In this document: positions 1-36,565 of the stretch, in pieces
Position numbering within the stretch: position 1 is the stretch's first letter
Layout of the letters: each line of letters opens with the position of its first letter
Assembly: GCA_029863705.1 (NCBI GenBank)
Contig: JAOTUU010000010.1
Span: 1 to 36,565, forward strand
DNA: 36,565 bases
Reading direction: 5' to 3'
From: Gammaproteobacteria bacterium
GTDB taxonomy: Bacteria; Pseudomonadota; Gammaproteobacteria; Steroidobacterales; Woeseiaceae
Notes under the pieces: model-generated
What the model saw: only the letters and a program-made list of their open reading frames with translations
Databases searched by the model: none
What the model was told of the DNA's origin: nothing
Position numbers and translations under genes: made by a program

Positions 1-35
1 ATCCTCATCAGCGGCTTGCGCTAGCAGCGTACTGC

Positions 36-1250
36 TTACAGGAAAATCGTCGCCGGGTGCTCGAGCATTTCCTTGATGCGCTGGATCATCGCGGCGGCAT
101 CGTAGCCGTCAACAAAACGATGATCGAACGACGACGACAGATTCATCATCAGTCTGACCGTCACCTGGCCATGCAGAACGACGGGTCGTTCGACGGCGCG
201 ATTGACGCCGATAATGCCGACCTCCGGCATGTTTATGACCGGTGTAGAAGCGATGCCGCCGAGTTTTCCCAGGCTGGTAATCGTTATCGTTGAGCCGCTT
301 AGTTCGTCTCTCTTGATGCTGTTGTCGCGAGCTGCTTCGGTAATGCGACGAATTTCAGCAGCGAGGTCGTCAATCGAATATGAGTTGGCGTTACGAACAA
401 CTGGTACTTTCAGGCCATCGCTGGTTTGTGTGGCAACACCCAGGTGCACGGCACCGTGCTGCACGATGACGTTTCTGTCTTTGTCGTAAGTTGCGTTGCA
501 CTGCGGGAACTCCCTGAGTGCACGCATCAATGCGAGCCCGAGGAGCGGCAATATCGTGAGCCGTTCTGATTTGTCGGTTTTCTTGCCGTTCAGGTGTTTG
601 CGCAGCTCTTCCAGTTCGGTGATGTCGATTTCTTCGACATAGGTGAAGTGGGGAATTTCGCGAGTCGCTGTCGCCATGCGGTCGGCGATGATGCGCCGCA
701 GGCCGATGACCTTGATCTCTTTGCTCTCCATTGCTGGTAGCGGTTTCTGTAGGAGCGCCCCATGGGCGCGATCATCGCGCCCATGGGGCGCTCCTACAAA
801 TGCGTCGAAGTCCTGCCGTGTGACTCGGCCGCCGGGGCCGGATCCGGAAATGAGCGCCAGATCAATTCCTGCGTTCTTGGCGCGCAACCTGACAGCAGGT
901 GAGGTCATGACTCGCTTGCGAGGCGCCGCATCGGAATCGTTCCTACGCTGTTGGAGCGCCCCATGGGCGCGATCGCGGGCAGGGCCCGCTACGGCCGTTT
1001 CAACATCGCTGTCCGTTTCGAAAACGACGAGCGCTGCTCCGACAGCAACGATGTCGCCCGGCTCACCCGCAAGTTTGACGACCGTGCCTGAGACCGGTGA
1101 CGAGAGCTCGACGGCGGCTTTGTCGGTCATCATTGTGCCAACAACATCTTCTTCTGAAACCTGTTGGCCGACCTTGATAAACCACTCGCCGATTTCCGAT
1201 TCGACCGTGCCTTCTCCGAGGTCGGGCAGCTTGAAAATGAACTCGCTCAT
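36..1250 (-). CDS. bkdB: Branched-chain 2-oxoacid dehydrogenase E2 (lipoyl acyltransferase)
   Basis: This is the E2 core of the branched-chain 2-oxoacid dehydrogenase complex, which moves acyl groups from lipoyl-lysine to CoA. From the chosen start (404 aa) it shows a lipoyl domain at about 1-80 with the TDKA motif (lipoylated Lys44), a peripheral subunit-binding domain at about 116-150, and a catalytic domain from about 178 ending with the HxxxDG motif (His377, Asp381). I chose the ATG at 1250 because a GGAGG lies just upstream, the protein then begins at the lipoyl domain, and the ATG overlaps the E1-beta stop as ATGA. An upstream in-frame start would add 21 unrelated residues. Both interdomain linkers contain translated REP palindromes (residues about 87-101 and 151-168), which give repeated RAHGAL peptides. 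It is the last gene of the operon before the window edge. No E3 (lpd) gene is seen in the remaining 35 bases. Branched-chain specificity rests mainly on its E1 partners. Confidence 0.93.
   Translation of the reverse strand: MSEFIFKLPDLGEGTVESEIGEWFIKVGQQVSEEDVVGTMMTDKAAVELSSPVSGTVVKLAGEPGDIVAVGAALVVFETDSDVETAVAGPARDRAHGALQQRRNDSDAAPRKRVMTSPAVRLRAKNAGIDLALISGSGPGGRVTRQDFDAFVGAPHGRDDRAHGALLQKPLPAMESKEIKVIGLRRIIADRMATATREIPHFTYVEEIDITELEELRKHLNGKKTDKSERLTILPLLGLALMRALREFPQCNATYDKDRNVIVQHGAVHLGVATQTSDGLKVPVVRNANSYSIDDLAAEIRRITEAARDNSIKRDELSGSTITITSLGKLGGIASTPVINMPEVGIIGVNRAVERPVVLHGQVTVRLMMNLSSSFDHRFVDGYDAAAMIQRIKEMLEHPATIFL
748..798. repeat. Perfect REP-type double palindrome inside the E2 gene
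   Basis: Two 25-base arms that are exact reverse complements, separated by one base. Each arm begins TGTAGGAGCG and is itself a small hairpin (GCGCCC / GGGCGC around CAT). This head-to-head pair of REP units is the arrangement called a REPIN or BIME. It lies in frame in the E2 gene, covering residues 151-168 directly after the subunit-binding domain. Confidence 0.85.
949..992. repeat. Second, degenerate REP-type palindrome inside the E2 gene
   Basis: The first 25 bases match the arm of the perfect palindrome at 748-798 with a single change (TGTTGGAG for TGTAGGAG). The following bases contain a different hairpin (GCGGGC AGG GCCCGC at 975-989) ending in CTAC, as expected for a REP partner arm of another subtype that has lost a few bases. 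In the protein it covers residues about 87-101, the linker between the lipoyl and subunit-binding domains. Confidence 0.65.
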
Positions 1251-2263
1251 TCGACCTCCATGATGTTCTGGATTCCGGCAATCATGCGTTTCTTGCCCGG
1301 GAAGTATTGCCACTCAAAAGCATGTGGATAGGGTGTATCCCAACCCGCAATGCGGCTGATAGGCGCTTCGAGGTTCCAGAAACAATCCTTTTGTATGCGT
1401 GCCGCGAGTTCAGCACCGTAGCCGCCGAAACGCGTTGCCTCATGGGCAATCAAACAACGCCCGGTCTTGTTAACGGATGCTGCGAGGGTTGCGACGTCCA
1501 GCGGGAATATGCTCCGCACATCGACGATTTCGGCAGCGACACCGGTTGCTTTTGCCGCCGCGACAGCGACGTGCACCAGCGTTCCGTAGGTAATAATCGT
1601 AAGCTCTTCGCCCGGTTGAACGACCTCGGCCTCGCCTATTGGCACCGTGTAGTGACCCTCCGGCACTTCACCTTTGGGGTGCGATGCCCAGGAGACCGCT
1701 GGTCTATCCGGATCGCCATCGAACGGTCCGTTGTAAATGCGCTTCGGCTCGAAGAAAACAACGGGATCGTCAGACTCGATGGCACTGATCAGCAGTCCTT
1801 TGGCATCGTAGGGGTTCGACGGCATGATGGTTTTGATGCCACTGATGTGCGCGAATATTGCCTCGGGGCTTTGTGAATGTGTCTGGCCGCCGCGAATGCC
1901 ACCGCCACAGGGCGTGCGAATCGTTACGGGCGAGAAGAATTCACCACAGGAGCGGTGACGCAGCCGCGCGAGTTCGCTGACAATCTGGTCAAAGCCCGGG
2001 TAGATGTAATCTGCGAACTGGATCTCGGCCACGGGCCGCAAGCCGTTAACGCCCATGCCGATGGCCGTGCCGATAATGCCGCCCTCAGCGATAGGTGCGT
2101 CTATAACCCGGTGCTCACCATACTTGCGCTGCAATCCATCAGTGCATCGAAACACACCGCCGAAATAGCCAATATCCTGGCCAAGCGCGACGACATTCGG
2201 ATCTTTGTCCATAACGACATCGAGCGCGGACCGGATCGCCTCGATCATGTTCATTTGCGCCAT
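1247..2263 (-). CDS. bkdA2: Branched-chain 2-oxoacid dehydrogenase E1, beta subunit
   Basis: This beta subunit (338 aa) of the thiamine diphosphate-dependent E1 pairs with the alpha subunit encoded just upstream. It has the transketolase pyrimidine-binding domain (ALGQDIGYFGGVFRCTDGL near the start, RTPCGGGIRGGQTHSQSPE in the middle) and a C-terminal transketolase domain (EATRFGGYGAELAARI). The length matches Pseudomonas BkdA2 (about 339 aa, from memory). The ATG at 2263 shares one base with the alpha-subunit stop (TAATG) and has GGAGAG upstream. Its own stop overlaps the E2 start as ATGA, so the three subunits look translationally coupled, which suits a fixed-stoichiometry complex. Confidence 0.94.
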   Translation of the reverse strand: MAQMNMIEAIRSALDVVMDKDPNVVALGQDIGYFGGVFRCTDGLQRKYGEHRVIDAPIAEGGIIGTAIGMGVNGLRPVAEIQFADYIYPGFDQIVSELARLRHRSCGEFFSPVTIRTPCGGGIRGGQTHSQSPEAIFAHISGIKTIMPSNPYDAKGLLISAIESDDPVVFFEPKRIYNGPFDGDPDRPAVSWASHPKGEVPEGHYTVPIGEAEVVQPGEELTIITYGTLVHVAVAAAKATGVAAEIVDVRSIFPLDVATLAASVNKTGRCLIAHEATRFGGYGAELAARIQKDCFWNLEAPISRIAGWDTPYPHAFEWQYFPGKKRMIAGIQNIMEVE

Positions 2264-3501
2264 TAAGAACTCTCCACTTCAATCATGCGTCGGCGTTGCG
2301 ACTCAAGATGCGCTGGAGTTTCAGCAAAAACGTCATCGAACATGGTGCTTGGGTCCAGGAAAGGTCCCTCGGTCATCGTCCCGAATTTCTGCGCTTCCTT
2401 CCACGCAGTTAATACTTCGGCTTTGAGTTCTTCTTCCATTTTTCCGTGTTGCTCGTCGGACCAGTGACCACCGGCAATCAGGTGTTGCTTGAGGCGTTCT
2501 ACGGGGTCGCCAAGCGGGAAAGCCGACCATTCGTCCTTGGGACGGTACTTCGAGGGGTCGTCACTCGTCGAATGCGCCCCGCCGCGGTAAGTGACCAGCT
2601 CGATCAGTGTCGGGCCGCCACCTCGTCGTGCACGTTCAGCCGCCCAAAGGGTGACTGAGTAAATGGCGAGCAGGTCGTTACCATCGACACGGATGCCTGG
2701 AATTCCGACGCCAAGCCCACGTGCGGCGAACGGGCGGCGCTGGCCGCCAGCCGTTCCCTGGAACGTCGAAATAGCCCACTGGTTGTTAACGACGTTGAGG
2801 ATAACGGGCGCCTGGTAGACTGCCGCGAAGGTCAGGGCATGGTGAAAATCTGCTTCCGCGGTACTGCCGTCACCGACCCAGGATGCGGCGATGTGGTCTT
2901 CACCCTTGATGGCCGAGGCCATCGCCCAGCCAACGGCATGCGGATATTGTGTGGCGAGATTTCCGGAGATGGAAAACATGTTGGCTTTCTTGCTGTGGTA
3001 CATGATCGGCAGCTGGCGGCCTTTGCACATGTCTCCGGTATTCGAAAGGCACTGGCACATCATGTCGACAAGCTTCATACCTCGATACAGGAAAATGCCC
3101 TGATTTCGGTATGACGGGAAACACATGTCGCCGGGCCGCAGCGCCATCGCCTGCGCGATCGATACCGCTTCCTCGCCTTTTGACTCCATGTAAAAAGTGA
3201 TGCGCCCCTGCCGATGGATTTGCCACATGCGAGCATCGAGGACTCGAGTCATCACCATCCAGCGCAATGCGATTTGCAGCTTTCCGGGGTCGAGGTCCGG
3301 TACCCAGGGACCAATGGCTTCATGGTTGTCGTCGAGAACACGCACGAGTTCAATACTCAGGTTCTCGATGTCTCGCGTGCGGGAATCGAACGGCGGTTTG
3401 TCGACACTACCTGCCGGAGACAAATTGAGGTAACTGAAGTCTGGCTTTTCGCCCGGGCGAGCTGATGGCCGGGGAATATGGAGCCTCGATTTTTTATTCA
3501 T
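2263..3501 (-). CDS. bkdA1: Branched-chain 2-oxoacid dehydrogenase E1, alpha subunit
   Basis: This is the alpha subunit (412 aa) of the E1 that decarboxylates the 2-oxoacids of Val, Leu and Ile. The N-terminus (HIPRPSARPGEKPDFSYLNLSPAG) and the run GRQLPIMY...FSISGNLATQYPHAVGWAMA follow the Pseudomonas BkdA1 pattern closely. The thiamine diphosphate motif is visible as VGDGSTAEADFHHALTF followed about 25 residues later by NVVNNQWAIST. The phosphorylation-loop-like HSTSDDPSKYR is also present. Length and sequence separate it from pyruvate dehydrogenase E1 alpha. The start ATG at 3501 overlaps the leucine dehydrogenase stop as ATGA. Confidence 0.94.
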   Translation of the reverse strand: MNKKSRLHIPRPSARPGEKPDFSYLNLSPAGSVDKPPFDSRTRDIENLSIELVRVLDDNHEAIGPWVPDLDPGKLQIALRWMVMTRVLDARMWQIHRQGRITFYMESKGEEAVSIAQAMALRPGDMCFPSYRNQGIFLYRGMKLVDMMCQCLSNTGDMCKGRQLPIMYHSKKANMFSISGNLATQYPHAVGWAMASAIKGEDHIAASWVGDGSTAEADFHHALTFAAVYQAPVILNVVNNQWAISTFQGTAGGQRRPFAARGLGVGIPGIRVDGNDLLAIYSVTLWAAERARRGGGPTLIELVTYRGGAHSTSDDPSKYRPKDEWSAFPLGDPVERLKQHLIAGGHWSDEQHGKMEEELKAEVLTAWKEAQKFGTMTEGPFLDPSTMFDDVFAETPAHLESQRRRMIEVESS

Positions 3502-4568
3502 GCTGAGCGCCGCTCCTGTAGCACTTGTCCTGACACGAGGCGTCTTGCCAATTCATCCGCAATGGCATTGGTCGGTCTGCCGGTCTTAAGCGCTTCGGCG
3601 AAAATTGCGTCGAGACGCTCGGGTATTCTCGCGATATCGGCGCGCACGTTTTCCTCGGAGCCATCGCCGTAGTACTCGTGCGCGACGTTGATAATACCGC
3701 CGGCGTTAATGACGTAGTCAGGCGCATACAGGATGTCGTGTTCTGCCAATCGCTTGCCGTCGTCATCGGTCGCGAGTTGGTTGTTGGCAGCGCCGGCGAT
3801 GATCTTGGCTTTTATCGAAGGTATGGTTTGCGACGTGAGGATATTACCAAGTGCACACGGGGCGAGTACATCGACATCGCTATAGAGCAGCTCGGCTGGA
3901 GCAACCACTGTGACCGGAAGTTCGTCGCTAGCCAGCTTTATGTTGTTGCCGTTGACATCTGAAACCACCAGGGTGGCTCCGGCTTCGTGCAACATTCGGC
4001 AGAGATGCAGGCCAACATGCCCAACGCCCTGAACGGCAACCCGAACGCCGTCCAGAGAATCGTTACCTGACTTCGCTTTGAGCGCCGACTGAATGCCCAG
4101 AAAAACGCCCAGTGCTGTGTGTGGCGACGGGTCGCCACCGGCGCTGTCGCCACTCTTGGGTAATCCGGACACGTAGTTGGTTTGTTCCTTTACGAGGCGC
4201 ATGTCCTCAACACTGCAACCGACATCTTCAGCCGTAATGTAGCGTCCGCCCAGGGCTTCGATTTGTCGTCCAAAAGCGTGAAAAAGCTGCGCAGATTTGG
4301 GCGCGTTGTCGGCGGCCAGTATGACCGACTTGCCGCCGCCGAATTTAAGGCCGGCCACTGCGTTCTTGTAGGTCATGCCACGTGAAAGCCGCAGCGCATC
4401 GGTCAGCGCATCGTCGTCGTTCGCGTATTGCCAGCGACGGCAACCACCTGCGGCGGGGCCGAGCGCCGTTGAGTGAATAGCGATAATCGCTTTGAGCCCG
4501 GATTCTGGATCCTGAACGAAATGCAGCGACTCATGTTGATCGAATTCCGGATGGTCGAAAACGCTCAT
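3498..4568 (-). CDS. ldh: Leucine (branched-chain amino acid) dehydrogenase
   Basis: This is an NAD-dependent Glu/Leu/Phe/Val dehydrogenase family member (356 aa), near the usual leucine dehydrogenase length. The substrate domain carries STALGPAAGGCRRW and the catalytic lysine region AGLKFGGGKSVI. The dinucleotide-binding domain has VQGVGHVGLHLC (GxGxxG). Oxidative deamination of Leu, Val and Ile gives the 2-oxoacids used by the BCKDH genes that follow with overlapping stops and starts, so this gene leads a complete two-step pathway to branched acyl-CoA. The start at 4568 has GAGAG upstream. Phenylalanine or valine dehydrogenase activity is possible from sequence alone, but the operon argues for branched-chain substrates. 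The divergent Lrp-type regulator is the likely controller. Confidence 0.9.
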   Translation of the reverse strand: MSVFDHPEFDQHESLHFVQDPESGLKAIIAIHSTALGPAAGGCRRWQYANDDDALTDALRLSRGMTYKNAVAGLKFGGGKSVILAADNAPKSAQLFHAFGRQIEALGGRYITAEDVGCSVEDMRLVKEQTNYVSGLPKSGDSAGGDPSPHTALGVFLGIQSALKAKSGNDSLDGVRVAVQGVGHVGLHLCRMLHEAGATLVVSDVNGNNIKLASDELPVTVVAPAELLYSDVDVLAPCALGNILTSQTIPSIKAKIIAGAANNQLATDDDGKRLAEHDILYAPDYVINAGGIINVAHEYYGDGSEENVRADIARIPERLDAIFAEALKTGRPTNAIADELARRLVSGQVLQERRSA

Positions 4569-4641
4569 GGTGATGCTCTCTCGTGCACAAGGGTGGCACC
4601 TATGATATCCGGCTGAAGTGGCATTTTCGTTGCTTTTTCAT

Positions 4642-4694
4642 TTGATATATGAACAAAAAGCGCATAATCTATGCAATTATATCAATCATTGAAC
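4642..4694. promoter_or_regulatory. Candidate operator/promoter region for the bkd operon and its Lrp-type regulator
   Basis: The 133-base divergent intergenic region contains an AT-rich core with several symmetric elements: TTGATAT at 4642 with ATATCAA at 4679, the palindrome GCATA-ATC-TATGC at 4662-4674, and a direct repeat TGAACA at 4649 and 4689. TTGATA (4642) and ATAATC (4664) with 16 bases between them could be a -35/-10 pair for the regulator gene. Lrp-family proteins typically bind such degenerate AT-rich repeats between themselves and divergent targets. The exact sites are inferred. Confidence 0.4.
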
Positions 4695-4701
4695 ATTAAT
4701 A

Positions 4702-5169
4702 ATGCAATCAATTGACCTGGATCAGACGGACCGCCGAATACTCGAATGGCTGCAGAAAGTGCCGGGCATAAATGCGTCTGAACTAGGCGAGAAGATCGGC
4801 CTGTCCCAGTCCGCTTGCTGGCGACGCATACAGAGTCTGCGTGACGAGGGCGTGATCATGGATCAACCCGTCAAGATCGATCGTGAGAAGGTCGGCCTCA
4901 ACACGATGGTGTTCGCACACGTCAAGCTGACCTCTCACGGCCGCAGCAATCTCGCAGCGTTCTCGGAAGCCGTCAGCGATTACCCGGAGGTCCTCGATTG
5001 TTACGTTGTACTGGGCAGCGTGGACTTCCTGCTGCGCATCGTGACTGAAGATATCAAAGCGTATGAGCAGTTCTTCTTCGAAAAGCTGTCGCAGTTGCCG
5101 GGGATCCAGGAAGTCAACTCGAGCATCGTCCTCTCGGACATCAAACACACAACCGTCCTACCGATCTGA
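4702..5169 (+). CDS. bkdR: Lrp/AsnC-family transcriptional regulator (BkdR-like)
   Basis: A 155-residue Lrp/AsnC regulator. The N-terminal helix-turn-helix is DQTDRRILEWLQKVPGINASELGEKIGLSQSACWRRIQSLRDEGVI. The C-terminal RAM ligand-binding domain runs from about 65 to 150 (VSDYPEVLDCYVVLGSVDFLLRIV). It is transcribed divergently from the leucine dehydrogenase/BCKDH operon, as bkdR is in Pseudomonas putida, where BkdR activates bkd in response to branched-chain amino acids. The symbol is given on that synteny. The ATG at 4702 starts the protein just before the helix-turn-helix. No clear ribosome-binding site precedes it, so translation may be weak. Confidence 0.88.
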   Translation: MQSIDLDQTDRRILEWLQKVPGINASELGEKIGLSQSACWRRIQSLRDEGVIMDQPVKIDREKVGLNTMVFAHVKLTSHGRSNLAAFSEAVSDYPEVLDCYVVLGSVDFLLRIVTEDIKAYEQFFFEKLSQLPGIQEVNSSIVLSDIKHTTVLPI

Positions 5170-5206
5170 TCTGTCCCGCGCGGCCTGCGACCGCGATGCG
5201 TTTTCT

Positions 5207-5462
5207 ACATAGCCGGCAGACGGCGCGCCTCACCACACGGTCAACTCCCGCGATCCGGAACAGCGCACGGCCGTCTAGCGTGGCATCATTTTTTTCCGGA
5301 ATGGCTCGCTACGCTGCGCTTTATTTCCGGAAAAAAAGATCCCACGCTCCCGGCCCTACGACCATCACCGTAGAGCCGGCGGGCGGGGCGTTTATCGAGG
5401 GAAGTAAAGCGGACCGCAGGGAGCCATGACCGAGAGAAATGCGCCGTCTGCCGGCTGTGTAG
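5207..5462. repeat. Palindromic element bounded by 22-base inverted repeats
   Basis: The sequence at 5207-5228 (CTACATAGCCGGCAGACGGC then GC) is the reverse complement of 5441-5462 with one mismatch. Weaker complementarity continues outside and inside these arms. Inside lie a 13-base perfect inverted repeat TTTTTTTCCGGAA at 5289-5301 / TTCCGGAAAAAAA at 5325-5337, and a hairpin at 5350-5379 (CCGGC-C-CTACG / CGTAG-A-GCCGG). No transposase or target-site duplication is evident. Whether it is repeated elsewhere in the genome cannot be seen from this window. Confidence 0.5.
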
Positions 5463-5634
5463 TGTTCCGAATCGCCAGCCGCGGGCTGAATTTTGCTAAA
5501 CCAAATCCCGGTTTCATGCATCTAATTGATAGGGTGCGGCCGCGGCGGCGCTGCTCGGGTGCGCCGGCAAATAGCCATTTGATATGGAGATCGTCAGAAC
5601 GATGCCGTTTTGACACGTCTAAGCTTCAGCGCGA

Positions 5635-5668
5635 TTGCAATCTGATAACTTAGTGTTATAGTACACTA
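5635..5668 (+). promoter_or_regulatory. Promoter with overlapping palindrome upstream of the MacA-like gene
   Basis: TTGCAA at 5635-5640 and TATAGT at 5657-5662, separated by 16 bases, form a good sigma-70-type promoter. The -10 box is exactly the centre of an inverted repeat, TAGTGT-TATAGT-ACACTA (5651-5668). A dimeric repressor bound there would block polymerase. The regulator gene is not in the immediate neighbourhood. Confidence 0.55.
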
Positions 5669-5701
5669 CATCACCAGATCACTAACTCTTTGAGACATAT
5701 A

Positions 5702-6958
5702 ATGAAAAAGAAAACCCTATGGATAACAGTCGGTGCCTTGGTTGTCGCTGCTGGTGCTGGGGCCATGATTGTCAGCGGCGGCAAAGAAGAGCTTCAGGAA
5801 GTCCAGACCGCGACGGTTAATCGCGAGACGATTGTCCAAACCGTCAACGCAACCGGGCGTATCCAGCCGAAGACCCAAATCCGTATCAGCGCCGATGTCA
5901 GCGCCAAAATTATCGCGTTGCATGTGGAGGAAGGTGACTGGGTCGAGGAAGGCACGTTGCTGGCCGAGCTCGACAGCGAGCGGTATCTCGCTGCTGTGGA
6001 GAGCGCTCAGGCAAGTGTTCGATCCGCGCAGGCAAATGCAGAGCTCGTCCGGCAGAACATGCTCAAGGCCGAGAAAGACTATGACCGGGCACGGGATGTT
6101 GTTGCCCGCAAGCTCGAGTCGCAATCGGTCCTGGACGCCAATGACGCGGCCTACCAGGTTGAAATCGCGCGCTATCAGAGCGCGCTTGACCAGGTAGAGC
6201 AGGCGAAGGGCACGCTCAAGCAAGCCGAGGACAGCCTGGCGAAGACGCGGATCTATGCACCGATGGCCGGCACCATTTCGGACCTCGATAAGGAGCAGGG
6301 CGAGATGGCGATCGGTTCGCAGTTTCAGGAAGACCTCATCATGATTGTGGCGGACCTGACGGAAATGGAAGCACAGGTCAATGTCGACGAAAATGACATC
6401 GTCAATGTGCAGTTGGGCCAGGAGGCCGAGATAAAAGTCGACGCGCTGTTCGGCGAAACGTTGAAAGGTACTGTTTACGAAATCTCGAATACTGCAAACA
6501 CAGACGCACAGGGCACGACCAGTCAGAAGACCGAATTTGAGGTGAAGATCGCCATAAGCGGCGAAATCTCCAAATTACGGCCCGGCATGACCGCCAGCGC
6601 TGATGTCAGCACCATGACGAAAACTGACGTGATTGGCGTGCCAATCCAGAGCGTTGCGGTCCGCACGATTGACCAGCTAACGCTCGAAGGCGAAGAGGTT
6701 TCCGAAGCAGAAAAACGATTCACGGCGGACGACGATGGCTTTGTCGAGATCGTATTTTGTGTTGAGGAAGACGGGCGTGTTATTGCCAGGCAGGTAGAAA
6801 CCGGCATTCAGAGCGATGACATGATCGAAATTATTTCGGGTGTTGAGGAAAACGAGGAAGTCGTTACCGGCAGTTACCGGGCGATCTCAGCGGATCTCGG
6901 CAATGGAGAAGAAGTCGTCGTCAACAATGACGGCGATGAAGAATCGGATAACGCCTGA
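5702..6958 (+). CDS. MacA-like periplasmic membrane fusion protein
   Basis: This HlyD/RND-type periplasmic adaptor (418 aa) probably links the following ABC transporter to an outer-membrane channel. Residues 1-25 form one membrane anchor or signal segment (KKKTLWITVGALVVAAGAGA). The split lipoyl domain follows (NATGRIQPKTQIRISADVSAKIIALHVEEGDWVEEG). An alpha-helical hairpin rich in Gln and Ala runs from about 95 to 180, then come a beta-barrel (EAQVNVDENDIVNVQLGQEAEIKVDALFGETLKGTV) and a membrane-proximal domain. The C-terminus is unusually acidic (NNDGDEESDNA). I prefer the ATG at 5702 to a TTG twelve bases upstream. Four genes follow in order (adaptor, ATPase, two permeases), so this is a MacAB-type export unit, but no outer-membrane partner is encoded here and the substrate is unknown. 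Confidence 0.88.
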   Translation: MKKKTLWITVGALVVAAGAGAMIVSGGKEELQEVQTATVNRETIVQTVNATGRIQPKTQIRISADVSAKIIALHVEEGDWVEEGTLLAELDSERYLAAVESAQASVRSAQANAELVRQNMLKAEKDYDRARDVVARKLESQSVLDANDAAYQVEIARYQSALDQVEQAKGTLKQAEDSLAKTRIYAPMAGTISDLDKEQGEMAIGSQFQEDLIMIVADLTEMEAQVNVDENDIVNVQLGQEAEIKVDALFGETLKGTVYEISNTANTDAQGTTSQKTEFEVKIAISGEISKLRPGMTASADVSTMTKTDVIGVPIQSVAVRTIDQLTLEGEEVSEAEKRFTADDDGFVEIVFCVEEDGRVIARQVETGIQSDDMIEIISGVEENEEVVTGSYRAISADLGNGEEVVVNNDGDEESDNA

Positions 6959-6976
6959 AGAGACGGAGCTAGACGG

Positions 6977-7753
6977 ATGAAAAACAAGAAACCGGAAACG
7001 GCAGTACTTGAGCTGCGGGATGTCGTTAAGACGTATGAGATGGGCAACGAGCAAGTGCACGCACTAAGCGGCGTCTCACTCGACATCGGTGAGAATGAGT
7101 ATGTCGCTATCATGGGTCCGTCAGGTTCAGGCAAGTCCACGCTGATGAATATTATCGGCTGCCTTGATGTGCCAACGAGCGGCAGCTACGCGCTCGGCGG
7201 TGAGGCGGTGGCGAACAAGGATGAGTCGGATCTTGCCGAAATTCGGAATCGCATGATCGGTTTCGTGTTTCAAACATTCAACCTCATTCCTCGTGCAGAC
7301 ATTCTGCACAACGTCGAGCTGCCACTGATTTATGGAGGTATGGCGAAAGCCGAGCGTCGGGTGCGTGCGGAGCGAGCACTTGACCAGGTCGGGCTTGCAG
7401 ATCGTATGAAGCACAAACCAAACGAGTTGTCGGGTGGCCAGCGTCAGCGTGTGGCTATAGCACGAGCGCTGGTATTCAACCCTTCGATCATTCTTGCGGA
7501 TGAGCCGACGGGTAACCTCGATAGCAGGACCGGCGATGAAATCATGACAATGTTTGACGATCTCCATGCCGATGGTCAGACCATCATTCTTGTAACCCAT
7601 GAGGATTACATCGCGGCGCATGCGCATCGGTCGATCCGCCTCCGCGATGGAAAAATCGAGAGCGATATTCTCTCGGCAGACGAACTCTTGTCTGACTCAT
7701 ACCTTGGCCCGGTGCCGGCTGAGTATGAGGTTGGAACGGCCAGTGTCGGGTAA
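6977..7753 (+). CDS. MacB/LolD-type ABC transporter ATP-binding protein
   Basis: A 258-residue ATPase of the MacB/LolD/FtsE class. It has Walker [10 protein letters not shown], a Q-loop in [24 protein letters not shown], the signature [15 protein letters not shown], Walker [13 protein letters not shown] and the switch histidine in LVTHE. In MacB the ATPase is fused to one permease. Here it is a separate protein followed by two FtsX-type permeases, so the transporter is probably a heterodimer of permeases with an ATPase dimer. An ACGGAG sits upstream of the start, and the gene begins 18 bases after the adaptor gene ends. Confidence 0.92.
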
Positions 7754-7777
7754 AGCGGCCGAATAAAGGTCTATCTG

Positions 7778-9016
7778 ATGAATGTAATTCTCGATACTCG
7801 CGAATCGATGAGAATAGCGTTAAGCGCAATCGTCGCCAACAAAGCGCGCGGCGCACTGACTACGCTCGGCATCATTATAGGAATCGTTGCAGTGACCACG
7901 ACGATGACAGCCTTCAACGGCATGCAGTCGTCGTTTGCCCAGGCTGCTGGGGCTATTGGCGCGGACGTTGTGTATGTATCACGCATGCCGTGGATCACCA
8001 TGAACGATTTCTTTTCCTTCAGGAATCGCCCCAATCTCAATCTCGATGAAGCGACCAAACTCGAGGCGGCATTTGAAGGCCGAGCGATCGTCAGCCCGAG
8101 CATGGATACGCGACGGGATCTGCGTTTCGGGTCGACTACGATGGATGCCATACCGGTGATTGGTACGACTGAGAAAATGCCCATCATTACAAGCCGCATG
8201 CCCGAGATAGGCCGCTTCCTGATGGCATTCGATGTCCGGTACAAGAAGAATACGGTTGTCATCGGTCAGGAGGTCGCCGAGGATCTTTTTGGATCGGTCA
8301 ACCCACTAAACAAAGAAATCAATATTGGTGCTTATCATTTTCGCGTCGCTGGAGTCCTCGAGAAACAAGGTGGCAACACGCTGGGTGGTCCGAACTTTGA
8401 TCGCCAGGTGTTTATTCCGATATCAACTTTCGTCAAGTCCTTCGGCGGTCGTCGATTCACGGATGTCGATATTGCGGTTAAAGCGTCGACGATTTCAGAC
8501 CTGAGCGAACTCGAGTACGAAGTCATTGGTGAAATGCGCAAGATTCGAAAGCTCAAGCCGGCTGAAGAAGACAATTTTTCGATCAACAAGCTCGACTCCT
8601 TACTAGGCGCGTTTAACAGCGTCGTAGGAGTTGTCCTCGCCATTGGTTTGCTGGTCACAAGTATCGCGCTATTCGTCGGTGGCATCGGTGTTATGAACAT
8701 CATGTTCGTGTCGGTAACCGAGAGAACCAGAGAGATAGGTATCCGCAAGGCGATAGGTGCGAAACGGCGCAGCATATTGATGCAGTTTCTTTTCGAGTCG
8801 GCCGTGATCTGCGTGGCCGGTGGACTGATAGGAATCGGTATCGCTGCGGCCATAACCGCCCTCATCAACAAGTTGGATGTAATGCCGGCAAGTTTGTCAC
8901 CTGGAATTATGGTTGCGGCGGTCCTGATTTCTGCATTGGTGGGCGTTGTTGCCGGCATCGTGCCAGCCTACAAAGGCGCGCGTCTCGATCCTATTGAAGC
9001 GCTGCGCTACGAATAG
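7778..9016 (+). CDS. FtsX/MacB-type ABC transporter permease (first)
   Basis: A 412-residue permease. One transmembrane helix lies near residues 24-45 (ARGALTTLGIIIGIVAVTTTMTA), followed by a large periplasmic MacB core domain (about 50-270) and three C-terminal helices (VVGVVLAIGLLVTSIALFVGGIGVMNI, then two more ending in ...AAVLISALVGVVAGIVPAY). The FtsX signature NIMFVSVTERTREIGIRKAIGAK and the ending DPIEALRYE are intact. The layout is that of MacB-like mechanotransmission permeases, which drive periplasmic efflux and do not transport across the inner membrane. It resembles the next gene in length and plan, which points to an old duplication. Confidence 0.92.
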   Translation: MNVILDTRESMRIALSAIVANKARGALTTLGIIIGIVAVTTTMTAFNGMQSSFAQAAGAIGADVVYVSRMPWITMNDFFSFRNRPNLNLDEATKLEAAFEGRAIVSPSMDTRRDLRFGSTTMDAIPVIGTTEKMPIITSRMPEIGRFLMAFDVRYKKNTVVIGQEVAEDLFGSVNPLNKEINIGAYHFRVAGVLEKQGGNTLGGPNFDRQVFIPISTFVKSFGGRRFTDVDIAVKASTISDLSELEYEVIGEMRKIRKLKPAEEDNFSINKLDSLLGAFNSVVGVVLAIGLLVTSIALFVGGIGVMNIMFVSVTERTREIGIRKAIGAKRRSILMQFLFESAVICVAGGLIGIGIAAAITALINKLDVMPASLSPGIMVAAVLISALVGVVAGIVPAYKGARLDPIEALRYE

Positions 9017-9033
9017 GCCCGAAGGAAAGAGCT

Positions 9034-10287
9034 ATGCAAAGAATTGATTCAGTCATCATGTCCTTACAAGCTATCCGTGCTAACAAGTTGCGGTCGTCGC
9101 TGACGCTGGTTGGAATCGTCCTCGGTGTTGCCTCGATAATTGCGGTGATGACCGGTATTTCCGTAGTTCAGGGCACGATGGAAAAGGAGATGAGCGTCCT
9201 GGGCGCACAGACCTTTCAGGTACAAAAATGGCCAAGTGGATTTTCAACTGATGAGGAGCGTCGTGAGGCAATGCGACGCCCGCCCGTGACATTGAGTGAT
9301 GCAAAGGCTATTCGGGATAATGTGGAGTCGGTAGATATCGTCGGTTCCGAGATTTGGGATTTCGGTTTTAAGGCGGAATTTCGCGGTGAGGAAACAAACG
9401 ACAACATTTCGATTGTTGGTGGTACGCCCGAATACCCGCAGAACAACACGCATTTCGTGGCTTATGGCCGAAACATTTCACAGACGGACGTACGCGCGGG
9501 TCGCAAGGTTGTCGTAATTGGCAGCGCCATTGCGCAGAGCTTGTATCCGTTTCTTGACCCGGTTGGCCGCGATATCCGTGTCGACGGACGCAAGTACCAG
9601 GTTGTTGGTGTTTTCGACGAGAAGAAATCGGCATTCGGAGGTCAGTACGACAACTATATCCTGATGCCTGTTTCGACATTCGTTAGTACCTATGGAATGA
9701 CGGACAGGAATGGCTTTGAACGATCCGTCAACATTACGGTGCACGCGAAGTCACCGGAGTTAATTGATGACGCTATTGAAGAGACAAGGCAGGTGTTACG
9801 CCGCGTCCGCGGTGTGCGTCGCGGAGAGAAAGACAACTTCGAGTACTTCAATTCCGAAAGCACTATTAATGAGTTCAATCAAATGACAGCCGGCATCAAG
9901 GTAGGCGCATTTATCATCGGCATCATTGCGTTGCTTGTCGCAGGTATCGGCATCATGAATATCATGCTGGTTTCAGTAACCGAGCGAACAAAGGAAATTG
10001 GCATCCGCAAATCTCTCGGTGCAAAACCACGTTTCATTTTGCGGCAATTCCTGCTCGAAGCTATTGTGTTGTGCAACGTCGGCGGCGTCATCGGTGTTGC
10101 CGTCGGCTTTGGTATTGGCAACATGATGGTGAAGATGGGAATTTCGTCATCATTCGAAGCGGTTGTTCCCGTTGGATGGGCGGTAGTTGGCCTGCTGTTT
10201 TGCACTGCCGTTGGTGTCATTTTCGGGATGCTGCCTGCGGTCAAGGCGTCGAGGCTGAATCCTATCGATGCTTTACGCTACGAATAA
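9034..10287 (+). CDS. FtsX/MacB-type ABC transporter permease (second)
   Basis: A 417-residue permease with the same plan as the preceding gene: an N-terminal helix (LRSSLTLVGIVLGVASIIAVMTG), a periplasmic core domain (about 45-285) and three C-terminal helices. NIMLVSVTERTKEIGIRKSLGAK and NPIDALRYE are conserved. The two permeases differ clearly in the periplasmic core, which suits a heterodimer. AAGGAAAG precedes the ATG at 9034, 17 bases after the first permease. An internal ATG at 9058 is possible but has a poorer upstream context. Confidence 0.91.
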   Translation: MQRIDSVIMSLQAIRANKLRSSLTLVGIVLGVASIIAVMTGISVVQGTMEKEMSVLGAQTFQVQKWPSGFSTDEERREAMRRPPVTLSDAKAIRDNVESVDIVGSEIWDFGFKAEFRGEETNDNISIVGGTPEYPQNNTHFVAYGRNISQTDVRAGRKVVVIGSAIAQSLYPFLDPVGRDIRVDGRKYQVVGVFDEKKSAFGGQYDNYILMPVSTFVSTYGMTDRNGFERSVNITVHAKSPELIDDAIEETRQVLRRVRGVRRGEKDNFEYFNSESTINEFNQMTAGIKVGAFIIGIIALLVAGIGIMNIMLVSVTERTKEIGIRKSLGAKPRFILRQFLLEAIVLCNVGGVIGVAVGFGIGNMMVKMGISSSFEAVVPVGWAVVGLLFCTAVGVIFGMLPAVKASRLNPIDALRYE

Positions 10288-10661
10288 GCACTCAAACTTT
10301 GTTGTAAAAATGCAACGGGCACGCAAAACGGTGCGCAAATCGACCCGGAAAAGCTTGACATATCACGCCTGTGGCATAGCTGGACGAGGCTTGCTTTCGA
10401 TCACGTGAAATGACAAAAAACAGCGTGAAAACAAATAGATATAGGTTCTTTATGGTGTAAAAGATGGTGTCTGTATAGTCCCCGAAAAGGCCGCAAATCG
10501 CCTTATAACCAGATGTATTTGGCGTTTGTGGCATTTATGTTACGCTTGCTCTACGTGGGAAAGCCCGTTCACGGCCGCAAGTGTAAAAAACAGACGGTTA
10601 AGACGTTCTTCTCAAGTACATATAGTTAGAGATCACTCTTTACAGCATAGGGGACACACTA
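10288..10661. other. 374-base intergenic region upstream of the TonB-dependent receptor
   Basis: No gene can be supported here. The longest open frame (10292-10534, minus strand, 80 codons) has no recognisable domain or start context. The 3' part holds the probable receptor promoter. I see no clear rho-independent terminator after the permease gene. Confidence 0.55.
10598..10626 (+). promoter_or_regulatory. Candidate sigma-70 promoter for the TonB-dependent receptor
   Basis: TTAAGA at 10598-10603 and TATAGT at 10621-10626 are 17 bases apart. This would start transcription about 29 bases before the receptor ATG. The call rests only on similarity to consensus (4/6 and 5/6). Confidence 0.4.
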
Positions 10662-13610
10662 ATGATCAGCATTAAATCTGCTGCGTCTGTCACCCGGAAG
10701 CTTTTCAGCGGCCTTGCGGCTGTTGTATTGATTCTGGGTCTCGCAACCTCTGCCCAAGCTCAACAGTCCGGCGGTTCCATTCGTGGAACAGTAGTCGGTG
10801 CTGATTCGAGTACTGTGGTAGAAGTTACGGACGACTCGCGTGGTACAACGAAATCCAAATCAACTTCTGATGGCGCATTCCGTTTTGACGGTCTGCCAAC
10901 GGGCTCGTACGAAGTGCGCGTTCTGCAGAGCGGCAACATGGTTGATAGCGCCACGGTTACCGTTACACTGGGTAGCGCAACGACAGTTGCAATGGCAACC
11001 ACAGTAGAGGCGATCGAAGAGATCGTAACTACCGGTACTCGTGTTGAGGCTCTGGATACGAGCATTGCCGAATCTGGCCTCGTAATCACAGCTGATGCAC
11101 TGCTTGAAATGCCTGTACAACGCGATCTGACATCGGTTGCACTGCTGGCACCAGGCACGAGTCGTGGTGACTACCGCTTCGGCGGCAACGGCAACGTTGC
11201 ATTTGCTGGCGCGTCAATCGCCGAGAACACGAGCTTCATCAACGGCCTGAATACAACCAACTTCCGCACAGGTGTTGGCTTCTCACAGGTTCCGTTCGAG
11301 TTCTACGAGACTCTGCAGATCAAGACCGGTGGCTACTCCGCCAAGTACGGTCGTTCACTCGGTGGCGTAATGAACGCCAAATCAAAGAGTGGGTCTAACG
11401 ACTGGAACTTCGGTGCCAACGTCTATTACGAAAGCGAAATCAATGAAAGTCCTGAAACGTTCCTCGCGGCTAACAAGCTGGACAAGGACGACGAGACGAC
11501 ATTTGACGTTTTCGCATCGGGCCCGATCATCAAAGATCGCCTGTTCTTTTACGCTTTGTACAGCGACAACGGTCAGGACCAGCGTTATGCCGGTATCCAG
11601 AGCGGTCGTGACTTCGACTACGAAGTCGACGAAGGTTTCTATGGCTTCAAGCTGGATGCCTACATTACCGATGACCATCACCTCGAGTACACGAACTTCT
11701 CAGATGAGCGCACAGGCGTAGAAGCGGTTTACGCATTCGACGGCGCCACGCAAACACGTGGTGCGTATGTTGGTGACACGCTGTACGAGCGTGGCGGCGA
11801 CAACTGGATTGCTACCTACACCGGTGATTTCGGTGATAACTTCAGCTTATCCGTTTCTTACGGTGAGAATGAGCAGGCTCGTACAACGGCTCCTGCAAGT
11901 GCAAGCATTCCTGTTGTTTACCAATACACGGACGCTGGCGGTTTTGCCGCTCAGGGCGAGTGGTCGAACTTCACGGTTTCTCAAGGTACCGATACACGCG
12001 AAATGACACGTGTTGACCTGAACTGGGTTGTTGGTAACCATGACCTGTCGTTTGGCTTTGACTCGGAAGATAACTTCTCTGACGAATCAACGATCAACTC
12101 AGGTGGTGCTTACTGGTTGCTTGATCCGCTGAACGAGTACAACGGTTGTGACGTAGTTACAGAATGTCCGCAGGGCGCAAATGCTCGCCGTCGTACCTAC
12201 AGCGTTGGTGGTTCATTTGAGACAGTTTCAGACGCCTTCTACATCCAGGACGTTTGGGAAGTCAACGACAATTGGACGCTGGAGCTTGGTCTGCGTAACG
12301 AAAACTTCGAAAACCTGAACGCTGACGGCGATATCTTCGTCGAGGTCGACAACCAGTGGGCTCCGCGCCTTTCTGCTGTTTTCGATCCAAAAGGTGACGG
12401 TACATCGAAGTTCTTCGCAAACTACGGCCTGTACTACCTGCCGATCGCAGCTAATACGAACATTCGTATGGCTGGTAACGAGACTTACATCCAGGATTAC
12501 TTTGATTGGGATGGAGTCAGCGTAGATGCTCAGTTTGTACCGACAGGACTTGGCGCGCAGTTCGACCAGGACTTATTCGGTGATGGAACGGTACCTGATA
12601 CACGTTCTGTAACTGACGAGAACCTCGATGCAATGTACCAGACCGAGTTTATTGTTGGTTACCAGCGTTTCCTCGACTCGGGCGTAGAGCTCGGCGTCAA
12701 GGCGATCTACCGTAACCTCGAGACCACGATTGAAGACATCGCCATCGACGCGGCCGTAAACACCTACTACGCTGCTAATGGTTGGTCCACAATTCCAGGC
12801 GACGAACTCGCTTGTGATGACGGTGCAGGCACGCCAGCCAGAGATTGTAATTCGACTGATTACTTCACTGGCTTCCACCAGTACGTGCTGACCAATCCTG
12901 GTAACGACATGACGATCTACATCCCTGAACAGGATGAGACGATCAATCTGACAGCTGCTCAGCTGGGTTATCCGGAAGCAGAGCGTCAATACGCTGCTCT
13001 TGAGTTCACAACGGCACGTCCATTCGACGGTCGCTGGGGCGCACAGATGTCCTACACCTGGTCGCACAGCTGGGGTAACCATGAAGGTTACGTCAAGTCT
13101 GATAATGGCCAGGACGATGCAGGCATCACGCAGAACTTCGACCAGCCAGGGCTGACCGACAACTCGGACGGCAATCTGCCGAACGATCGTCGTCACACGA
13201 TTAAAGCCTTCGGTACGTATCAACTGGACAACGGGCTGCGTTTTGGCGCAAATATCCTGTGGCAGTCTGGTCGCCCGGTTAGCTGTTTTGGTGTTCACCC
13301 GACAGACGTGTTTGCCCAGGCCTACGGCGCTGACGCACACTTCTGTGGTGGAGAGTCCGTGCAACGTGGCTCGCTTGGCACCACGCCGGACATCATGACC
13401 ATTGATGGTACTGCTCAGTACAATATGGAAATGGGTAATGCCAGCGTGCTGTGGACATTGGATGTCTTTAACATCTTCGACAGCGCCAACCCGACGCTGT
13501 ACAACGAGTTCTTTGAAACTGACGGTGGGGTCGCTGATTCTGACTACGGTCTGATCCAGCAGTACCAGCAGCCGAGAACGATTCGTTTGAGCGCACGTTT
13601 GAGGTTCTAA
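10662..13610 (+). CDS. TonB-dependent outer-membrane receptor with N-terminal carboxypeptidase-regulatory-like domain
   Basis: A 982-residue outer-membrane protein. A signal peptide ends near ATSAQAQ (about residue 34). A beta-sandwich domain (about 36-110, GGSIRGTVVGADSSTVVEVTD...GLPTGSYEVRVLQSG) comes next, then the plug (VETTVEAIEEIV-like TonB-box region, then FINGLNTTNFRTGVGFSQVPFEFYETLQIKTGGYSAKYGRSLGGVMNAKSKSG), and a large beta-barrel ending in the outer-membrane signal RLSARLRF. This plan matches Oar-like and plant-polymer-type TonB-dependent receptors, whose substrates range from carbohydrates to peptides. No neighbouring enzyme reveals the ligand. Third codon positions are richer in T and A than in the flanking genes, as often seen for abundant outer-membrane proteins. 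A GGGGA lies upstream of the ATG and a strong terminator follows. Confidence 0.93.
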   Translation: MISIKSAASVTRKLFSGLAAVVLILGLATSAQAQQSGGSIRGTVVGADSSTVVEVTDDSRGTTKSKSTSDGAFRFDGLPTGSYEVRVLQSGNMVDSATVTVTLGSATTVAMATTVEAIEEIVTTGTRVEALDTSIAESGLVITADALLEMPVQRDLTSVALLAPGTSRGDYRFGGNGNVAFAGASIAENTSFINGLNTTNFRTGVGFSQVPFEFYETLQIKTGGYSAKYGRSLGGVMNAKSKSGSNDWNFGANVYYESEINESPETFLAANKLDKDDETTFDVFASGPIIKDRLFFYALYSDNGQDQRYAGIQSGRDFDYEVDEGFYGFKLDAYITDDHHLEYTNFSDERTGVEAVYAFDGATQTRGAYVGDTLYERGGDNWIATYTGDFGDNFSLSVSYGENEQARTTAPASASIPVVYQYTDAGGFAAQGEWSNFTVSQGTDTREMTRVDLNWVVGNHDLSFGFDSEDNFSDESTINSGGAYWLLDPLNEYNGCDVVTECPQGANARRRTYSVGGSFETVSDAFYIQDVWEVNDNWTLELGLRNENFENLNADGDIFVEVDNQWAPRLSAVFDPKGDGTSKFFANYGLYYLPIAANTNIRMAGNETYIQDYFDWDGVSVDAQFVPTGLGAQFDQDLFGDGTVPDTRSVTDENLDAMYQTEFIVGYQRFLDSGVELGVKAIYRNLETTIEDIAIDAAVNTYYAANGWSTIPGDELACDDGAGTPARDCNSTDYFTGFHQYVLTNPGNDMTIYIPEQDETINLTAAQLGYPEAERQYAALEFTTARPFDGRWGAQMSYTWSHSWGNHEGYVKSDNGQDDAGITQNFDQPGLTDNSDGNLPNDRRHTIKAFGTYQLDNGLRFGANILWQSGRPVSCFGVHPTDVFAQAYGADAHFCGGESVQRGSLGTTPDIMTIDGTAQYNMEMGNASVLWTLDVFNIFDSANPTLYNEFFETDGGVADSDYGLIQQYQQPRTIRLSARLRF

Positions 13611-13651
13611 AGAGCTGCTACTTAGCTCTCTACCGTTTTAGGTAGAACCAG

Positions 13652-13684
13652 CCCCGCGACAGGTAACTGTCGCGGGGTTTTTTT
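13652..13684 (+). terminator. Rho-independent terminator of the receptor gene
   Basis: An 11-base perfect stem CCCCGCGACAG / CTGTCGCGGGG with a GTAA tetraloop is followed by seven T. Two weaker hairpins lie just upstream (AGAGCT...AGCTCT and CTACC...GGTAG). Confidence 0.93.
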
Positions 13685-13704
13685 ATGCGCGAGGTTTTTG
13701 TGTC

Positions 13705-15474
13705 TTATTGCGCTGTTCTCGGGATAGGCTCGCCAAGCATCAGGGCACGAATGAACTTAACGGGCGGCGAGCCGTAGGACAGCGCCTGATCGTGGTAGCG
13801 GCGTAACGTAAATTCATCACCCCACTCGGATTCTACAGCCTTACGCATCTCGGCGTGTTCCTGGTAGCCGACGAAATAGGTCGAGAGCTGAGCCGACGTC
13901 AACTGCGCGCGTATCCATTTGCCAGCAGCTTCACGCTCCTCCTGGAAACCACCCTCGATCATCAGCTTCATCGCCTCGTCACGGGTCATGCCGTCAACAT
14001 GAATCGCAGAATCGATGATCGCGTTGGTAACGGCACGCAGATACCACTTCAGGTTGATAAGCCGCATCAGCGGATCATGATCCAGATAACCTTCGTCAAT
14101 CATCATGCGCTCGGCATAAACCGCCCATCCTTCGACCATCGGTCCGGACCACAGGGTACTGCGAAGCGCAGAGGGATAGCGGTTGCTCAGTGCAATCTGC
14201 AAATAATGCCCAGGTACGCCTTCGTGAATGGTGAGGTCCTGGATCGACAGTATGTTGTACTCGCGCAGGAACGAATTGACCTGTTCCTCGGTCCAGTCTG
14301 CCGGCAACGGTGCTACGGCATAGAATGCTTTCTGGCCAACGTCCAGCGGGCCCGGTGGATCCAGGTAGGCGACGGATACGCCACGCTGAAACTCGGGCAT
14401 GATGATGATATCGACAGGATCCTCGGGCATTGTCACGATGTTGTGCTCGACGACGAACTCGGTCGCCTGCTGCAACTGTTCTTTTGCTATGGCGACGATG
14501 CCGTCGCGTGGCGGAAGTTGCTGATAGGCCTGTTCAAGGGCTGCACGAATAATGGTCTGCTTGTAGGCTTCGTCCGGCGTGTCCGGAAACGTCGTATAAG
14601 GGTGTTGGCCGGCGTAAACGTCCTTCGCAATTTCATACATCGCATTACGTACAGCCTCGTACTCATCTTCGGCGCGTGCCTTAATGTCCTTTCGATCGAG
14701 CGGAGAATTCAAAGCAAACGCAAGCTTCGCATCGAACAGTTCCGCGCCAATTCGGAAGTTTCCGGCGGCTCGCGGCAATAGCTCTTCTTCTAGCCAGGAT
14801 TGATGTTCAGCTACGGCACCCCTGGCTGTTTCTATTGAGGCGTTGAGGCGATCCCGGCTTTCCGGTGCCAGAGTATCGATATGCGGTACGATCATTGTCT
14901 CGATGATCGACAGCAGCCCGGGGTTTTGTTGCACGGCTGTCTCGGCGTGGATCTTAGGGACGCGTTCGAACTCGATTGAAGCGCGCGCTTGTTCGAGGAA
15001 TCGTGGCATCTGTGCCAGTCGCGAAGCAACATTCGCAAGCCGTTGCTCAATCGGTGCGAAGTCCCGGGCGACGAGCCCGTAAATCGCGTTACCAGAGATG
15101 CGAACGTATACGAGCGGATCCCATGCCCATTGTTGCAGTTCGTCGAGCGACCACAGGCTCGATTGCAACTCCGCACGCAACATCTCTGAATCAACCTGGT
15201 TAGCGCGGGACAAAGAGTCGAATGCGATTTCATCAAGTGCCGCCAGGTACTTTCTGTAAAGTGCACGATTCTTGTCGCGAGCTTCGGCATCGACCTGGTC
15301 GAGTTGGTCATCGGCGTTGTGATTGCCGATAAGCGTTGCGCCGACAGGCGAAAATCTCGTCAAGTCCTGGAGATACTGCTCTGCGAGTACCTCAAATGAT
15401 GCGTCTGTGGCTGGGTCTGCCAACGCCGGGCCCAGACAAAGAGCAAGTGCGGCAGTAGTAACGATTCGTTTCAT
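13705..15474 (-). CDS. Secreted DUF885-family metallopeptidase-like protein
   Basis: A 589-residue protein of the DUF885 family, whose members resemble zinc metallopeptidases. The signal peptide is MKRIVTTAALALCLGPALA. The probable metal site is IHEGVPGHYLQIAL (HExxxxH), followed by GWAVYAERMMIDEGYL, where the Glu could be the third ligand. The rest is largely helical. I chose the ATG at 15474 because it has AGGA eight bases upstream and begins directly with the signal peptide. An upstream in-frame start would place 13 polar residues before it. It is divergent from the L,D-transpeptidase gene with 78 bases between them. Substrate is not known. A role in peptide degradation in the periplasm or outside the cell is inferred from the family. 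Confidence 0.88.
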   Translation of the reverse strand: MKRIVTTAALALCLGPALADPATDASFEVLAEQYLQDLTRFSPVGATLIGNHNADDQLDQVDAEARDKNRALYRKYLAALDEIAFDSLSRANQVDSEMLRAELQSSLWSLDELQQWAWDPLVYVRISGNAIYGLVARDFAPIEQRLANVASRLAQMPRFLEQARASIEFERVPKIHAETAVQQNPGLLSIIETMIVPHIDTLAPESRDRLNASIETARGAVAEHQSWLEEELLPRAAGNFRIGAELFDAKLAFALNSPLDRKDIKARAEDEYEAVRNAMYEIAKDVYAGQHPYTTFPDTPDEAYKQTIIRAALEQAYQQLPPRDGIVAIAKEQLQQATEFVVEHNIVTMPEDPVDIIIMPEFQRGVSVAYLDPPGPLDVGQKAFYAVAPLPADWTEEQVNSFLREYNILSIQDLTIHEGVPGHYLQIALSNRYPSALRSTLWSGPMVEGWAVYAERMMIDEGYLDHDPLMRLINLKWYLRAVTNAIIDSAIHVDGMTRDEAMKLMIEGGFQEEREAAGKWIRAQLTSAQLSTYFVGYQEHAEMRKAVESEWGDEFTLRRYHDQALSYGSPPVKFIRALMLGEPIPRTAQ

Positions 15475-15552
15475 TGTGGGTTCCTGAAGCCGTATTTCTG
15501 TCCGGGACAACATATCATGGTGATGCCATACGGGCAGCTGTAATATCGAAGC

Positions 15553-16452
15553 ATGCAGCGCCTATTCATACTCGCCGTCCTGACCCTCTCCTGCCTGGCC
15601 AAAGCACAGCAGCCCGGATCAGTACCGGGCTATTTGCTGCAGCTGCCAGCTTCGATATCGACTGTTCTCATCGCTGAGACGAACTCGTCGACATTGCATC
15701 GGTTTGTCGTCACGCAGCAGGGCGCGAAGCTTGACGGTGGAAGCTATATTTCCGTCGGGCAAAACGGTGTCGATAAATACAGGGCATGGGACCGGCGCAC
15801 GCCACTTGGGATTTATTTCATCAATGAACAGTTGGACACCAGCAGATTGCATGAGAAGTACGGTCCAACTGCATTTCCGCTGGATTATCCCAATGCGTGG
15901 GATCATCGCTTGGGCAGGTCAGGCGATGGCATATGGATACATGGTGTTGCGGCTGACAGTGAGCGCAGACCACCCCTCGATACAGACGGTTGCATCGCGT
16001 TGCCAAATGATGAGTTGCTCGCTGTTGCAGGTCTGCTCACACCGCTGGTCACTCCGGTAATCATCACTCGCGACCTCAAGTGGATTGATCCACAGCAGGT
16101 GTTTTCGATTCGAGAGCGATTGCATGCAGCGCTCGACGAATGGACAGACAGCTATTTATCGGGAGACCTGTATCGTTACCTAAGGCTGTACAGTAATGAG
16201 TTTCAATACCGCGGCATGAATGAAAATGAGTGGTCCGCTTATCGTCTGCAGACTATCGGCGCGGCGGAAATTCTAGACTTCTCGCTGGACGATGTGCTCT
16301 TGCTGGCGGATCCGGAGGAGGACGGTTTGTATTTGAGCCGCTTCCGCCAGACCATCGTCGATGCAACCCACACCGTCGTAACCATCAAGCGCCTTTACTG
16401 GCGGGAATCAGCCGATGGCAATCTCCGTATTGTCGCTGAAGATAATGGCTAG
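15553..16452 (+). CDS. L,D-transpeptidase (YkuD domain) with C-terminal SnoaL-like domain
   Basis: A 299-residue exported protein. The signal peptide (MQRLFILAVLTLSCLAKA) is followed by a YkuD catalytic domain (about 35-175) with WIHG (His130) and the active-site stretch TDGCIAL (Cys147). These are the residues that carry out L,D-transpeptidation of peptidoglycan, or anchoring of proteins to it. Asp occurs where many members have His in the S/T-H-G-C motif. From about 195 to 299 a second domain (LDEWTDSYLSGDLYRYLRLYSNEFQYRGMNENEW...) resembles the SnoaL/NTF2-like module found after some YkuD domains. The ribosome-binding site is poor. The partner or substrate is unknown. Confidence 0.87.
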   Translation: MQRLFILAVLTLSCLAKAQQPGSVPGYLLQLPASISTVLIAETNSSTLHRFVVTQQGAKLDGGSYISVGQNGVDKYRAWDRRTPLGIYFINEQLDTSRLHEKYGPTAFPLDYPNAWDHRLGRSGDGIWIHGVAADSERRPPLDTDGCIALPNDELLAVAGLLTPLVTPVIITRDLKWIDPQQVFSIRERLHAALDEWTDSYLSGDLYRYLRLYSNEFQYRGMNENEWSAYRLQTIGAAEILDFSLDDVLLLADPEEDGLYLSRFRQTIVDATHTVVTIKRLYWRESADGNLRIVAEDNG

Positions 16453-16460
16453 ATCGGCCG

Positions 16461-17393
16461 TCAGTTACCAAAGAGATAGGACAACGACACGCGTACGGCG
16501 TACTTGGTTGTGAATTGCAGCGTGTCGTTCAAATTGCGAGCGACGGGGATCTTCGCAGATGCTTTCAGTGCCAGCGTATCCGAAACGTGGTACTGGACAG
16601 CCGGGCTAATATCCAGCCATGTTCCGCCGGTGTTCGGAATATCGACTTTGTTTCGCTGATCCCGATCCGCATTCCTGTAAAGCAATTCGAGATTGAATCC
16701 CCAGGGTGTTGCAGTCTGGTAGCTACCACCGAAAGCCAGCGTTACGTTGTTGCCAAACTGGTAGTCGCGGTCATTATCGCCGTTGTAAGTGTAGCTGCCA
16801 CTCGCATAAATCTGCGCCCCTCTGGATTCGTTGAGTGCCCTTGCATAGTAAGCCCAAACCATGCCGGCGTAGGATCCGGTCGATGGCTGGAGGTCTTCAG
16901 CTAATGTCAGCCCTTCATCTTTCGCATCATCCACACCGATCGGTAGCCGGCTGCCGATACCGAACGAGAGCGTGTCCTTTGAAAACAGCGATATGGTGCT
17001 TGGTGAGTACTTGAGCATGACGACGGCGTCGCCCAGCCCGGTTGCGCTGTCTCTATCTCCACCAATTTCGCGTTCATGCTCGACGGCTGACACAAGCGCT
17101 GAAAATGACCACTTTTCTGACAAGCCATGGCTCAGTTCCAGGACCATTGCCTGCGACGTCCGGTCGCGGCCGGTCTGGTCGGGGATCGTTGACGATCCGT
17201 TCACGAGCTCGCTGAGCTCATGAAACTCGTAAGTGCTCGCAAAAAACCACTGCTTGTCATTTGGCGACGCCGATTGCATTGCCCCGAGCAGAGGTACACT
17301 TGCGCAGCTACAAGTCGACGCAAACGCCGAGCCTGAAGAGCTGGCAAGCACCAAAACAACTGCAGAAATAGTCCCTGATGTCCTCATGGTCAT
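16461..17393 (-). CDS. Predicted outer-membrane beta-barrel protein with N-terminal Cys-x-Cys motif
   Basis: A 310-residue protein with a signal peptide (about 1-26, ending SGSAFA), then STCSCASVPLLG, then alternating amphipathic strands and a terminal aromatic-rich strand (RVSLSYLFGN). This fits an outer-membrane beta-barrel of the transporter/meta-pathway type. The CSC pair directly after the signal peptide could bind a metal, which is inference. The start ATG at 17393 overlaps the stop of the DUF3179 lipoprotein gene as ATGA, so the two are translationally coupled and probably work together. An ATG six bases further in is an alternative start. I do not recognise a specific function. Confidence 0.72.
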   Translation of the reverse strand: MTMRTSGTISAVVLVLASSSGSAFASTCSCASVPLLGAMQSASPNDKQWFFASTYEFHELSELVNGSSTIPDQTGRDRTSQAMVLELSHGLSEKWSFSALVSAVEHEREIGGDRDSATGLGDAVVMLKYSPSTISLFSKDTLSFGIGSRLPIGVDDAKDEGLTLAEDLQPSTGSYAGMVWAYYARALNESRGAQIYASGSYTYNGDNDRDYQFGNNVTLAFGGSYQTATPWGFNLELLYRNADRDQRNKVDIPNTGGTWLDISPAVQYHVSDTLALKASAKIPVARNLNDTLQFTTKYAVRVSLSYLFGN

Positions 17394-18505
17394 AAGTCGT
17401 TGAAGTGGATCTGAGCATCGGGGAAGTGGGTTGCCCAGGCGAACCAGTACGCTACGTAGGAATTTGTCATAGCTAACTGTTCGCCCGCTCGTGGCCCGGA
17501 GACGGCAGTGCCGAACGAGTCCCAGACATTGCCCTCATCGTCACTCATGATGTTTGGCAGATCGTCGATTACCGGCGAGAACGCAAGAATAGTACCGTCG
17601 GCTAGCTCGCGGCTGTAGATAACCGCGAAGTTCAGATCGGTGCTGCCGACGACGACGATATCCTGACCGTCAACCTGATCGTTGATCGCCTGCAACGTGG
17701 GACCGAATGCACCCAGCTGGTAAACCTTGGAAACGGCGTTGGCCTCAATACCAGTTCCAGAGCGAAAACCGATAACGCGTGTCTTCGGATGCATGCGATT
17801 ATCGATATTGGAGACGAGAAATAACAGGTCGGCGCTGGTCCGATAGTCTCTATATGGGTACTCGATATAGTCGCGTATGTATCCGGTGTTGCGGGTCATC
17901 ACCATTGCGTCCGGGTACATGCCGCGCAGCGTGCCGTAATAGCCTTCCAAAACCTGCATTGCCTGCGGTATTTCCCTGATGCGTGGGCCGCTGACCGAAA
18001 TACCAAACATCTGAGACCAGACGCTGGAGGTCTCGCGGTCGAAAAGCAGCAGGTTTGAGTCGTACAGCAGCCCTGATACACCAAAGGACGGATCAGCATG
18101 GCTCATCAACCCCTTCCATGCCAACGCGGATCCCGTTAGCGGGCAGTAACTCAGCGAATAAGGGTCATCAGCCGGACCATCATTGACTATCTCATGCCAA
18201 TTCAGGATGTCGTGTGGGTATATTTTGACTGCGCCGTTGTGCCTTATGGCAACAGCCAGGTTTGTGAGGCGGAGCGAGACAGTTGCCGCGGACTCGAACT
18301 CAGGGTTTTGCAGTGCTGGAATACCGTCTCTGCCTGGCCCGCCATCCGCGATTCGATCGAGCGGTAGCAACCATTCGCCGATGTCGGGCAGTGGCGCTGG
18401 TTCTCGGTTCTTGTTACCGGAACCGCCACCGCCACACGCAGTTACTACGAGTGACATAAGAATGGCTGCTACAAAGGATTTGCCAGGTAAACTCTTTTTG
18501 TTCAT
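17390..18505 (-). CDS. DUF3179-domain lipoprotein
   Basis: A 371-residue protein with a lipoprotein signal (VAAILMSLVVTACGGGG) and a DUF3179 domain over most of its length. Characteristic pieces are LAVAIRHNGAVKIYPHDILNWHEIVND, YSLSYCPLTGSALAW, FGVSGLLYDSNLLLFDRETSSVWSQMFG and the C-terminal SYVAYWFAWATHFP. DUF3179 has no established biochemical role that I can name. The conserved Cys in SYCPLTG and the His residues suggest metal or redox chemistry, as inference. It is the first gene of a two-gene unit with the beta-barrel gene. A hairpin (CCCGA / TCGGG) lies upstream at about 18526-18541. Confidence 0.85.
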   Translation of the reverse strand: MNKKSLPGKSFVAAILMSLVVTACGGGGSGNKNREPAPLPDIGEWLLPLDRIADGGPGRDGIPALQNPEFESAATVSLRLTNLAVAIRHNGAVKIYPHDILNWHEIVNDGPADDPYSLSYCPLTGSALAWKGLMSHADPSFGVSGLLYDSNLLLFDRETSSVWSQMFGISVSGPRIREIPQAMQVLEGYYGTLRGMYPDAMVMTRNTGYIRDYIEYPYRDYRTSADLLFLVSNIDNRMHPKTRVIGFRSGTGIEANAVSKVYQLGAFGPTLQAINDQVDGQDIVVVGSTDLNFAVIYSRELADGTILAFSPVIDDLPNIMSDDEGNVWDSFGTAVSGPRAGEQLAMTNSYVAYWFAWATHFPDAQIHFNDL

Positions 18506-18603
18506 GGAGACTGTCCCCTTAACACGGTCCCGAAATTTATCGGGCGCAGCCGTGCCGCGCCCCGTTACCTAAGTAGAACGGGCGGGGGGGACATTTATTA
18601 CAA

Positions 18604-18632
18604 CAAAAAGCGGCGCCAAAATAGGCGCCGCT
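18604..18632 (-). terminator. Rho-independent terminator after the dsbA-like gene
   Basis: Read on the minus strand, a nine-base perfect stem AGCGGCGCC / GGCGCCGCT with a six-base loop is followed by TTTTTG. It lies 25 bases beyond the stop of the dsbA-like gene. Confidence 0.85.
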
Positions 18633-18656
18633 AAGGTGTTGATTAGACTGGTGCTA

Positions 18657-19511
18657 TTAGCGAATGCTTTCGCGGGCAACGAGTTCGTCGATGAGCTCAA
18701 GCAGCTTGCCATAGGTGCCAGCCTCGGCACCGCTGGTACGATACTTGCCATTGACCACGATAGTTGGTGTGCTCGCAATGCTGTAACGCCGCGCCAGGTC
18801 AGCGGCGACGCGCATTTTCTGATCGACCTCGAAGGAGTTCCAGGTGGCGTCAAAATCGTCGGCACTGACACCAAAGCGTTCAAACAGCTTCTGAATTGCT
18901 GCCTCAGACAACAGGCGGTTATTGCGGCGGTGAATCTCCTGGTACACGGCAGTGTTAAAAGCCTCGCCATCCTTGATGACGCCGTTGCGAGCGAGGACCT
19001 CGTTCGTGTAGAACATGCGCCCGTGCAAGACGAGCACCTGGTTAAACATTGCCGGTATCTGCACAAAACGCACATTGGCCGGCTTGTCCTCGGTCCAACC
19101 CTTGATTATTGGATCGAAGGTGAAACAGTGTGGGCATTGATAGTAGAAAAATACGGCGACCTCGACCTTGTCGGCTCCACCAAGCGTCGGTTGTGTCGGT
19201 ACCAGCCGGACAAAATGTTCACCTTCGGTAAACTTCCATTCCTGCTGTGCGGGTTTGGTGTCGGCCCGAGCGAGCAAAATGGCCTGTTCGCCGGCCTCCG
19301 GCTCTGCGGCAGACTCCTCAACGACCTCAAGCACCTCTTCGACGACTTCGTCAGCGGTGACCTCGTCGCTAACGGTCTCGACGGCCTCAACCTCGACGGC
19401 TGGCTGTTCCTCGACGGCGGGAGTTGCTGGTTCTTCCTGGCCACACGCGGCCAGCAACAGGAGAACGATGCTTAAGAACGATAATTGTTTCATTACGAAT
19501 GGTTGTCTCAT
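18657..19511 (-). CDS. dsbA: DsbA-family thiol:disulfide oxidoreductase, lipoprotein form
   Basis: A 284-residue periplasmic thiol oxidase. The DsbA thioredoxin fold (about 92-284) has the active site QCPHCF (Cys126, Cys129) and the cis-proline loop IASTPTIVVNG. Unlike E. coli DsbA it begins with a lipobox (LLLLAACG, Cys23), followed by an acidic Val/Glu-rich linker of about 60 residues, so it is probably tethered to a membrane. The cytochrome c4 gene directly upstream has the same order in Pseudomonas-type genomes. I chose the ATG at 19511, which overlaps the cytochrome stop as TGATG and has AAGG nine bases upstream. The internal ATG at 19493 has no ribosome-binding site. It would form disulfides in exported proteins, with cytochrome maturation as one possible beneficiary. 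Confidence 0.9.
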   Translation of the reverse strand: MRQPFVMKQLSFLSIVLLLLAACGQEEPATPAVEEQPAVEVEAVETVSDEVTADEVVEEVLEVVEESAAEPEAGEQAILLARADTKPAQQEWKFTEGEHFVRLVPTQPTLGGADKVEVAVFFYYQCPHCFTFDPIIKGWTEDKPANVRFVQIPAMFNQVLVLHGRMFYTNEVLARNGVIKDGEAFNTAVYQEIHRRNNRLLSEAAIQKLFERFGVSADDFDATWNSFEVDQKMRVAADLARRYSIASTPTIVVNGKYRTSGAEAGTYGKLLELIDELVARESIR

Positions 19512-20140
19512 CAATGTAAGCCTTGTACATAAGAGGCGAGAGCCTCGATATCGTCCGCGCTCAGCCGGGCGGAGATGTCGCGCATCATGCGCGTCTTGCC
19601 ATCAGATGTTCGCCCACCGGACGCATAGTCTCGCAATTGCTTTGCAGTGTAAGTTGCATGCTGCCCCTGCACTGCCGGGTAGTTAGCCGCTGGATTGCCG
19701 CGCCCCGTCGGGCCGTGGCAGGCAAGACAAGCCGGGATGCCGGCGTCGGCATTTCCACCACGATAAAGTGCTTCGCCTTTACGGATAGTAGCCGGGTTGG
19801 CGACTGCCATTGCGGCGGCGGGCAGGCTCTCGAAGTAGACCGCGATATTTCGCATATCTTCGTCCGATAACATCATTGCTTGTGGCGCCATGAGCGGGTC
19901 AGCACGCGTGCCGTCCTTGAATGCATTCAGCTGGGCGACGATGTAGCTGGCGCCCTGACCGGCAATATTCGGCCAAGTCGGAATGCTGCTGTTGCCCTCG
20001 GCACCATGACAAGCTGTGCAGGTCATGGCTTTTGCTTTGCCGGCATCAATAGAACCGTCGACGAGACTTTCGGCATGGGCCTGGGCTGCGAACAGCGTAA
20101 AAGCTGCTAGTAAAACGATCGGAGCGAGATTTGGTTTCAT
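19511..20140 (-). CDS. Diheme cytochrome c4
   Basis: A 209-residue exported cytochrome with two similar halves. Each half has one CxxCH heme site, MTCTACHGAEGNSS in the first and PACLACHGPTGRGNP in the second, and a distal methionine (DPLMAPQAMML; KTRMMRDISARLS). The signal peptide is MKPNLAPIVLLAAFTLFAAQAHA. Length and duplication match the cytochrome c4 family, which passes electrons to terminal oxidases in the periplasm. It is divergent from engB and is followed by dsbA with a one-base overlap. The engB / cytochrome c4 / dsbA arrangement is conserved in several gammaproteobacteria. Confidence 0.93.
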   Translation of the reverse strand: MKPNLAPIVLLAAFTLFAAQAHAESLVDGSIDAGKAKAMTCTACHGAEGNSSIPTWPNIAGQGASYIVAQLNAFKDGTRADPLMAPQAMMLSDEDMRNIAVYFESLPAAAMAVANPATIRKGEALYRGGNADAGIPACLACHGPTGRGNPAANYPAVQGQHATYTAKQLRDYASGGRTSDGKTRMMRDISARLSADDIEALASYVQGLH

Positions 20141-20320
20141 TTTTCTTTATCCGTATCTTCTTTGTGCTGGCCTGAGCCTGCGCAACAGTTCTATCGACAA
20201 TTCGTAGCAAATGATTGGCCAGTGACGGGCGGCGAGATTTTGAAACTGCCTTGCCGCGTGGCGCCGAAGCCGTCAGACTAGCAGCCCCAAATTATACACA
20301 GAAATCCTGCGTATTCCCCC

Positions 20321-20917
20321 ATGTCACAGTACCCAGAAGCTCAATTTATCAAGAGTGCAAATGCCTTGAACCAGTTCGTGCCCGATGACGGCAGCGAGGT
20401 TGCGGTTGCGGGGCGCTCGAACGCAGGCAAATCCAGCGCGATCAATGTCATCGTCAATCGGAGGCAGTTTGCGCGGACAAGCAAGACGCCGGGCAGGACT
20501 CAGCTTGTCAATTTCTTCAGTCTGCAAGAGGGACGGCGTCTCGTAGACTTGCCTGGCTATGGCTTCGCACGTGTATCGGATTCGATGCGCCGCCACTGGG
20601 GCGAACTGCTGAGCCAGTATTTCAAGTCGCGCGAGAGCCTCAATGGCCTGCTCCTGATCGTCGATATACGCCGTAAACTCACGGATTATGACCGCCAGAT
20701 GATGGCCTTTACCGACGAAGCGCAACTGCCGATTCATATTCTCCTCACCAAGGCCGATAAGTTGAAAAGGGGGCAGATGGCTACCGCGGTTTTGCAGGTG
20801 CAAAAGGAAGTGGGCGACAGAGCCACTGTGCAGGCGTTCTCGGCGCTCAATCGGCAGGGCGAGGATGAAGCCCGTGCAATGCTTGAGAAGTTTCTTGGCG
20901 CCGGGAACAAAAACTAA
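20321..20917 (+). CDS. engB: Ribosome-biogenesis GTP-binding protein EngB (YihA/YsxC)
   Basis: A 198-residue GTPase needed for assembly of the large ribosomal subunit. The G motifs are clear: G1 GRSNAGKSS (31-39), G2 region SKTPGRTQLVNFF, G3 DLPGYGFA (76-83), G4 TKADK (143-147) and G5 SAL. Its length matches the E. coli protein closely. It converges with polA, as yihA and polA do in E. coli, and the space between them holds a candidate small RNA on the polA strand. Its stop codon overlaps the U-run of that RNA's terminator. Confidence 0.96.
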   Translation: MSQYPEAQFIKSANALNQFVPDDGSEVAVAGRSNAGKSSAINVIVNRRQFARTSKTPGRTQLVNFFSLQEGRRLVDLPGYGFARVSDSMRRHWGELLSQYFKSRESLNGLLLIVDIRRKLTDYDRQMMAFTDEAQLPIHILLTKADKLKRGQMATAVLQVQKEVGDRATVQAFSALNRQGEDEARAMLEKFLGAGNKN

Positions 20918-20950
20918 AAAAATACCCCGAGACACTACGTGTCCCGGGGT
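20916..20950 (-). terminator. Rho-independent terminator of polA or the candidate small RNA
   Basis: On the minus strand, ACCCCGGGACAC-GTA-GTGTCTCGGGGT forms a twelve-base stem with one mismatch, followed by TATTTTTTT. On the plus strand the hairpin is not followed by a T-run, so it should not terminate engB. Confidence 0.88.
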
Positions 20951-21036
20951 AAGAAAAAGCAACTGGCTTGGGGTCACCAAGTTGCACGCCTGCTTAGGGA
21001 GGTAAACAGGCGAGTGACTAATGCACTCAGGATAAT
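20916..21036 (-). ncRNA. Candidate small RNA between polA and engB (Spot 42/ErsA position)
   Basis: The minus strand between the polA stop and engB contains three successive stem-loops: GAGTG / CACTC (21012-21028); CGCCTG / CAGGCG (20987-21012), whose 14-base loop reads TTTACCTCCCTAAG; and a CAAC...GTTG hairpin at about 20959-20984. A strong terminator follows. TAATAC (minus, 21043-21048) could be the -10 of its promoter, giving about 121 nt, though no good -35 is visible and processing from the polA mRNA is possible. E. coli encodes Spot 42 (spf), and Pseudomonas ErsA, in this same position and orientation. The ACCUCC in the loop is complementary to Shine-Dalgarno sequences, a common small-RNA seed. 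Existence of the RNA is inferred. Confidence 0.5.
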
Positions 21037-21133
21037 TGGAGTGTATTACGATCCGGGAGTTCCTCGAAAATCGTAAACCGCTGATTTTTCGAAGGTTATT
21101 ATCTGGACTTTGTCTAAATCATGATCCGGGCGC

Positions 21134-23827
21134 CTAGTGCGCCTCGTCCCAGTTCCTGCCCATGCCCGCGTCAACACGCAGCGGCACGGACAGCTTGGCG
21201 GCATTACACATAAGGTCAATAACGTTTTCTTTGACGGCGTCGACCGCCGCCTCCGGCACTTCAAACACGAGCTCGTCGTGCACTTGCATGATCATGCGCG
21301 AGCCTGAAGGATCGCTTTCGAGCCAGTCGTATACAGCCAACATGGCCTTCTTGATGATGTCGGCGGCGGTTCCCTGCATAGGCGCATTGATGGCGCTGCG
21401 CTCCGCATATTGCCGCCGCTGCGCGTTGCGCGCGTTAATCTCCGGAAGATACAGGCGGCGACCAAACACCGTTTCGACATAGCCGTGTTTGCTGGCCGAC
21501 TCGCGGGTGTTGTCCATGTAGGCCTTGACGCCCGGGTAGCGATCGAAATAGAGGTCCACGTACTCCTGCGCCTGTCCCCTGGGAATGCCGAGTTGTTTGC
21601 CGAGGCCGAAGGCCGACATGCCGTACATCAAACCGAAGTTGATAGCCTTAGCCGAACGCCGCTGATCGTCGCTGACCGCCTCGAGTTCCGTCTCAAACAC
21701 TTCCGCCGCGGTTGCGCGATGCACATCGAGGTTCGCAGCGAACGCAGCCAGCAGCCCCTTGTCGCCGGACAGGTGAGCCATTATGCGCAATTCGATCTGG
21801 GAATAGTCGGCAGCCAGCAGAACGTGGCCCTCAGGGGCAATGAACGCCTGGCGAATACGGCGGCCTTCGGGCGTGCGAATAGGGATGTTTTGTAAATTCG
21901 GATCGGTCGATGACAGGCGACCTGTTGCAGCAACAGCCTGGTGATAAGACGTGTGCACGCGGCCGGTACTCGGGGCAATTTGCAGCGGCAGTTTCTCCGT
22001 GTACGTACTTCTGAGTTTACTGACACTGCGATAGTTGATGATGACGCGCGGCAGCTCGTAGTCTCCGGCGAGTTCCGTGAGGACATCTTCGGCGGTTGAT
22101 GGCTGCCCCTTTGGGGTTTTGCGAACAACCGGTAACTCGAGCTTTTCAAACAGAATCTGCTGCAGCTGTTTAGGCGAGCCGAGATTGAAAGGGCCGCCGG
22201 CGAGCTCGTGAGCTTCGTGCTCGAGCGACATCATTGTTTTGGCGAGCTCGGCACTTTGCTTGGCAAGCATCTGCCGATCGATCAGTACCCCGGTCTCTTC
22301 CATCTCGAGAAGAACAGGAACCAGCGGTTGCTCGATATTGATGTAGACATCACGCAGTGAGTCGACTTCTCCGAGCTTGGACCATAAGGTCTTGTGCAGC
22401 TGCAATGTGATGTCGGCGTCTTCGGCCGCGTACGGAGCCGCGGTCTCGAGATCTATCTGGTTGAACGTCAGTTGCTTGGCACCTTTGCCGGCGACGTCTT
22501 CGAAATGGATGGTTTCCCGCCCCAGGTAAAGGCGCGCCGTGGAATCCATGTCATGTCTCGTCGCAACGCTGTTCAAGACATATGACTCGAGCATTGAGTC
22601 GAATTGCATGCCCTGCAAGTGAATGCCGTGGCGAGCGAGCACGTGGGCATCGTACTTGAGGTGATGGCCGACCTTTTTATGGTCGTCGCTTTCCAGAAAG
22701 CTCCGTAGTTTCTCGAGGGCCTCTTCGCGCGGCAACTGGTCGGGCGCGCCGGGATAGTCATGGGCCAGCGGTATGTAGGCGGCTTCTCCGGCTTTGACAC
22801 TAAGTGACACGCCAACGATTTCGGCTGCCATGTAGTCAAGGCTCGTTGTTTCCGTGTCAATCGCGACCAGTTCTGCAGCTTCAATTTTTTCCAGCCAGCG
22901 CTCAAATGCCGCCCACGTTACGACGGTCTCGTAGTTTGTAGCGACGTCTTCGGCGTCGGGTGGCGCCTCACTTGCCTGCTCATCGAGCCCTCTTAGCAAG
23001 GTACGCAATTCGAATCGGCTGTAGAGGTCGCGCAGGCGGCTGGTATCTGATTCAGCCGGCTTGAGTTCATCGAGTACGATCGGTAGTTCGACGTCAAGCC
23101 GAATGGTTGCCAGCTCCCGGGAAAGACGCAGCGACTCGATATTCTCACGCAGGCTCTCGCCGACCTTGCCGACAATTTCGTCTGCGTGATCGACGATGCC
23201 ATCGGCACTGTCGTACTGATTGAGCCACTTGGCCGCAGTTTTCGCGCCCACCTTCGGCACGCCTGGGATGTTGTCAGAGCTGTCGCCAACGAGGGCCAGG
23301 TAATCGATGATCTGCTCTGGCCATACATCGAATTTCGCCTTAACGCCATCGCGATCCATAACGCTTTCGTTCATGGTGTTCACGAGCGTCACATTGTCGT
23401 TGACGAGTTGAGCGAGGTCCTTGTCACCTGTCGATACCAACACGTTGAGGTTCTTTGCCGCAGCCGCGTGGCACAAAGTGCCTATGACGTCGTCAGCCTC
23501 AACACCTTCGATTTGCAGCAACGGCAGCCCCATTGCCCTGATCGCCTGCAGCAACGGCTCAACCTGTGAGCGAAGATCATCCGGCATTGGCGGGCGGGTA
23601 GCCTTGTAGTCGGCATACAAATCGTCACGGAATGTCTTGCCTGGCGCGTCGAAAACGATTCCCACCAGCGCTGTCGGCTGTTCGCGCCGCAGCTTGTTGA
23701 TCATCGACAATACGCCGTGCAGGGCGCCGGTCGGCTCACCCTGCGCGTTGCTCAGGTTCGGCAATGCGTGAAACGCCCGATACAGATAGGACGAGCCGTC
23801 AACAAGTACCAGGTCGACTTCGGACAT
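21134..23827 (-). CDS. polA: DNA polymerase I
   Basis: An 897-residue DNA polymerase I with all three activities. The 5'-3' exonuclease domain (about 1-290) begins VDLVLVDGSSYLYRAFHALP and carries GVEADDVIGTL and STGDKDLAQLV. The 3'-5' exonuclease domain keeps its metal ligands (VAIDTETTSLDY, HHLKYDAH, YAAEDADITLQLH). The polymerase domain has motif A LLAADYSQIELRIMAHL, the O-helix RRSAKAINFGLMYG and motif C MQVHDELVFEVPE. Length is close to the E. coli enzyme (928). It follows lptM by 15 bases at the distal end of the arginine operon, so read-through from that operon is possible. Confidence 0.97.
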   Translation of the reverse strand: MSEVDLVLVDGSSYLYRAFHALPNLSNAQGEPTGALHGVLSMINKLRREQPTALVGIVFDAPGKTFRDDLYADYKATRPPMPDDLRSQVEPLLQAIRAMGLPLLQIEGVEADDVIGTLCHAAAAKNLNVLVSTGDKDLAQLVNDNVTLVNTMNESVMDRDGVKAKFDVWPEQIIDYLALVGDSSDNIPGVPKVGAKTAAKWLNQYDSADGIVDHADEIVGKVGESLRENIESLRLSRELATIRLDVELPIVLDELKPAESDTSRLRDLYSRFELRTLLRGLDEQASEAPPDAEDVATNYETVVTWAAFERWLEKIEAAELVAIDTETTSLDYMAAEIVGVSLSVKAGEAAYIPLAHDYPGAPDQLPREEALEKLRSFLESDDHKKVGHHLKYDAHVLARHGIHLQGMQFDSMLESYVLNSVATRHDMDSTARLYLGRETIHFEDVAGKGAKQLTFNQIDLETAAPYAAEDADITLQLHKTLWSKLGEVDSLRDVYINIEQPLVPVLLEMEETGVLIDRQMLAKQSAELAKTMMSLEHEAHELAGGPFNLGSPKQLQQILFEKLELPVVRKTPKGQPSTAEDVLTELAGDYELPRVIINYRSVSKLRSTYTEKLPLQIAPSTGRVHTSYHQAVAATGRLSSTDPNLQNIPIRTPEGRRIRQAFIAPEGHVLLAADYSQIELRIMAHLSGDKGLLAAFAANLDVHRATAAEVFETELEAVSDDQRRSAKAINFGLMYGMSAFGLGKQLGIPRGQAQEYVDLYFDRYPGVKAYMDNTRESASKHGYVETVFGRRLYLPEINARNAQRRQYAERSAINAPMQGTAADIIKKAMLAVYDWLESDPSGSRMIMQVHDELVFEVPEAAVDAVKENVIDLMCNAAKLSVPLRVDAGMGRNWDEAH

Positions 23828-23842
23828 CAGGAAACGACCGCG

Positions 23843-24019
23843 CTATTGCCTGTCGGCATCCTCAGCGTCTTCGTCTTTCTCTTCGCTTTGTTTCGGTTCC
23901 TCAGGCGGTGCCTGAATCGAACTGGGGTCGCCTGGAACGTACAACGGTCCGCTCTGACCACAGCCAGCGAAAGTAAGGATAAGGAGCAGCAAGCCAAGCG
24001 TTGCGGAAATTGATTTCAT
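23843..24019 (-). CDS. lptM: Small lipoprotein LptM (YifL family)
   Basis: A 58-residue lipoprotein with signal and lipobox LLLLILTFAGCGQSGPLYVPGD. The motif CGQ.GPLY.P is diagnostic of the LptM/YifL family, which in E. coli assists assembly of the LptD-LptE lipopolysaccharide translocon. The tail is proline-rich and then highly acidic. I chose the ATG at 24019 because it starts the signal peptide directly. An upstream start would add 17 residues. It sits 47 bases downstream of argH. Placement near argH or lysA is common for this family. Confidence 0.85.
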   Translation of the reverse strand: MKSISATLGLLLLILTFAGCGQSGPLYVPGDPSSIQAPPEEPKQSEEKDEDAEDADRQ

Positions 24020-24066
24020 TTGAGTCGACCTGTTTGGAAGGTACGTCGAGTATAAAGCGCCACCGC

Positions 24067-25251
24067 TCACTTTGAATAGCGTTTGGCGACTTGCTTGTAT
24101 GCGGTGCGGAAAGGAATGCCTTCTTCGCGAACGAGCCGGTACGCCTCTTCAGTGGCGAAAATGCCGTCGTCCAACTTTATGTTCTCCGGGCGAAATTTCA
24201 TGCCATCGAGCAGGTAGGCCATGATGTCTACGCTATCCGCCGCCAGGTCAATGGCGCGAAATAATGGTGCCTTGAGACGCTGTAGATCACGCTGATAGCC
24301 GGATTGCAGTTTTGCGGTGATCATCATCGCCTCGTCCAGACAGGCGTGGGCCGTAGCCGACGACGCGCGCAGCAGCTCGAGGACATCGGGGTTGCGTTTT
24401 TGCGGCATGATTGACGAGCCCGTCGTCACCTCTGGCGCCAGCGAGATATAGGCAAACTCCTGCGTATAAAACAGCAACAGGTCAGTGGCCATGCGGCCGA
24501 GGTCCTGCATCAGCAGGGTGATCTCAAACAGCAGCGTGCTCTCAGCCTTGCCGCGTGACAATTGCACAGACGTGACCGGTGCTTGCGTGACGGCAAAACC
24601 GAGCTTGTCAGTAGTTACGTCCCGATCCAGGGGCAGGCCCGGCGTACCGTATCCTGCTGCGCTACCGAGCGGGTTCTTGTTAATGCGTCGCTGGGCTGAT
24701 TGCAGCCCGTCGACAGCGTCGCCGAACGCTTCGTCAAAGCCGCCACACCACAGCGCGACAGTCGAGGGCATTGCATGTTGCATATGCGTGTAACCGGGAA
24801 TTTGCAATTCACCCTGTCGCTGGCCCAGTTGACCAGTCGACTCGCGCAAGCTAATCACGCGTCCTGCAAGGTCGTCTGCCGCATCGCGAAGATACAGGCG
24901 CAATGCTGTTAGCACCTGGTCGTTTCGCGAGCGGCCGAGATGCAGTCTCGCGCCGGCGTCACCGATCTCCTTGGTTAGCCGTGATTCGAGGGCGGTGTGC
25001 ACATCCTCGTCCTCGAGGCTTATGCTCCATTCCCCCTGAGAAAAACCAACCTCAAGCGCTTTGAGACCGTCGCAGATTGCGGCGCAATCGTCTGCGCTGA
25101 TGAGGTCAACCGTCGCCAGCATTTCGGCGTGCGCGATCGAGCCCCTGACATCGTAAGACACCAGCCGCGCATCCAGAAGATGGTCTTCGCCAGCCGTATA
25201 GCGCAATACGCGCTCGTCCAGTGGCAGGCCTTTTTCCCACAGCCGGCTCAT
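24067..25251 (-). CDS. argH: Argininosuccinate lyase, Bacteroides-like type with short C-terminus
   Basis: It performs the last arginine step, argininosuccinate to arginine plus fumarate (394 aa). Family motifs are present: EDEDVHTALESRLT, LHLGRSRNDQV, PGYTHMQHAMPST and TTGSSIMPQKRNPDVLELLR. The stretch NKNPLGSAAGYGTPGLPLDR has the Bacteroides-type GSAAGYG where E. coli has GCGALAGT. The protein ends soon after EEGIPFRTAYKQVAKRY, about 50-60 residues short of E. coli and Bacteroides ArgH as I recall them. No frameshift is evident, because the next in-frame codons lead straight into the intergenic region. The ATG overlaps the argB stop as ATGA. Confidence 0.93.
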   Translation of the reverse strand: MSRLWEKGLPLDERVLRYTAGEDHLLDARLVSYDVRGSIAHAEMLATVDLISADDCAAICDGLKALEVGFSQGEWSISLEDEDVHTALESRLTKEIGDAGARLHLGRSRNDQVLTALRLYLRDAADDLAGRVISLRESTGQLGQRQGELQIPGYTHMQHAMPSTVALWCGGFDEAFGDAVDGLQSAQRRINKNPLGSAAGYGTPGLPLDRDVTTDKLGFAVTQAPVTSVQLSRGKAESTLLFEITLLMQDLGRMATDLLLFYTQEFAYISLAPEVTTGSSIMPQKRNPDVLELLRASSATAHACLDEAMMITAKLQSGYQRDLQRLKAPLFRAIDLAADSVDIMAYLLDGMKFRPENIKLDDGIFATEEAYRLVREEGIPFRTAYKQVAKRYSK

Positions 25252-26180
25252 GCGGTATTACCGCCTTGCTCGGCTGGCGTAAGCGCAGCGATGTCATTCA
25301 CGACCAATGTCCCGGTGCCTTCATTGGTGAAGACTTCGAGCAGGATGCTGTCCGCTACTTTGAAGGAAATGACGTGCACGCGCTTCACGCCGTTCGCAAG
25401 CGCCGCGTCGATGGCCGCGGCCTTGGGCAACATGCCGTCGGCCAGTTTTCCCTCGGCCTTGAGTTTGTCGAGGGCGGCTCGGTCGACGTAGCTGATCAGC
25501 GATTGAGGGTCGTCGACGTCCTCGAGGATGCCGGGAGCCCCGGTCGCGAGTATGAGCTTTTCGGCGTTGAGCTCGGCCGCGATCGCGGCCGCGACGGTGT
25601 CGGCGTTGATATTCAGCACGGTTCCCGATTCGTCGCAGGACAAAGGGCTAACAACTGGCATCAGGCCGTTATCGAGCTGCTTGACCAGGATGTCAGCATC
25701 GACCGAATCGATGTCGCCGACGAATCCATAGTCCACTGAAGACTCCCCTTTTCGCTCGACCGGTGGCCGGCGGTGTGCCCGGATGAGTCCTGCATCAACA
25801 CCGCTGATACCTACGGCCGGAATTTGCAGATCCCTGCAAGCCGCGAGCACGCGTGTGTTGATCTGACCATTAAGGACCATCGTTGCAACATCGAGTGATG
25901 GGCCATCAGTAACACGGCGGCCGTCGACGAATGTCGTATCGAGTCCGAGTGCGGTCGCAAGTGCGGTTGATTGAGGGCCGCCCCCGTGAATCATGACGAC
26001 CCGGATGCCCACCTGGTGCAAAATGCCAACCTGCTCCATAAACGCCTGGGTTTGGGCGGCGTCTGCGAAGATCTCGCCGCCGGCCTTCAGGACGAACACT
26101 TTGCCTTTAAAAAGACGAATGTACGGTGCCGCGTGTTTGAGCGCTGACACGACGATGGCGCGGTCTTTACGGGCCGTCAT
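25248..26180 (-). CDS. argB: N-acylglutamate kinase (acetyl- or succinylglutamate kinase)
   Basis: An amino-acid kinase family protein (310 aa) that phosphorylates N-acylglutamate. Key pieces are KGKVFVLKAGGEIF (nucleotide-binding Lys), VVMIHGGGPQS (glycine loop), VDGRRVTDGPSLDVATMVLNGQINT (substrate contacts), DYGFVGDIDSVDADIL, LNINADTVAAAIAAEL, and a C-terminal GMLPKAAAIDAAL...GTLVV. There is no fused GNAT acetyltransferase domain, unlike the bifunctional Xanthomonas protein, so acyl transfer to glutamate must be done by another protein. The start ATG at 26180 overlaps the carbamoyltransferase stop, and its own stop overlaps argH. Whether the acyl group is acetyl or succinyl cannot be told from this sequence alone. 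Confidence 0.93.
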   Translation of the reverse strand: MTARKDRAIVVSALKHAAPYIRLFKGKVFVLKAGGEIFADAAQTQAFMEQVGILHQVGIRVVMIHGGGPQSTALATALGLDTTFVDGRRVTDGPSLDVATMVLNGQINTRVLAACRDLQIPAVGISGVDAGLIRAHRRPPVERKGESSVDYGFVGDIDSVDADILVKQLDNGLMPVVSPLSCDESGTVLNINADTVAAAIAAELNAEKLILATGAPGILEDVDDPQSLISYVDRAALDKLKAEGKLADGMLPKAAAIDAALANGVKRVHVISFKVADSILLEVFTNEGTGTLVVNDIAALTPAEQGGNTA

Positions 26181-27184
26181 GACTGAGCACCTAACATCTG
26201 ATGCAGCACGGCCATTTGCGCGAGCATCCGATTGCGCGCTTCGTGGATAACGACGCTGCGTGGTCCGTCGAGCACAGATTCGCTAACGACAACGCCGCGG
26301 CGCACCGGCAGACAGTGCATAAAGCGGCAATCGTCCCGGGCATTGTCGAACCAGGGCTCGTCGACGCACCAGTCGATAAGCTCGTTGCGTAGTTTTTCGT
26401 CACCGAGCCTGTCGCCGTAATGCCGGGTGGATGACCAGGACTTCGCGTAAATGACCTGCGCACCCTGCATTGCTTCACGCCTGTCATCTGTCTCATGAAT
26501 AGAGCCGCCGTTGGCCTCCGCCGCGTCCCTGGCTTGTCGCATCACGGGGTCGGGTAATTCGAAACCCTCCGGACGAAGCACCGTGACGTCCATGCCACGT
26601 TGTGCGGCCATGCGCAGCGTTGAAGAGGGCACTGCCAGCGGCAGCGCCCGCGGATGATAAGCCCAGCTCAGAACGAATTTACCGCCGTTGGCCGGGACGC
26701 CGAGGTCATCGAGCGTTTTCCAGTCTGCGAGGTTCTGGCAAGGGTGGCCCATCGCGGACTCCATGTTGATGTAAGGCGTATCGATCAGATCCGTGAGGGC
26801 ACTGAACTCCGTCTCGGCTATGTCCGCTTCCAGACTCTTGCGCTGCGCGAACGCACGAATGCCAATCGCGTCGCCGTAGGAAGCAATAACCGGTACGGCC
26901 TCGCGAATATGTTCTGCTGCTGCGCCGTCCATGACGATGCCAGGGCGCGTCTCTATACCGTGAATCGACATTTCCGGCGAAATGACAAATGAACCACCGC
27001 CGAGCCGAACCATCGCCGCCTGAAACGAGGCCAGCGTGCGTAACGATGGGCTCAGAAATAATAGCGACAGAACCTTGCCCTGCAGCGCGTGTGGTTCCGG
27101 ATGCGCATCAAGGCGATTGGCCAGTTCCAGCAAGCCCTGAATTTGATCATTCGTGAAGTCGGCAAGGTCGTTGAAGTTTTTCAT
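26177..27184 (-). CDS. argF': N-acylornithine carbamoyltransferase, predicted N-succinylornithine type
   Basis: A 335-residue transcarbamylase. The carbamoyl-phosphate loop is FLSPSLRTLASF, with Leu in place of the second Arg of SxRTR. HPCQNLAD and the C-terminal MHCLPVRRGVVVSESV follow the acylornithine subgroup and not ornithine carbamoyltransferase, which has the HCLP and SMG-loop form. In the specificity segment MDGAAAEHI, Ala90 aligns with Glu92 of Xanthomonas AOTCase and Pro90 of Bacteroides SOTCase. Glu92 changed to Ala, Pro, Ser or Val is reported to convert AOTCase to SOTCase, so succinylornithine is the predicted substrate. HPRALPLAVPSS and PEGFELPD also read closer to the Bacteroides enzyme. 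I chose the ATG at 27184 (AGAGAG upstream, protein begins at the family N-terminus) over an upstream start that adds 46 residues. Confidence 0.92.
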   Translation of the reverse strand: MKNFNDLADFTNDQIQGLLELANRLDAHPEPHALQGKVLSLLFLSPSLRTLASFQAAMVRLGGGSFVISPEMSIHGIETRPGIVMDGAAAEHIREAVPVIASYGDAIGIRAFAQRKSLEADIAETEFSALTDLIDTPYINMESAMGHPCQNLADWKTLDDLGVPANGGKFVLSWAYHPRALPLAVPSSTLRMAAQRGMDVTVLRPEGFELPDPVMRQARDAAEANGGSIHETDDRREAMQGAQVIYAKSWSSTRHYGDRLGDEKLRNELIDWCVDEPWFDNARDDCRFMHCLPVRRGVVVSESVLDGPRSVVIHEARNRMLAQMAVLHQMLGAQS

Positions 27185-27215
27185 TTTTGTCTCTCTGGGG
27201 TTGTGCGATCGGCCA

Positions 27216-28406
27216 TTATGCGATCGGCGGAGCGATCGAATCCAGCGCATCTGCAAGGTGATCGACATGATGCGATTCAAGGACGAGCGGGGCGAGAATA
27301 CGCAATACGTTCGGGTCGCCACTCGTGCCGGTCAATATATCGTGCTCAAGTAACGCATCGCGCACCTGGACAGCCGGGCGGTCACAAACGAGCCCGAGCA
27401 GCAGGCCTTTGCCCTGGATTCTCTGCACGGGGCCCTTGACGCACTGTTCGCGAATCTGTGTTTCCCGCTGCCGGACGTTATGCAACAAACCCTCAGCTTC
27501 GATCGACTCAATGACTGCAATAATTGCTGCTGCGGCCAATGGTCCTCCGCCAAAAGTCGTTCCGAGATCGCCAGGACCGAAATGCGCGGCGACTTCGTCA
27601 GCGCACAAAACGGCGCCGCAGGGCACACCTCCGCCCAGCGCTTTTGCAGCGGTCATGATGTCCGGTGAAATGCCGTGCGACTGTACGGCGAAATACTGAC
27701 CCGATCGCCCGATGCCCGACTGCACTTCGTCAGCGATAAAAAGCGCACCGACCTGGCGCGTCAATTTACGCAACGTGGTCAGGAACTCGTGTGACAGGTC
27801 GTAAGCACCCGCGACACCCTGCACCGGCTCGACAATGACGGCGGCAACATCCTGGCCGATCATCGCTGCGGCAGCGTCACAATCATCGCGTGGTATGAAC
27901 TCAACGTCGAACGGAGTCGATGGAAAACCGTACCACTTTTGTGATTTCCAGGTTACTGCTCCCGCAGCGGCGGTGCGGCCATGAAAGCCTCGCGTAATGG
28001 CGAGTATCTTTTTGCGATTCGTCACGACACACGCCATGCGCAATGCATTTTCGTTTGCCTCCGCGCCGGAATTTACGAAAAACACGCGCTTGAGTTCGTC
28101 CGGCGCAATGCCGAGCAGTTTCTCGGCCGCTTGAGCGCGAACCTCGAGGGCAACAGCATTACTTTGAAACAGCAGCTTCGCACTTTGTTCGCTAATGGCA
28201 GCCGTAAGGCGCGGGTGCCCATATCCCAGCGCAGCCACAGCGTGTCCTCCATACAGATCGAGGATTCGGCGGCCATCGTTTGTAATGATGTTGCAACCGC
28301 TCGCTCGCTCGGGAACGAACGGCAGCTGGCCGTATACGGACAGCGTAGTCGCCGCTTCGCGTACGCGCGGATCGATGGCCGCAATTGCGCCTGTTGTACT
28401 AAGCAT
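27216..28406 (-). CDS. argD: Acetylornithine/succinylornithine aminotransferase
   Basis: A class-III PLP aminotransferase (396 aa) making N-acylornithine from the semialdehyde. The PLP site is complete: VNSGAEANENALRMA, GFHGRTAAAGAVT, LFIADEVQSGIGRSG and the Schiff-base lysine in TAAKALGGGVP (Lys255). Members of this family commonly accept both acetyl- and succinyl-ornithine, so the sequence does not fix the acyl group. It starts three bases after argC and is followed 31 bases later by the carbamoyltransferase gene. Confidence 0.92.
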   Translation of the reverse strand: MLSTTGAIAAIDPRVREAATTLSVYGQLPFVPERASGCNIITNDGRRILDLYGGHAVAALGYGHPRLTAAISEQSAKLLFQSNAVALEVRAQAAEKLLGIAPDELKRVFFVNSGAEANENALRMACVVTNRKKILAITRGFHGRTAAAGAVTWKSQKWYGFPSTPFDVEFIPRDDCDAAAAMIGQDVAAVIVEPVQGVAGAYDLSHEFLTTLRKLTRQVGALFIADEVQSGIGRSGQYFAVQSHGISPDIMTAAKALGGGVPCGAVLCADEVAAHFGPGDLGTTFGGGPLAAAAIIAVIESIEAEGLLHNVRQRETQIREQCVKGPVQRIQGKGLLLGLVCDRPAVQVRDALLEHDILTGTSGDPNVLRILAPLVLESHHVDHLADALDSIAPPIA

Positions 28407-28409
28407 CTC

Positions 28410-29471
28410 TCAGGTCCATCCTGGCGCGGTGGCGGTGAGCCCCGTCGTCTCCGGCAGATCCCACAGGCGGTTCATCCACTGCACTGCACCGCCGGCGGCA
28501 CCTTTTACAAGGTTGTCGATAACACTCATCACAACAACGGTATCCTCCGCCGCGGCGACGCCGATCTGGCAATAGTTACTGGCAACAACATTCTTGAGTC
28601 TCGGCGTGCCGCTCACGACGTCGATAAATGCGGACTCGGCGTACGCTTTCTCGTAAACGTTGCGAATCACCTGGTCAGAGACGCGTTGCATTGCTTTTGC
28701 CTGGACTGTCGCGTGGATGCCGCGCGAAAATGGGCCGGAATGCGGTACGAAATTGACTTTAGTTTCGCGGCCGCTTGCAGCTTCTGTCAGCCTCGCAATC
28801 TCTGGCGCGTGTCGATGCGCCAGCGGCTTGTAGGCATACATGTTGCTGTGACGTTCCGGGTGGTGCGTGCCGGGCTGCGGGTTTCTTCCTGAGCCCGTGC
28901 TGCCCGTGACGCCAGTGACGAATATTTCACTATTTGTCAGGCCCGACTGAATGAGCGGCACAGAAGCCAGCAGAATTGCCGTGGCGAAACAGCCGGGGTG
29001 ACCAACGTGCTGTGCCGTGATCTCGCTGACGTGCTCGGGAACGCCTGATTGGAATTGTGGCAGCAATTCAGGCGCACCGTGCTCGGTACCATAGACTGCT
29101 TCATAGTCCAGCTGGCTGGCGTATCGAAAATCGGCCGAGGAATCGACAACGTGTACGGTCAGTTTCTTATGTTCCGCTGTCGCCAGCGCTTTTGCGATCA
29201 ACGCGGCCGAAGCACCGTGCGGTGCAGCCGAGAACAAAGCCAGTTGGCCGCCATCGTCTATAAAATCTGCCCAGTCTTCGTGCGATACGTATCGTTGGCC
29301 TGCAACAGCGTGAGCGAGGTTCGCGAACGTTTCGCCAATCAGCTCACCGCTACGACTTTCCGACACCACTGCGGCGAGTTCAAAACGGGGATGCGCTGAA
29401 ATCAGGCGCAGCAACTCGCCACCGACATAGCCGGTGCCACCCAGGATGACGGCCTGTATTTTTTTGCTCAT
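28410..29471 (-). CDS. argC: N-acyl-gamma-glutamyl-phosphate reductase
   Basis: A 353-residue NADPH-dependent reductase. It has the N-terminal nucleotide-binding GGTGYVGGELLRL, the catalytic cysteine in VGHPGCFATA (Cys161), VTGVTGSTGSGRNP and the His-containing NFVPHSGPFSRGIHATV. The enzyme makes N-acylglutamate semialdehyde from the ArgB product. Its start overlaps the stop of the P-loop protein gene as ATGA, and argD begins three bases after its end. Confidence 0.94.
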   Translation of the reverse strand: MSKKIQAVILGGTGYVGGELLRLISAHPRFELAAVVSESRSGELIGETFANLAHAVAGQRYVSHEDWADFIDDGGQLALFSAAPHGASAALIAKALATAEHKKLTVHVVDSSADFRYASQLDYEAVYGTEHGAPELLPQFQSGVPEHVSEITAQHVGHPGCFATAILLASVPLIQSGLTNSEIFVTGVTGSTGSGRNPQPGTHHPERHSNMYAYKPLAHRHAPEIARLTEAASGRETKVNFVPHSGPFSRGIHATVQAKAMQRVSDQVIRNVYEKAYAESAFIDVVSGTPRLKNVVASNYCQIGVAAAEDTVVVMSVIDNLVKGAAGGAVQWMNRLWDLPETTGLTATAPGWT

Positions 29472-30526
29472 GCTACGTCCTTGTGCCGCAGCAAGTCTGC
29501 GACCAGGTCACCGAGAGCCACGCCATTCGACAAGGCGTTGATTGCCGGCAACGATATTCGCTCGGATATTTGATCAACACCGACGGCATTGTCAGTCGCC
29601 GGCCCGGTTACGACAGCAGGTTCAATGTTGAAACTCTCGCGAAGAATTTTCGCGCCGCCCCAGGCAGAAACCGGATCGTTTGCGCACAGGATAACGGCGG
29701 TCAACGCATTGCGAATCGCCTCGTCGGACAATATCGCTTCGACACCGTAGGCACCGAGAAGGCCGTCGCCGAGCTCAAGCACGATGACATCGGGATTTTT
29801 CTCTGCAAGGCTCGTCAGTAATGCGCGCGTCAGTGCGGGCCCATTCCTCGCAGTTGTCGTAACGACTCCGAGGTCGGAGAAGATCATCGTTTCCGACGCG
29901 CCGGCGTCTTCCATTGTCAGGATGTCACGCCGCAGTGAAACGCCAGTCGCTTTGCACGCGGCTACGTGCAGGCCGAGATGTCTCAGGCGGCTGACGATCG
30001 CGCAGGCGGCGGCTGTCTTACCCGAATCCATGCAGGTACCGGCAAGTGCGACAACTGGCACGCCTTTCGAGTCTAGTAGTGCGTTTACATCAAGCGTTTT
30101 CATCCCTGCACGTGCCGGTATGCCGATTCTTTCGCCGAGGTACGGAAAATGCAGTACGGTTCCGAGAACCTTGCAATCGAACGGTGGTCCCACGTCGGGA
30201 TTTGCCGAGTCACAATGGCCAAGAACGCCGCCGATGTTGAGCAGCTGGATGGTATCGCCTGGCGTGAGTTCGGTCGGCAAACGACCGGAGTAGCCGCGCA
30301 ATGCGTTGCGGTGACCGAGCGCCCCGACGACAATGTCGCCCTGGGTTACCGTTGCCATGCGACCTGACGTCAGCTCCAACTGGTTATAGCGCGCCTTGTT
30401 ATTGAGTACGCGGACAGCTACGAGCACACCTTCTTCGCACGGAATGTCCGCAGACAGTCGCAACTCGTGCCCGAGTTCTGAGTGCTGGGCAACAGAGGCA
30501 ATCTTGTCTACGACAATACTTTTCAT
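29468..30526 (-). CDS. Uncharacterised P-loop protein (BioD/DUF1611-like) embedded in the arginine operon
   Basis: A 352-residue protein whose exact family I cannot name. Residues 1-135 look like a beta-rich domain (ELTSGRMATVTQGDIVVGALGHRNALRGYSGRLP, LTPGDTIQLLNIGGVLG). From about 157 comes a P-loop domain with GTCMDSGKT (163-171). Its G-x5-GK spacing matches dethiobiotin synthetase (GTDTEVGKT) and DUF1611/DgcN proteins (GTDCSVGKM). CKATGV (191-196), VIVLELGDGLLG (248-258) and VILCANDP (278-285) fall where DUF1611 proteins have similar segments. DgcN is reported to N-acetylate D-glutamate. ATG overlaps join it to argG and argC, with GGAGG seven bases upstream, so it is a core operon member. 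The window has no GNAT synthase, ArgJ or ArgE, so it could supply N-acylglutamate. Deacylation or regulation are alternatives. Function is inferred. Confidence 0.8.
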   Translation of the reverse strand: MKSIVVDKIASVAQHSELGHELRLSADIPCEEGVLVAVRVLNNKARYNQLELTSGRMATVTQGDIVVGALGHRNALRGYSGRLPTELTPGDTIQLLNIGGVLGHCDSANPDVGPPFDCKVLGTVLHFPYLGERIGIPARAGMKTLDVNALLDSKGVPVVALAGTCMDSGKTAAACAIVSRLRHLGLHVAACKATGVSLRRDILTMEDAGASETMIFSDLGVVTTTARNGPALTRALLTSLAEKNPDVIVLELGDGLLGAYGVEAILSDEAIRNALTAVILCANDPVSAWGGAKILRESFNIEPAVVTGPATDNAVGVDQISERISLPAINALSNGVALGDLVADLLRHKDVA

Positions 30527-31737
30527 TGCCGGCCTCCGGCCGCGCGTGTTTGCAGCGAGCCAGGCAACGAGAGGATGCGGGCATAGCCGAGCGCATCGGC
30601 GGCTGTCCATTCGCCGGCAGTCTCGCCGTACACGCCCTTGGTAGCGGCGAGCAGAGAATGAGGTGATTCAACACCCTCGACAAAAAGGTTGCCAGGTTTC
30701 AAGGAAAACCGGACGGTTCCGGTAACGCGTCTTTGCGACGAGCTCAGCATGGCTTCTATGTCATCGCACACAAGATCCAGCTGCTTGCCTTCGTGCACGA
30801 GGTCGCCGTAGATGGCTGCGATCGTATCCTTGACGCGCATTTGCTGCGCGCTTAACACGAGCTTCTCAAGTTCGCGATGGGCAGTAAGCAGAGTTATTGC
30901 TGCCGGTGCCTCAAAAGCCACGCGACCTTTTGTGCCCAATACGGTATCGCCAAGGTGAATGCCCCGGCCAATGCCATAACTGCCAGACAGCTCCTCGAGT
31001 TTCTCAATGAGTTCGACAGGCGAATACGAGGTACCGTCGAGCGCGACTGGCACACCGGCCTCAAAGTCCAGGGTGTGTTGTGACGGCGGCTGCGGATTGC
31101 TGAACGCGTTCGCCGATAGCACCCAGGCGTCTTCGGGAATTGCGTTTTTGGATGTCAGCGTTTCCTGGCCACCGATCGTTATGCCCCACAGGCCGCGATT
31201 AATTGAATACGCAGAACCTTGCGTCGGCAACGGCATATCCTGATCTTCAAGGTACGTGAGTTGTTCTTCGCGAACCCAGTTGTTGTCGCGCACCGGTGCG
31301 AGGATTTCCAGGCCAGGATTGAGTGTGCGAAGCGCAACTTCGAATCGAACCTGATCGTTTCCGGCTGCGGTGCAGCCGTGGGCCACGGTCGTTGCACCTC
31401 TGTCTTTCGCAAGTTGCGCGAGCCGGGCAGCCTGCAAGCCGCGCTCTGCTCCAACGCACAGCGGATAGGTTTGCCCGCGAAGCACGTTGCCGGCGATCAG
31501 GTAGCGAATGACCGAGTCGAAAAAGTCCTGCTTGCTGTCAACGACAACATGTTCAGTCGCACCGAGCGCCATCGCCCGCTCCCTGAGCGATACGGCCGCG
31601 CCAGCGTCGATACCACCGGTGTCGACTGTGGCGGTGATTACCTCTCGGCCGTAGGTTTCTTTGAGCCACGGCACACAAAACGAGGTGTCGAGGCCGCCTG
31701 AGAACGCGAGAATAATGGGTGATTGATCTGTGCTCAC
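30523..31737 (-). CDS. argG: Argininosuccinate synthase
   Basis: A 404-residue enzyme that joins citrulline and aspartate with ATP. The ATP pyrophosphatase motif AFSGGLDTSF is at about 11-20, with TVDTGG, YPLCVGAERGLQAARLA, HGCTAAGNDQVRFE and NNWVREEQLTYLEDQ following. It reads as the branch of ArgG seen in acylornithine-carbamoyltransferase organisms. The start is GTG at 31737 with AGGG eight bases upstream. The next ATG would remove the ATP-binding motif. It lies 22 bases after argR and overlaps the next gene as ATGA. Confidence 0.95.
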   Translation of the reverse strand: MSTDQSPIILAFSGGLDTSFCVPWLKETYGREVITATVDTGGIDAGAAVSLRERAMALGATEHVVVDSKQDFFDSVIRYLIAGNVLRGQTYPLCVGAERGLQAARLAQLAKDRGATTVAHGCTAAGNDQVRFEVALRTLNPGLEILAPVRDNNWVREEQLTYLEDQDMPLPTQGSAYSINRGLWGITIGGQETLTSKNAIPEDAWVLSANAFSNPQPPSQHTLDFEAGVPVALDGTSYSPVELIEKLEELSGSYGIGRGIHLGDTVLGTKGRVAFEAPAAITLLTAHRELEKLVLSAQQMRVKDTIAAIYGDLVHEGKQLDLVCDDIEAMLSSSQRRVTGTVRFSLKPGNLFVEGVESPHSLLAATKGVYGETAGEWTAADALGYARILSLPGSLQTRAAGGRQ

Positions 31738-31759
31738 AATATTTCCCTGAAAGTGTTGT

Positions 31760-32209
31760 TTACGCGCAGGCGCGTTCGATTTTCGCGATCAAAATTTTCT
31801 GGCTACTGCCGGAATCTGATGCGACAAACACGGTGTCATCGCCACCGATGTTGCCAATCATCTCGGGCCAGTCGCTACGATCCAGCGCCAGTGCCACGCG
31901 TTGAGCCGCACCGATGGCGGTTTTGATGACGGTTAGATTGGGGCCGGCCGGCGTAACGCCGCGGATAAACTCAGCAACACCTGTTAGATCGTCGTCACTT
32001 GAATTCGCGTTCGGCAGCTCGTAGCCGCGGCCGGTCTTGATTGCGCCGATGTCCTTGAGGTCCCGACTAACACTGGATTGCGTCGCAACGAGCCCGCGCG
32101 CAATCAGCTCCTGGACAAGCGATTGCTGGGTATCGGCTGGCGCGCGCGACAGCAGCTGCCGGATTGCGTCGCGGCGTAGCGTTTGTTCCCGAGTTGAGTT
32201 CGGCATCAT
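31760..32209 (-). CDS. argR: Arginine repressor ArgR
   Basis: A 149-residue ArgR. The N-terminal winged helix-turn-helix is RRDAIRQLLSRAPADTQQSLVQELIARGLVATQSSVSRDLKDIGAIK. The C-terminal hexamerisation/arginine-binding domain (about 75-149) carries TAIGAAQRVALALDRSDWPEMIGNIGGDDTVFVA, with the GDDT aspartates that bind arginine. I chose the ATG at 32209 (or 32206). The longer open frame would add 22 hydrophobic residues encoded by operator/promoter sequence. It heads the arginine operon, so the operon encodes its own repressor, as in Bacteroides. Confidence 0.93.
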   Translation of the reverse strand: MMPNSTREQTLRRDAIRQLLSRAPADTQQSLVQELIARGLVATQSSVSRDLKDIGAIKTGRGYELPNANSSDDDLTGVAEFIRGVTPAGPNLTVIKTAIGAAQRVALALDRSDWPEMIGNIGGDDTVFVASDSGSSQKILIAKIERACA

Positions 32210-32213
32210 ATTG

Positions 32214-32262
32214 CTCGCATAAATATGCGCATAGAATAACGACAATGCGCATAATAGGTCAA
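32214..32262 (-). promoter_or_regulatory. argR operon promoter with ARG-box-like palindromes
   Basis: On the minus strand TTGACC (32257-32262) and TATTCT (32233-32238) are 18 bases apart. An ARG-box-like 18-mer lies at 32214-32231, with a perfect CGCATA-TT-TATGCG core at 32216-32229, immediately before the argR start. The palindromes TATGCGCATA (32224-32233) and ATGCGCAT (32245-32252) have centres 20 bases apart, close to the ~21-base spacing of paired ARG boxes, and overlap the -10 and the spacer. Autoregulation by ArgR and arginine is inferred. Confidence 0.6.
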
Positions 32263-32332
32263 GCCCCTGAATCATATTTTTTACAATTTTTCGGGTTACA
32301 CTGCGCGACTCTACGAATACAGGGAACTGTGG

Positions 32333-33019
32333 ATGGCCTTACCTGAAACGGTGCAAGTTGAAACCGGCGAAACGCCCATAGGCAGCGTGATCTGGTTGCA
32401 TGGCCTGGGTGCCGATGGCCACGACTTCGAGCCGATCGTGCCGGAACTCAGGCTGCCGGAGAGCCTGCCGCTGCGCTTCGTGTTTCCGCACGCGCCGGTG
32501 CGGCCGGTGACCCTGAATGGCGGCATGTCTATGCGTGCCTGGTATGACGTTCTTAATTTTGATCGCGATGGTCCGGCCGATGACGCCGGCATCCGGGAAA
32601 GCACCAGCATTGTTAATGCCCTGATTGAAAGAGAGATTGAGCGAGGTATCGATGTTCATCGCATCGTCGTGGCCGGGTTTTCTCAGGGCGGTGCAATTGC
32701 GATTCACGTTGCGCTGCGTTTTGCGGACAGACTCGCAGGCTTGATGGCGCTGTCGACGTATATGCCGATACCCAAGTATTTCCAGTCCGAGGTCATTGAT
32801 AACCCGCAATGTGGTGACCTGAGTCTGCCCATTTTCATGGCGCATGGCAGTTTTGACCCGGTGGTTTCGATGGAAATGGGGCGCGCATCTGCGGATTTGC
32901 TTGTAGCATCGGGTTTCAACGTCGAGTGGCACGAATACCCGATGGCACACGCCGTGTGCGCCGAAGAAATACAGGACATCCGTAATTGGCTGCTATCGGT
33001 TTACGCCGGCGCTGAATGA
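32333..33019 (+). CDS. Carboxylesterase / acyl-protein thioesterase-like alpha/beta hydrolase
   Basis: A 228-residue hydrolase of the phospholipase/carboxylesterase family. The oxyanion segment is SVIWLHGLGADGHDF and the nucleophile elbow GFSQGGAIA carries the catalytic Ser. Asp in MAHGSFDPVVS and His in EYPMAHAVC complete the triad. There is no signal peptide, so it is cytoplasmic. The length is typical of this family in gammaproteobacteria. An AGGGA precedes the ATG. It diverges from argR, and its last 27 bases overlap the convergent NRDE gene. The natural substrate is unknown. Confidence 0.92.
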   Translation: MALPETVQVETGETPIGSVIWLHGLGADGHDFEPIVPELRLPESLPLRFVFPHAPVRPVTLNGGMSMRAWYDVLNFDRDGPADDAGIRESTSIVNALIEREIERGIDVHRIVVAGFSQGGAIAIHVALRFADRLAGLMALSTYMPIPKYFQSEVIDNPQCGDLSLPIFMAHGSFDPVVSMEMGRASADLLVASGFNVEWHEYPMAHAVCAEEIQDIRNWLLSVYAGAE

Positions 33020-33760
33020 CATTCGCGATTCGCCGGATTGCTTTCCACTCGCGTCGAATCGCCGCTCAAGGAACTCGCAACGGCCATCACTACGCATCTG
33101 AACGATGCTTGAACATCGTGTGCCGTAATCCGGTAAAACGATAAACGGTGCGGTAATCGCATGCGCGGTCGCGTAGGGCAGCCGACCGGGCCGCACCTCA
33201 TTGAGCGGTCCCTTTTCCCTGTCACCGAGCAGTCGTAGTAACTGCGTTTGGTTGACGTCGCCTTGATCTATCAATACCTGAAGACGGGCTTTGCTGCGTT
33301 TAACTTTCTCCCAGGGCGCGTCAAGCGTGGCGTTGCTCAGGCCATAGATACCAGCCGGCAACTCTCTCAACTCTCCGCCCTCGTTCGACAGGTAGGCGAG
33401 CCGTCCCCTATCGGCAACCAGCAGATTGAATCCCGCGTAAAGGGTGTCATCGATGCCTCGCAAATAATCGATCGGTGAGAGCTTGCTTTGCAAAAATTCA
33501 GCGACGAGGTGGCCGCGTGATCGAAGCTTGCCACTCTTCGCTTCCGCATCGCGGTAGTTTGTAACCGTCGCAAAACGCCCATTGCGATGCATTGCGAGCC
33601 AGGTACCGCCGGCCAATAAATCACGCCCACCGAGGATATTCGCATCGTCGGGCCACCAGGCAGCGTCCTGAGTAGGGCGAGCATGAAACTCGTCGCGGTT
33701 GCCGGCGACGATCAATGGAAACTCCGGGTGCGCGTCAAACGCCAGAACGACCAGGCACAT
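32993..33760 (-). CDS. NRDE/TANGO2-family protein
   Basis: A 255-residue protein of the NRDE (TANGO2) family. It begins MCLVVLAFDAHPEFPLIVAGNRDEFHARPT, with the Cys2 and the NRDE motif that name the family, then ILGGRDLLAGGTWLAMHRNGRFATVTNYR. An N-terminal Cys directly after Met suggests an Ntn-hydrolase-like fold. Eukaryotic TANGO2 has been linked to heme and lipid handling, but the bacterial role is not established. I chose the ATG at 33760, which gives the family N-terminus. It starts one base after the NudC stop and so is probably translated with it, and its 3' end overlaps the convergent esterase gene by 27 bases. Confidence 0.9.
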   Translation of the reverse strand: MCLVVLAFDAHPEFPLIVAGNRDEFHARPTQDAAWWPDDANILGGRDLLAGGTWLAMHRNGRFATVTNYRDAEAKSGKLRSRGHLVAEFLQSKLSPIDYLRGIDDTLYAGFNLLVADRGRLAYLSNEGGELRELPAGIYGLSNATLDAPWEKVKRSKARLQVLIDQGDVNQTQLLRLLGDREKGPLNEVRPGRLPYATAHAITAPFIVLPDYGTRCSSIVQMRSDGRCEFLERRFDASGKQSGESRMSFSAGVNR

Positions 33761-33761
33761 G

Positions 33762-34655
33762 TCAGTTGTCGTTGCCGAGTTGCATCCAGTGATCGACGAG
33801 CCGACGTGCAATGGAAATTCGAAACGGTAGTTTTGGAAACCCCGACCTCAAATCATCCCGCGTAAACCACTGCGCGTCTTCAAGTTCCTTGTCATTGAGC
33901 ACGATATCTTCAGATGTCGCCTCGGCAAAAAAACCGAGCATCAAGGCCGAAGGAAACGGCCAGGGTTGGGAGCTGTGATAGGTCACTTCGCCCACTTGAA
34001 TATTGGTCTCCTCGTAGACCTCCCGGCGCACGGCATCTTCCAGGCTCTCTCCCGGCTCGGCGAAACCGGCGATGGTCGAGTAGCTGCCCTCTGGCCAGTT
34101 TTCCTGCCTGCCGAGCAGGCAACGTTTGCCGTCGGTAACCAGTACGATAATGGCCGGATCCACGCGAGGAAAAATTACTCGCCCACATTCCGAATTTGTG
34201 CAGACACGAGAATTGCCCCCGGCTCCGGGTTGAGCCGCTGTTCCACAGGTGCCGCAGAAAACCTGTGATGCATGCCACAGCACGAGAGCACGCGCATGCG
34301 CCAGCAGGTTTGATTCGTCAGGTGGCAACACCGTGCCCAGGAAGCGTAGTTGCCGAAACTCACCGAAGGTTGACAACGGTGCGTCGCCAGATGAATCGAT
34401 CGCAACTGCGAAGCAAGGATGGTCGCGAAACACACCAAGAAATATTAGCTCACGTTCGTCGATGAACGGCTCGATATGTTGATGTTCAAGTAACACCGCA
34501 TGTTGCAAGTCTCTATCGACCAGGCACTGATCTCCCCAGACAGGTACGAAGCGACTGTTTTCGTTGCTTACTGCGTCCGCTAGCCAGTCAAGGTCCTTGC
34601 GCCGTTCACCACTTCTGTCGACAAACGCGCCGGCAAATACGTTGTAATTCTCCAT
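33762..34655 (-). CDS. nudC: NADH pyrophosphatase / NAD-RNA decapping hydrolase NudC
   Basis: A 297-residue Nudix hydrolase. An N-terminal domain is followed by a zinc ribbon (FCGTCG...RVCTNSECGRVIFPR), the Nudix box GFAEPGESLEDAVRREVYEETNIQVGE (with Asn where many members have Gly after EET) and the NADH-specific signature SQPWPFPSALMLGF. The family hydrolyses NADH to NMNH and AMP and removes NAD caps from RNA. I start it at the ATG at 34655. An ATG at 34679 would add eight residues and has no ribosome-binding site, and neither is decisive. It follows the FlhC-like gene on the same strand and runs directly into the NRDE gene. Confidence 0.92.
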   Translation of the reverse strand: MENYNVFAGAFVDRSGERRKDLDWLADAVSNENSRFVPVWGDQCLVDRDLQHAVLLEHQHIEPFIDERELIFLGVFRDHPCFAVAIDSSGDAPLSTFGEFRQLRFLGTVLPPDESNLLAHARALVLWHASQVFCGTCGTAAQPGAGGNSRVCTNSECGRVIFPRVDPAIIVLVTDGKRCLLGRQENWPEGSYSTIAGFAEPGESLEDAVRREVYEETNIQVGEVTYHSSQPWPFPSALMLGFFAEATSEDIVLNDKELEDAQWFTRDDLRSGFPKLPFRISIARRLVDHWMQLGNDN

Positions 34656-34704
34656 CTGCTCGCAAGGGTACAGACTCATTTGAAAATCGCCAGTACTGAT
34701 AGGG

Positions 34705-35298
34705 TCAGGGGCTGCCGAAACTATGCGCGCTCGGGCGGCGAAGCCGATTCGCTTCGATCTCGCAGGATGGGCAGGACCTGTGATCCAGGGCGTAAGCATC
34801 CTGGACATAGCGCGTCTCGCAGCTCGCACAAACCGCGAGGTAAAGCTCGTCATTGTAGGAGATGTTCTTCAGCAGGCTCCACGCCCATTCAAAACTCAGC
34901 TGAGCATCTTCATGCAGCAACAGGTAAGTCTCGAAAGCGCGGCAGACACGATGACCAAATTCAATGTCCGGCCTCGGCCAGCACGGGGTTACCGCATTGT
35001 TGCTGTCAATTTGTAGCAGCAAGCCACTGCAATACAGGGCCACGAGAGTTGTTGCCTGCAGCTGGTTCTCTGGATTCTTGACGAACCTGCTTACCTGTCG
35101 TGGTGATTTGCCACGCCGTCGTCGTACGTTCGAGGCACCGGCGTTGAGAAAATACGTCGAATAAACCTTGCGGATCCGATCGTCCGATAATCCAGTGCAT
35201 TCGCGAATTGTCCTCGTGCGGGCCTCATGCCCGATCATTCGAAGAGCTAGTTCGAACTGGCTGCGTTCAGCAGCATAGCGGTCATCCGTCAGTCGCAT
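34705..35298 (-). CDS. FlhC-family transcriptional regulator without an adjacent FlhD
   Basis: A 197-residue protein that follows the FlhC plan. The helical N-terminal part ([40 protein letters not shown]) resembles the FlhC region [39 protein letters not shown] matches LTRAWTLVRFV. Four cysteines near the C-terminus (C157, C160, C176, C179) match the FlhC zinc site. I chose the ATG at 35298 because AAAGGG sits six bases upstream. Upstream starts add hydrophobic residues from AT-rich promoter DNA. FlhC normally acts in an FlhD4C2 complex on flagellar genes, but no flhD or flagellar gene lies in the window. It is divergent from an unknown gene. Confidence 0.8.
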   Translation of the reverse strand: [197 protein letters not shown]

Positions 35299-35428
35299 TT
35301 TCATCCCTTTATGATAGTTATAGACCATATATAGTGATATAAAAGCATATATGATCCATACATGGTCGATCAATAATAAATACAGTAACTCGTGAATCTC
35401 GCGAGAATTGCAGCAAAAGGAGACTGAT
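35299..35428. promoter_or_regulatory. AT-rich divergent regulatory region between the FlhC-like gene and the unknown gene
   Basis: This 130-base divergent gap is far richer in A and T than its flanks and contains an inverted repeat GACCAT (35323-35328) / ATGGTC (35362-35367) around the palindrome CATATATG (35346-35353). It must hold promoters for both genes. Exact -35/-10 elements are ambiguous. Confidence 0.4.
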
Positions 35429-36097
35429 ATGGACTTTTCCGGGCCGCAAAAAGCGGAATTTAATAACGTTCAATCCCTGAACCAGGCGTTCCTCAACAGT
35501 TTGCGAACACCGTCTGAGGCAATTGGACTTCGGCAGGCTTTCTCGCCGAAGTTGCGCCCGATGGTTGAGGGACTGACCGATCTGCAAGCGCGACGACTTT
35601 CCGAAGCGCCATTCCTGCTCCTGTCGCTGCGCGAACAAGATGATGGCTACTGGAGTGCGCTGTTTGCAGACGATCCAAACGGGGACCTTTTTGCGCTGGC
35701 TTCAAGCGACGGTCGCGACAGACACCTCGCTGCGGCGGCGCTCGGCTTCTTGTGGCAGCTGGCGCAGCACAATCCATATGCGGTGCGACTCATATCGGGT
35801 GCGACTATAAAGTGGTGCGACCGCCTGGCCAATTGCACGTTGCTTCGCCTGCTAAAACGCACGGCAGATCGAACGGACTTGCTGCGTCCGCGGCTCTCAG
35901 ACAACTTCGAGTTTTGGCGCAAGTTGTTGGGGCCTGGTCTGAGCTCGGAGCCGGGAATTCGAGCAGCAGCACACTTGTCAGCACTGCAGTCGATGTTGAC
36001 AATCGATCGCGCAGCGCAGTATCGCGATGTTCGAGCCGCGGCATGCAAGATCCAACCCCCTGCATTTCGCGTCGCCGAGAAACCAGGTCGATCCTGA
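35429..36097 (+). CDS. Hypothetical cytoplasmic protein
   Basis: A 222-residue protein I do not recognise. It has no signal peptide, membrane segment or known motif. It appears mostly helical, with an N-terminal stretch (KAEFNNVQSLNQAFLNSLRTP), a middle segment FLLLSLREQDDGYWSALFADDPNGDLFALASSDGRDRHLAAAALGFLWQLAQHNPYAVRLISG and a basic C-terminus. The ATG at 35429 has AGGAG six bases upstream. A TTG 21 bases earlier in the same frame is less likely. It is divergent from the FlhC-like gene across an AT-rich gap, so the two may be co-regulated. It ends 52 bases before a YadG-type ABC ATPase gene. Confidence 0.75.
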   Translation: MDFSGPQKAEFNNVQSLNQAFLNSLRTPSEAIGLRQAFSPKLRPMVEGLTDLQARRLSEAPFLLLSLREQDDGYWSALFADDPNGDLFALASSDGRDRHLAAAALGFLWQLAQHNPYAVRLISGATIKWCDRLANCTLLRLLKRTADRTDLLRPRLSDNFEFWRKLLGPGLSSEPGIRAAAHLSALQSMLTIDRAAQYRDVRAAACKIQPPAFRVAEKPGRS

Positions 36098-36149
36098 CAA
36101 ACAGCTTTCGTGACGCCGCGCGAGCAGGGTGGGTACAATAGCCGCCCTC

Positions 36150-36565
36150 ATGAAAGCGCTGTCAATAAAGAACCTGAAAAAAACCTACGCCAATGGCAAC
36201 GTGGCGCTCAAGGGCATTAACTTTTCGGTTGAAGAAGGCGATTTTTACGCGTTGCTTGGCCCAAACGGTGCCGGCAAAACCACGGCTATTGGCATCGTTA
36301 GTTCGCTCGTTAACAAGACCAGCGGCGAAGTCGAGATATTCGGCCACAATATTGATAATGCGCTTGAAGCCGCGAAGACGTGTATCGGGCTTGTTCCGCA
36401 GGAAATCAACATGAACCTGTGGGAAACCGTGCAAAATGTCGTTCTGAACCAGGCGGGTTATTACGGGCTTGGTCGCAAGCTCGCGCGTGAACGAACCGAG
36501 AAATACCTGCGCGAACTTCGTTTGTGGGACAGGCGTGGCGACGTCGCGCGGAGCCTGTCCGGCGG
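36150..36565 (+). CDS. yadG: YadG-like ABC exporter ATP-binding protein (partial, runs off the window)
   Basis: The first 138 codons of an ABC ATPase. The N-terminus (LSIKNLKKTYANGNVALKGINFSVEEGDFYALLGPNGAGKTTAIGIVSSLVNKTSGEVEIFGH) contains Walker A GPNGAGKTT and matches E. coli YadG very closely. The Q-loop region GLVPQEINMN, then NVVLNQAGYYGLGRK, and the beginning of the signature (RSLSG at the window edge) follow. YadG pairs with the permease YadH in an exporter of unknown substrate, and yadH would be expected just beyond the window. A possible promoter, GTGACG (36110) with TACAAT (36134), would start transcription only a few bases before the ATG. Confidence 0.92.
   Translation, partial: MKALSIKNLKKTYANGNVALKGINFSVEEGDFYALLGPNGAGKTTAIGIVSSLVNKTSGEVEIFGHNIDNALEAAKTCIGLVPQEINMNLWETVQNVVLNQAGYYGLGRKLARERTEKYLRELRLWDRRGDVARSLSG

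Follow-up and report, generated by a model that had tools for sequence, protein, structure and literature searches.

An arginine operon of the order Steroidobacterales holds, between argG and argC, the gene for a 352-residue P-loop protein (hereafter PLP) that is probably a non-GNAT N-succinyl(acyl)glutamate synthase replacing ArgA; there are no activity data. This assignment is based on the observed conservation of the operon, the observed absence of the synthases that were searched for, a residue signature in the carbamoyltransferase ArgF′, and the predicted fold of the C-terminal domain. PLP would open arginine synthesis by acylating L-glutamate at its alpha-amino group, with succinyl, donated by succinyl-CoA, the most likely acyl group. 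The unfused ArgB would phosphorylate the product, ArgC and ArgD would carry out the reduction and the transamination, and a succinylornithine-type ArgF′ would add the carbamoyl group; desuccinylation would fall to an enzyme encoded elsewhere, for which DapE is a candidate, and ArgG and ArgH would complete the pathway. The reaction and its donor are inferred, as are the binding of CoA or a nucleotide by the P-loop and the identity of the desuccinylase.

The arg operon and the PLP gene

The window, i.e., the whole stretch of 36,565 nucleotides analyzed, comes from a 3.68-Mb MAG that is 93.79% complete and whose source appears to be a gammaproteobacterium of the Woeseiaceae. On its minus strand, the gene order established with Pfam and NCBIfam was argR, argG, PLP, argC, argD, argF′, argB, and argH. 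The arginine repressor gene argR (31760..32275, start codon uncertain) matched PF02863 and PF01316 over their cut-offs, argG (argininosuccinate synthase, 30523..31737) matched TIGR00032 with 316.8 bits (cut-off 268.2), and argC (N-acyl-gamma-glutamyl-phosphate reductase, 28410..29471) matched TIGR01850 with 311.4 (cut-off 233.6). The argD-type aminotransferase (27216..28406) matched PF00202 with 319.6 bits, and its best NCBIfam models were acetylornithine transaminases, all under their cut-offs. They are followed by argF′ (26177..27190), a predicted N-succinylornithine carbamoyltransferase gene (NF003384, 323.4 against a cut-off of 288), argB (25248..26180), a kinase gene without an acetyltransferase domain (TIGR00761, 206.4 against 151.3; PF00696 as the only Pfam domain), and argH (argininosuccinate lyase, 24067..25251; TIGR00838, 309.4 against 279.5). 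The earlier note on this DNA had named the same seven arg genes and an ArgB lacking a GNAT fusion, and both model libraries bear this out.

The PLP gene (29468..30526 including the stop codon, minus strand) is an open reading frame of 352 amino acids, and the plus strand of the same interval contains internal stops. Sequence inspection also upheld the description of a protein with a G-x5-GK loop that overlaps both neighbors by ATGA (its start with the argG stop, its stop with the argC start); the earlier note had left the minus strand unstated. The Walker-type loop, GTCMDSGKT (residues 163–171; 30014..30040, minus strand), reads G163-TCMDS-GKT, i.e., G-x5-GKT. Pfam and NCBIfam returned only sub-threshold MobB matches for PLP: neither GNAT nor NAT was among its domains, TIGR01890 did not exceed its cut-off, and the Pfam scan gave no match to the ArgJ domain PF01960. 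A chance open reading frame was ruled out by the conservation of the gene.

Predicted fold of PLP

An AlphaFold2 model of PLP built on 41 sequences (pLDDT 75, pTM 0.69) was reliable over most of its C-terminal half. The C-terminal P-loop domain (approximately residues 151–352; 29471..30076, minus strand), delimited by this model and by structural matches from VIA, had pLDDT values of 66–96 in 10-residue blocks except for the last residues. The N-terminal beta-rich domain (approximately residues 1–150; 30077..30526, minus strand) was modeled with low-to-middling confidence (pLDDT 46.6 when modeled alone), and its fold is not established.

VIA matched the model to 2g0t (Z 16.8, 180 residues aligned, 2.7 Å), which we take to be a DUF1611 protein and whose PDB title is nucleotide-binding protein TM0796, and to 2obn (Z 16.1, 187 aligned, 2.9 Å); both alignments start near PLP residue 51–54, where confidence in the N-terminal model is low. 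BioD (Z 15.2), CTP synthases (Z of approximately 14–16), and 7xrj (Z 14.6, 183 aligned, 3.1 Å), titled N-acetyltransferase DgcN in the PDB, were also matched; two DUF1611 structures stood among the best five matches and DgcN lower. Foldseek listed BioD, SRP GTPases, and HypB in its top rows and 2obn at 3.6e-5. Because many unrelated P-loop proteins lie within a few Z units of DUF1611, the fold speaks for a P-loop enzyme, with no more than a leaning toward DUF1611.

In sequence comparisons, PLP gave no match to Pfam DUF1611 (PF07755) at E <= 1 and nothing among solved structures at E <= 10, and a profile of the wider family gave only weak matches to solved structures, mostly the loops of BioD and MobB. 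However, 12 of the 18 members of the wider family alignment matched DUF1611 at E <= 0.1, and hhalign aligned the wider family, paralogues included, with DUF1611 over 182 columns of the P-loop domain (92%, E 6e-7). The arg clade alone aligned weakly (21.7%), and the M20-type paralogues reached 80.1%. By these profile comparisons, with DUF1611 also among the top fold matches, the P-loop domain of PLP counts as homologous to DUF1611, a link that needs the paralogues. The BioD/DUF1611-like fold proposed in the earlier note is therefore largely borne out: DUF1611, BioD, and DgcN are among the structural matches, but PLP itself lacks a Pfam DUF1611 match.

DgcN, whose substrate is reportedly D-glutamate, and the DUF1611 structures 2g0t and 2obn have a P-loop domain fold like that of PLP. 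PLP differs from these proteins in its arg operon context, in not keeping the DUF1611 motifs TGQTG and EGQGSL, and in its N-terminal part, which hhalign left unaligned with DUF1611. BioD has the same GTxxxxGKT loop spacing as PLP, whereas PLP has an extra N-terminal domain, approximately 14% identity to BioD, and a location in the arg operon.

This fold leaves room for an ATP-dependent ligase: PLP would still perform the first step, but by coupling glutamate to a free acid (succinate, for example) at the expense of ATP or GTP. BioD spends ATP in this way on closure of a ureido ring, CTP synthase is an ATP user too, and the Z scores of both lie close to those of DUF1611; moreover, the loop is intact as G-x5-GK[TS], more narrowly G[TS]xMxxGK[TS], in all 100 arg-type loci compared. 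The fold alone cannot choose between ATP and CoA, but DgcN, deposited as an N-acetyltransferase (by its PDB title only), suggests that such a fold can use an acyl donor. We consider a ligase unlikely, and neither it nor a deacylase role for PLP is excluded.

Distribution of PLP and of the known synthases

We surveyed 60 genomes, comprising 37 of the genus (the window's own included) and 23 others of the order. An arg-type copy of PLP, at 60–100% identity, was present in 46 of them (35 of the genus and 11 of the order outside it), with two copies split over contigs; only an edge fragment was found in one genome (G006) and only a distant copy in three (G023, G039, and G042). Across the class (369 genomes, own included), nine had an arg-type match of at least 330 bits and 18 only a distant match of at most 122 bits. 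The phylum survey (299 genomes) yielded arg-type matches in G000 and G674 and distant ones in two others. A plasmid search gave eight distant matches at 27–30% identity (two annotated DUF1611, one dethiobiotin synthase), and a scan of viral contigs found no relatives. The species-level collection contained 418 relatives; the best 80, which were taken further, bear titles that are largely those of MAGs of Woeseiaceae, other Gammaproteobacteria, or Proteobacteria.

The 100 loci compared represent 96 distinct proteins, and some share a genome. argC lay on the strand of PLP in every one, with a gap of −4 bases in 77 and a wide gap (588 bases) in one. The order argR-G-PLP-C-D-F′-B-H was kept in all 15 operons fetched (11 order-level and four genus-level) and in 59 of the 80 named loci; another 16 of these 80 lacked one or more genes, mostly on short pieces ending there, and in one locus (L174) argF′ directly followed argC, with argD absent. 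Three of the four class-level carriers had argD-F′-B-H-G-PLP-C, and the fourth (L092) was a short contig showing G-PLP-C.

In a midpoint-rooted tree of 46 PLP sequences, which holds a few genes twice, the 21 arg-type sequences formed a single clade with a support of 0.991, in which the four class-level copies were sister to the other arg-type sequences. The copy of G674, a genome of another class, was nested within the clade, so that transfer is likely. In G674, PLP stands in argR-PLP-argC-argB, and argG-argF-argH lie elsewhere, all three over cut-off. Its company of argR, argC, and argB alone points to the first step of the pathway. The argF of G674 is an ordinary ornithine carbamoyltransferase gene (346.9 bits against a cut-off of 280.85), which indicates that PLP is not tied to a succinyl route everywhere.

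Within the order, two arg operons alternate: type A, with PLP and an unfused ArgB, and type B, without PLP and with a fused ArgB and ArgE. Twelve of the 23 order-level genomes outside the genus had no arg-type PLP copy, and eight of these 12 (G039, G040, G042, G043, G049, G051, G053, and G056) had a complete ArgB of 437–457 aa; three (G044, G048, and G057) gave no ArgB match and one (G054) only fragments. Each of the eight carried the NAT domain of N-acetylglutamate synthase (PF04768) at 132.8–156.1 bits (cut-off 27), compared with neither of the two type-A ArgB scanned beside them. Together with matches to PRK04531 over cut-off, this identifies the type-B ArgB as the NAT-ArgB fusion that we presume is the one called "Xanthomonas-type". 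The eight proteins extended 133–142 residues past the end of the window's ArgB, whereas the extension was at most 2 residues in type-A ArgB (25 ORFs of the order and genus set and 71 of the named loci, two sets that overlap in genomes and include some incomplete ORFs) and did not exceed 14 in four distant carriers. The arg proteins of type B were only approximately 27–42% identical to those of the window. As the order-level genomes are related, 11 carriers versus eight fusions do not amount to 19 independent events.

In all eight type-B operons, argE (PRK08737, over cut-off) preceded the fused argB. ArgE was absent from the operon in the 11 order-level PLP carriers, and the 15 type-A operons fetched showed no deacylase gene in the stretch from argR to argH. 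The type-A operon thus lacks both a synthase and a deacylase, and since the type-B operon has both a synthase fusion and ArgE, the swap cannot tell which of the two steps PLP replaces.

The known synthases were sought in the 60 genomes and in 14 controls. ArgJ was present in 10 of the controls and ArgA exceeded its cut-off in one, whereas none of the 60 gave ArgJ or an over-cut-off ArgA; among the more distant carriers, each was found in none of five. Weak matches confined to the GNAT part of ArgA were sporadic: 12 of the 60 genomes had them (eight being PLP carriers), as did two of the five distant carriers. The PLP genomes surveyed thus lack ArgJ, over-cut-off ArgA, and the acetyltransferase–ArgB fusion, in keeping with the pattern that the earlier note had looked to, and the fusion is present in every readable non-carrier of the same order.

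A census of PF00583 GNATs in 15 carriers gave 1 to 17 matches each; free-standing NAT proteins (PF04768) and GNATs caught by other models would escape it. In the carrier G041 (1.6 Mb, 98% complete), the single match was RimI (107.9 bits against 86.4), and a PF00583 GNAT common to all carriers was accordingly rejected as the synthase. The window's own genome, a 94%-complete MAG, contains six such GNATs, so that a GNAT synthase cannot be strictly excluded there. With 2 to 17 PF00583 GNATs in 14 of the 15 carriers, the first step could instead be performed by a cryptic acetyltransferase and PLP be an accessory or regulatory protein (a scaffold or a sensor, for example); other P-loop proteins do serve as regulators or carriers. 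We regard such a role as improbable: the only PF00583 GNAT of G041 is RimI, PLP alternates with a synthase fusion, and in a genome of another class, whose copy falls inside the arg-type clade, it accompanies argC and argB.

The weakest reading is that PLP replaces ArgE and deacylates N-acylcitrulline, with an unidentified synthase elsewhere; the two gaps in the type-A operon and the argE of type B make either gap possible, but a P-loop protein would be an odd hydrolase, the G674 copy lies beside argR and the step-2 and step-3 genes, and G041 has DapE as a candidate for desuccinylation yet no PF00583 GNAT beyond RimI for step 1, which leaves this reading improbable.

Acyl group, precedents, and relatives

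The nature of the acyl group was predicted from ArgF′. According to the available part of a review (PMC4581275), carbamoyltransferases of the acetylornithine type have Glu92, Asn185, and Lys302, and those of the succinylornithine type A/S/P/V/Q, P, and V/I/E; GapMind uses the first site likewise, as far as the available part of PMC7311316 states. The window's ArgF′ has A/P/V at positions 92/185/302 (Xc numbering) and thus meets the succinylornithine criterion and not the acetyl criterion E/N/K. Among 96 distinct sequences compared, type-A ArgF′ comprised 77 APV, 6 APA (which fits the succinyl criterion at two of three sites), 2 PPE, 2 VPE, and 2 incomplete sequences, whereas the type-B carbamoyltransferases were 6 ENK and 1 ENQ. 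Given A/P/V in ArgF′, succinylated intermediates are predicted, and judging from these residues, the acetyl-type name given to the window's ArgF′ by NCBIfam (NF003384) is probably wrong. The three diagnostic residues strengthen the earlier suggestion of a succinyl group, and with the fold and the survey they support a non-GNAT acylglutamate synthase, the activity itself remaining an inference.

PLP differs from the GNAT N-acylglutamate synthases, among which we presume BT3761 to belong, in its P-loop fold and in having no GNAT or NAT domain. The step proposed for PLP and its place in the arg cluster are the same as those of ArgA, the NAT-ArgB fusion, S-NAGS, and BT3761, as far as the part of the GapMind paper available goes (PMC7311316). 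The same part proposes BT3761 for Bacteroidetes, citing its resemblance to a known synthase along with fitness data. In the accessible portion of a 2015 review (PMC4490483), the glutamate-succinylating gene was unidentified and a GNAT-like enzyme was expected; the acetylglutamate synthases listed were mostly GNAT-related or ArgJ, with C-NAGS reported to share no sequence relationship with the rest. The ornithine acetyltransferase ArgJ can make acetylglutamate according to that portion, and PLP has no ArgJ domain. No description of PLP or an equivalent was found among open-licence PMC papers, as represented by their titles and the beginnings of their abstracts. If PLP is the synthase, this step would have a P-loop solution distinct from GNAT, the predicted succinyl route would extend to Woeseiaceae-like marine-sediment bacteria, acetyl-type annotations of such ArgF′ would be corrected, and a function would be suggested for a larger unnamed family.

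As to desuccinylation, M20 was matched twice in G041: once by DapE, which is over cut-off and a plausible, inferred desuccinylase there, and once by a protein that, judged by eye, likely carries a signal peptide. More tentatively, PLP may found the arginine branch of a superfamily of P-loop N-acyltransferases acting on amino acids, with DgcN and the M20-linked paralogues as other members. It would then be a non-GNAT succinyl-CoA:L-glutamate N-succinyltransferase dedicated to a succinyl-arginine pathway of proteobacteria, in which DapE would double as N-succinylcitrulline desuccinylase; we put this forward as a conjecture that could well fail.

In G674, a PRK07338-family M20 gene (529 bits against 357), possibly for a desuccinylase, lies beside an AstA-type succinyltransferase gene (L259, 1957–4796). 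Paralogues of PLP (L080, L065–L068, and others) often follow two genes, of approximately 202 and 390 aa, judged by size; where scanned (L080 and L065), a flavin-reductase-like gene was present. The M20-linked paralogue of the window's own genome (contig C202) is a full-length homologue of PLP (hhalign E 9e-37) with the shared loop GTSMSAGKT; unlike PLP, it is not in an arg operon and follows the flavin-reductase-like gene and an M20 hydrolase gene, the latter nearest PRK07338 and glutamate carboxypeptidase models (L080, 625–3472). Acylation plus deacylation would fit this pairing, an untested inference. A third branch of the family consists of L076, L077, L078, and L081; L078 barely passes the cut-off of DUF1611 (25.1 against 25), and L081 precedes an ABC transporter and a porin O/P-like gene. 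The window's own genome also encodes a true DUF1611 protein (234.8 bits against 25; L270, contig C368, 1447–2589), which adjoins an alanine-racemase-like protein, as judged by eye.
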